Virus record (IMG/VR): IMGVR_UViG_3300035703_000211 | Span: 1 to 37,988 of that record | Direction: 5' to 3' (one strand) | Length of the DNA: 37,988 bases | Source: a virus | Shown here: piece after piece, positions 1 to 37,988 of the stretch | How the letters are laid out: each line of letters begins with the position of its first letter | Numbering within the stretch: position 1 is the stretch's first letter | Notes under the pieces: model-generated | Databases searched by the model: none | What the model saw: only the letters and a program-made list of their open reading frames with translations | What the model was told of the DNA's origin: nothing | Position numbers and translations under genes: made by a program

Positions 1-1
1 G

Positions 2-355
2 ACGGTCAACCGAATGGACGTTCGGGACGCGGCGTCATGCAAGGCGCTGACAGTAGACTATGACAGGACGTTCCGCCGCGCGTTCGACGGGGCCTACCGG
101 ATCGAAGTGGACAACGTGACGGGTGGCCGGGTTGAACTGATTTACGCGGGGCAGTGGGTTCCCGTGCGGTTTAACCCAGAACGGACGTTGCCTGATCCGG
201 TCACTGTGGAATGGTTCGCGGGCGCTGACATCTGTGATTTTATCCGAGACGGGGAATACCGCGTGACGGCTTATTGGACCATCAACCCCGGCTCTTGGAT
301 TTTTGAGCGGACAATCCGGCGCGTTGACCACTTCCATGTCGGGGCGCTGACATGA
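2..355 (+). CDS. Membrane-anchored protein of unknown function, C-terminal part (5' end lies at the right end of the window)
   Basis: The frame is open from base 2, so the left edge cuts the gene. The identical 123-base stretch at 37744 continues a GTG-started frame from 37643 that supplies the missing N-terminus, including one membrane helix. Closing the circle gives a protein of about 151 residues. The visible part is a compact beta-rich soluble domain with two cysteines (CKAL near the start and DICDF), presumably outside the cytoplasmic membrane. It overlaps the next membrane gene by four bases at ATGA, so the two are translationally coupled within the lysis region. I do not recognise the family. 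A first in-frame ATG lies at 14, but the upstream membrane segment suggests that is not the natural start. Confidence 0.7.
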   Translation, partial: TVNRMDVRDAASCKALTVDYDRTFRRAFDGAYRIEVDNVTGGRVELIYAGQWVPVRFNPERTLPDPVTVEWFAGADICDFIRDGEYRVTAYWTINPGSWIFERTIRRVDHFHVGALT

Positions 356-753
356 GGCCGATGGAAGGCCGCGAGTGCCAGTGGGGCCTCGCGCTGTCTC
401 TGTTCATCACGGGGTTTGCATTCTTCCTCGCATCTGCCCTGTGGCCGGACGCCATGTCGCCGGAAGTCTACGGCAACGCGGCCTATGACATATCCGCCGA
501 GACGTGGGCTTTGGGCTTCATGGGCAACGCGGCGGCAATCCTTTACGGCGTCAAGATCAATGGCCGTTGGCGTTGGTCGCCTTGGCTGAGGTTGGTCGGA
601 TGGGCGGGCCTAGCCGTTTTGTTCGGGACGCTTGTCGTGTCCTCTTTCACCGCGCCTTTCGGCTCTGTGGTTGTCATTTTCGGTGCGATGTTTGCCGTGT
701 GGTGCGGGCTATTCCTGCGCAGCAACATCCGAGACCTAGCAGCGCGCAGGTGA
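352..753 (+). CDS. Four-helix integral membrane protein, unknown function
   Basis: This 133-residue protein has about four hydrophobic segments: near residues 12-31, 50-68, 80-98 and 103-121. The C-terminus is basic and presumably cytoplasmic. The ATG at 352 overlaps the preceding stop (ATGA) and has a GGGGC purine stretch about 6 bases upstream. A second ATG at 361 is possible but poorly spaced. It sits immediately before the lysis genes, so it may be a holin-class or envelope protein, but no family is recognised. Four-helix topology is uncommon for phage holins, so I do not assign that role. Confidence 0.7.
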   Translation: MRPMEGRECQWGLALSLFITGFAFFLASALWPDAMSPEVYGNAAYDISAETWALGFMGNAAAILYGVKINGRWRWSPWLRLVGWAGLAVLFGTLVVSSFTAPFGSVVVIFGAMFAVWCGLFLRSNIRDLAARR

Positions 754-756
754 GGC

Positions 757-1002
757 ATGACGCCAGAGGAGTTGAGCGGCTGGACGGACGAACTCGGCCC
801 CACAATCGTTACGGTTGTATTCTTGGTCGCAATCGTTCTTCCGATTGTCTGGCGGGCGTTTCGGTCGGAAGGCGATGGCGGCAAACAGGCTGCGGTTGAT
901 CTGGCCGTAATGCGCAAGGACGTGGACCAGTTGCGCAAGGACGTTGACGACCACGAGGAACGATTGGACGCGCTGGAAAAGAAGCCTGCGCGGCGATCTT
1001 GA
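757..1002 (+). CDS. Small protein with one membrane helix and a C-terminal coiled coil; lysis-associated candidate
   Basis: This 81-residue protein has an acidic N-terminus, one strong membrane helix at about residues 15-33, then a heptad-patterned coiled coil (about 45-75, MRKDVDQLRKDVDDHEERL) and a basic tail. Charges favour N-outside and coiled coil inside, which argues against an Rz-type spanin whose coiled coil is periplasmic. A GAGG lies directly upstream of the ATG. It directly precedes the endolysin gene, so a role in lysis (holin, antiholin or holin partner) is inferred from context only. Confidence 0.65.
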   Translation: MTPEELSGWTDELGPTIVTVVFLVAIVLPIVWRAFRSEGDGGKQAAVDLAVMRKDVDQLRKDVDDHEERLDALEKKPARRS

Positions 1003-1022
1003 CCCCCACACATGAGGCAACC

Positions 1023-1550
1023 ATGACCGATGACGCATTCGTGCGGCTATTCCAGACGCGCGCGGGGCTTGTTTCTGACGGCATCGTCGGGCCTGCCACA
1101 CTGGCCGCGCTTGACAAGGCGTTCCCGCCGTCTGGGGGCGTCCTAGAGGCTCCCGAGCCTATGCTGACGGGATGGGACACCCGTTCGGCCAAGAACCTGC
1201 AAGGCGTCCACGTTGACCTAGTGCGGGTCATGTCGCTGGCGCGTACCCGGTCGCCGGTCAAGTTCACCGTGATCGAGGGGCTGCGCACGGTTGAGCGGCA
1301 ACGCCAGCTAGTGGCGCAGGGCGCGTCCAAGACGATGAACAGCCGCCACATCACGGGCCACGCGGTTGACATCGTACCGCACCGCCCAGACGGCACCTTG
1401 GCTTTTGACTGGCCGCTATACTACAAAGTCGCCCCCGTCATCAAGGCAGCGGCCAAGGAACTCGGTATCCCCATCGAATGGGGTGGCGACTGGCGGACGT
1501 TCAAGGACGGCCCGCATTGGCAATTGCCTCATGGCAACTACCCCGCTTGA
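1023..1550 (+). CDS. Endolysin: M15 family D,D-/L,D-carboxypeptidase with a short peptidoglycan-binding motif
   Basis: This 175-residue cell-wall hydrolase probably cleaves peptide bonds in peptidoglycan for host lysis. Residues 6-31 (FQTRAGLVSDGIVGPATLAA) match the repeat signature of PG_binding_1, but only about half of that domain is present. Residues 80-168 form an M15 (VanY/peptidase M15C-like) domain with the zinc-ligand pattern SRHxxGHAVD (H109, D116) and GPHW (H165), plus a catalytic-type acid near E152. The start at 1023 has GAGG five bases upstream; an earlier in-frame TTG at 999 lacks this. No signal peptide is seen, so export would depend on a holin. A second M15 protein is encoded at 31756. 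Confidence 0.88.
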   Translation: MTDDAFVRLFQTRAGLVSDGIVGPATLAALDKAFPPSGGVLEAPEPMLTGWDTRSAKNLQGVHVDLVRVMSLARTRSPVKFTVIEGLRTVERQRQLVAQGASKTMNSRHITGHAVDIVPHRPDGTLAFDWPLYYKVAPVIKAAAKELGIPIEWGGDWRTFKDGPHWQLPHGNYPA

Positions 1551-1612
1551 CGCCAGCCGCACCCCCATCCGCTAACACCAAACCCCCTAGCCGCTAACAT
1601 GAGGCAATCCAA

Positions 1613-1849
1613 ATGAACCTTGCCAACCAGCCCACCGCGCGCCCGACGAACAAAACGCTTTCCATGTTCGGCGGGTTCGTCATCACCACGCCGATGGTGT
1701 CGCCTGTCGTGACTGAGGTTTGGCCGCAGATCGCGCCCGCGTTCCTCGCGGGGCCTGCCGCGACCAATGCCGTCGCTGCCATCGTTGCGGGCGTTCTGTC
1801 GCTGGCAATCGCTTGGTTCGTCCCTGACCGCGCCAACGTGGAGCGCTGA
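1613..1849 (+). CDS. Putative holin (small two-helix membrane protein)
   Basis: This 78-residue protein has two hydrophobic segments at about residues 19-45 (broken by prolines) and 51-69 (TNAVAAIVAGVLSLAIAWF), with a charged C-terminal tail. It follows the endolysin after a 60-base spacer that carries the repeated element CCGCTAACA (twice) and a GAGGCAA ribosome-binding sequence like the one before the endolysin. Size, topology and position fit a class II-type holin that would permeabilise the membrane for the endolysin. No sequence family is recognised, so the role is inferred. Confidence 0.6.
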   Translation: MNLANQPTARPTNKTLSMFGGFVITTPMVSPVVTEVWPQIAPAFLAGPAATNAVAAIVAGVLSLAIAWFVPDRANVER

Positions 1850-1851
1850 CC

Positions 1852-2403
1852 ATGAGCATTGGCATAAGCAATATCAGGATCGGCATCGGTTCCAAGTCAC
1901 CCGGCTGGAACCCTCGCGCGCTGTTTCTGCCGTCTGGCCGGGATGGCGTCATGCTCCTGCCCGCCGATCAATACACCTTCGCCGGGGATGCTGTTCCTGC
2001 GCTCGTGGACGCGAACGGCGGGCCGAACTGGACGACCACGGGCAGCTATATTTACCGCCGCGACGGCAACCTGAAACTGTCTTGGCAATACGTCTCGGGC
2101 AACCGCTTCGGCGCGACCGTCGCTGACTTCGGCACGAACTGCACGATTGCCTACGTCGATTATACAACCGGCGTCGTCATAACCACGGCGCAGACGGTCA
2201 ACGGCGCGCGGACGCTTCCGGCTGTCTCACGACTTGGCCCCTACATCATCGTCAACGACGCGCTGAACGCGGGCGAGACGGCGCAACTCACGCAATGGCT
2301 CACCGACCGGCGTCCGGGCAACTGGATTCTCGGGGCGGGGGTTTGGGATAACTCTGGCGTTTGGGACAACGCCGCATATTGGGAAAATGGGGTGGCAGCA
2401 TGA
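1852..2403 (+). CDS. Tail fibre-associated/virion structural protein
   Basis: This 183-residue protein has a beta-rich, aromatic- and glycine-rich composition with no membrane segment. The C-terminus carries a short repeated W-D-N unit (GVWDNSGVWDNAAYWENG). Such tails are common in phage receptor-binding or adaptor proteins. The gene begins two bases after the holin stop and overlaps the next tail-spike gene at its 3' end (ATG at 2400 inside its final codons), so the two products are probably made and assembled together. The exact role (adaptor, fibre or chaperone) cannot be told. Confidence 0.6.
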   Translation: MSIGISNIRIGIGSKSPGWNPRALFLPSGRDGVMLLPADQYTFAGDAVPALVDANGGPNWTTTGSYIYRRDGNLKLSWQYVSGNRFGATVADFGTNCTIAYVDYTTGVVITTAQTVNGARTLPAVSRLGPYIIVNDALNAGETAQLTQWLTDRRPGNWILGAGVWDNSGVWDNAAYWENGVAA

Positions 2404-3683
2404 CCATTGCAAACGGCGATACCGGCCTTTCGGCTCTTACGGAGATCAACAATTCTCTGGTTTTCCAGAAGGTCGAAACTGGCGCGGATGTAAGCTATCG
2501 CATCGGCAACCAGAACGGCGAACTGGACACGGCAGTAAACGGCTCTTTGCTGTTCGATGGCACGGCGACCTACCCCAACAAGATTGGCGCGAATAACACG
2601 CGCCCGATTGATGAACCTGCATGGGGTACGCGGGCTGATGATGCGTCCTATGTGGCGGGCGGGGCAAACGTTGCAGGCATCCTTGCCGGGTATGACAACG
2701 TAAACAACTCTGAAGCCGGGATGATTGCCGCGCAACACTCCATCATCTACACGGGGGCAGATCACGGCTCAATCTTTGGAGGGTCGCTGCAAACCATTTA
2801 CGGCACTACCGAATACGCAACCATCGTCGGCGGGCGAAATCACCAAATCCAGGATAAGGGCGATTATGCTGTCATCATCGGCGGCGAACTCTGCACTGTT
2901 GAGACGGGTGCGACTGATACGCAAGCCGGGATTCGCGCGATCATTGCCGCGTCGCAAAACTGTGTGGCAGGCGGCAGACAAGCGGTCATCATTGGGACCG
3001 TGGACAGCGGTCTGCAAAGTTCTTACGGGACAATCATCGGCAGCAACAATGTTGAAATTGCGGAACTGGCGGGGCTGCACGTTGTCGCTTTCGGCAAGGA
3101 CATCACCATCGGCGGGGCTGCGAACTCCCAATATTCCTTTGCACATGGCGAGACAATCACTGTTGACGGACAGAGGTCTTATGCTTTTGGGCAAGGGCAC
3201 GACATCAATCACAATTTCACTTTCGCCACTGGCATCTACACAAAGACGCCATGCGCAGGGGCGCGGGTACATGCCACGCGGGTCAGGTCAGACGTAGCGG
3301 GAAACAACTTCTCGCTTGATTTCCAGTGCAGTCAGGAAACGACAGACACGACCGTCACGCGCCTGAGCGTCAACGGACCTACGACCTATCCCGCGCAGCC
3401 GGAGAGCAGCATCGTCAACGGCACGTTTTACGTTACCGGCGTGTCTGATGCCGGGGTGTGCTCATCGTTCACAATTGACGTTGTGGCCGAGCGGATCGGA
3501 TCGGGGACCGCGACCCTGCGCGCCAACACCACAAACACGCTTTACAACGGCCTGGCGCTTGGAACGGTCCCGACCTGCAACGTGACGACCAGCGGGATTT
3601 TCCGGGTGCAGGTTGTCGGGTTGACGGCGACCAACATCCGATGGGATGCGCGCTTTGTCGGCCATTGCGTTGTATATGCGTGA
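2400..3683 (+). CDS. Tail spike/fibre with beta-roll repeats (probable receptor-binding protein)
   Basis: This is a 427-residue protein starting at the ATG at 2400, coupled to the preceding gene. Residues about 95-290 are built from irregular repeats of roughly 15-20 residues ending in G-G or I-G turns (YATIVGGRNH, YAVIIGGELC, AVIIGTVDSG, GTIIGSNNVE, YSFAHGETIT, YAFGQGHDIN). This resembles the left-handed beta-roll of YadA-type trimeric adhesins and many phage tail spikes. The C-terminal 130 residues form a separate Ser/Thr-rich beta domain, probably the receptor-binding or trimerising tip. It is the last gene of the plus-strand block before convergent transcription. Enzymatic activity cannot be judged. 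Confidence 0.7.
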   Translation: MTIANGDTGLSALTEINNSLVFQKVETGADVSYRIGNQNGELDTAVNGSLLFDGTATYPNKIGANNTRPIDEPAWGTRADDASYVAGGANVAGILAGYDNVNNSEAGMIAAQHSIIYTGADHGSIFGGSLQTIYGTTEYATIVGGRNHQIQDKGDYAVIIGGELCTVETGATDTQAGIRAIIAASQNCVAGGRQAVIIGTVDSGLQSSYGTIIGSNNVEIAELAGLHVVAFGKDITIGGAANSQYSFAHGETITVDGQRSYAFGQGHDINHNFTFATGIYTKTPCAGARVHATRVRSDVAGNNFSLDFQCSQETTDTTVTRLSVNGPTTYPAQPESSIVNGTFYVTGVSDAGVCSSFTIDVVAERIGSGTATLRANTTNTLYNGLALGTVPTCNVTTSGIFRVQVVGLTATNIRWDARFVGHCVVYA

Positions 3684-3691
3684 CGGGCTAA

Positions 3692-3763
3692 GGATTTTTC
3701 ACGCATAACGCCAAAACGATCAATTGGGTTGCCGATGTGCAGCTTGTGAAGGTGGCGGGGTAA
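3692..3763 (+). pseudogene. Remnant of a tail-fibre C-terminus
   Basis: Directly after the tail-spike stop, a different frame reads GFFTHNAKTINWVADVQLVKVAG and then TAA at 3761. It has no start codon and a stop just upstream at 3689. The NWVADVQLVKV pattern looks like the end of a phage tail-fibre tip domain, and it echoes the NIRWDARFVG ending of the intact gene. It may be a leftover from exchange of the receptor-binding tip. This is inferred from appearance, not alignment. Confidence 0.4.
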
Positions 3764-3776
3764 CAGCCCCGCCATC
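3751..3776. terminator. Hairpin between convergent operons (possible bidirectional terminator)
   Basis: GGTGGCGGGG and CCCCGCCATC pair as a 10-bp GC-rich stem with one G-T pair and a six-base loop (TAACAG). It lies exactly where the rightward tail operon meets the leftward operon. No strong T-run follows on either strand, so efficiency is uncertain. Confidence 0.5.
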
Positions 3777-3972
3777 ACTCATGTTTCATCTTGTCGCGGC
3801 CATCAAGAAGGTATGGCGTGGTCACGTCACTTGTGACCCGTGCCACATTTGACGCAAAGAAACCGCACAACACACCCCAAAGGACCCCAACTTCGTTCGC
3901 CACCCAGACTGCACCCCACAACATTGCTGCTGTGAAAGCCAAGTGTGCGGCAAGATACGCTGCGTATTTCAT
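3775..3972 (-). CDS. Small membrane protein, last gene of the leftward operon
   Basis: This 65-residue protein has two hydrophobic segments (about residues 3-25 and 28-46) and a charged C-terminus. The chosen ATG at 3972 overlaps the stop of the upstream gene as ATGA. An earlier in-frame ATG at 4011 would lie inside that gene. Its stop falls in the convergent hairpin. Function is unknown; being promoter-distal and next to the tail genes, it may be a lysogenic envelope protein. Confidence 0.6.
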   Translation of the reverse strand: MKYAAYLAAHLAFTAAMLWGAVWVANEVGVLWGVLCGFFASNVARVTSDVTTPYLLDGRDKMKHE

Positions 3973-4181
3973 TCTATCGCCCCACTGCTTCCCTGTTGTG
4001 CCACGCTCCACTGTTTCGCAAGCCCCATCAATACGTCAAACGCGGCTTCCCCAGCCTCGTCTGGTTTCAGGTCTGGATTGAAGGTGACAGTTCCGTCAGG
4101 GGCCACCTTCATGATCCATTCGGGGCCTTCTGGTTGCCTGATCGCCAAGGCGGGGTTTATCAGTCCGTCCATCTCGTTCAC
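3969..4181 (-). CDS. Hypothetical protein, 70 residues
   Basis: This is a soluble, acidic, 70-residue protein with no recognisable domain. The N-terminal third (MNEMDGLINPALAIRQPEG) is followed by a small beta-type motif (APDGTVTFNPD) and one amphipathic helix. It is coupled by ATGA overlap to the downstream membrane protein. About 50 bases of GC-rich sequence without a gene separate it from the next upstream gene. Confidence 0.55.
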   Translation of the reverse strand: MNEMDGLINPALAIRQPEGPEWIMKVAPDGTVTFNPDLKPDEAGEAAFDVLMGLAKQWSVAQQGSSGAIE

Positions 4182-4231
4182 TCCGTTCTGTGTCCTGTTA
4201 GCGCGCCAGCGGTCGCACCCCCGGCGCGGGG

Positions 4232-4504
4232 TCAGGGGGCGGGCTTGATGGCGGCACGCTCCAGCGCCTCGACCCGTTCCCGCGCCCGCGCTAGGTCAGC
4301 CTCCAGCGCGGCGATGCGGGCGGCGGCGATGTCGGCGAGGAGGTATTGAACGCCAACGCCATCTTCCGGGCATGAACGGTCCCAATCGCCATATACCCAA
4401 CCCCACTCGTCAACCTGATCGTCAAGGCCGTCGTCAGGCTCAGGCCATGCCCATATCCGTTCCGGCGCGTCAGTCATGGCGGCTTTCCCCCGTTCCGAGG
4501 TCAT
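4232..4504 (-). CDS. Hypothetical protein with acidic Trp-rich domain and C-terminal coiled coil
   Basis: This is a 90-residue protein. Residues about 12-50 are Trp/Asp-rich (RIWAWPEPDDGLDDQVDEWG), a pattern seen in many small phage proteins of unknown function that begin 'MTDAPERIW'. Residues about 55-85 form a heptad coiled coil (IAALEADLARARERVEALE). The ATG at 4504 overlaps the stop of the HNH gene. A second ATG at 4477, beginning that common 'MTDAPERIW' motif, is an equally good start. Confidence 0.6.
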   Translation of the reverse strand: MTSERGKAAMTDAPERIWAWPEPDDGLDDQVDEWGWVYGDWDRSCPEDGVGVQYLLADIAAARIAALEADLARARERVEALERAAIKPAP

Positions 4505-5145
4505 CCGATAATCTTCCTGCGCTCTTGGAATTTTAGCGCCCCTGCGGCGCACATGCGATAGAACGCCTCGTCACCAAAATCTGACCGGGCGCAGTTGGCA
4601 ATACACGTCACGATCCGCACGTTACCCTTGATGTAGCCAAGCGTCAGGTCAACCCGGTCGATGCTCGGGCCGAACGGGTTGCGCCTGCTTTCAGTGTCGT
4701 GGTTGGGCGTGAAGGCAAGGCCCGTCATCGCGCATTTCCCGTTCTGCGCCACGAACAACTCCTGCATACTCTCTTGCGTCAGGTTGAAGGCGAGTTCACG
4801 CTCTGCGGCCCGTGACTTGGCCTTTCGCATCGCCACCCCGAGAGACGACGCAATCGCCTCTGCGTCGGCAACCTTCTTGGCCACCATGACGCCTTGGTTT
4901 CCGCCGATCATGTCACCGCACTGTGTCGCCGCGTCGATGTAGGCCGACAGAAAATCAGGGTGGTCATAGGGAAGGTTGGGCAGGGCAATCGAGCCAACGC
5001 CGCGCTTCCGATAGTAACAATACCGCTTCTTGTTCTGGTAAACGATGTGAACGTTGCGGGGCTTGCGATAAGGCCCCCATCCGTCATCCTTGTTTTTCAC
5101 CGTTCGGGGTTTGTCTTTCTTCCGTTCCGCTAGGTTTTCCACCAT
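4501..5145 (-). CDS. HNH endonuclease with an integrase-type N-terminal DNA-binding module
   Basis: This 214-residue protein has two parts. Residues about 33-75 (KKRYCYYRKRGVGSIALPN...PDFLSAYIDAATQ) match the N-terminal module of the neighbouring integrase in pattern: aromatic/basic, then R-K-x-G, then LP, then a short helix. Residues about 125-200 form an HNH-type nuclease core with C138-x-x-TG, SIDRVD (D163), GYxxGNVR and N184-C. It presumably nicks or cuts DNA. The gene could be a homing or mobile nuclease, or a lysogeny-associated recombination factor. The combination of modules suggests an origin by domain exchange with the integrase. It starts 104 bases upstream-facing from the integrase 3' end. 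Confidence 0.75.
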   Translation of the reverse strand: MVENLAERKKDKPRTVKNKDDGWGPYRKPRNVHIVYQNKKRYCYYRKRGVGSIALPNLPYDHPDFLSAYIDAATQCGDMIGGNQGVMVAKKVADAEAIASSLGVAMRKAKSRAAERELAFNLTQESMQELFVAQNGKCAMTGLAFTPNHDTESRRNPFGPSIDRVDLTLGYIKGNVRIVTCIANCARSDFGDEAFYRMCAAGALKFQERRKIIG

Positions 5146-5204
5146 TGCCCTCAGATAAGCCTATGTTCTGACGGTCCTCCCGGGATCGCCATTGCGTGCA
5201 CTTT

Positions 5205-5240
5205 ACACTTATTTTCCACGTTGTGGCAAGTGTTTTACAC
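5205..5240. other. Nested inverted repeat in AT-rich gap beside the integrase (attP candidate)
   Basis: The 104-base gap between HNH and integrase (5146-5249) is locally AT-rich. It contains ACACTT (5205-5210) pairing with AAGTGT (5228-5233) around an inner CCAC-GTT-GTGG (5216-5226), and a TTTACAC direct repeat (5202, 5234). Tyrosine recombinase core sites are short inverted repeats and attP often adjoins int, so this is a plausible attP or integrase site. It could also be a transcription signal. No bacterial junction is present to prove it. Confidence 0.35.
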
Positions 5241-5249
5241 CAACGTTTT

Positions 5250-6296
5250 TCACCGTTCCGCCTTCGTTCGCCCCATCACGGCGCGGCGGCGGTCGGCCTC
5301 TCGGGTGTATCGCTCAATCTCTTTCAGGGTCAGGTGTCCGGTCCAGCTTGCTATCTGGTGGACGGTCGCTCCTGCCTCGGCCAGCGCGGTTGCGCGGGCT
5401 TTTCGCAGCCCATGTGCGGACCGATCTAGGCCCGCGTCCCGGCACGCCTCCCAGATCATCGTCCCTAGCGCCTTGTGGCTGCGCTTGCGCCCCTTGGCCG
5501 ACAGGAACCAACCCGCCGTGAATGGCGCGATGGCTTCCAACATCATGGCCCGGTCGCCTTCCATCCCCACTGCATAGTCGGGCAGGTCGCATGTCCACGG
5601 GACATAGGCCATCGCCTTGGTCTTGATCTGGCGATAAGCCATGACGCCGCCCGTCACGTTGCCGGGTCCAATCTCGACGGCATCCCCGATTCGGCAGGCC
5701 GTCCAGAAAAGCAGTTCCATCGCGGCACGCGATGCACTGCCCATGGGGTGCTTCTGTCGAAACGCTGCCACATCGTCTGCAGACCACGCAGGATGCCCGT
5801 CAGACGCCTCTGTGCGGGGCAGGGATGCGGTTGCCGCGTGATCGACGGATAGCCGCCCACGGGCCATTGCAACGCGCGTGAGGAATCGCCACGCCTTGAT
5901 CCTGTGAAACGGAACAGGCGCGGCTGACAGGTCATCCTCGATCCATCGCGCTTTCATCCCCGAAAGGTCCAGATCGCCCCACGTTGTGGCGATGGCGTCC
6001 ATGTTGCGGCGCAGAAGTTCGCGGTATCCAGGCGAAAAGGACGCGAAGTCCTTCGATGACAGCGCGTCCTCACATGCGGCTTTGACGGTGTTCTTTGTGG
6101 CGCGACGGGCCGTCTCGGGCTTGCGTTCCTTTGCCGCTGCGTAGGCTTTCAGGAACTCGGCGCTATTGTGCGGGGCGTCTGGCAGTCTGACTAGGGGAAG
6201 GCCCTTCTTGCGGAAGTAGGTGTAGGGCTTGCCACGGCGCATGACGGTGAAAACACCGACTAGGACGACCGTATCTTTCTTGCCCGTTCTTCCCAT
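5250..6296 (-). CDS. int: Tyrosine recombinase / phage integrase
   Basis: This 348-residue integrase catalyses site-specific integration and excision of the prophage. The N-terminal module (residues 20-57: RRGKPYTYFRKKGLPLVRLP) is the arm-type segment common in alphaproteobacterial integrases. A SAM-like core-binding region covers about 65-165. The catalytic domain shows all expected residues: R202 (ACRIGD), K225/K227 (QIKTKA), H295-x-x-R298 (HGLRK), H321 (WTGHLT) and nucleophile Y330 (ERYT). The ATG at 6296 lies within the 3' end of the upstream gene. The gene is near the distal end of the leftward operon, which is under the repressor-controlled promoter. It looks intact and full length. Confidence 0.92.
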   Translation of the reverse strand: MGRTGKKDTVVLVGVFTVMRRGKPYTYFRKKGLPLVRLPDAPHNSAEFLKAYAAAKERKPETARRATKNTVKAACEDALSSKDFASFSPGYRELLRRNMDAIATTWGDLDLSGMKARWIEDDLSAAPVPFHRIKAWRFLTRVAMARGRLSVDHAATASLPRTEASDGHPAWSADDVAAFRQKHPMGSASRAAMELLFWTACRIGDAVEIGPGNVTGGVMAYRQIKTKAMAYVPWTCDLPDYAVGMEGDRAMMLEAIAPFTAGWFLSAKGRKRSHKALGTMIWEACRDAGLDRSAHGLRKARATALAEAGATVHQIASWTGHLTLKEIERYTREADRRRAVMGRTKAER

Positions 6297-6466
6297 TCGT
6301 CATCCCCCCCGCCTTTCGGCAAGGGTGCGCGATTCTCTCCCCCCTCGTCCACCGCGACGGTGATTGGCGGGTCATCTTTCCACCGCATGGTTACGCGCCA
6401 GCCGTCTTGCGCGGCCTTCGCAGCGGCACTCAACAGGCGCGGCGGGGGACTAGCGGGGCGGGGCAT
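6260..6466 (-). CDS. Hypothetical protein, 68 residues
   Basis: This is a small Pro/Arg-rich then acidic protein. Its middle reads as one alpha helix followed by a beta pair (LLSAAAKAAQDGWRVTMRWKD, then PPITVAVDEGG). The ATG at 6466 overlaps the upstream stop (TGATG) with an AAAGG stretch nearby. Its 3' end overlaps the integrase start by 37 bases, so the two are likely co-translated. Function is unknown; the position directly before int would allow an excisionase-like role, but no DNA-binding motif is evident. Confidence 0.5.
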   Translation of the reverse strand: MPRPASPPPRLLSAAAKAAQDGWRVTMRWKDDPPITVAVDEGGENRAPLPKGGGDDEWEERARKIRSS

Positions 6467-6708
6467 CAGGGGGCCTTTGCTTGCCACATCTGGCAATCCA
6501 TCGCCTCTGTCCAGTCAGCCGTTGATCCAAGCGCCTCGGGATAGTGGTCGCCTGGGATGTAATGGCGCGGCGCAATGATGGTATCGGAGGCGATCAGGCG
6601 GGGCTGATGTGGCCACGGCATTTGAACTTGTACCGTCCAGCCGCAACGGGCTGATGAGGAGTCAGGCACGGCCCGCAGATAGCGGCATGTTTTGCAATGA
6701 CGGCTCAC
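6466..6708 (-). CDS. Hypothetical cysteine-containing protein, 80 residues
   Basis: The protein starts with GTG at 6708 inside GTGA, with a strong AAGGAGG upstream that decides the start. The N-terminus has a knuckle-like pattern, C-x-x-C then C (HCKTCRYLR...ARCGW), that could bind a metal. The rest is loop-rich (Pro, His, Tyr, Trp). No family is recognised. It is one of the run of coupled small leftward genes. Confidence 0.55.
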   Translation of the reverse strand: MSRHCKTCRYLRAVPDSSSARCGWTVQVQMPWPHQPRLIASDTIIAPRHYIPGDHYPEALGSTADWTEAMDCQMWQAKAP

Positions 6709-6911
6709 TCCCCGCCCTCCTTCAGCTTGGCGCGCAGGGCGGCGGCTGCATCGCACGGGCGTTCTGCGTGGGCCATGACAAGGCCGGGGCACCAACCGCG
6801 CGTGTAGTGCATGGCAAGGCCGATATGGTCAAAACCGGTATCTCCGCACAGCGGGCAGTCAACAATCTTTCCCGCCTCCACCGCCTGCAATAGCGCCCGC
6901 AGGTCACTCAT
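6705..6911 (-). CDS. Hypothetical zinc-ribbon-like small protein (paralogue of the neighbour at 6904)
   Basis: This 68-residue protein begins MSDLRALLQAVEAGKI and ends AALRAKLKEGGE. Both ends are near-copies of the adjacent gene's ends, while the middle is different. The middle holds CPLCG (about residues 19-23), a GxxH segment and later cysteines, consistent with a small metal-binding fold. Flanking DNA repeats show that the ends were duplicated recently. Function is unknown. Confidence 0.6.
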   Translation of the reverse strand: MSDLRALLQAVEAGKIVDCPLCGDTGFDHIGLAMHYTRGWCPGLVMAHAERPCDAAAALRAKLKEGGE

Positions 6912-6946
6912 CGGGGGCCTCCTTCAGTTTGGCGCGCAGGGCGGCG
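6716..6946. repeat. Paired direct repeats from tandem small-gene duplication
   Basis: A 29-base segment at 6716-6744 recurs at 6918-6946 with one mismatch (3' ends of the paralogous genes). A 15-base segment at 6897-6911 recurs exactly at 7084-7098 (their 5' ends and start codons). The sequence between differs. This is direct evidence of duplication or recombination within the leftward operon. Confidence 0.85.
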
Positions 6947-7098
6947 AGGGCATTATACGCCTCCACCCATTCTGGCGTATCTTTGAACCGCATCCCGTGA
7001 TCGTCCCGCCATGTTCCGTGGTTCATAGCCCCGTCGATGCCTTCAACGATGCGGTTTAAGCCCTCCACCGCGTCACACAGCGTCCGCAGGTCACTCAT
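6904..7098 (-). CDS. Hypothetical protein (paralogue of 6705-6911 at both ends)
   Basis: This 64-residue protein starts at 7098: MSDLRTLCDAVEGLNRIV at the front and NALAALRAKLKEAPDE at the back. The middle (MNHGTWRDDHGMRFKDTPEWVEAY) is unrelated to its paralogue and lacks the cysteines. The start and ribosome-binding context (CCGCAGGTCACTCAT on the plus strand) are identical to the neighbour's over 15 bases. The end-conserved, centre-swapped arrangement suggests recombination-driven shuffling. Confidence 0.6.
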   Translation of the reverse strand: MSDLRTLCDAVEGLNRIVEGIDGAMNHGTWRDDHGMRFKDTPEWVEAYNALAALRAKLKEAPDE

Positions 7099-7588
7099 GG
7101 CAGGCCTCCGGGGCGGGCGGGATGAGGTATTGAATAGTTTCGACCGCCTGGTTGATGGCAAAGTCGTAGCCTTCCCCCGCGTCTTGGCAGTCGTACCCCT
7201 TCAAGTCATTTCCGATCAGCGGATGAATAGCACGCCACGCCGCATCCCGCCCCGCCTCCCATCCGCGCGTGAACTCCCCCTGCGCGGGGGTCATGGCGAG
7301 GGCGGAGAGGGTTGCGCGCGCAGCATCATATGCCGCGCGATTCACAATATTGTCCGCGCCCTTGCCATCCATCCAAATCGAGTTGACCAATTTACGCAGC
7401 ACCGCCTCCAGCGCCCGTTCCCGCGTGAACTCCACCCCCTGCGCGGGGGGCATGGCGCATAAGCGCCGGTGGTCGGTGTAGAGCGCCCGGATCACTGCGC
7501 CGACGTTGACGTGTTCCCCATCGAGCACGATCACATAGCTTTCTGCCTGCGTCGCAAGGCGCTCGAGCCTGCCGTAATCGGTGCTCAT
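7091..7588 (-). CDS. Hypothetical protein, 165 residues
   Basis: This is a soluble, mostly alpha-helical protein and the largest of the unassigned leftward genes near here. It contains an internal near-repeat: PPAQGVEFTRERALEAVLRK and TPAQGEFTRGWEAGRDAAWR share P-A-Q-G-(V)-E-F-T-R and then diverge. This suggests either an internal duplication or a repeated linker module. No catalytic motif is recognised. The start ATG at 7588 overlaps the neighbouring stop by four bases. Confidence 0.6.
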   Translation of the reverse strand: MSTDYGRLERLATQAESYVIVLDGEHVNVGAVIRALYTDHRRLCAMPPAQGVEFTRERALEAVLRKLVNSIWMDGKGADNIVNRAAYDAARATLSALAMTPAQGEFTRGWEAGRDAAWRAIHPLIGNDLKGYDCQDAGEGYDFAINQAVETIQYLIPPAPEACHE

Positions 7589-8023
7589 TCTGCCTGCCCT
7601 TCTGGCGCCGACAGCACGCCTGGCGCCAGCCGCTCGATCAGCGCCCGCTTCTCCGCCGGCGTCAGGATCTTGCCCGACAGCAGCATGTTGATGGTCCTCT
7701 CGGGCAGGTTGACGTAGGCGGGCCTTGCGGCGAAGGGCGTGGGGTCAGGCTTCGGAGCGTCATTCGCGACCGTTTCGAGCACCGTAAACGTCACCGTCCA
7801 AGACATTTCGTGTCTGGGCTTGATGGTCACTTGCGGGGACAAATAGCCGGACAGCATCCGGGCCGGTTTGATGCGGTCATCCCGCTCCACCATCTCGATC
7901 AATGCCTTTTCGGCCTTGTCCAGATTCTCACGATCCCTGAGAATTCGGCGGTACTCCTCATGCACCTCCTTGGAGACCACTATAGGAAAGGCGATTTCGC
8001 GACGGATGGTTTGCGTTTTGGGC

Positions 8024-8031
<8 letters not shown>
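7585..8031 (-). CDS. Hypothetical protein, 148 residues
   Basis: The N-terminal half looks like a DNA- or protein-binding helical segment (EVHEEYRRILRDRENLDKAE). It is followed by a beta-rich middle (SPQVTIKPRHEMSWTVTFTV) and a C-terminal helix with TPAEKRALIERLAPG. The charged helical start could belong to a recombination or regulatory protein, but no family can be named. It is coupled by overlap at both ends in the leftward operon. Confidence 0.55.
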
Positions 8032-8384
<353 letters not shown>

Positions 8385-8398
<14 letters not shown>

Positions 8399-8624
8399 GT
8401 CTGCACCCCCGCTCAATCGCCGCGTCACGGGCGGCTTGTTCCATGTCTGCATCGGTCGGCTGGTAATGCCGCCGAACGACGCGCTCCAGTTCGCGGATGA
8501 CGAGCGACAGCCCGTCCAGGTCCAGCCGCCATTGCCCCGCGTCATCGGTCCACACAGCGTCAACCTCGCCAAGCGAATGGTCGCCGCAGTCGATTGTGAT
8601 GGGGATGGATTTGCGGATGATCAC
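8385..8624 (-). CDS. Hypothetical protein, 79 residues
   Basis: The N-terminal half is beta-rich and looks like a small sheet (PITIDCGDHSLGEVDAVWTD, then QWRLDLDGLSLV). The second half is a long charged helix (IRELERVVRRHYQPTDADME). No recognised motif. It is coupled to both neighbours by short overlaps. Confidence 0.55.
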
Positions 8625-8836
8625 GCCACCCTCCCCGCGCCACGGCAGGCGTCTGCCATTTCATCATGCAGCCGCTGCTGTTCAACCTTGGCGACCCAAG
8701 CGGGGATGTCGTCCACATGGATCAGGTCACAGTCGCGGACCATGCGGGCCAGTTGCAGCAACTCGGCGGCGGTCAGGTCGGACGCTGGCAACTTGCGGGC
8801 ACGGGCCAATAGCGCAGTGCGGTCAAGGGCAATCAT
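8621..8836 (-). CDS. Hypothetical helical protein, 71 residues
   Basis: This is an all-alpha, soluble 71-residue protein with two Leu-rich amphipathic helices (about 10-34 and 45-65). The pattern LTAAELLQLARMVRDCDLIH resembles a short protein-interaction helix pair. No catalytic or DNA-binding motif is seen. ATG at 8836, with a 14-base overlap with the upstream small gene. Confidence 0.55.
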   Translation of the reverse strand: MIALDRTALLARARKLPASDLTAAELLQLARMVRDCDLIHVDDIPAWVAKVEQQRLHDEMADACRGAGRVA

Positions 8837-8972
8837 CTGCGGTATCCTTTGCTGTCAGGATCGTCACCCACGCTTGCAGCTTGTCGCTGTAGATCGCGTC
8901 AAGGATGACCGGCTGTTGCGGGGCGCGCGGCGGAATACGCCACACGGGGGCAGGCGATAGGGCGGGGGTCAT
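8823..8972 (-). CDS. Hypothetical small protein, 49 residues
   Basis: This short frame reads MTPALSPAPVWRIPPRAPQQ and then a helical part (VILDAIYSDKLQAWVTILTA) before TGA. It fills the space between its two neighbours exactly, ends inside the next gene by 14 bases and starts two bases after the preceding stop. That spacing supports it as a real gene. The Pro-rich start is of unknown role. Confidence 0.5.
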   Translation of the reverse strand: MTPALSPAPVWRIPPRAPQQPVILDAIYSDKLQAWVTILTAKDTADDCP

Positions 8973-8974
8973 TT

Positions 8975-9187
8975 TCAAAACTCCAGCGTTACGCGGTCGC
9001 CGGGGTAAAAAACCCTGCCACCGTCAACAATCGCCTGGTCAAAAGCCTTCTTGTCGGTTTTCCAACAATTGGCAAATGCGCCGGAACTTATGGCGTAATA
9101 ATTCCCTGTTTCGTTCACAAACCTAAGCGTGTTGCTCTCAAGAACTGCGACGACTTTTTGATCTGCTTTGGCGTCAATTAGCTTCAT
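8975..9187 (-). CDS. Hypothetical small beta-rich protein, 70 residues
   Basis: Starts at the ATG at 9187 with a clear AGGAG about 6-8 bases upstream; the longer frame to 9253 lacks such a signal. The sequence (QKVVAVLESNTLRFVNETGN, then YYAISSGAFANCWKT, then VFYPGDRVTLEF) predicts a small beta fold. Function is unknown. The strong ribosome-binding site suggests higher expression than its coupled neighbours. Confidence 0.6.
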   Translation of the reverse strand: MKLIDAKADQKVVAVLESNTLRFVNETGNYYAISSGAFANCWKTDKKAFDQAIVDGGRVFYPGDRVTLEF

Positions 9188-9197
9188 CACGTTTCTC

Positions 9198-9362
9198 CTA
9201 AAACGGTGGCTCGTCGCCCGGATATGCGGGCTTCCACCCCATGCTGACGCCATGCTTCACAGCGGCTTCAATGTCGGCGGGCTTGGGCGGGGTCAGGATG
9301 ACAACGCCGACTTCGCGCAGACGGGCGGCGAGAGCGGCAGGGATGGGGGCATAAGCGGTCAT
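9198..9362 (-). CDS. Hypothetical small protein, 54 residues
   Basis: This 54-residue protein begins MTAYAPIPAALAARLREVGV with a helix, then VILTPPKPADIEAAVKHGV, and ends with Pro-rich loops (KPAYPGDEPPF). The ATG at 9362 overlaps the upstream stop by four bases. No family is recognised. Confidence 0.5.
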   Translation of the reverse strand: MTAYAPIPAALAARLREVGVVILTPPKPADIEAAVKHGVSMGWKPAYPGDEPPF

Positions 9363-9727
9363 GATTGCACCGCTTTGTTTTTGGCCGCATATCCCCAAGT
9401 CAGTGGGCCTTTTGCGCGTGCATCGCCGGGGGCTTTGACGCTGTATCCGTGCCCTCGCAAAACATCGGCCATGTGGGTCAAGTCGTTTGGAAATCGAACG
9501 GGCCAAACGCTTGACAGTCTTTGTCCTGTGTTAGTGTGGCAGACGGAAACCTGCACCTCGTCTGCATGGGCTGTTGATATGATCTGGCCCCATCCGAAGT
9601 GGCCCGACCTGTTAATGCGTCCGTCTGCCAAATGGTGCGGCGTCCATAACTGCATTGCGTGCAGCATGTCCCCCGGCCAGCGGTCGGTGTGATCGTTCAA
9701 GAGAAGTGCAACCGTGTTGAAGCCCAT
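9359..9727 (-). CDS. Hypothetical protein, 122 residues
   Basis: This is a soluble protein rich in His and Trp: H-T-D-R-W-P-G-D near the start, then MLHAMQLWTPHHLADGRINR, HFGWGQIISTAHADEVQVSV, and a C-terminal helical part. The HH-D and H-x-D spacing could allow metal binding, but no known catalytic pattern is clear. The TGATG junction at 9727 fixes the start against a longer frame to 9736. Confidence 0.55.
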   Translation of the reverse strand: MGFNTVALLLNDHTDRWPGDMLHAMQLWTPHHLADGRINRSGHFGWGQIISTAHADEVQVSVCHTNTGQRLSSVWPVRFPNDLTHMADVLRGHGYSVKAPGDARAKGPLTWGYAAKNKAVQS

Positions 9728-9900
9728 CACCACCACCTCGCTGCCATAGTCACTGCAAACACCCCGACGAGGGCTGCGCAGTAGGCGTGAACCTGACGGC
9801 GATTGCGGGCGGCCTGGATGCGGTCGAGATACGCAAACGCGCGGTCATCGCGGGCGGCAATCTCGCCTGCGTCCCAATCGGGGATAACGGGGCGGGGCAT
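9727..9900 (-). CDS. Small tail-anchored membrane protein, 57 residues
   Basis: The N-terminal two thirds are soluble and charged (WDAGEIAARDDRAFAYLDRI). The last 20 residues are one hydrophobic segment (AYCAALVGVFAVTMAARWW) ending in WW, a typical C-terminal membrane anchor with the body in the cytoplasm. Function is unknown; small anchored proteins in lysogenic operons sometimes act in exclusion or cell-envelope control, but nothing here proves it. Confidence 0.5.
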   Translation of the reverse strand: MPRPVIPDWDAGEIAARDDRAFAYLDRIQAARNRRQVHAYCAALVGVFAVTMAARWW

Positions 9901-9904
9901 GGCG

Positions 9905-10129
9905 CTACTCCTGTTCAGCAGTGGCAAGCCGCCGACGCTCGGCAGCGACAAACTCGGCTTTGCGAAGTTCCTCACGGATCGAGACGATCAAATCTGTGAG
10001 GCTGCCGTCAGCATTGAACGCCAATGACTGTCCCCGACGCCAAGCAAGGTCGCGAACTTGTTCAATTGCACTCAAGGCAAGCCTAAGTCCGCCCGCCACG
10101 TCGTCAGCAGTCTTGTCAATCTTGGCCAT
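9905..10129 (-). CDS. Hypothetical helical protein, 74 residues
   Basis: This is an all-alpha, charged protein: KTADDVAGGLRLALSAIEQV, then a short beta/turn (LAFNADGSLTDLI), then a long Arg/Glu helix (VSIREELRKAEFVAAERRRL). It might be a small coiled-coil dimer. Not assigned to a family. Fourth or fifth base spacing separates it from the next gene. Confidence 0.55.
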   Translation of the reverse strand: MAKIDKTADDVAGGLRLALSAIEQVRDLAWRRGQSLAFNADGSLTDLIVSIREELRKAEFVAAERRRLATAEQE

Positions 10130-10200
10130 TCTTCTCTCTCCTCGTCATGTGGGGGTTGGCCCCGCGTTGCGGCGGGGCGGGGGGTGCACGGTATTTTGCC

Positions 10201-10231
10201 GGACGCCCCGTGCGGCGTCTTTCGGGCGTCC
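10201..10231. terminator. Hairpin in the 109-base gap within the leftward operon
   Basis: GGACGCCC (10201-10208) pairs perfectly with GGGCGTCC (10224-10231) around a 15-base loop, in the gap 10130-10238 that otherwise holds no gene. There is no T-run on the minus strand, so it may attenuate or stabilise the leader-proximal transcript rather than terminate it. Confidence 0.35.
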
Positions 10232-10238
10232 CCGAAAC

Positions 10239-10448
10239 TCAGTCGATGTCCCATTCGGTATCGGCATCGAGGCGCAACTCGCTGCGCATGTGCCGCCAGC
10301 CGCGCGACCAAGCCGCCCGCAGTTCCGGGCTGGTGAACTCGCACTTGCCGCCGAAGTCAGCCGCCGAGCGACCGGCGTAGTAAGCCGTCGTCTCGGGCAG
10401 GATGTGCGGGAACTGTGCGGTGCGGGCGTAGGCTTGTGCGTCGGTCAT
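10239..10448 (-). CDS. First gene of the leftward operon; hypothetical protein, 69 residues
   Basis: This is a soluble, Tyr/Arg-rich protein: MTDAQAYARTAQFPHILPET, then YYAGRSAADFGGKCEFTSPE, then RAAWSRGWRHMRSELRLDAD. It starts 38 bases downstream of the -10 box of the leftward promoter with GGGGAGA five bases before the ATG. It is therefore the first product made when the repressor lifts. Function is unknown. Confidence 0.6.
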   Translation of the reverse strand: MTDAQAYARTAQFPHILPETTAYYAGRSAADFGGKCEFTSPELRAAWSRGWRHMRSELRLDADTEWDID

Positions 10449-10486
10449 GTCGGTCTCCCCTGTCGCGGTGTTTCGCTATGGGGGTG

Positions 10487-10515
10487 ACTATGCCTGACAG
10501 TCATACTACTGTCAA
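10487..10515 (-). promoter_or_regulatory. Leftward promoter (PL-like)
   Basis: On the minus strand, TTGACA (10515-10510, perfect -35) is separated by 17 bases from CATAGT (10492-10487, -10). It faces the long leftward operon and is covered by operator-like repeats. This is a good sigma70-type match. Confidence 0.7.
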
Positions 10516-10529
10516 TGCCCAGTGGGAAT
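10490..10529. promoter_or_regulatory. Left operator cluster
   Basis: Two copies of a 15-base motif, ATGCC-N5-GGCAT-like, lie 25 bases apart: ATGCCTGACAGTCAT (10490-10504) and ATGCCCAGTGGGAAT (10515-10529). They match ATGCCTAGTGGGCAT at 11069-11083 near the repressor. An overlapping perfect palindrome TGACAG-N8-CTGTCA (10495-10514) fills the promoter spacer. They overlap the -35, spacer and -10, so a bound repressor would block leftward transcription. Confidence 0.6.
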
Positions 10530-10587
10530 ATTTCTAGACGTGATCGAAAAAAGTTGCCAGCACACGCGGGACGGGTAGGCTATAAGA

Positions 10588-10725
10588 ATGTCAGACGCAC
10601 ACGTTTTGAGTGGCGCGGTTTCGCGCCTGAGTGATCAACAGTTGTGGGCTTTGCTGGTGCTTCTAGAGCGTCTGGCAGCGGTCAAGTCGCAGGGCGCGAC
10701 CCCGCCATCGTCTCAAGGACGATAA
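10588..10725 (+). CDS. Possible small regulator gene, convergent with the repressor
   Basis: This 45-residue frame (MSDAHVLSGAVSRLSDQQLW...) contains one Leu-rich amphipathic helix (SDQQLWALLVLLERLAAV). A TATAAG hexamer ends one base before its ATG, so a transcript would be leaderless or nearly so. Its 3' end overlaps the repressor gene's 3' end on the opposite strand by 44 bases. The protein-like composition supports coding, but no homologous family is recognised. Confidence 0.4.
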   Translation: MSDAHVLSGAVSRLSDQQLWALLVLLERLAAVKSQGATPPSSQGR

Positions 10726-11041
10726 CCGCAGCTTCCCTAGCCCGCTCGTCAGTCATGCGGTCTATTGCGTCAAGCGCACGCTGCTCTAGCGCGTCTCTGC
10801 TAAATAGTGCGCTAGGATGAACGTTTAGGGCGAACGCTATCCTTTGGATCATGTCCAAAGTCGGGTTGCCTTCGCCGCGTTCGATCTTCGATATGGTCGC
10901 CTGGTTCGCGCTGATGGCATCCGCAAGCTGCGTCTGGGTCAGGTTTCGCGACTGTCTGATTCTGGCCAGGTTGTCCATGTCCAACACATGCCACCCATGC
11001 CAACCGCTGGCCACAACTGCATAGGCATATTTCTGCCCCAT
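10682..11041 (-). CDS. XRE-family repressor (CI-like, short form)
   Basis: This is an immunity repressor candidate. A classical XRE helix-turn-helix covers MDNLARIRQSRNLTQTQLAD through ISANQATISKIERGEGNPTL, then LDMIQRIAFALNVHPSALF, then a short C-terminal helical part. There is no LexA-type self-cleaving peptidase domain, so induction would need another route. The ATG at 11041 has AGGGA upstream. An internal ATG at 10978 begins exactly at the HTH but has no clear ribosome-binding site, so the N-terminal 21 residues may or may not be made. It is divergent from the Cro-like gene across a 52-base control region. Confidence 0.8.
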   Translation of the reverse strand: MGQKYAYAVVASGWHGWHVLDMDNLARIRQSRNLTQTQLADAISANQATISKIERGEGNPTLDMIQRIAFALNVHPSALFSRDALEQRALDAIDRMTDERAREAAVIVLETMAGSRPAT

Positions 11042-11057
11042 GAGTGCGCTTTCCCTA

Positions 11058-11086
11058 TTGCCTTAAGTATGCCTAGTGGGCATTAT
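11058..11086 (+). promoter_or_regulatory. Rightward early promoter (PR-like) with operator
   Basis: TTGCCT (11058-11063), 17 bases, CATTAT (11081-11086). The near-palindrome ATGCCTAGTGGGCAT (11069-11083) covers spacer and -10 and matches the left operators. The predicted start of transcription is near 11093, at the first ATGs of the Cro-like gene, so the mRNA may be leaderless. Confidence 0.55.
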
Positions 11087-11093
11087 GTGGGGC

Positions 11094-11318
11094 ATGATGA
11101 CACTCTCGCAATACCTCAACACGAAAAACATCCGGCAGGCAGAGTTCGCGCGGCTGATCGGGGCGACACAAGGCACCGTCTCGAAGCTGAGCAAGGACCG
11201 CCAGCCAAGCCTTGACCTCGCGGCCAAGATTGAGCGCGCGACGGACGGGGCTGTCCCTGCGTCTTCGTGGCCCAACATCCGCAAGCTGCTAGAGGCGGCT
11301 AAGGAGTTGGGCGCATGA
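11094..11318 (+). CDS. Cro-like HTH regulator
   Basis: This 74-residue DNA-binding protein begins MMTLSQYLNTKNIRQAEFAR. The HTH (QAEFARLIGATQGTVSKLSK) is followed by DRQPSLDLAAKIERATDGAV, the pattern of YdaS/Cro-type phage regulators. It is divergent from the repressor and first gene of the rightward early operon. ATGs at 11094 and 11097 are both possible; a GTG at 11076 and ATG at 11085 lie within or upstream of the promoter and are less likely. It probably opposes the repressor at the shared operators. Confidence 0.75.
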   Translation: MMTLSQYLNTKNIRQAEFARLIGATQGTVSKLSKDRQPSLDLAAKIERATDGAVPASSWPNIRKLLEAAKELGA

Positions 11319-11443
11319 CCATTGCGCCGCCGTTCGCCTCGGCTGGCGCTTCCCGCGCGGTTTCCTTCCTGACGCGCGCGGCACTGGCGGCGGTTGCGTT
11401 TTCCTCCGTGCACGCAGCCGCCGCTTTTTTCGGAGATAGCTGA
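11315..11443 (+). CDS. Small hydrophobic protein, 42 residues
   Basis: This short frame (MTIAPPFASAGASRAVSFLT, then RAALAAVAFSSVHAAAAFFG) couples to the Cro-like gene by ATGA and to the methyltransferase by TGATG. Its Ala-rich hydrophobic stretch resembles a weak signal peptide or membrane segment. The tight coupling on both sides supports translation. No function can be given. Confidence 0.45.
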   Translation: MTIAPPFASAGASRAVSFLTRAALAAVAFSSVHAAAAFFGDS

Positions 11444-12015
11444 TGCGCGTTCTGTTGGGTTGCGAATTTTCGGGAACGGTACGTCGGGCATTCCGGGCAT
11501 TGGGCCATGACGCCTGGTCATGCGACCTTCTCCCGGCGGAAGATGCCAGCGAGTACCACATTCAAGGCGATGTGCGGGACTATCTCGATTATGCTTGGGA
11601 CCTCGGGATATTTTTCCCGCCCTGCACGCATCTGGCCGTTTCGGGTGCGCGCTGGTTCAAGGACAAACAAACCGAACAGGCCGAGGCGCTGGATTTCGTG
11701 CGGACGCTGATGGCTGCGCCGATCAAGCGGTGGGCCATTGAAAACCCTGTCAGCATCATTTCCAGCCGCATCCGCAAGCCTGATCAGATCATCCAGCCGT
11801 GGCAGTTCGGTCATGGCGAGGTCAAGGCAACCTGCCTTTGGCTAAACGGGCTTTTGCCGCTGCGCCCCACGAACATCGTTGAGGGCCGCGAGGCGCGGGT
11901 TCACCGGATGCCGCCCGGTCCTGATCGGTGGAAGGAACGCAGCCGCACGTTCGAGGGCATTGCCGCTGCGATGGCTGACCAATGGGGCGGCAACGTTTTG
12001 GAGGCCGTAGCATGA
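11443..12015 (+). CDS. Short C5-cytosine DNA methyltransferase-like protein
   Basis: This 190-residue protein has a SAM-binding-type start (MRVLLGCEFSGTVRRAF) and an acidic motif-II-like end of strand two (WSCDLLP). The C5-methyltransferase motif IV is present with its catalytic cysteine (FFPPCTHLAVSGA, C61). Motif VI appears as ENPVS (100-104) instead of the canonical ENV. It lacks a full target-recognition region, being about half the length of typical enzymes. It may methylate phage DNA against host restriction. The lack of a cognate endonuclease in the window makes it an orphan enzyme. Catalysis is inferred from motifs. Confidence 0.75.
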   Translation: MRVLLGCEFSGTVRRAFRALGHDAWSCDLLPAEDASEYHIQGDVRDYLDYAWDLGIFFPPCTHLAVSGARWFKDKQTEQAEALDFVRTLMAAPIKRWAIENPVSIISSRIRKPDQIIQPWQFGHGEVKATCLWLNGLLPLRPTNIVEGREARVHRMPPGPDRWKERSRTFEGIAAAMADQWGGNVLEAVA

Positions 12016-12332
12016 TCCGCGCGCTGATCCTGTCGCTTGTCGCCTTCCCCGCCTTCGCTGACGAATACCGCTTCGGCGGCTCTGTCCTGACGTTCGACGG
12101 GCGCGAGGTTGTTTTCACGAACGGCCCGACCGGGCGCGAGCACCCTGCCGACTTTCACCGCGACCTGACCGAAGGGCTGACGGTGCGCGTGGTCATCGTG
12201 CAGGAACTGAACCCGCAGCCTGACACGATCATGGTTATCCCGCCGCCCGGTTACATCGCCGTCCCGGAAACGCTGACGGTCGAGGAATACGGGCGGGGGG
12301 TCATTGTCATCTACACGGATGGATTGTCATGA
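12012..12332 (+). CDS. Exported hypothetical protein with signal peptide
   Basis: This 106-residue protein has a Sec signal (MIRALILSLVAFPAFA, then DEYRF), giving a mature beta-rich protein of about 90 residues (SVLTFDGREVVFTNGPTGRE ... TVRVVIVQELNPQPDTIMVI). An exported product in the early rightward operon between DNA-modification and regulatory genes is unexpected. It could act in the periplasm on the host or be expressed with the lysogenic functions. ATG at 12012 overlaps the previous stop. Confidence 0.65.
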   Translation: MIRALILSLVAFPAFADEYRFGGSVLTFDGREVVFTNGPTGREHPADFHRDLTEGLTVRVVIVQELNPQPDTIMVIPPPGYIAVPETLTVEEYGRGVIVIYTDGLS

Positions 12333-12883
12333 GCGACTTCAACATTCAGGTGAAGGTTCGCAACGCGCGGCTATTGCGCGCGATCCGGTCAAAGGCGGAA
12401 AGCCCTGCCGAGTTCTCGCGGCTGTCAGGCGTGAATCAAACAGCCATTTCAGCATTCCTGACCATGCGTCATTCGCCCATGACCAAATCGGGCGAGTGGT
12501 CCGCCCCCGCCGTGAAGATTTGCGAGTTCCTTGGATGCCTGCCGGAAGAAATCTGGCCCAAGCACATGGAGCGGTTTCTTCTCAAGAAAGCAGAGACGGA
12601 AATCGAACTGTCGGCGGCTGAAATCGAGGCGATCACAGCAGGCGCGGCGGATCGCATACAGCAACGAGAATTGCTGGGGCGTTGGGTCGCAAAGTCTGGG
12701 CTAGTTGAACGCGACATTCAAGTGCTGTCCCTGCGGGTTGAAGGCGCAACATACGAAGAATGCGCCAAAGAAATCGGCACGTCAAAAGAGCGGGTGCGCC
12801 AACGCGAAATGCGGGCGCTGCGCAGACTGCGCGAAATGGCGCGGCGTGATGGGGTTCGGACATATCTGGAGGCGATTGAATGA
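12329..12883 (+). CDS. Fusion regulator: XRE-like N-terminus with sigma-70 region 4 C-terminus
   Basis: This 184-residue protein has an N-terminal HTH (about residues 10-50: AIRSKAESPAEFSRLSGVNQ, TAISAFLTMR), a linker with PEEIWPKHM, and a C-terminal sigma70 region-4-like HTH (about 130-175: LVERDIQVLSLRVEGATYEE, CAKEIGTSKERVRQREMRAL). Region 4 recognises -35 elements or contacts RNA polymerase. The fusion suggests a phage activator that tethers polymerase to chosen promoters, perhaps middle or late ones. It is not a complete sigma factor since region 2 is absent. Placed after the early methyltransferase, before replication genes. Confidence 0.75.
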   Translation: MSDFNIQVKVRNARLLRAIRSKAESPAEFSRLSGVNQTAISAFLTMRHSPMTKSGEWSAPAVKICEFLGCLPEEIWPKHMERFLLKKAETEIELSAAEIEAITAGAADRIQQRELLGRWVAKSGLVERDIQVLSLRVEGATYEECAKEIGTSKERVRQREMRALRRLREMARRDGVRTYLEAIE

Positions 12884-13398
12884 CCCTTGGCCCCGTCACC
12901 TGCACCCCCTCCTACGGCCCGCAGACGGCCCCACGGCTGCGCGCTGCGTGGGACGCCACCCTAGCCCATAGGTGGCACCGTAACGCCGCCATGGCCGCTA
13001 CAGGCGACACCGTAGGCGGTCATCATGGCCGGGTCGCACTTTTGGCAATGATGCTGTTTCCCACGGCCCATGCGGTCCACCGGGCCTGTGTGTTGCACGA
13101 TCTGGGCGAGGCATCCGTTGCCGATGTAGCGGGCGACGTGAAAGACGCCAACCCCGTTCTGCGCGCTGAACTGGACCGCCTGGAAGCCGACGCCATCGCG
13201 GCTTTGGGCATCAAGTTTCCCAAGCTTGAGGAAATCGAACGCCGGATGCTGTGGTTGTGCGACAAGCTGGACGCCTTTTTGTGGGTTCAGCACCACAAGC
13301 CGCACCTGTTGCAGCAACTCGACTGGCGCGAGGCACGGTCGCGCATTCTCACCGAAGCCAACCGCCTGCGCGTCAACGTGACGGAGGTGGTGGGGTGA
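12880..13398 (+). CDS. HD-domain phosphohydrolase (YfbR-like)
   Basis: This 172-residue protein has the HD pattern H (GGHHGR, about 48/49), then HD (CVLHDLGE, H73-D74), then D (WLCDKLDAF, D128). These are the metal ligands of 5'-nucleotidase/HD phosphohydrolases such as YfbR that act on deoxynucleoside monophosphates. A role in nucleotide pool control during replication is likely. Its GTGA stop overlaps the methyltransferase start. The substrate is not determined by sequence. Confidence 0.78.
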   Translation: MTLGPVTCTPSYGPQTAPRLRAAWDATLAHRWHRNAAMAATGDTVGGHHGRVALLAMMLFPTAHAVHRACVLHDLGEASVADVAGDVKDANPVLRAELDRLEADAIAALGIKFPKLEEIERRMLWLCDKLDAFLWVQHHKPHLLQQLDWREARSRILTEANRLRVNVTEVVG

Positions 13399-14111
13399 TC
13401 GTCCGCGAAGTCACAATCGGGCGGTGTCGCTTAATCCACGCCAACTGCGCGGATGTGTTGCCCATGCTCGGGAAAGTGGACGCGCTGCTGACCGACCCAC
13501 CGTTTGGCATTGGTCTTAACACTGATAACAGCCGCTTTTCCGGTGGAAACACGGCAAGCATAAAGCGGCGTGGCAATGGGGCAGGCCCTGCATCCGGTAA
13601 GCCAATCCTAAACGATGACAAGCCATTTGACCCGTCATTTTTGCGAGAATACGGAAAAGATCAAATCATTTGGGGGTGGAACAACTTCCCCGACAAGCTG
13701 CCACGCGGTGCGTGTCTGGTGTGGATCAAGCGCAATGACGAAGCGTTTGGGTCATTTCTATCAGATGCTGAACTTGCATGGTTCAGCCGTGGTCATGGCG
13801 TTTATTGCAAGCGCGACCTGTCAAACAATGCGATTGCTCTACATCGCGCTCACCCCACGCAAAAGCCTGTCGCGCTCATGGAATGGTGTCTCGGCTTCCT
13901 GCCGAATGCTGAAACAATACTGGACCCCTTTTGCGGATCAGGTTCAACAGGTGTCGCATGTGTGAACCTTGGCCGCGCCTTCATCGGCATCGAACTGGAC
14001 CCCGGCTATTTTGACATAGCGGTCAAGCGCATCACCGACGCGCACAAACAGGCCGATTTCTTCGTGGACAAGCCCGCGCCCGTGAAAATGGAGCAACAGC
14101 AACTGCTATGA
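13395..14111 (+). CDS. N6-adenine/N4-cytosine DNA methyltransferase (beta-class order)
   Basis: This 238-residue enzyme starts at GTG 13395 within the preceding TGA. Motif IV DPPF (34-37) comes first and the SAM-binding FCGSGST (near residue 180) follows, the beta-class order seen in CcrM-like and many phage methyltransferases. AHPTQKPVALMEWC precedes it as usual. The C-terminal helix (EQQQLL) is short. It probably methylates phage DNA to evade restriction or to time replication. The target sequence cannot be read from this. Confidence 0.9.
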   Translation: MIVREVTIGRCRLIHANCADVLPMLGKVDALLTDPPFGIGLNTDNSRFSGGNTASIKRRGNGAGPASGKPILNDDKPFDPSFLREYGKDQIIWGWNNFPDKLPRGACLVWIKRNDEAFGSFLSDAELAWFSRGHGVYCKRDLSNNAIALHRAHPTQKPVALMEWCLGFLPNAETILDPFCGSGSTGVACVNLGRAFIGIELDPGYFDIAVKRITDAHKQADFFVDKPAPVKMEQQQLL

Positions 14112-14251
14112 CGCTTGACCTTCTCCGCGCAGCCGAACGCGAGGCGCATGTGGTCTATCTCCGCGCCCGCAACACGCAATACGAGGCCCGCGCCCATCGC
14201 CAATGGGTCAAGGCAAAGGCCGCGCTTATAGCGGCGGGGGGAGCGGTATGA
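14108..14251 (+). CDS. Small hypothetical protein, 47 residues
   Basis: This helical small protein (MTLDLLRAAEREAHVVYLRA, then RNTQYEARAHRQWVKAKAAL) sits between the methyltransferase and the RusA gene. Its ATG overlaps the upstream stop and its TGA overlaps the RusA start (ATGA). That tight coupling supports it despite its size. It could be a regulatory or accessory peptide. Unassigned. Confidence 0.5.
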   Translation: MTLDLLRAAEREAHVVYLRARNTQYEARAHRQWVKAKAALIAAGGAV

Positions 14252-14643
14252 CTACCTTCGTCATCCCCGGCAACCCATTCGCCAAACAGCGCCCGCGCTT
14301 TTCCCGCCGTTCTGGCCGCGCGTTCACGCCTGCCGAAACGGTATCATTTGAGCGGACGGTGGGCCAGATCGCCATGACGCATTTTCCGCAGCCCATCGAA
14401 GGCCCGGTAAAGCTGACCGTGTGGGCAACATTCGTTCCGCCGCAATCCTGGTCGAAGAAGAAAACCGCCGAGACGTTGCACCGCCCGCATATTCAGCGGC
14501 CCGATCTGGACAACATCGCCAAGGCAATCGCGGACGGTCTGAACCGCATCGCATGGGCCGATGACGGTCAAATCGCGGAAATGAACGTGCGCAAAGTGTG
14601 GGGTCTGACCGCGCAAACAGTTGTGACCGTGGAGGCGATGTGA
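14248..14643 (+). CDS. rusA: RusA-type Holliday junction resolvase
   Basis: This 131-residue endonuclease resolves four-way DNA junctions made during replication and recombination. The start MTTFVIPGNPFAKQRPRF is the typical RusA beginning. The acidic catalytic site is RPDLDN (D86, D88) and WADDGQ (D105/D106), with conserved spacing NxxKxxxDxL. The chosen ATG at 14248 couples with the previous gene; a longer frame from 14203 is improbable. It is typically paired with a phage replication module, as here. Confidence 0.92.
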   Translation: MTTFVIPGNPFAKQRPRFSRRSGRAFTPAETVSFERTVGQIAMTHFPQPIEGPVKLTVWATFVPPQSWSKKKTAETLHRPHIQRPDLDNIAKAIADGLNRIAWADDGQIAEMNVRKVWGLTAQTVVTVEAM

Positions 14644-14826
14644 ATGGCAAAAACCATTTGCCGACCCGCGATGAATGCGCTAGAAAAGGGCGAGGCGGGC
14701 GACGCTACCAACGTCACTCCCGCCTCTGACCAAGCACTGCCCGTTGGAGGGGCGAGCGACATGGCTGATGCCATCATCTATATGATTCCGGCTGCTTTCC
14801 GCAACCCTGTTCGCGGGGTGGCGTGA
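14644..14826 (+). CDS. Small hypothetical protein, 60 residues
   Basis: The ATG follows directly after the RusA stop. The chain is MAKTICRPAMNALEKGEAGD, then polar linker, then a hydrophobic end (ADAIIYMIPAAFRNPVRG). No motif is recognised. Its stop overlaps the next start by one base. Confidence 0.45.
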   Translation: MAKTICRPAMNALEKGEAGDATNVTPASDQALPVGGASDMADAIIYMIPAAFRNPVRGVA

Positions 14827-15134
14827 TGCCGTTCGTGGTCGAAGCCGCATCGGCTGGCGACGTGCTGCCTGCACCGCCAGTCCAGTTTGACCCGCGCAAC
14901 CTTGTCCCGTCTTGGTTTCAGGACTTGCTGCCTGCGGATGTCAGCACAGAAAAGCTGTTCCACGATTACGCTTATCACCTGATCGGGGCGACGAAAAACC
15001 CGGTCAAGATGGCAACCGTGCGTGACCATGCCTTGGCGCAGTGGGCTTTCCTCAAGCACCTGTCCGCCATCCATCCAGACATCTTTGACGAATTTTGGAC
15101 CGCCTACGCCGAGCGCGTTCTGCGGTTCGAATGA
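14826..15134 (+). CDS. Hypothetical protein, 102 residues
   Basis: This is a soluble protein with helical predictions. A conserved-looking C-terminal helix pair (HDYAYHLIGATKNPVKMATV, then HALAQWAFLKHLSAIHPDIF) follows a proline-rich start. A GTG three bases earlier (14823) is also possible. The position between RusA and the SSB-like gene points to DNA replication or recombination, but no family is clear. Confidence 0.55.
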   Translation: MPFVVEAASAGDVLPAPPVQFDPRNLVPSWFQDLLPADVSTEKLFHDYAYHLIGATKNPVKMATVRDHALAQWAFLKHLSAIHPDIFDEFWTAYAERVLRFE

Positions 15135-15178
15135 CCGCGCCGGGACGGTTTCCCGGTATTCCTACGAAAGCAATACGA

Positions 15179-15838
15179 ATGGCAAACGACGACTTTCTTA
15201 AGGTCAAGATCACGGACGTGTCCTTCATCTGGCCGCGTCTCGACCGCACCTATCGCTATGACAAGGCGACCAAGCGCACCGTCCGCTGCGAACCGAACGT
15301 GCAGGGCGCGGGGTATTCCATCGCTTGGGATATGCCGACCGACGAGGCCCGCGCGCTCTACAAGGCGTTGGCCGACCACTACGCCGGGTGTCAGACGCGC
15401 AACCCCAAGCTGGCCCCGTTCGAGACCGTTTTCGGCATGAAGGCGGACAAAGAAGCCGGGACCGTACGGTTTACCGCAAAGCGCAAGGGAACGACCAACG
15501 AAGGCAAGTTGAACGCCCCGCCGAAGGTGGTGGACGGAACCAAGGCAGGTTTCCCCGAACTGGCGGACAAGGCCATATGGTCTGGTTCCAAGGGTCATCT
15601 GCGCGTCTTCGCGTTCCCGACCGTTGATCCTGACGACAAGGCAGGGATCAGCCTGATCCTGGACGCCGTGATCGTGACGGATGCGCAGTACGGCGGCGAT
15701 GGGCTGGAGGATGACTTCGAGGTCAGCGCCCCGAAGGCCGGGGCCGACCCCTTCGCAGCGATGGACGCAGGTACGCCGCAACAGAACGCGGTTGCCGCTG
15801 CCAAAGCCGCGCCCGTCCCGGCTGATGCACCATTCTGA
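15179..15838 (+). CDS. Single-stranded DNA-binding protein (phage gp2.5-like candidate)
   Basis: This is a 219-residue protein. Residues about 1-160 form a beta-rich domain of OB-fold type for single-stranded DNA (FLKVKITDVSFIWPRLDRTY..., then VKVVDG, GISLILDAVIVTD). The C-terminal 50 residues are acidic then low complexity, and end ADAPF. That ending resembles the D-x-P-F tip by which SSB proteins recruit partner proteins. Start: the ATG at 15179 begins the conserved part, but 15131 (ATGA overlap) would add 16 residues. The gene precedes the prim-pol/helicase, as expected. Confidence 0.7.
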   Translation: MANDDFLKVKITDVSFIWPRLDRTYRYDKATKRTVRCEPNVQGAGYSIAWDMPTDEARALYKALADHYAGCQTRNPKLAPFETVFGMKADKEAGTVRFTAKRKGTTNEGKLNAPPKVVDGTKAGFPELADKAIWSGSKGHLRVFAFPTVDPDDKAGISLILDAVIVTDAQYGGDGLEDDFEVSAPKAGADPFAAMDAGTPQQNAVAAAKAAPVPADAPF

Positions 15839-15856
15839 TGGGCTGACGTGAACTAT

Positions 15857-15886
15857 CCCCGCCGTTCTCGGGAGCGGACGGCGGGG
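15857..15886. other. Perfect 9-bp inverted repeat upstream of the prim-pol gene
   Basis: CCCCGCCGT (15857-15865) and ACGGCGGGG (15878-15886) surround a 12-base loop in the 80-base gap between SSB-like and prim-pol genes. No T-run follows; it may be an mRNA hairpin affecting translation or stability, or a regulator site. Confidence 0.45.
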
Positions 15887-15918
15887 CAAGCAAGAAACGC
15901 TAGCGTTGGGGACAGAGC

Positions 15919-18093
15919 GTGGTGCCAGTCGAATACGAACGCCCGAAGTCCATACAGGAAGGCGCGGCCCGCCTGATTGATCTGGGCTATCATCCTGTCC
16001 CCATCCCGCATGGGACGAAGGCCCCGACCATTACAGGTTGGGACAAGCTGCGCCTGACCGCTGACGAGGTAGGCGCTTACTGGACATCCAACGACATGCT
16101 CATCGGCGTCCTGCATGTCAATACGGCCATGCTGGATATTGATGTCTATGACCGCGCTTTGGCCGCAAAGATTACCGCCGAAGCCTTCCGCCGTTTTCCG
16201 CACGCCCTCGAGCGCATCGGGCAAGCCCCGAAGTCAGGTATCATCATGCGCGTTGAAGGCCCGGAATGGGCTGTCCGCGCAACCCGCAAGTATCGCAAGA
16301 ACGGGCTGTCAGCGCAGGTCGACATTCGCGCCTTCACGCGCCAATTCGTGGCCTACGGGATGCACCCTGACACCGGCCAGCGGTACACGTGGCCGCGTGG
16401 CGAGTTGTGGGCCACGCCCAATGCCGATTTGCCCGTTCTGACCGAGGCAGATGCGCAGTCATTCCGCGACTGGTGCGAGGCCGAAATCTTGGCCTGGGCC
16501 GGGGAAGACCCGCGCAAGGTCATAGACCTCGAGCAACGCCGGAACGCTGACCTTGGCGATGAGAAGTGCGGCGAGGCGCTGTTCCTCGAGGCGCTGTCAT
16601 GGGTCAGCCCGTCGCTCGGCCACGATGACGGATGGCTGCGCGGGCTTATGGCTATCCATGACTTCTACAACGGGTCGACCCAAGGGCTAGAGGTCGCAAA
16701 GGACTGGTCCGCCCGCGACCCGCGCTACACGCCCCGCGAAGTTGAAAGCAAGTGGTCATCGTTTGAGGTTGGTGGCGGCGTCACCTATCGCGCGTTGCTT
16801 GGACTGGCAAAGGAGGCCGGGGCCGATCTGCGGGAAATGCGCCGCAGGCTCGAGCCGCCCCGCCCGCAAGATGACTGGCATACGTTCAGCGGCGCACCTG
16901 GCGCGGCAGACATACCGCCGCAGAAGGAAAAGCCCGCCTTTGACACCACGCCGATCACGCTTGACGAGTTGCAGGGCCTTACGCCCCGCCAGTGGCTCTA
17001 TGGCCGCAAGTTGATCCGGGGGTTCTCGTCCGTTGTCGTCAGTCCCGGCGGCGGGGCCAAGTCCACATGGGCCGCAGGCGCAGTCGTGGACATGGCAAGC
17101 GGCATGAGGACATTGCACGACGACCCGCACGGGCCGCTGAAGTGCTGGATATACAACCTGGAAGACCCGCGCGAGGAAACGCTGCGCAAGTTGGCGGCGA
17201 TCTACTATCATCGCGGGCTTTCCTCCCACACGGCGCAGAACATCATCGTTTCGTCTGGCCGCGACCGCCCGTTGATCGTGGCGCGCGAGGCAGAGCGCGG
17301 CGTGTTCGTGGCCGACCCCGACGTTGACCTGCTGATCGAGGCAATGGTCGCAGCGCGGGTTGACGTCCTGATCGTTGACCCCGCCGTCCGCGCCCACAAC
17401 CTGCCCGAAAACGACAACAAGGCGATTGACCTGATGATGGATCAATTCGCCCGGATTGCCCATGAGGCGAACGCTGCCGTTATGCTGATCCACCATACCC
17501 GCAAGGGTTTTGTGGGCGGCGAAATGGACAGTATGCGCGGGGCGTCCTCGATGGGCAGCGCCGCGCGCGTGGCTCTCACGCTTCAAGTCATGGCCCCGGA
17601 AGAAGCCAAGGCGATGAACATCCCCGAGGCCGAGCGCAAGTTCTACATCCGCGTCGACAACGCCAAGCAGAACCTGGCCCCGCCGTCTCAGTCCGCCGAA
17701 TGGCTGCGCCTTGTCAGCGAAAACATTCGCAACGCAAACGAGGATTATCCTGACGGGGATGATGTCGGCGTCATCACGAAATGGACACCGCCTGACCCGT
17801 GGTCCGATGTCGGCCCGGTCACTGTCGAAATCATCGAACGCATAAAGCGCGGTTTTGTGGACGAACACGGGAATTGCGAACCGTGGGGCGCGAAAAAGCA
17901 ATCCGGCGACCGCTATATTGCAAATGCCGTGCTGGCGTCGTTCCCCAATGGGGACAAGTCCGAAAAGCAATGTGACCAGATTGTCGGTTACTGGATCGGC
18001 AAAGGCATTCTGGAGGAACGGAAATACAAGAACGCAAAGGGCAACGAGCGAGTGGGGATTTTCGTGACAAACGAAGGGACGGCAGATGGCTGA
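15919..18093 (+). CDS. Replicative primase-polymerase/helicase (prim-pol + PriCT-2 + RepA/DnaB-type ATPase)
   Basis: This 724-residue multifunctional replication protein has a prim-pol domain at residues about 8-190 (archaeo-eukaryotic primase type; D73/D75 in AMLDIDVYD, GYHPVPIPHGTKAPTITG start). The PriCT-2-like region spans about 215-300. The RecA/AAA25-type helicase spans about 355-570, with Walker A GGGAKST (377-383), Walker B DVLIVDP (D487) and HHTRK (525-529). The C-terminus has an HTH-like segment. It presumably primes and unwinds the phage origin, so the phage needs little from host primosomes. Start GTG 15919 or 15922. The repeat cluster in the next gene is a likely target. Confidence 0.88.
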   Translation: MVPVEYERPKSIQEGAARLIDLGYHPVPIPHGTKAPTITGWDKLRLTADEVGAYWTSNDMLIGVLHVNTAMLDIDVYDRALAAKITAEAFRRFPHALERIGQAPKSGIIMRVEGPEWAVRATRKYRKNGLSAQVDIRAFTRQFVAYGMHPDTGQRYTWPRGELWATPNADLPVLTEADAQSFRDWCEAEILAWAGEDPRKVIDLEQRRNADLGDEKCGEALFLEALSWVSPSLGHDDGWLRGLMAIHDFYNGSTQGLEVAKDWSARDPRYTPREVESKWSSFEVGGGVTYRALLGLAKEAGADLREMRRRLEPPRPQDDWHTFSGAPGAADIPPQKEKPAFDTTPITLDELQGLTPRQWLYGRKLIRGFSSVVVSPGGGAKSTWAAGAVVDMASGMRTLHDDPHGPLKCWIYNLEDPREETLRKLAAIYYHRGLSSHTAQNIIVSSGRDRPLIVAREAERGVFVADPDVDLLIEAMVAARVDVLIVDPAVRAHNLPENDNKAIDLMMDQFARIAHEANAAVMLIHHTRKGFVGGEMDSMRGASSMGSAARVALTLQVMAPEEAKAMNIPEAERKFYIRVDNAKQNLAPPSQSAEWLRLVSENIRNANEDYPDGDDVGVITKWTPPDPWSDVGPVTVEIIERIKRGFVDEHGNCEPWGAKKQSGDRYIANAVLASFPNGDKSEKQCDQIVGYWIGKGILEERKYKNAKGNERVGIFVTNEGTADG

Positions 18094-18586
18094 CGTTGTG
18101 ACCTTGATGGACGAACTGCAAAGACTGCGGGCGCAGCTTGCATCGGTTCAAGACAAGTTGGCGGGGGCGAGGCTGGCGCGCCGCAACGTGCGGGACGCCA
18201 TCGCCCGTGACTGTCTGCGCATGAACTTTACGGACAAGAAACTGACCGACTGGCGTCCCATGGCGCCGGAAGAAGTCAGGCGCCTTGACGCCGTACATGA
18301 GGCAACCGCGCCGGTCCTGTCGGAATACTTGCCGCAGGAAACCGTCCTGAAGGATGCCGTCAGACACGCCGAAATCGACCTTGAACGCGCCAAGAAAGAA
18401 CGACGCAAACCGGGGGTTGAACCGGGGAAAACCGGGGATAATGCCGTTTCCCCGGTTCATGGAAGCCCTAAAGGGAACGGGGACCGGGGACGGTCTCCCC
18501 GGTTCCCCCCGCAAACCGGGGAAAACCGGGGATTCCCCGCCCTTGATTTAGGGCTTCCTGGACTTGGCCCGGAGTGGACAAGATGA
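18086..18586 (+). CDS. Coiled-coil protein overlying the iteron-like repeats
   Basis: The 166-residue frame starts inside the primase end. Residues about 5-45 (LMDELQRLRAQLASVQDKLA) and about 80-110 are coiled-coil helices. After residue 108 the sequence is Gly/Pro/Arg-rich and encodes the repeat DNA. The tail's composition is imposed by the repeats, and the two 20-base copies fall in different reading frames, so the DNA rather than the peptide is conserved there. The coiled-coil half may help replication. Confidence in the helical part is higher than in the tail. Confidence 0.6.
   Translation: MADVVTLMDELQRLRAQLASVQDKLAGARLARRNVRDAIARDCLRMNFTDKKLTDWRPMAPEEVRRLDAVHEATAPVLSEYLPQETVLKDAVRHAEIDLERAKKERRKPGVEPGKTGDNAVSPVHGSPKGNGDRGRSPRFPPQTGENRGFPALDLGLPGLGPEWTR
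18410..18558. repeat. Iteron-like repeat cluster and inverted repeat, candidate replication origin
   Basis: Eight CCGGGG/CCCCGG cores occur between 18410 and 18531 (six on plus, at 18410, 18422, 18432, 18484, 18516, 18526; two reversed at 18450, 18497). A 20-base direct repeat, AACCGGGGAAAACCGGGGAT, lies at 18420-18439 and 18514-18533, 94 bases apart, in different reading frames. A 12-base inverted repeat (GGAAGCCCTAAA at 18461-18472, its complement at 18547-18558) frames the second half. The neighbouring prim-pol makes origin function plausible. Alternatively the repeats bind a regulator or packaging factor. Confidence 0.55.
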
Positions 18587-19155
18587 AGAACTTCCGCCCT
18601 GCCAAGTTCGACAAGTGGACCCGCCCGGATGCCTCACCGGATGACACGGCCATCCACTACGCATTGGCCCCGTTTGACGATGCCATTCGGCGCGCCGATC
18701 TGACCTGGGGCGTTGACCGCCTGCCCGGTCTGGTGTCGCCCGAAATGGCCGCGAAGTGGGGCACGGCGATGGCGCAACTCGACACCGCCATTCAGGCCCG
18801 TGACCTTGCCGACGTGACCGCCCGTGTCGGTGTCTGCCTGCGCGGTATCGCGGCGATGGAAGCGGAGGCAACAGCGGCAGGCAAGCCGAAGTCAGACCCG
18901 CAGACCATCAGCTTCAGCGACGGCGATCAATTCGCCTTCGTCATCCTGAAAGACGAACGCGATTGGCCCGCGCTGAAAGCCGCAAATCCCGATCTGTTAT
19001 TCTTCACGCGCGGCGAAGTCGTGAACGCGATGAAGGCGTGGCATTCCGGGCAAGTCGCGTTGGAGCATGTCCGCAAATCATTCCCCGATGCGAAAATCAG
19101 TAAGATCACCGCGCGGGATTGGAACGAAGAAATCGGAGACTCGATTCCGTATTGA
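18583..19155 (+). CDS. Hypothetical protein, 190 residues
   Basis: This is a soluble alpha/beta protein with no recognisable catalytic motif. The N-terminus is rich in Trp/Asp (KFDKWTRPDASPDDTAIHYA). The middle has helical stretches (ATVRVGVCLRGIAAM-type) and the C-terminus reads DGDQFAFVILKDERDWPALK...FFTRGEVVNAM. The ATG at 18583 overlaps the previous stop as ATGA; the longer GTG start at 18574 has no better signal. Part of the replication-to-late transition block. Confidence 0.6.
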   Translation: MKNFRPAKFDKWTRPDASPDDTAIHYALAPFDDAIRRADLTWGVDRLPGLVSPEMAAKWGTAMAQLDTAIQARDLADVTARVGVCLRGIAAMEAEATAAGKPKSDPQTISFSDGDQFAFVILKDERDWPALKAANPDLLFFTRGEVVNAMKAWHSGQVALEHVRKSFPDAKISKITARDWNEEIGDSIPY

Positions 19156-19166
19156 GGATGAACGCA

Positions 19167-19385
19167 ATGAACGCACCGATCAGAACCAAGCCCTCACTTG
19201 CCGACCAAGCGTTGAGGCTGATGGCCGATGGCCGCGAACGCACAGCGGGCGACATCGCAGCCCGCCTCAAGATCACCGAGGACACCGTGCGCCTCGTCAT
19301 GACGCATCTTGTCAAAGCCAAGGCCGTCAAGAGCGACCGGATCTTCATGGGCAAGCAGGCAACAAGAACCTGGAGGAAAGCATGA
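19167..19385 (+). CDS. Small winged-helix/HTH-like DNA-binding protein
   Basis: This 72-residue product starts at 19167, where GAGG sits nine bases upstream; an earlier ATG at 19158 lacks spacing. The motif LADQALRLMADGRERTAGDI, AARLKITEDTVRLVMTHLVK is a winged helix-turn-helix pattern, followed by a basic tail. Probable transcriptional regulator of late or lysogenic genes. It is coupled by overlap to the zinc-motif gene downstream. Confidence 0.65.
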   Translation: MNAPIRTKPSLADQALRLMADGRERTAGDIAARLKITEDTVRLVMTHLVKAKAVKSDRIFMGKQATRTWRKA

Positions 19386-19765
19386 CCCGCATAACCCAAG
19401 TCCAGCGCCCGGACGGCTTCCCCATGTTCTCGTCTGCCGTCCAGCGCATCGCCACGATCAGCCTCGTCGCCGCACCGTGGGAAGCGGGCGAGACAATGGC
19501 CGAACGCCGCGCCCGTGAAGCCGCCGTCAAGGCACAAGCCGAAGAAGCCGAACGCCGCGCCGCCGAATACGCGGCCAACCGCAAACCCGGTCGCAACGGA
19601 TACTGCGCCGCGCCCGGATGCACCGTCGCGCTGTCCAAGCATACCGTGTGGGGCCTATGCCGCACGCACAGCCACGCACACGGCCTTTGTCAGTGCAACC
19701 AGTGCCGGGACAAGCGGAACAACGCCAAGCCCGCCACGGGGCAAAAAACGGGGGTCTGTGAATGA
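19382..19765 (+). CDS. Hypothetical cysteine-rich (zinc-binding-like) protein
   Basis: This 127-residue protein has an Arg/Glu/Ala-rich helix in the middle (AERRAREAAVKAQAEEAERR, about residues 40-65). The C-terminal region carries YCAAPGCTVALSKHTVWGLC...CQCNQC, a Cys/His cluster suited to zinc binding (C-x4-C, then C, H-x-H, C-x-C-x2-C). A nucleic-acid-binding role is plausible but not proven. Confidence 0.55.
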   Translation: MTRITQVQRPDGFPMFSSAVQRIATISLVAAPWEAGETMAERRAREAAVKAQAEEAERRAAEYAANRKPGRNGYCAAPGCTVALSKHTVWGLCRTHSHAHGLCQCNQCRDKRNNAKPATGQKTGVCE

Positions 19766-19962
19766 CTGACGAATGGGGGCCTGAGATTGAACACGACGGC
19801 GGGCCATGCCCCGTCCATCCAAATTCAATCGTGAAGCCGACATATCGCTATGTCCAGCAAAGCGCAAAAGGCGTTCGCATAACACAAGCGCCAGCACGGC
19901 GGCTCGCTTGGCATTGGGACGGGCAAGACGACGACATCATCGCATACCGGGTGAAAGCATGA
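19762..19962 (+). CDS. Hypothetical protein, 66 residues
   Basis: This 66-residue protein (MTDEWGPEIEHDGGPCPVHP, then ...PARRLAWHWDGQDDDIIAYR) has Trp/His/Cys and is beta-rich. It is a common type of small phage protein near replication genes. The start is ATGA-coupled to the previous stop. Function unknown. Confidence 0.55.
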   Translation: MTDEWGPEIEHDGGPCPVHPNSIVKPTYRYVQQSAKGVRITQAPARRLAWHWDGQDDDIIAYRVKA

Positions 19963-20537
19963 GCCACTACACAACCTTGCGCGTCGGTGACGTGCTGCCC
20001 GTTGAAGGCCGCTGGCGCATTACCGGGCAACCGCTGGACACGCCGGAGTGGTACGCCCTGCGCGTCCGTGGCGAAAGCAAGGCCAAGGCCAAGCTGGAAT
20101 TTGCCGAGGTCGAAGTGGCATACCCCGTCGAGCGTGACGTAAGGTTCAAGAACGGACAGCGGGTCGAGCGTCTCAAGCCCGTCATCCCTGGCCTGATCTA
20201 CGCCAAGTTTCGCGCCGCCCCCATGTGGCACGTCCTGAAGGAACGCGGTATCATCACCGGGGTTGTCTGCCGGGATCAGACGCCCATCATCCTGCCGCCT
20301 GACATCATCCGCCGCGTCATGGGACTGCCGACCGAAGCCGAACGCCTCGCAGCCGCCAAGGCCGAACTATTGCGCGTGCGGGAAGGCGACAAGGCGCGTA
20401 TCCTGTCCGGGCCGCTGGCAGGCTTGATCGTTGACGTGCGCATCCTACGCGGCAACCGCGTCTGGTGGGCGGCGGGGTTCGTGAAGGGGGAGGCGGGAAT
20501 AAATGGGGTCGAGCGCATATTACCCCTTGCGCCGTGA
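19959..20537 (+). CDS. NusG/RfaH-like transcription factor (candidate antiterminator)
   Basis: This is a 192-residue protein. Residues about 28-115 resemble the NGN domain (EWYALRVRGESKAKAKLEFA...VIPGLIYAKF). After a charged linker, residues about 145-190 form a KOW-type end (REGDKARILSGPLAGLIVDV). NusG family members bind RNA polymerase and affect pausing and termination. Its position as the last early gene, just upstream of the late block, suggests it supports late transcription past hairpins such as 27294-27318. It could alternatively act on a host operon. Confidence 0.78.
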   Translation: MSHYTTLRVGDVLPVEGRWRITGQPLDTPEWYALRVRGESKAKAKLEFAEVEVAYPVERDVRFKNGQRVERLKPVIPGLIYAKFRAAPMWHVLKERGIITGVVCRDQTPIILPPDIIRRVMGLPTEAERLAAAKAELLRVREGDKARILSGPLAGLIVDVRILRGNRVWWAAGFVKGEAGINGVERILPLAP

Positions 20538-20555
20538 CTAGTCACACTGTATATG
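20527..20555 (+). promoter_or_regulatory. Promoter-like element with palindromic operator
   Basis: The perfect 12-base palindrome GTGACTAGTCAC (20534-20545) spans the NusG-like stop codon. TTGCGC (20527) and TATATG (20550-20555) are 17 bases apart, a weak sigma70 match. It precedes the gene at 20583, whose AAGGGAG binding site is good. A ribbon-helix-helix protein encoded downstream (20851) is a possible ligand. Confidence 0.45.
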
Positions 20556-20582
20556 TAGGGTATCAGCAAGGGAGAAACGCAG

Positions 20583-20708
20583 ATGACCACCGCCGAAGCC
20601 ATTAAGGAACTGATGAACAAGTTTGACGAAAACCGCGCCCGTTGGATCGAGCGGTTTGGCAGTGACAAGGGTTTTAACGAATGGTTCACGAAGCAAGTTA
20701 TGGGATGA
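20583..20708 (+). CDS. Small hypothetical protein, 41 residues
   Basis: The frame reads MTTAEAIKELMNKFDENRAR, then WIERFGSDKGFNEWFTKQVM, then G, stop. It has a strong AAGGGAG ribosome-binding sequence. It is charged and helical with aromatic residues. The stop overlaps the next start (ATGA). Unknown function; first gene of a four-gene cluster behind the palindrome. Confidence 0.55.
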   Translation: MTTAEAIKELMNKFDENRARWIERFGSDKGFNEWFTKQVMG

Positions 20709-20854
20709 AAAGGGCGGCTCTCGCTGCCCACTCCGCTCTTTCGCGGATGCAGTCAGACATGGACGCAAGCCCTGTAGATGGAGTTGCTGTGGTCAGCCGC
20801 AGCGACCTTGAGGCGGTAAGGGATTATATCGTCTTTCTTGAGAAGCAGCGATGA
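20705..20854 (+). CDS. Small hypothetical protein, 49 residues
   Basis: Overlaps both neighbours by four bases. Reads MKRAALAAHSALSRMQSDMD, then ASPVDGVAVVSRSDLEAVRD, then YIVFLEKQR. It resembles short phage accessory proteins whose 'VSRSDLEAVRDYI' part forms a helix. Unassigned. Confidence 0.5.
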   Translation: MKRAALAAHSALSRMQSDMDASPVDGVAVVSRSDLEAVRDYIVFLEKQR

Positions 20855-21018
20855 CCACCGCCGAACGCAAGGCCCGTGAGCGTGAACGCAAGCGGGCCGC
20901 AGGGCTTGTCCCGGTAGAGGTATGGGTTCCCAAGGGCCGCGAGGATGACATCCGGGACGCGGCCAAAGTCATGTGCGGGGAGGCCGAGGTGGCCGGGATT
21001 GAAAGGATCGTACCGTGA
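20851..21018 (+). CDS. Ribbon-helix-helix-like small DNA-binding protein
   Basis: This 55-residue basic protein has the segment RERKRAAGLVPVEVWVPKGR, EDDIRDAAKVM: basic arm, beta strand, then helix. That fits MetJ/Arc-type ribbon-helix-helix proteins common in phages. It could repress a promoter near 20534 or act in the switch. Start ATG overlaps the previous stop; end overlaps the GTG of the next gene. Confidence 0.65.
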   Translation: MTTAERKARERERKRAAGLVPVEVWVPKGREDDIRDAAKVMCGEAEVAGIERIVP

Positions 21019-21227
21019 GTGAAGAACTGTTGCCTTGCCCGTTCTGTGGTGAACCAGCTTATTCTGACGTAGAAACTGCTATCATAATGGGGAGGAGAAC
21101 TGGCCATAAATATGCTATTGCATGCACGTCATGCGAAGTGTCAGCGCCGGGGGCAAGCACTATGGAAGATGCATTCGCCGCTTGGAACCGCCGCGCGCCT
21201 ACCCATCGCCCCGCAGAAACCACTTGA
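21015..21227 (+). CDS. Lar-like restriction-alleviation protein
   Basis: The 70-residue protein has the zinc-finger pattern C-P-F-C-G (C8, C11) and C-T-S-C (C37, C40) followed by GASTMEDAFAAWNRR. This is the pattern of Lar/restriction alleviation proteins from phages, which reduce type I restriction of unmodified DNA. It is GTG-started and coupled with the RHH gene. The two DNA methyltransferases upstream make an anti-restriction set. Activity is inferred from the pattern. Confidence 0.72.
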   Translation: MSEELLPCPFCGEPAYSDVETAIIMGRRTGHKYAIACTSCEVSAPGASTMEDAFAAWNRRAPTHRPAETT

Positions 21228-21240
21228 CACAACATAGCAG

Positions 21241-21269
21241 TTGATTCGCGCGCCCGCCTGCGTTACACT
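21241..21269 (+). promoter_or_regulatory. Candidate late promoter
   Basis: TTGATT (21241-21246), a 17-base spacer, TACACT (21264-21269), facing the packaging/virion operon. It matches four of six bases at each hexamer. It is the only clear sigma70-like site in the gene-free stretch before 21523. Confidence 0.4.
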
Positions 21270-21406
21270 GCGGCCCAGACGACCGGGTGTGAAGCGGACG
21301 CAGGTGCCGTGGTAGCGTAATCCCCGGAGCGGTGCGGCAAAAATCGCCAAATCCGTGGGCTTCATAGCTACGTCCTGAAATTACAAAACCCGCCCCCTCT
21401 CTCCTC

Positions 21407-21493
21407 ACCGGGCCACCCCGCCCCGGTCACCCGTCATGCGCCTAGGCGTAAACGGTGCGACGGCGGGTACTCATGCGTGCGCCGAATGACGGG
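21407..21493. promoter_or_regulatory. Structured intergenic region upstream of TerS (cos/regulatory candidate)
   Basis: The region 21228-21522 (295 bases) holds no gene. It contains ACCGGG/CCCGGT hairpin arms (21407-21427), an 8-base inverted repeat CCCGTCAT (21430-21437) with ATGACGGG (21486-21493), and inside it a perfect palindrome CGCCTAGGCG (21439-21448). TCATGCG recurs at 21435 and 21472. It lies about 500 bases upstream of the terminase small subunit, a usual place for pac or cos sites. Which function applies is not decidable here. Confidence 0.35.
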
Positions 21494-21522
21494 GCGCGGG
21501 GAACAAACAATCGAGGCACATC

Positions 21523-21687
21523 ATGGCAGAACCCGAAACCGTTTCGGAGCATGACCTGCGCTTGCTCGCAATCGACCAAGCCGCAAAGCTACTGCCTCAC
21601 ATCCCAAACCTGACCGCAGACGACGCAATGTCGCTCGTTGACCGCGTGTTGGCCTTCATCAAGGCCCGCGAAGAAGAAGGGGCCTAA
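21523..21687 (+). CDS. Small hypothetical protein, 54 residues
   Basis: This acidic helical protein reads MAEPETVSEHDLRLLAIDQA, AKLLPHIPNLTADDAMSLVD, then VLAFIKAREEEGA. It is the first frame of the late block. A GAGGCAC ribosome-binding context is seen upstream. Unknown; may be a small capsid accessory protein or regulator. Confidence 0.5.
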   Translation: MAEPETVSEHDLRLLAIDQAAKLLPHIPNLTADDAMSLVDRVLAFIKAREEEGA

Positions 21688-21690
21688 CCA

Positions 21691-21996
21691 ATGGCAACAA
21701 TCGGCGTCACGTTCGGCTCTGTCGCGCAATACCCCGGCGGGCATCTTGTCTATTCCGCCGCGCCCCGCACGGCTGAATCGGTATCCTCCAGCGGTGCAAG
21801 CGCGGCATCTACCAACTCGGCCAACGGCATCCCCGGCGAAGTCTGCACGATCAGCGTGCCCGATGGTGCGAAGGTCTGGGCAACGTTTGCCGCATCGCCA
21901 ACCGCAGCCGCCGGAACAACCCATCTGCTCGGCCCCGGACGCCATGACTTTTCCAACCTGCAATCGGGCTGGAAGGTCGCAGTGATCGACGCTTGA
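21691..21996 (+). CDS. Virion accessory protein candidate, 101 residues
   Basis: This is a Ser/Ala/Thr/Gly-rich beta protein (MATIGVTFGSVAQYPGGHLV, then VPDGAKVWATFAASPTAAAG, then HLLGPGRHDFSNLQSGWKVA). The end pattern resembles small surface/decoration proteins found near capsid genes. Gene order just before the terminase suggests a structural product. Function not proven. Confidence 0.5.
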   Translation: MATIGVTFGSVAQYPGGHLVYSAAPRTAESVSSSGASAASTNSANGIPGEVCTISVPDGAKVWATFAASPTAAAGTTHLLGPGRHDFSNLQSGWKVAVIDA

Positions 21997-21998
21997 TC

Positions 21999-22286
21999 AT
22001 GTCGGACGACGAAAAAGAAACGCCAAAAATCGGGAAAGGTAAGCCGGGACCGGGCAGGCCCAAGGGAGTACCGAACAAGAGCACGGCGCTTCTCAAGGAC
22101 GCCATCTTGCAAGCGGCGCAGAACGCAGGCGGCAGGGATGGGCTGGTGGGCTATCTGGAGACCCAAGCCATCGAAAACCCCGGCCCGTTCATGACGCTTC
22201 TCGGCAAGGTTCTCCCCACGCAAACCGAACACAGCGGCCCGGACGGGGAAGCCATCCCGCTCAAGCTGACAATCGGCTTTGAGTGA
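21999..22286 (+). CDS. Terminase small subunit candidate
   Basis: This 95-residue basic/helical protein has a Lys/Gly/Pro-rich N-terminus (KIGKGKPGPGRPKGVPNKST) then a helical part (LLKDAILQAAQNAGGRDGLV). The 'GRPKGVPNK' element is common in phage small terminase-type proteins that start adjacent to the large subunit. The end overlaps the large terminase start. DNA recognition at pac/cos would be its job. Start ATG 21999; a TTG at 21993 is in frame. Confidence 0.65.
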   Translation: MSDDEKETPKIGKGKPGPGRPKGVPNKSTALLKDAILQAAQNAGGRDGLVGYLETQAIENPGPFMTLLGKVLPTQTEHSGPDGEAIPLKLTIGFE

Positions 22287-23544
22287 CGTTCGGTTCCCGG
22301 CGTATTACAAGCCGTTCTTTCAACCCGCTCGATACAAGGGCCTCTACGGTGGCCGGGGGTCGGGCAAGTCCCATTGTTTCGCCGGTCACGCCATCATCCG
22401 CGCCGCATCTGAGCCGGGTTTCCGCATGGTCTGCGTGCGTGAAGTGCAGCGGTCCATCGCGGATTCGGTCAAGCAACTCTTGGAGGACAAGATTGCCGCT
22501 TACGGACTGGGCGGGATGTTCTCGACTACGGAAAATGAAATTGCGTGCAAGAACGGGTCGCGGATCATCTTTCGCGGCCTGCAAAACCACACAGCCGCTA
22601 CCATCAAGTCGCTTGAGGGCATGGATTGCGCGTGGATTGAAGAGGCGCAGACAGTAAGCCGCAAGTCGCTGGAACTGCTGATACCGACGATCCGCAAGGA
22701 AGGGTCCGAAATCTGGGCAAGCTGGAACCCGGACGATCCGTCAGACCCTATTGACGTGCTCCTGCGCAAGGACATGCCGGAAGGGGCGATTGTCGCGCAG
22801 GTGAACTGGGATCAAAACCCGTGGTTTCCCCAGGTTCTGCGCGAGGACATGGAGCGCGACCGGCGGCGCGATCCTGACAAGTATGCCCACGTCTGGGCGG
22901 GTGAGTATCGCGGGCTTTCAGAGGCGCGTGTGTTCCGCAACTGGCGAGTGGGTGAGTTGACCCCGCCTGACAATGTGGTCTGGTTCTACGGCTGCGATTG
23001 GGGTTTTGCGCAGGACGAAACCGCCGCCACGCGCTGTTGTATGCCCGATGACGCCACGCTCTACATTGACGCGGAAGTGTACGAGTTGGGCGTCCCGACC
23101 GATGCTTTGCCGAAGATGCTGGACGGCCTGCCAGACGCCCGCAGGTGGCCGATACGGGCAGACAACGCACGGCCCGAGACAATCGACTATGTGCGCCGCC
23201 ACGGCTTTCCCAAGATCAGGGCGGCGAAGAAGGGCAAGGGCAGCGTAGAGGATGGCGTGACGTTCTTGCAGGGGATGGACATCGTGGTCCACCCGTCATG
23301 CGCCAACCTGATACGCGAAATCAGAAGCTACGCTTACAAGACGGACCCGCGCACGGGCGAAATCCTGCCCGTCATCGAAGACCGCAACAATCACCTGATC
23401 GACGCGCTGCGCTATGCGGTCGAAGGGCTGCACAGGCGCGGCAAGCGGCTCAAGCCGCACGAAATGGCACCGGACGACAGGCTTGAACGCCCGACTGACT
23501 ATCAGTCGCGCCGCCGCGAAACATCCGACTGGAAGACAGTGTAA
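22279..23544 (+). CDS. Terminase large subunit (PBSX/Terminase_3 type)
   Basis: This 421-residue packaging motor and nuclease has Walker A GGRGSGKS (24-31), Walker B DCAWIEEA (116-123) and the nuclease acids D240 (GCDWGF), D295 (RADNARPE) and D375 (NHLIDALRY), all expected for this ATPase/RNaseH-fold nuclease. TTG at 22279 is the start in the overlap with TerS; there is no better in-frame ATG nearby. The packaging strategy (cos or headful) cannot be read from it. Confidence 0.92.
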   Translation: MSDVRFPAYYKPFFQPARYKGLYGGRGSGKSHCFAGHAIIRAASEPGFRMVCVREVQRSIADSVKQLLEDKIAAYGLGGMFSTTENEIACKNGSRIIFRGLQNHTAATIKSLEGMDCAWIEEAQTVSRKSLELLIPTIRKEGSEIWASWNPDDPSDPIDVLLRKDMPEGAIVAQVNWDQNPWFPQVLREDMERDRRRDPDKYAHVWAGEYRGLSEARVFRNWRVGELTPPDNVVWFYGCDWGFAQDETAATRCCMPDDATLYIDAEVYELGVPTDALPKMLDGLPDARRWPIRADNARPETIDYVRRHGFPKIRAAKKGKGSVEDGVTFLQGMDIVVHPSCANLIREIRSYAYKTDPRTGEILPVIEDRNNHLIDALRYAVEGLHRRGKRLKPHEMAPDDRLERPTDYQSRRRETSDWKTV

Positions 23545-25352
23545 TGGCTGAACTCGACCTGCAATCACTGAAGGTTATGGTGGAGACATCCGCCGACCTG
23601 ACGACGAGTGCGCGCGAGTTGTCGGAGCGCGACCGCGACTACTACGACGAACACCAGTACACGGCGGAAGAGATTGCCGTTCTAAAGCGCCGCAAGCAGC
23701 CCATCATCACCATCAACCGCATCAAGCGGAAGATCGACGCGATGATTGGCTTGGAGCAGCGTGGCCGGATCGACCCGCGCGCCTACCCCCGCACGCCTGC
23801 GGATGAACAGTCAGCGGCGACCGTGACCAAGGCGCTTGTCTTCGTTGACGATTCCGTGCGGTTCGATTCCAAGCGGTCAGCCGTCTTTGAAAACATGATC
23901 ATCGAAGGCTACGGCGGCGTTGAAATCGTCGTTGAACCCCGCAAGACACGCACGGGCGTTCAGATGGACGTGGCGGTCAACCGGCTGCGGTGGGAAGAAA
24001 TCTTCTTTGATCCGCACAGCCGGGAAAAAGACTTCTCAGACGCCACCTACATCGGCGCGCAAAAGTGGATGGCGCTGGACACCGCGCTTGACCTGTATGC
24101 CGAGGCATATCAGGGCGAAGGCGACCTTGAGACGATCTTGACCGCATCCATGAACGGTGCGGCGGATGGCGAGACTTATGACGACCGGCCTTACCGGGGG
24201 CAGTATCGGTGGGGCGACAAGCGGCAAAAACGCGTGCGTGTCGCGCAGATGTATTACCGCCGCGAAGGTCAGTGGTATCTCGCCATCTTCTGCGGCGGCG
24301 GCATGATCTGGAACGGGCTTTCCCCGTATCTGGACGACGCGGGCGACACGGCCTGCGCCATCGAACTGGCAACTGCTTACATTGACCGGGATAACAGCCG
24401 TTACGGCATCGTCCGCAGCATGATTTCGCAGCAAGACGAGATCAACAAGCGCCGGTCAAAGTTGCTGCACATGCTGAACAGCCGCCAGACGGTTTCTGTT
24501 GCCGGGGCGGTCAATAGCGTGGCGGAACTCAAGCGCGAGTTGGCATCGCCTGACGGTCATATCGAAATCACGACGGAATCGTTCGAGGACGCGGCGCGCG
24601 TGGGCATGAAGCCTTTTGACGTGTTGCAGATGCAAGACCAGATCAGCGGGCAGTTCGCGCTCTTGCAGGAAAGCAAATCGGAGATTGACCTTCTCGGGCC
24701 GAACCCGGCGCTGATCGGGCAATCCGGTGACAGCGCATCTGGGCGGGCTATCCAGGCGCAGCAGCAAGCGGGGATGGCCGAACTTGCGCCAATCTATGAC
24801 AGCCTGCGTGACTGGAATATCCGCGTGTATCGGCAAATCTGGGCGCGGATCAAGCAATTTTGGACCGATGAGCGCTGGATCAGGATCACGGACGACACCC
24901 GCGCGCCTGAGTTTCTGGCGGTCAACAAGATCGTGGGCTATTCGCAGGTTGTCGATTTCGCCACCGGGCAGGTCCAGCTTGTGCCGCAGATGGAAAACGC
25001 GGTTGCCGAGATGGATGTGGACATCCTGATCGAAGACGCGCCGGACTATGTGACCTTGCGGGAAGAACAGTTCCAACAGCTTTCGCAGATGGCGGATCGC
25101 GGCATTCCCGTGCCGCCGGAAATGATCATTGAAGCCTCGTCGCTGTCCAACAAAGCCGAGTTGTTGGAAATGCTGAAACAGCAGCGCGAACAGGCCATGC
25201 AGGCGCAGGCGCAACAAGCGCAAGCGATGCAGCAGATGGAAGGCGCGAAGACGCAGGCCACGGTCGAAAAGGACCGCAGCCAAGCGGCCAAGAACATGGC
25301 CGACGCGCAACTGAGGTCGATTCAGGCGCAACGGGCGCGTTTCGGCTTCTAA
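23544..25352 (+). CDS. Portal protein (P22 gp1-like)
   Basis: This 602-residue portal sits at one capsid vertex, through which DNA enters and leaves. The sequence KPIITINRIKRKIDAMIGLE-type core, RSMISQQDEINKRRSKLLHM and LLGPNPALIGQSGDSASGRA match P22-type portals. The Gln/Ala-rich C-terminus (from about residue 545) is a predicted long helix like the P22 barrel, though shorter (602 against 725). ATG overlaps the terminase stop by one base. Confidence 0.9.
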   Translation: MAELDLQSLKVMVETSADLTTSARELSERDRDYYDEHQYTAEEIAVLKRRKQPIITINRIKRKIDAMIGLEQRGRIDPRAYPRTPADEQSAATVTKALVFVDDSVRFDSKRSAVFENMIIEGYGGVEIVVEPRKTRTGVQMDVAVNRLRWEEIFFDPHSREKDFSDATYIGAQKWMALDTALDLYAEAYQGEGDLETILTASMNGAADGETYDDRPYRGQYRWGDKRQKRVRVAQMYYRREGQWYLAIFCGGGMIWNGLSPYLDDAGDTACAIELATAYIDRDNSRYGIVRSMISQQDEINKRRSKLLHMLNSRQTVSVAGAVNSVAELKRELASPDGHIEITTESFEDAARVGMKPFDVLQMQDQISGQFALLQESKSEIDLLGPNPALIGQSGDSASGRAIQAQQQAGMAELAPIYDSLRDWNIRVYRQIWARIKQFWTDERWIRITDDTRAPEFLAVNKIVGYSQVVDFATGQVQLVPQMENAVAEMDVDILIEDAPDYVTLREEQFQQLSQMADRGIPVPPEMIIEASSLSNKAELLEMLKQQREQAMQAQAQQAQAMQQMEGAKTQATVEKDRSQAAKNMADAQLRSIQAQRARFGF

Positions 25353-25444
25353 GCAATCCTGCCGCCGGGGTTAACGGGCGATGACAAGCGACGACGGCTT
25401 TGACGGTCGGTTTCGTGTCTCACAGCGACAATGGAGAAGCACCC

Positions 25445-26158
25445 GTGACAACGGAAAAACTCGACTTTCTAGAGGAAACCGCCTCACCGGAACCGGAAGT
25501 GCAGGAAACTGCACCGGAACCCGAGGCGATGGGCGCAGAAGAGGCCGCGCCGCCAGCGGCCACCGAAGAGAAGGTAGATCGGATTCCGATCACGGCGCTC
25601 CTGGACGAACGGGAAAAACGCCAAGCCAAGGAACGGGAAGCTGAAGAAGCCCGCCGCGAAGCGGAACAACTGCGCCGCCAACTTCAGGCGATGCAGCGAC
25701 CGCCGCAAAAAGCGCCGGATTTCTTTGAAAATCCCGAACATGCGTTCCAAGCGCGGGTTACGCCGCTTCAACAGCAGATGCTTTCTGACCGTCTCGACAT
25801 GTCCGAACTGATGGCCTCCGACAAGCACGGGGCCGAGGTTGTGGAAGAGGCGAAGAAAGCGTTTCTGGCCGAGGCACAGCGCAACCCTGCACTTCACCAG
25901 CAAATCCTGCGGGAACGGCACCCTTACGACGCCGTGGTGAAGTGGCACAAGCGCGTTTCGACGTTGAGCAAGATCGGGGATGACCCCGACGCCTACATCA
26001 ACGCCGAGATTGAGCGCCGCCTGCAAGAACGGCTTTCCCAGACGCCCGCCCCGCACCAGCCTGCCAAGCCGCCGCCGTCGCTGTCAAAAGCGCCTGCCGC
26101 CGGTTCTGGCGACCGCATGAAACCGGGCAGCGCATTTGACAGCCTGCCCATCCGGTAA
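25445..26158 (+). CDS. Scaffolding protein
   Basis: A 237-residue acidic, Glu/Arg/Gln-rich, coiled-coil protein with Pro-rich C-terminus, located between portal and coat as in P22 (gene 8). The start GTG at 25445 has GGAGA eight bases upstream; an earlier TTG-started frame at 25400 is poorer. N-terminal residues about 1-40 are disordered and acidic; about 60-100 and 110-190 are helical. It would direct coat assembly and be released at maturation. Confidence 0.75.
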   Translation: MTTEKLDFLEETASPEPEVQETAPEPEAMGAEEAAPPAATEEKVDRIPITALLDEREKRQAKEREAEEARREAEQLRRQLQAMQRPPQKAPDFFENPEHAFQARVTPLQQQMLSDRLDMSELMASDKHGAEVVEEAKKAFLAEAQRNPALHQQILRERHPYDAVVKWHKRVSTLSKIGDDPDAYINAEIERRLQERLSQTPAPHQPAKPPPSLSKAPAAGSGDRMKPGSAFDSLPIR

Positions 26159-26170
26159 GGACCGCCAATC

Positions 26171-27286
26171 ATGGCCGATACTACCCTCGCAACGGCTTCC
26201 CAAGTCCAAAAGTGGGACAGCCAGTTTTTCATCGAATACATCCGCGATTCGGGCTTCATGCCCTACATGTCGCGCGGTGCGAACAACGTTATTGCAGCGA
26301 AGTATGAACTCACTTCGTCCGGCAAGACGATCAACATCCCGCTGGTCACGAACCTGACGGGTGCCGGTGTCAGCGGCTCGACTGCGCTTGAGGGCGCGGA
26401 AGAGGCGATGAACAACTACAACCATCCCATTTCCATCGACTGGAAGCGGAATGGCGTTCTGCTGACCAAGGACCAGGAACACTACACTGAAATGGACATG
26501 CGGGCCGCTGCCCGTGAAATCCTCCAGAATTGGGCGATGGACGGTCTGCGCGATGATGTCATCGCGGCCATGCGCTCGATCTGGGTTCCTTCGTCCGGCA
26601 CTGTCGGCGCGGCTGTGGCCTACGCTTCTGCCACTGCTGCACAGCGTGACGCTTGGCTTGACCGGAACGTTGACCGCGTTCTGTTCGGCGCGGCCAAGGG
26701 CAACCTCTCGACCTCCGCCCCGGCTGGCGGCGCGACCTATGACCATTCGGCCTCTCTGCTGAACGTTGACGGGTCCGCCGACAAGCTGACGGCTGCTGTC
26801 GTGACGCTGCTCAAGCGCATCGCCAAGACGGCCAGCCCTGCCATCCGGCCCATCCGCGTCAACGGCGCGATGAACCGGGAATACTATGTGCTGTTCTGCG
26901 GGTCGCTGCCCTTCCGCGACCTGAAGAATGACAGCACGATGGCGACGGCCAACCGAGAGGCCCGCGCCCGCGACGTGGACAGCAACCCGATTTTCCAGGA
27001 TGGCGACCTGATCTATGATGGCGTCATCATCCGCGAAATCCCGGAAATCCCCGTCCTGACCGGCGAAGGCAACGGCGGCACCGATGCGGCGGCTGTGTTC
27101 CTGTGCGGTGCGCAGGCCGTGGGCGTTGCATGGGGCCAAGAGCCGAAGTCCACCACGGATACCCGTGACTATGGGTTCCGCAAGGGCGTGGGCATCGAAG
27201 AAGCGCGCGGCGTGTCGAAGATGATCTTCAACAACAAAGATCACGGCATCGTCACCGGCTTCGTCTCGGCCATTGCTGACTCGTGA
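26171..27286 (+). CDS. Major capsid protein
   Basis: This 371-residue coat protein has the pattern W-D-S-Q-F-F-I-E-Y (14-22), GANNVIAAKYELTSSGKTIN (36-55), IPLVTNLTGAGVSGSTALEG and IDWKRNGVLL typical of the Phage_capsid_3/P22-related coat group. It is flanked by scaffold and head-tail genes. The AAGGA is nine bases before ATG, and a strong hairpin follows directly after its stop, consistent with a highly expressed gene. Full length. Confidence 0.85.
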   Translation: MADTTLATASQVQKWDSQFFIEYIRDSGFMPYMSRGANNVIAAKYELTSSGKTINIPLVTNLTGAGVSGSTALEGAEEAMNNYNHPISIDWKRNGVLLTKDQEHYTEMDMRAAAREILQNWAMDGLRDDVIAAMRSIWVPSSGTVGAAVAYASATAAQRDAWLDRNVDRVLFGAAKGNLSTSAPAGGATYDHSASLLNVDGSADKLTAAVVTLLKRIAKTASPAIRPIRVNGAMNREYYVLFCGSLPFRDLKNDSTMATANREARARDVDSNPIFQDGDLIYDGVIIREIPEIPVLTGEGNGGTDAAAVFLCGAQAVGVAWGQEPKSTTDTRDYGFRKGVGIEEARGVSKMIFNNKDHGIVTGFVSAIADS

Positions 27287-27293
27287 TGACATC

Positions 27294-27318
27294 GGGGGCG
27301 GCTTCGGTCGCCCCCTTT
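27294..27318 (+). terminator. UUCG-tetraloop hairpin after the coat gene
   Basis: A 9-bp stem (GGGGGCGGC/GTCGCCCCC with one G-T pair) is closed by C-TTCG-G, an exceptionally stable tetraloop, then TTT. It starts eight bases after the coat stop. It likely acts as a partial terminator or 3'-end stabiliser that favours coat transcripts over downstream ones. Confidence 0.7.
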
Positions 27319-27337
27319 CAACGCATAGGGGGCCGTG

Positions 27338-27820
27338 ATGGCTGTTGATACCAAAGACATGACGGTCAGGTCCAACCTGACTGCCGAGACCAACGCCGTC
27401 CGGTTCGGGACTGGCGTCATGATCGACGCGACGGTTGAAGTGGCCGCCGCTGCCAACGCTGACAGCCGCTACACCGGCTTTCGGCTTCCGACCCGCGCCC
27501 GCATTCATGGCGGCTCGTCTCGGCTGGTCTGGGACGATCTGGCGTCGTCTGGGTCGCCCACGTTGGACATCGGGATTGCGCCCGTGGACGCCAACGTGAC
27601 GCTGGACGAAGACGCCATCAACGACGGTCTGGCGCTGTCGTCCGCTTCGACGGGCAGCTACTTCATCAAGGACGCCGCAAACTGGGGGAAATACCTCTGG
27701 GAAGTGGCGGGGCTGTCGTCTGATCCGGGCGGGTTCGTGGACATCATCCTGACCATCAAGGATGCGGCTGCGAACGACGGCGGCACGATTTCGATGACCG
27801 TCTGCTACACGACCGAATGA
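27338..27820 (+). CDS. Head protein of unknown role (decoration candidate)
   Basis: 160-residue beta-rich, soluble protein (MAVDTKDMTVRSNLTAETNA, RFGTGVMIDATVEVAAAANA, then TLDIGIAPVDANVTLDEDAI, GGTISMTVCYTTE). AGGGGG is upstream of ATG 27338 (GTG 27335 also possible). Position between coat and head-completion genes suggests a capsid accessory/decoration protein. Not assigned to a family. Confidence 0.6.
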   Translation: MAVDTKDMTVRSNLTAETNAVRFGTGVMIDATVEVAAAANADSRYTGFRLPTRARIHGGSSRLVWDDLASSGSPTLDIGIAPVDANVTLDEDAINDGLALSSASTGSYFIKDAANWGKYLWEVAGLSSDPGGFVDIILTIKDAAANDGGTISMTVCYTTE

Positions 27821-28044
27821 TGAAGCTGCGGTATCTGGGCGATTTTGACATGCCCTTGCGTCATCGGGTGTTCAAGCCCGGTGACGTGACCACCTTCGAC
27901 ATGGACGACGAGAAGGATGCGCTTCTGGCGGTCAAGGCTGCTGGCATCGTGAAATTCTTCGCGCCTGTCGTGGACGAACCCCCTCAAGAGCCGGTGAAAA
28001 AGCGCGGCAGGCCGAGGAAAACCAATGGCGAAGACACGGCTTGA
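27817..28044 (+). CDS. Small head-associated protein with AT-hook-like tail
   Basis: The 75-residue protein has an N-terminal beta barrel-like half (MKLRYLGDFDMPLRHRVFKP, GDVTTFDMDDEKDALLAVKA) and a basic C-terminus with KKRGRPRKT containing the GRP core of an AT-hook. It overlaps both neighbours. Such short proteins downstream of coat genes are often called head or connector fragments. The hook suggests DNA contact near the portal. Confidence 0.55.
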   Translation: MMKLRYLGDFDMPLRHRVFKPGDVTTFDMDDEKDALLAVKAAGIVKFFAPVVDEPPQEPVKKRGRPRKTNGEDTA

Positions 28045-28414
28045 AGTCGTCACGCGGGCGCATCGCCGCCTTGGGGTTCTCTCGCAAGACGAGACCCTGA
28101 CGGCGGATCAGATTGCGACTGGCGGTGAAATCCTTGGGGGGCTGGTGGACGAACTCCAGGCCACGCAGGGGCTGACGCTTTCATGGGACGCGGACAGTGT
28201 GCCGGACGGCCTTTACCTGCCGATGGCCTACTTGTTGGCCGTTGACCTTGCGCCGGAATACGAGGTGCCGCCGCGCGACACGCGGGCGCGGCTGATAGCG
28301 CAGGTTCGCGCCTATGAATTGCCCGATGACCGCGAGGATCGGGCGGACTTGGACGACGATGGCACCGTGACGACCACGGAAGCCTACGTTGACGGCATGG
28401 CGCAGTATTTCTGA
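28025..28414 (+). CDS. Head-completion/tail accessory protein (P22 gp4-like)
   Basis: This 129-residue helical protein has RAHRRLGVLSQDETLTADQI (about 10-29), then VDELQATQGLTLSWDADSVP and LYLPMAYLLAVDLAPEYEVP, matching in pattern the N-terminal core of P22 gp4 (packaged-DNA stabiliser and tail assembly factor below the portal). The lysozyme-like activity reported for P22 gp4 cannot be judged here. Overlaps the next gene by one base. Confidence 0.75.
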   Translation: MAKTRLEVVTRAHRRLGVLSQDETLTADQIATGGEILGGLVDELQATQGLTLSWDADSVPDGLYLPMAYLLAVDLAPEYEVPPRDTRARLIAQVRAYELPDDREDRADLDDDGTVTTTEAYVDGMAQYF

Positions 28415-29751
28415 TGTTGATCGAGTTCGCGGGCCAGTCGGTGCAGGACAGCGATAACGTCGCGGCTGATCCGGGGCGGCTGTATAACTGCTATCGCCAG
28501 CCCTTGGGAGACACGCGGAAGGCCATCAAGTCGGTCCTCGGCATGACCAAGCTGGCCGATGTGACGGGGGCCATGTGCCGCGCCATGGGCGTTGTGCAAG
28601 GCACCATCTACATGGCTTTCGGCGCGGCGCTGTGGTCGGTTTCCGGCGGTGTGGCGACGTATCTGGCCGATATACCGGACAGCCCGCAGACGACGATTTC
28701 CGGCAACAACGGCAAGGTGACTGTCGTTGCGGATGGCCGGTATTTCGTGTGGGACGGTGTGAGCCTGTCGGAGCCTGCAACGGGGGCGTTCTCTGACTTC
28801 GCGTCCGTGGACTTTCTGGCGCAAGCCACGATGCTGGTTGAACGGAACGGGCGGCGGTATCAGTGGTCTGATGTTGTGGACCCTGCATCGCTGGACGGTC
28901 TGGACTTTGCGACCACGGAAAGCCGGGATGACGAGAATATCCGGGGCATGACGTTCGGGCCTGAGTTCTGGATTTTCAAGGAACGGTCCATCGAACGGAT
29001 ATACCCGAACGCGGCGGCGTCTACTTCCTCGCAGCGGTTTGCGGCAATACCGGGCGCGACGATTGACAAGGGGCTTCTGGCGTTCGGTCTGCTGTGCCGG
29101 ACGGACACGGGCGGGTTCTTTGTCAGCAACGACGGCAAGGCGTATCTCTGCGCAGCCGGGGGAATGCTGCAACCCGTCTCGACGCCGCCTGTAGAGACGG
29201 CGATTGCCAGTGGTAACGCGCTGACGTGCTGGTACTACCGCGACGAGGGGCGGGAGTTCTGCGTCATCACGTTCAGCGACCGTCCGGCTTGGGTTCTGGA
29301 TACGACCACGGCGGAATGGCACGAACGCGGCGAAGGGGTATTCGGTCCCTGGCTCATGCGCCACGCGGCGGAACAAGCGGGCGTCTGGTACACTTGCAAC
29401 GATACGGGCGACCTGTGCGCCTTGCAGCGGACGAATGAGGATTACAACGGCGCGCTGATCCGGTCTGCTGTGTCTCGGGTTGTGGGCGGGGAAAACAAGC
29501 GTTTCCGGGCCACGCGGTTTCAGGTCAACTTCCGCACGGGGTTCACGGGGACGGCAACCCTGCGCACGTCGCGGGATCGTGGCATGACGTGGAGCGCGGC
29601 GAAAGAACGCTCGACGGGGGGCGGTGGGGAATACGCCACGCAGGTTGCATGGCGGGCCTTGGGGCAGTTTCGGAACTTTGTCTGTGAGGTCAGGTTTTCG
29701 GACGCGGTGGAGTGCCCGTTTGAAAGCGTGGCCGTACTGGATGTTGCATGA
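28414..29751 (+). CDS. Packaged DNA stabilisation protein (P22 gp10-like)
   Basis: This is a 445-residue beta-propeller-like protein, VAADPGRLYNCYRQPLGDTR then repeats such as MFVVQGTIYMAFGAALWSVS and GKVTVVADGRYFVWDGVSLS. It resembles P22 gp10, which sits between gp4 and needle and retains packaged DNA. The order gp4-gp10 is as in P22, strengthening the call. Full-length size close to P22's gp10 (472). Confidence 0.8.
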   Translation: MLIEFAGQSVQDSDNVAADPGRLYNCYRQPLGDTRKAIKSVLGMTKLADVTGAMCRAMGVVQGTIYMAFGAALWSVSGGVATYLADIPDSPQTTISGNNGKVTVVADGRYFVWDGVSLSEPATGAFSDFASVDFLAQATMLVERNGRRYQWSDVVDPASLDGLDFATTESRDDENIRGMTFGPEFWIFKERSIERIYPNAAASTSSQRFAAIPGATIDKGLLAFGLLCRTDTGGFFVSNDGKAYLCAAGGMLQPVSTPPVETAIASGNALTCWYYRDEGREFCVITFSDRPAWVLDTTTAEWHERGEGVFGPWLMRHAAEQAGVWYTCNDTGDLCALQRTNEDYNGALIRSAVSRVVGGENKRFRATRFQVNFRTGFTGTATLRTSRDRGMTWSAAKERSTGGGGEYATQVAWRALGQFRNFVCEVRFSDAVECPFESVAVLDVA

Positions 29752-30296
29752 TCGTCCCGCCCCTCGCCAACCAGCCAATCGCGCACACCCTGCCGCCGAC
29801 GCGCGAACATCACCAGTTCCTTCTCGGGCTGCATGACGCGGTGTTGACCCTGCAAACGCAGGTTGCGGCGCTGGAAGCGATCAGCGGCCCGACCGGGATA
29901 TATGGCCCGTTCTACATCAACGACCTACCCGCCAGCGCGACTACGGCGGCATCGCAAGGGGTGTTTAACACCGCAACAGCGGTCAGCCAAACTACCCGCG
30001 ACCCACGCATGAAAACGGCGGGGCGCGTCATCGGCGCGTGGATCACGTCGGACGACAACCGGGTGACGGGAACGGCGACGGTACGGGTGCGGGTCAACGG
30101 GACGGGAACCGACTTCGCGTCCGGCGCGGTGCAGTTGAACGCCACCGACGTAAACCGGAGCAGCGCGATTGTGGCCTACGCCAGCGGGGTTGCGTTTGCA
30201 GCGAATACCGATGTTGGGCTTGAGGTGGTCAGTTCCTCATGGTCGCCCACAACGGCGAATATCGTGGCGTTCATGATGGTGCAGTTCGAGCCATGA
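29748..30296 (+). CDS. Tail needle/plug candidate
   Basis: This 182-residue protein is directly after gp10-like, where P22 has its needle gp26. The N-terminus (MIVPPLANQPIAHTLPPTRE) could plug the channel, a short coiled coil follows (HHQFLLGLHDAVLTLQTQVA, ALEAI), and the C-terminal 120 residues form a beta domain like a knob or fibre tip. Length is shorter than P22 gp26 (233). Based on position plus layout, not sequence match. Confidence 0.5.
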   Translation: MIVPPLANQPIAHTLPPTREHHQFLLGLHDAVLTLQTQVAALEAISGPTGIYGPFYINDLPASATTAASQGVFNTATAVSQTTRDPRMKTAGRVIGAWITSDDNRVTGTATVRVRVNGTGTDFASGAVQLNATDVNRSSAIVAYASGVAFAANTDVGLEVVSSSWSPTTANIVAFMMVQFEP

Positions 30297-30697
30297 CCCT
30301 TCCCGTTGAAGCGATGGAAGGCGCGCTACTGGCCGAGGAACAGGTGGAAATCCCCGTCACGCATCATTTCGGGCCGGGCATCTACATCCGCGAAATCAGC
30401 GTGCCAGCGGGGACGTTGATCATCGGCCACCACCACAAAGGGCCATGCCTGAACGAGTTGCTGAAGGGGTCCATGCGGATCATCGGCGCGGATGGCGAGG
30501 CAAAGACGATTGAAGCGCCGTTCATGTTCACCAGCCCTGCGGGGCGCAAGGTCGGTTACGCGCTGACGGACGTGATCTTTCGGAACCTGCACGCGACCGA
30601 CGAGACAGACCTAGAGAAGCTGGAAGAGCATCTAATCGACAAGAGCAAAACCTGGCTTGCCCATGAGGAAGCCAAACGCCTGATTGAAGGGGCATAA
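30293..30697 (+). CDS. Cupin-like virion-region protein
   Basis: This 134-residue protein has a cupin-type beta barrel: EISVPAGTLIIGHHHKGPCL then NELLKGSMRI and APFMFTSPAGRKVGYA, with His triplet and downstream E suggesting metal binding, but canonical motif 2 histidine is missing. It is ATGA-coupled to the needle candidate and precedes ejection genes. Some phages carry similar small cupins in their tail region; role unproven. Confidence 0.65.
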   Translation: MTLPVEAMEGALLAEEQVEIPVTHHFGPGIYIREISVPAGTLIIGHHHKGPCLNELLKGSMRIIGADGEAKTIEAPFMFTSPAGRKVGYALTDVIFRNLHATDETDLEKLEEHLIDKSKTWLAHEEAKRLIEGA

Positions 30698-30700
30698 CCT

Positions 30701-31756
30701 ATGGCATGGGTATCCGTTGCAGTCGGCGGGGCAACCGCCCTTCTTGGCGCATCTACCGCAAGCAAAGCGGCGAACGCGCAGCAAGAGGCGACACAGGCGC
30801 AAATCGACCTGATGACGCGCATGTACGAGGACAGCGTAGCCCGTGGCGACGAACAGCTTGCCGCGCAATACGCCAATTCGTTGAAGACGCTGAACCAGCA
30901 ACTCGGCTCGACGCAACAGACGGTCAACCAGCAGAACGCGCTGGCCTCGCAGGTCAAGAACGAACAGAAGAGCATTGCGGCGGGGTATCAGAACGACGCG
31001 TTGACCGCATCGCAGCGCACGCTCAATGCGCAGTTGGGCTACCTGTCGCCCTATGCCGACACGGGCTACGACGCGAACCAGCAGCTTGCCGTCAACATGG
31101 GGCTGGCACCGGGGCAATCGACGTTCCAGACGACGCCCGGTTATGAGTTCATGATGGACGAGGCCATCGGCGCGGTCGAAGGGTCAGCGGCTGCGGCGGG
31201 CGGTGTCATGTCCGGCGCGACGATGGACGCCATCAACTACACCGCGTCCGGCATCGCTGACCAGGAATATGACCAGTATATGGCCGGTCTGACGGACATG
31301 GCCAACCGTGGCTATTCGGCCTCGACGGGCATGGCGCAGGCGTCGGGGCAAGCCGGGGCGACGAACCAGAATATCTACGCCAACACCGCCAACCTGAACA
31401 CCGGGGCTGTGGCGGGTTACGGCAACACGATGAACAACGCCTATGCCACCCAAGGCGCGAACAATTACAACGCCTATGGCAACTATGGGAACAGCCTGAA
31501 CGCGGCGGAGCAGAACACCTTCAACGCGCTGGCCGGGATCAACTCTCAGTATTCCAGCGACATGGCCAACGCGTACGCCAACATGGGCAACACGGAGGCG
31601 GCGGGGTACATGGCCCCGTACAACGCGCTGATGGGCGGCGTGAATACCGGCTTCAACATGTACGGCTACATGAACACGCCGAACCCGTGGGGTACGCCGC
31701 CGTCAGGATCGGCACCGCCCGCACCCCCGCCGCAGCCGGGCTACGGGGTCTGGTAA
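30701..31756 (+). CDS. Ejection (DNA transfer) protein, P22 gp7-like position
   Basis: This is a 351-residue Ala/Asn/Gln/Tyr-rich protein. The N-terminus is hydrophobic and glycine-patterned (MAWVSVAVGGATALLGASTA), then helical Gln-rich stretches, then NYNAYGNYGNSLNA type low-complexity repeats in the C-terminal half. In P22 gp7, gp20 and gp16 leave the virion ahead of DNA to form a channel across the envelope. Order and composition support that role. A direct homology claim needs a profile search. Confidence 0.7.
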   Translation: MAWVSVAVGGATALLGASTASKAANAQQEATQAQIDLMTRMYEDSVARGDEQLAAQYANSLKTLNQQLGSTQQTVNQQNALASQVKNEQKSIAAGYQNDALTASQRTLNAQLGYLSPYADTGYDANQQLAVNMGLAPGQSTFQTTPGYEFMMDEAIGAVEGSAAAAGGVMSGATMDAINYTASGIADQEYDQYMAGLTDMANRGYSASTGMAQASGQAGATNQNIYANTANLNTGAVAGYGNTMNNAYATQGANNYNAYGNYGNSLNAAEQNTFNALAGINSQYSSDMANAYANMGNTEAAGYMAPYNALMGGVNTGFNMYGYMNTPNPWGTPPSGSAPPAPPPQPGYGVW

Positions 31757-32442
31757 TGATCCGCGCGCCGAACGCCCTTGCCCTGCCGACGATGCAAGGG
31801 GCAACGCCTGTCGTCTTCAACGAGCGGAGCATGAACTACCTCGCCCCGCTTGACCCGCGCTTGCGGGAACTGATGTTGGAAACGGAGCGGATCGCGTCTG
31901 AGCGCGGGATTGACTTTGAAATCAGCGAAGGGATGCGGGACGCGGAGCGGCAGGCCCAACTAGTCGCGCAAGGCGCATCGCAGACCATGAACAGCCGCCA
32001 CTTGCATGGGCAAGCGGCAGACATCCACATCCTGAACCCGGATGGGTCGGTCAACTGGAACTTTGAAGATTACCGCCCGATTGCTGACATTGCCAAGGGT
32101 GTCGCGGCTGACATGGGCGTCACCGATTTTGTCTGGGGCGGCGATTGGGAAAGCCTGCGCGATGGCGTTCACTTTCAAGTCGGCGGGCCGTCCAGCGGAG
32201 CGCCCCCGGCAGGCCGTGGCGGCAATGTGCAACCGGCGGGCGGCAACACGCAGCCAACGACGTGGGCAGGTGGCCCGCCATTTGACCCAAACAACCCGCC
32301 GCCGAACATGCCCAACGCCCTCGCCGCGCAACAGCAGGCGCTTGCCATGGCCCAACTTCGCCAGCGTGAGGGCTACCGGAACGCGCTGATGGAAAGCCTG
32401 CAAGCGCCGATCTACGCCAACCAGCTTCAAGGGGTCCGATAA
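31756..32442 (+). CDS. Virion-associated M15 peptidase (ejection-linked wall hydrolase)
   Basis: This 228-residue protein has an M15 core at about 40-145: SRHLHGQAADI (H82, D89) and DGVHF (H139), with WGGDW between. The fold closely parallels the endolysin at 1023 (shared RQ-x2-LVAQGAS-x-TMNSRH). The C-terminal 85 residues are Pro/Gln-rich with a helix, unlike the endolysin. Being embedded between ejection proteins it probably travels in the capsid and locally opens peptidoglycan during entry. TAATG junction couples it to the gp7-like gene. Confidence 0.82.
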   Translation: MIRAPNALALPTMQGATPVVFNERSMNYLAPLDPRLRELMLETERIASERGIDFEISEGMRDAERQAQLVAQGASQTMNSRHLHGQAADIHILNPDGSVNWNFEDYRPIADIAKGVAADMGVTDFVWGGDWESLRDGVHFQVGGPSSGAPPAGRGGNVQPAGGNTQPTTWAGGPPFDPNNPPPNMPNALAAQQQALAMAQLRQREGYRNALMESLQAPIYANQLQGVR

Positions 32443-32684
32443 TGCCGATGAACTACAAGCCCGGTCCCATGCCTGCCCCCGGATTTGGCCAGCAGATGCC
32501 CCGCCCGCCGATGCCTAAGCCGATGCCCCCGCAGCAGCAGCCGCCCATGTACGGCCAGCCCATGGGCCAGCCCACCGGGCAATACATGCAGCAATATAAC
32601 GCGCTCATGCACCAGGTGCCGCAATTCCAGCAGCAAATGCAGCAACGCTTCCCGAACGCGCTTGCCATGTGGGGACGCCGCTAA
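32442..32684 (+). CDS. Pro/Gln/Met-rich small protein between ejection genes
   Basis: 80-residue protein of very low complexity: MPMNYKPGPMPAPGFGQQMP, then PKPMPPQQQPPMYGQPMGQP, then helical QQYNALMHQVPQFQQQMQQR. Starts at ATG 32442 overlapping the preceding stop by one base. Unknown; disordered composition suits packing or unfolding through the portal with its neighbours. Confidence 0.55.
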   Translation: MPMNYKPGPMPAPGFGQQMPRPPMPKPMPPQQQPPMYGQPMGQPTGQYMQQYNALMHQVPQFQQQMQQRFPNALAMWGRR

Positions 32685-33995
32685 ATGCAGATGAACGTCC
32701 AAATCCCCTTTTCCGGGGTTCAGCCGGACTTCGTGAACGCGCTTGCGATGGGGCAGCAAGCCGCCATGCAGCGCAACGAGGCGTCACGCATCAACGCGCT
32801 GGCGGGTCTGTACCAGACGCAGGGCGCGGACATTCTGGCGGGCAACCAGAACGCCTTGAACGCGCTGGCGGGGATTGACCCGATGGCGGCGCTTGGCGTG
32901 GCCGACGCGCGGCAGGGGATGGATGCGCGGGCGTTGCAGATGGATGCGACCCGGCAGGATATGCGGCAACAGGCCGAACAGTGGGCGGCGCAACTGGACG
33001 AACGCGAACGCGCGCAGCGGCTTGCCGAGGGTGAGCAAATGCTGTCCGGCATGATCTCGGCCACGTCGCCGCAGGCTTGGGACGCATGGGCCACCAGCAC
33101 GGGCCAGACGCAACTTGTCGGGCAGTTCGGCCAGCGTGACATGATGATCAACAACCTGTTGCCGCCGATGGAAGCCTTGCGGCGCGTGGATGCGCAGGCA
33201 GCGGCTAACCAGCCCGCACAGCCTGACCCGCAATCTGCTATCGCCAAATTGCAAATGGACTTCAACAACGGGTTGATCACCGAAGAGCAACTGCGCATCG
33301 GAATGCAGAACCTCGCCCCGACCGGGATGACTATCGAAAGCACCCCGGGCGGTGGGTTCCGCTTCATCCAAGGTGCTGGCGTGACGCAGGAAGGCTTCCA
33401 ACCGTCAGACCCTGCGCTGATGATTGCCAACATTGACGGCATCCTGAACGATCCGGCGTTGCCCTATGCTACCGGGGCAGACGCATGGCGCGCACAAATC
33501 CCCGGCACCGAAGCCCGCCGCGTCGGCGCGCGAATGGACCAACTGCAAGGGCAAGCGTTCCTGCAAGCCTTTGAAAGCCTCAAGGGCGCGGGCCAGATCA
33601 CCGAAATTGAGGGGCAGAAGGCGACTCAAGCCATCGCGCGCCTTGACCGTTATCAGAGCCAAGAGGATTACGTCGCCGCGCTGCAAGAACTGCGCACGAT
33701 CCTTGAAGCCGCATCGCAGCGCCCGCAGGGATGGGCTGACAGCCCCGACGCACAGCAAGCCCCCGCAGCCGCGCCAGTCGGGCAATCGCAGTTTATCCCG
33801 TCAAGCGGGCTGGGCACGCCTGCCACCGCGCCCACGACGACCGTGAACGCCAACGGTCCTGCCGTCACCGGCCCGATCACGGCTGACACGATCCGCACCA
33901 TGCAGCCCATGCAGCTTACCGAGTTCTTGGCGACGACGGACGTGACCACGCTTCCGACTGACGTGTTGCTTGCCATCGTTGAAAGGGCGCAGTGA
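32685..33995 (+). CDS. Ejection protein (P22 gp20-like position)
   Basis: This 436-residue Ala/Gln-rich, mostly helical protein has repeated INALAG/NALNALAG motifs near residues 37-64 and long helices to about residue 190, then a mixed middle (TGMTIESTPGGGFRFIQGAG) and Pro/Thr-rich C-terminal linker. No cysteines, as expected for secretion-like ejection proteins. ATG 32685 (also 32691). Homology to gp20 is by order and composition, not demonstrated similarity. Confidence 0.65.
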   Translation: MQMNVQIPFSGVQPDFVNALAMGQQAAMQRNEASRINALAGLYQTQGADILAGNQNALNALAGIDPMAALGVADARQGMDARALQMDATRQDMRQQAEQWAAQLDERERAQRLAEGEQMLSGMISATSPQAWDAWATSTGQTQLVGQFGQRDMMINNLLPPMEALRRVDAQAAANQPAQPDPQSAIAKLQMDFNNGLITEEQLRIGMQNLAPTGMTIESTPGGGFRFIQGAGVTQEGFQPSDPALMIANIDGILNDPALPYATGADAWRAQIPGTEARRVGARMDQLQGQAFLQAFESLKGAGQITEIEGQKATQAIARLDRYQSQEDYVAALQELRTILEAASQRPQGWADSPDAQQAPAAAPVGQSQFIPSSGLGTPATAPTTTVNANGPAVTGPITADTIRTMQPMQLTEFLATTDVTTLPTDVLLAIVERAQ

Positions 33996-36187
33996 TGGGA
34001 ACGCTTGAGGAAGCCCAAGCCGAACTTGCGCGGCGGCAGGCGCAACCGTCCGTGATGGACATGGTGCGGCAGGAACTAGCCCGCCGCATCGCGCCACAGC
34101 AACAAGGCGTGCCACAAGGCGCAACCCTGCTCGGCACGTTTGCTGACAATGGGCGCGTGTTTCAGATGCCTGACGGCTCATTGCAGGCTGTCAGCGCGGG
34201 GGGCGCGACCGCAGACCCCGCGACGGTTCGGCGCATCATGGAAGGTGGCACATTCGCCGCCGCCATGCAGGATCGTCTTGACCAAGAGCGGATTGACCAG
34301 AACCCGATTGCATCGCGCGCAAACGAGGTTATCCGGGGCGTTCCGTTCGTCGGCTCTTACACTGACGAGGCAGTCGGGCTTGTGTCACCGCAGGCAGCGG
34401 AAAACATGCGCCTCTCGACCGCCGCCATGCAACGCCAGAACCCCGGCCAGACTGCCGCGCTCAACATCACGGGCGGCGTTCTAGGGGCCATCCCCATGGC
34501 CCTTGCTGCGGCTCCAGGCTTGTCTGCCCTTGCCCCTGCTGGCCGCGCCATGCGTGCAGTCGCTGGCGCTGCAACAGGCGCTCTGACGGGCGCGACGGAA
34601 GGCGCTATCTGGGGCGCTGGCGAAGGCACGACCGCGCAGGAACGGACGGACAACGCCCGCCAGAATGCAGGTTTTGGAGCTATCGGTGGGGCTGTCTTGG
34701 GGGCTGTCGCGCCTGTCGCCGGGGATCTTCTCCGTGCAGGCTGGCAGCGCCTTGCGCGTTCCGATGTGGCAACCATCGCCAGCCAACTGAACGTGTCGCG
34801 CGCAGCGGCGACCGTGATCCGCGATGCTTTGCAGACTGGCGACATCCAAGCCGCACAAGCCGCGCTGCAACGCGCTGGTGACGACGCTATGCTTGCAGAT
34901 GCGGGCATTCCCGCGCGCCAGCTTCTCGACGCAGCGGCGCAGACGGGTGGACCGGCTGGACAGGTTGTGCGGCAAGCTGTTGACCAGCGTGTCACGACGG
35001 CATCCCGCGACATGACCGGCGCACTTGATCGCACGCTAGGCGCTCCGCGCGGGGAACAGGCGCTCATTCAGGAACTGCGGCAACAGTCGGCGCAGCCTCG
35101 CAGCCAAGCCTATGATTTGGCCTATTCGACACCGATCAACTACGCAGCCCCGGAAGGGCAGGCGCTTGAAAACCTGTTGCGGCGCGTCCCACGTCAGGCC
35201 ATCAGCCGCGCCGAAGAAATCATGCGCCTGCGCGGTGAGCAGTCGGCCCAAATCCTGATTGAAGAGTTGCCTAATGGGCAGTTTCGCTTCCAACGGTTGC
35301 CCGACGTTCGGCAGACCCACTACATCATGCAGGCGCTGGACGACATCGCCAAGGGTACAGATGGCAGTGGGACATTCGGGCGGCAGAACACCTACGGCGC
35401 GTCGATTGAAAACCTGCGCGGCCAAATCTCCCAGAACCTGCGCGCTGTTGTTCCTGAGTTCGGCGCGGCACAAGACATCGCAGCCGACACAGCACGCCAG
35501 CTTTCTGCCACCGATCTGGGCCGCAATCTGTTCAATATGCCGCGTGAGGATGTTGCCCGCGCGCTTTCGGGGGCGACACAGGCCGAACGTCGCGCGGCAG
35601 AGCAAGGGCTGCGGTCATACATTGACGACGTGACTGCGCGGATCACGCGGACCCTGACCGATGGCAACATGGAAGCCCGCGAAGGCATCCGCGTCTTGCG
35701 CGACTTCTCCAGCCGTCAGAACCAGACCAATCTGCGCATTTTGCTCGGGCAAGAGCGGGCCGATGCCTTGCTTGAAGAACTAGACCGGGCGGCAACGGCT
35801 TTTGAACTGCGCGCGGCTGTTGCCGAAAACAGCAAGACGGCGGCACGGCAGGCCATCCAAGGCGCTGTGCAGGAACGCACAGAAGGGCTTCTTTCCACAC
35901 TCATGGCAGGCGAACCTGTCAACGCGACCAAGCGGCTGGTGCAGGCGCTAACGGGCGAAACAGCGGAAGCCGTCGAACTGCGCCGAATGGGGCTTTACGA
36001 GGAAATCGCGCGCGCGCTGACGGAAAGCCGGGGGGATCGTGCGCGGACAGCTTTGCGCATGGTTCAACTGGCCATGAACGGCCAGCAGATCAGTAATCGT
36101 CAGGCCGAACTGATCGCAACGGCTCTTTCCGCTGGCTCTGTTCTTCAAGGTCGTCCTGCCGCGCAGCTAACCCTACAAGCCCAATAA
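33995..36187 (+). CDS. Large ejection protein (P22 gp16-like position)
   Basis: This 730-residue protein contains helical N-terminus, then two hydrophobic Ala/Gly segments (about residues 160-210, ITGGVLGAIPMALAAAPGLS and AVAGAATGALTGATEGAIWG, and about 228-246), followed by long helical region rich in Gln/Arg. A membrane-inserting transfer protein fits. P22 gp16 is 609 residues. ATG 33995 (TGATG overlap). Its 3' end is overlapped by the minus-strand membrane gene. Confidence 0.7.
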   Translation: MGTLEEAQAELARRQAQPSVMDMVRQELARRIAPQQQGVPQGATLLGTFADNGRVFQMPDGSLQAVSAGGATADPATVRRIMEGGTFAAAMQDRLDQERIDQNPIASRANEVIRGVPFVGSYTDEAVGLVSPQAAENMRLSTAAMQRQNPGQTAALNITGGVLGAIPMALAAAPGLSALAPAGRAMRAVAGAATGALTGATEGAIWGAGEGTTAQERTDNARQNAGFGAIGGAVLGAVAPVAGDLLRAGWQRLARSDVATIASQLNVSRAAATVIRDALQTGDIQAAQAALQRAGDDAMLADAGIPARQLLDAAAQTGGPAGQVVRQAVDQRVTTASRDMTGALDRTLGAPRGEQALIQELRQQSAQPRSQAYDLAYSTPINYAAPEGQALENLLRRVPRQAISRAEEIMRLRGEQSAQILIEELPNGQFRFQRLPDVRQTHYIMQALDDIAKGTDGSGTFGRQNTYGASIENLRGQISQNLRAVVPEFGAAQDIAADTARQLSATDLGRNLFNMPREDVARALSGATQAERRAAEQGLRSYIDDVTARITRTLTDGNMEAREGIRVLRDFSSRQNQTNLRILLGQERADALLEELDRAATAFELRAAVAENSKTAARQAIQGAVQERTEGLLSTLMAGEPVNATKRLVQALTGETAEAVELRRMGLYEEIARALTESRGDRARTALRMVQLAMNGQQISNRQAELIATALSAGSVLQGRPAAQLTLQAQ

Positions 36188-36338
36188 CAAAGCTAAGGGC
36201 AAAAGTCGCCAGCGCCCAAAACGGCCATTGGTCCTGAAGTGACCTGAAGGCGAACAGCAGATGAACCGCAAGGGATAGCAGGCCGAGGCCACCGGCAAGC
36301 ATCAACCAACCGCGATTGCGCCGTGCCCATCGGTCCAT
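36090..36338 (-). CDS. Two-helix membrane protein on the opposite strand (superinfection-exclusion-like moron)
   Basis: This 82-residue protein, MDRWARRNRGWLMLAGGLGL, has membrane helices at about 10-30 and 38-58 and a charged C-terminus. AGGAA six bases upstream supports ATG 36338 rather than 36353. It lies opposite to the late operon, overlapping the 3' end of the gp16-like gene by 98 bases. P22 places sieA and immI genes in exactly this interval on the opposite strand, so an exclusion function is a reasonable hypothesis; sequence similarity to SieA is not seen. Confidence 0.6.
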   Translation of the reverse strand: MDRWARRNRGWLMLAGGLGLLSLAVHLLFAFRSLQDQWPFWALATFALSFVIGLVGLAARQDDLEEQSQRKEPLRSVRPDDY

Positions 36339-36366
36339 CGCTTTTTCCTGCATTCAAGAGGCCCCC

Positions 36367-37317
36367 ATGGCAGTTCAAGTCCTAGCCCTACAGCAACGCG
36401 CCACCGCGAACGACGCGAACGGCAACCCGCTGGCCGGGGCGCTGATCTACACCTATGAGACCGGCACCACGACCCCGTTGGCGACCTATACCACATCGGC
36501 ATTGTCCGTGGCGAATGCAAACCCCATCGTTGCAGATAGCGCGGGCAGGTTCGGGCCGATCTACACGAACGGGGCCACGGCGGTCAAAGCGGTCATCACG
36601 ACGGCGGCGGGCGCGACGGTGGACACGCTCGACCCCGCGCCCTTCGTCTATGACAGCCAGTCAGCGGCGTCATCGATCAGCTTCACCCCGAACGCCACGC
36701 TGACCGGCGATGATGTGCAGGCGGCGCTTGATCAGGTGACGGACCTGTTGACCGCTGGCAAGACTTCCTCGGCAACAGCGGGCGGCACGGTCAACGCAAT
36801 TACCCTGACCACCGGGCTAGGGCTGACGAGTGTCCCGAGTGGGTTTGAAGTCATCTGGCGTCCGACCGGCGACAACACTACGGCCACGACCATTAATCTC
36901 GACGGCACCGGGGCGGTCACGAACTCAACCATGACCGGCGCGGCAACCCCTGCCGCTTACATCCGGCAATTCACATGGATCAGGTCGATATACCTTAGCG
37001 GCGGGTGGGTCAGTTTTGTCGATCCGCGCTATGGGTCGGGCGTCAACGGGACGTATGTGCGTTGGCCGAACGGCACGCAAGAATGCTGGTTCAGCAGCAC
37101 GTTTTCATCGGGGACGGCGACGTGGACCTATCCGATTGCCTTTTCCGCCGCGCCTATCGTCACGGGGACCGTTGTTTCGTCTGGCAATAGCCGTGTGTTC
37201 ACGACCGGCACGCCGGGGACAACATCTTGCGCGCTCTACGGCTGGACCGTGGCGGGCGCTGCGGCTGCGTCGGAAGCCTACAGCGTCTATGCGCGCGGGC
37301 TTTGGTATACCCCATGA
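36367..37317 (+). CDS. Tail fibre / short spike protein
   Basis: This 316-residue protein begins MAVQVLALQQRATANDANGN, then GALIYTYETGTTTPLATYTT...GRFGPIYTNG, the small N-terminal head-binding domain pattern of many phage tail fibres. A middle linker (DDVQAALDQVTDLLTAGKTS) and a beta-rich C-terminal domain with YVRWPNGTQECW follow. GAGG precedes ATG 36367. It corresponds in place to P22 gene 9 but is shorter and has no visible enzyme motif. Receptor binding likely. Confidence 0.75.
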   Translation: MAVQVLALQQRATANDANGNPLAGALIYTYETGTTTPLATYTTSALSVANANPIVADSAGRFGPIYTNGATAVKAVITTAAGATVDTLDPAPFVYDSQSAASSISFTPNATLTGDDVQAALDQVTDLLTAGKTSSATAGGTVNAITLTTGLGLTSVPSGFEVIWRPTGDNTTATTINLDGTGAVTNSTMTGAATPAAYIRQFTWIRSIYLSGGWVSFVDPRYGSGVNGTYVRWPNGTQECWFSSTFSSGTATWTYPIAFSAAPIVTGTVVSSGNSRVFTTGTPGTTSCALYGWTVAGAAAASEAYSVYARGLWYTP

Positions 37318-37646
37318 AAGCCGACGACTTCCGCACTGACCCCTACGGTTGGGCGACAAATCAGGCGGGCCATATCACTATCGGCGTAGCCGCTGCCGTT
37401 CTGGCGCAAGCCTTGGGGTTGTGGTGGCCTTTGCCTCTCGCCGTCGCGGCGGCTTATTGGCTTGTCGCGGAATACGTCCTGCAACGTAGCGCCCTGCCGC
37501 TGGACGGGGCCGTAGACACAGCCTTTGTCGCCGGGGGTGCGTCACTGCCCGCCGCGCTGGCGTGGCATCCGTGGGCCGCTGTGGGGCTGTGCGGGCTATG
37601 CGGCGCGGGGCTGGCCGTGGGGACATTGCGGAGGGCCAAACGGTGA
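37314..37646 (+). CDS. Membrane protein with three or four helices
   Basis: This is a 110-residue protein with a soluble N-terminus (MKADDFRTDPYGWATNQAGH) followed by hydrophobic segments (about 22-36, 39-55, 68-80, 84-101) and a basic end. It is coupled to fibre gene by ATGA and to next gene by GTGA. The D-P-Y-G-W-A-T-N-Q-x-x-H start is seen in a family of phage membrane proteins of unknown function near lysis genes. A holin-class role is possible. Confidence 0.6.
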   Translation: MKADDFRTDPYGWATNQAGHITIGVAAAVLAQALGLWWPLPLAVAAAYWLVAEYVLQRSALPLDGAVDTAFVAGGASLPAALAWHPWAAVGLCGLCGAGLAVGTLRRAKR

Positions 37647-37988
37647 AGGAACTGGACAACCTGGAACGGGTCGGCGTGACGGGCATCCTCGCCATTCTGG
37701 GCGTCGTGATGTTCCTGTTTCTAGTGCCGTCTTCAACATGGATGACGGTCAACCGAATGGACGTTCGGGACGCGGCGTCATGCAAGGCGCTGACAGTAGA
37801 CTATGACAGGACGTTCCGCCGCGCGTTCGACGGGGCCTACCGGATCGAAGTGGACAACGTGACGGGCGGCAAGGTCGAACTGGTCTACGCAACGCAATGG
37901 ACGCCCGTTCGCTTCAACCCCGAACGCACGTTGCCCGACCCCGTGTCGCTTGAATGGTTCGTCGGCCCCGGCGTTTGCGACTTCATCA
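37643..37988 (+). CDS. Membrane-anchored protein, N-terminal part (right-end, variant allele), continues into window start
   Basis: The GTG at 37643 has GGAGGG seven bases upstream. The first 34 residues include a membrane helix (GVTGILAILGVVMFLFLVP). Codons from 37745 are identical to those from base 2 through base 123, after which this copy differs in 10 of the next 41 residues, mostly conservatively, and then runs off the window. It is the allele of the protein at 2-355. The right terminus is therefore a variant of the left, not a second gene in tandem with visible spacing. Confidence 0.75.
   Translation, partial: MKELDNLERVGVTGILAILGVVMFLFLVPSSTWMTVNRMDVRDAASCKALTVDYDRTFRRAFDGAYRIEVDNVTGGKVELVYATQWTPVRFNPERTLPDPVSLEWFVGPGVCDFI
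37744..37988. repeat. Terminal repeat: 123 bases identical to the window start, then a diverged copy
   Basis: Bases 1-123 equal 37744-37866 exactly. From 124/37867 on they differ at many third codon positions but still encode a very similar protein. The unit length is 37743 bases. The pattern fits a circular or terminally redundant genome assembled through a spot of strain variation. Confidence 0.85.

Follow-up and report, generated by a model that had tools for sequence, protein, structure and literature searches.

Homing nucleases must keep finding conserved target DNA. The nearest described kind to the phage protein analysed here is that of the AP2-associated HNH homing endonucleases (IPA-HNH; PMC10448857), in which a small HNH nuclease is likewise combined with a separate small DNA-binding domain, the proteins being free-standing in phages and situated at genetic-exchange boundaries. 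However, the AP2 domain of the IPA-HNH proteins is C-terminal (PMC10448857), whereas the additional domain of our protein, which we call its head, is N-terminal, homologous to the heads of integrases and matched to the neighbouring integrase. The restriction enzyme PacI (3ldy) is its top fold match as well as a sequence profile match, with D-R ... N at equal spacing, but it is a stand-alone, zinc-bound enzyme without such a head, while only one core Cys is conserved in the present family. The Endo VII-type F-CphI (PMC6083498) is another small, free-standing protein of a phage whose nuclease part, at the C-terminus, belongs to the same broad class of folds, but it has retained the DHDH motif, its target is psbA, and no integrase head has been described for it; the same paper mentions Endo VII-motif genes beside integrases in prophages. 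Finally, the nearest named integrase (47%), that of Rhodobacter phage RcapNL, shares with our locus the head family, similar arm-like repeats and an identical tRNA-Arg core, yet RcapNL has no HNH gene between the integrase and the next genes. Among profiles, PHROG 3322 matches the core best, as it does every headed relative tested, and in some of these relatives the match extends into the head; this family is annotated just as endonuclease, the head type and the integrase pairing being absent from the annotation. In a literature search, with most subscription papers outside its scope, we met no HNH protein described as having the head of an integrase.

The DNA studied is the IMG/VR virus record IMGVR_UViG_3300035703_000211, positions 1-37,988, a stretch that we refer to as the window. 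Its two ends (1-244 and 37744-37987) share 123 identical bases and then diverge inside a 244-base, 85% similar overlap, as in two assembled variants; this overlap indicates a nearly complete, circular genome. Elsewhere in the window, 1274-1373 and 31926-32025 are 73% similar and lie inside peptidase-like ORFs, which are possibly two lysis-type paralogues, and 18361-18540 holds a short array of AACCGGGG-type repeats.

The HNH-core protein and its integrase-type head

The gene (4501-5145, minus strand) starts with ATG behind a GAGGG-like ribosome site and encodes 214 amino acids, its assignment drawing on the ORF call, PHROGs, the head profile and AlphaFold. It adjoins the gene for a tyrosine integrase of 348 amino acids (5250-6296, minus strand), the stop codon of which is overlapped by one arm-like repeat. 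An earlier note on this DNA had seen a common N-terminal pattern in the two proteins and proposed aligning HNH residues 33-75 with integrase residues 20-57. When this was done, the homology proved to be real, with a register of 32-74 in the HNH protein, close to the one proposed. In particular, a gapless alignment of residues 32-72 of the HNH protein with residues 15-55 of the integrase has a score of 83, as compared with a mean of 30.4 (sd 4.5) and a maximum of 66 in 2,000 shuffles, and the HNH protein used as a query against the window recovers the integrase head unaided (E=6e-6). What is more, against a profile built from the heads of other integrases alone, the HNH protein scores 45.7 bits (E=2.4e-16, taken as a single sequence), and the highest score among 20,000 shuffles was 14.3. 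Since some integrases in this profile had been fetched with the HNH head in the query, the profile was rebuilt without such sequences, and the resulting independent profile of 11 integrases still gives 38.1 bits, the best shuffle reaching 10.9. On the strength of these sequence comparisons, the homology of HNH residues 32-74 to integrase N-terminal heads can be regarded as confirmed.

In the predicted structure, the HNH head (residues 32-75; 4921-5052, minus strand) consists of three strands (32-37, 40-47 and 51-55) and a helix (63-75), with pLDDT of about 90. The three-stranded sheet and C-terminal helix of an arm-binding domain are predicted in both models, the counterpart in the integrase being residues 14-57 (6126-6257, minus strand); a Foldseek search with the HNH head alone gave no match below E=1, solved arm-binding domains included. 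The HNH head is 35-37% identical to that of the adjacent integrase and up to 60% identical, over 35 amino acids, to the heads of other integrases, which rules out a recent duplication of the adjacent integrase's head. The two proteins may bind the same DNA, but the HNH head resembles the heads of other integrases more than that of its neighbour, so that the two specificities need not be identical. Among the loci fetched first, all further copies of this head family are parts of integrases.

The nuclease core (residues ~106-201; 4543-4830, minus strand) is predicted to adopt a PacI-like beta-beta-alpha fold, with strands at 160-164 and 176-180, a helix at 181-213 and pLDDT mostly above 90. The best PDB matches in a fold search are PacI (probability 1.00), T4 endonuclease VII and Gme HNH, with modest E-values of 0.03-0.5, and the family profile finds PacI by sequence as well (E=0.0014), placing D163-R164 and N184 opposite D92-R93 and N113 of PacI. 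The active-site stretch D163-R164 ... Y171 ... N175 ... N184 (4594-4659, minus strand) is invariant or nearly so among 96 relatives: in the 96 unique cores, D163 and Y171 occur in all and both Asn in 94, and D, R, Y, N and N are retained in every headed copy. In other words, the metal-binding Asp and Asn of HNH (beta-beta-alpha-metal) nucleases are present (D163 and N184); their catalytic His, the general base, is absent, with Arg (R164) instead in 95 of the 96 unique cores. PacI also has Arg at the His position, and a Tyr is thought to be its base (PMC4081073). We did not accept that the replacement of His by Arg makes for a dead nuclease, as the PacI profile match retains D-R...N. The label of HNH nuclease given in the earlier note is thus to be kept in modified form. 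Namely, PHROGs returns an endonuclease (phrog_3322, 1.1e-23) and the fold is HNH-like, but Arg stands where the catalytic His is usual, and Pfam gave no match to the protein, AP2 included.

Head types and their pairing with integrases

Our first searches had suggested that an HNH protein with an integrase head was unique to the window phage. When IMG/VR was searched with a more inclusive alignment of the core, 80 loci were obtained, and two more searches added further ones; many headed relatives were among them. Many of the cores immediately follow a tyrosine integrase gene, and the start of the one often overlaps the stop of the other, an overlap that points to joint expression and perhaps to a part in integration. 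On this one phage HNH core, at least five mutually unrelated types of head are found beside integrases, among them a DYGS type (L062, L064), an LPxxVYxKHGAYY type (L075, L098, L105, L145 and others), an Arm-DNA-bind_4-like type (L082; Pfam E=0.026), an SGRGIQIR type (L095, which shares more than half of 52 amino acids with its own integrase) and a GVHIV type (L136).

Do the heads follow the integrases beside which they stand? We took all 20 integrase-adjacent pairs with an N-terminal extension, the presence of a head not being a criterion, and compared each extension with its own integrase. The summed score was 1288, while permuted pairings gave 643 +/- 73 with a maximum of 1029, none of 100,000 reaching the observed value; in 12 of the 20 pairs, the head clearly matches its own integrase (z>5). 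Among six representatives of different head type, scores are 115-196 between cores, 18-58 between heads and 65-142 between a head and its own integrase, against a background of 26, the one weak likeness of heads across types being that of the window and L062. Inheritance of a single head family by descent is ruled out, as the head types are mutually unlike and the cores alike, and several independent captures are the simplest reading of unlike heads on alike cores. The suggestion in the earlier note that a nuclease had borrowed the N-terminal module of an integrase has accordingly gained in breadth, with HNH cores carrying the head type of the neighbouring integrase in several unrelated head families. 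L118 and L119 are exceptions to the match, and so are cores without a recognisable integrase head, such as L091, L102, L113, L166 and L172. At L118 (2246-2812), the HNH protein has an LPxxVY-type head and the adjoining integrase, on the opposite strand, has an unmatched one. In phi2LM21 (L006) and Rivra (L008), integrases whose heads are related have an HNH gene two genes upstream, and in Escherichia phage KBNP1711 (L059, 1396-1848) a relative of the core is flanked on either side by a gene with the annotation DNA polymerase.

The attachment region and the patchy presence of the gene

The attachment region that the earlier note supposed to lie here can be placed at 5093-5253, partly within the HNH gene. 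Its attP core, TGGCGATCCCGGGAGGA (5175-5191, minus strand), is identical in 17 of 17 bp to the 3' end of tRNA-Arg(UCU) beside an integrated RcapNL-type integrase (L014), and this identity places attP in the gap between integrase and HNH gene (5146-5249). Around the core, and all on the minus strand, arm-like repeats are found at the integrase stop (GTGAAAAA, 5246-5253), at 5233-5240 (GTGTAAAA) and at 5212-5219 (GTGGAAAA), with a degenerate fourth at 5201-5208, as well as within HNH codons 2-4 (GTGGAAAA, 5135-5142) and codons 16-18 (GTGAAAAA, 5093-5100), this last copy being part of a 23-bp direct repeat with 5245-5267. Of seven copies of the motif TTTTHCAC (GTGDAAAA when read on the integrase strand) in the 38-kb window, five stand on the same strand between 5093 and 5253, and two of these five fall within the first 18 HNH codons. 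A 9-mer array this strong arose in 0 of 400 local shuffles and was met at one other place in a scan of the window, a tandem repeat, figures which are to be taken as a guide, the motif having been noticed post hoc. Independent support comes from RcapNL (L004) and L015, the related integrases of which are in the attP state and have [CG]TGTAAAA repeats at nearly equal offsets about their own cores. At further headed loci, arm-like repeats are clear in L176 and L064 (0 of 40 shuffles) and not clear in L184/L145, L149, L062, L095, L081 and L082. Going by sequence, we regard the GTGDAAAA repeats of the window as arm-like, that is, as candidate arm-type sites. The exact attP core had no match in the 58 alphaproteobacterial genomes searched. 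In the window, the HNH gene lies beyond the core, so that upon integration it would end up at the opposite prophage end from the integrase gene; in other lineages, it lies between the integrase gene and the core.

Among 80 relatives of one integrase type, the HNH core is present in ten, and near-identical relatives allow occupied and empty alleles to be compared at one site (L222/L224, L230/L233 and L245/L242), these being loci of relatives; an empty allele of the window locus itself was not found. In the first series, L222, L230 and L231, which have the gene, are 91-94% identical to L224 and L233, which do not, up to the integrase end and about 85% identical beyond it, and in the L222/L224 and L230/L233 comparisons 633 bp with the HNH gene stand in place of 81 bp. 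The replaced 81 bp contain two TATTAGACAG repeats 20 bp apart, with a third and an inverted copy further on. In the occupied alleles, this tandem pair beside the integrase is lost, but an altered pair, TATTGGACAG and AAATAGACAG, is found in the 3' coding end of the HNH gene, 20 bp apart in L230 and L231; the first TATTAGACAG site has become TATTGGACAR in both occupied lineages, a change that may merely reflect coding. In the second series, L245, with the gene, is 96-97% identical on both sides to L242 and others without it, the insertion site being what we take to be the start of mutS. Near-identical relatives with and without the gene mark it as a patchy insertion in the arm-site region. Between the HNH genes of L245 and L232 there are 37 synonymous changes and one non-synonymous change (dN/dS 0.006), which shows very strong purifying selection on this pair. 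A decayed copy, with the head start and the core in different frames, is seen in L197/L198 (3380-3800), and L239, L226, L237 and L247 hold unrelated cargo between integrase and attachment core, at the place of the HNH gene in L245.

Possible roles of the protein

The reading that we favour, and to which we would give about an even chance, is that the window protein is a free-standing homing-type endonuclease whose targeting domain is the arm-site-binding module of its neighbour's integrase type. The HNH core would have captured the DNA reader of an integrase repeatedly; the head would bind the arm-type sites of related phages that have an integrase of its kind; nearby, in att regions without the gene, the PacI-like core would make its cut, and repair would then copy the HNH gene plus flanking integrase and att DNA, with HNH-bearing genomes presumably protecting themselves. 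We prefer a homing type because relatives of the core occupy homing-like places, as in KBNP1711, and because near-identical occupied and empty alleles exist, and the decayed copy in L197 is a further point in its favour, as are the homology of the head and its pairing with the neighbouring integrase, the arm-like repeats about the tRNA-Arg core, the active-site residues kept in headed copies and shared with PacI, and the dN/dS of the L245/L232 pair. That said, arm-like repeats persist in HNH-bearing genomes, leaving their protection from self-cutting unexplained, and the Arg in place of the usual catalytic His, the overlap of integrase stop and HNH start in many copies, the position of the gene beyond the core in the window and between integrase and core elsewhere, the failure to find an empty allele of the window locus, and the unrelated cargo in the same space in relatives all count against it. 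As regards the att-specialised homing nuclease of the earlier note, then, the patchy insertion into the arm-site region fits, while cleavage and homing are steps that we infer.

One can also imagine, with a low probability in our estimate, an att-directed weapon, a nuclease that attacks phages of the same integrase type, whether co-infecting or resident, by cutting their attP or att junctions, and reserves the site for its owner. Such a weapon would agree with a head matched to its own integrase type, with the strong purifying selection and with the patchy insertion among near-identical prophages; however, the owner's attP has the same repeats, so that immunity would be needed, no candidate immunity feature was seen, and relatives of the core are found in homing-like positions at a distance from att. 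A useful role in the phage is suggested by the very low dN/dS and by the overlap of HNH start and integrase stop, and we consider it similarly unlikely that this role is the regulation of integration or excision, the protein competing with or assisting the integrase at arm sites and its core binding DNA or processing junctions instead of cutting. The arm-like repeats overlapping the HNH coding ends and the Arg in place of the catalytic His would suit a regulator, as would the many overlapping copies and the dN/dS of 0.006, but presence in just 10 of 80 related integrase loci makes the core dispensable, and the metal-site D and N are kept together with an Arg with which PacI, the nearest solved relative, does cut DNA. 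Finally, the gene could be an ordinary HNH moron at a cargo hotspot between integrase and att, its head stemming from a chance fusion with 5' integrase sequence and having no targeting role. Other cargo genes do take the same interval in relatives and headless integrase-adjacent cores exist, but the heads differ between cores and agree with the cores' own integrases, a match that no permutation equalled, and the heads are old and diverged, yet intact, which leaves us to regard this origin as very improbable.

Returning to the homing-type reading, we would extend it, at somewhat less than an even chance, to a widespread class of att-homing nucleases, in which one core repeatedly takes the reader of the adjoining integrase and follows and spreads modules of integrase, attP and HNH gene among temperate phages. 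The matched pairs are predicted pairs of arm site and reader, and as such they are directly testable. Repeated uptake of a neighbouring gene's DNA-reading domain, which is seen here several times, would be a simple route to new specificity. If these nucleases cut att regions, they would drive the exchange of integration modules among temperate phages and would help to account for the mosaic way in which integrases and attachment sites are paired.
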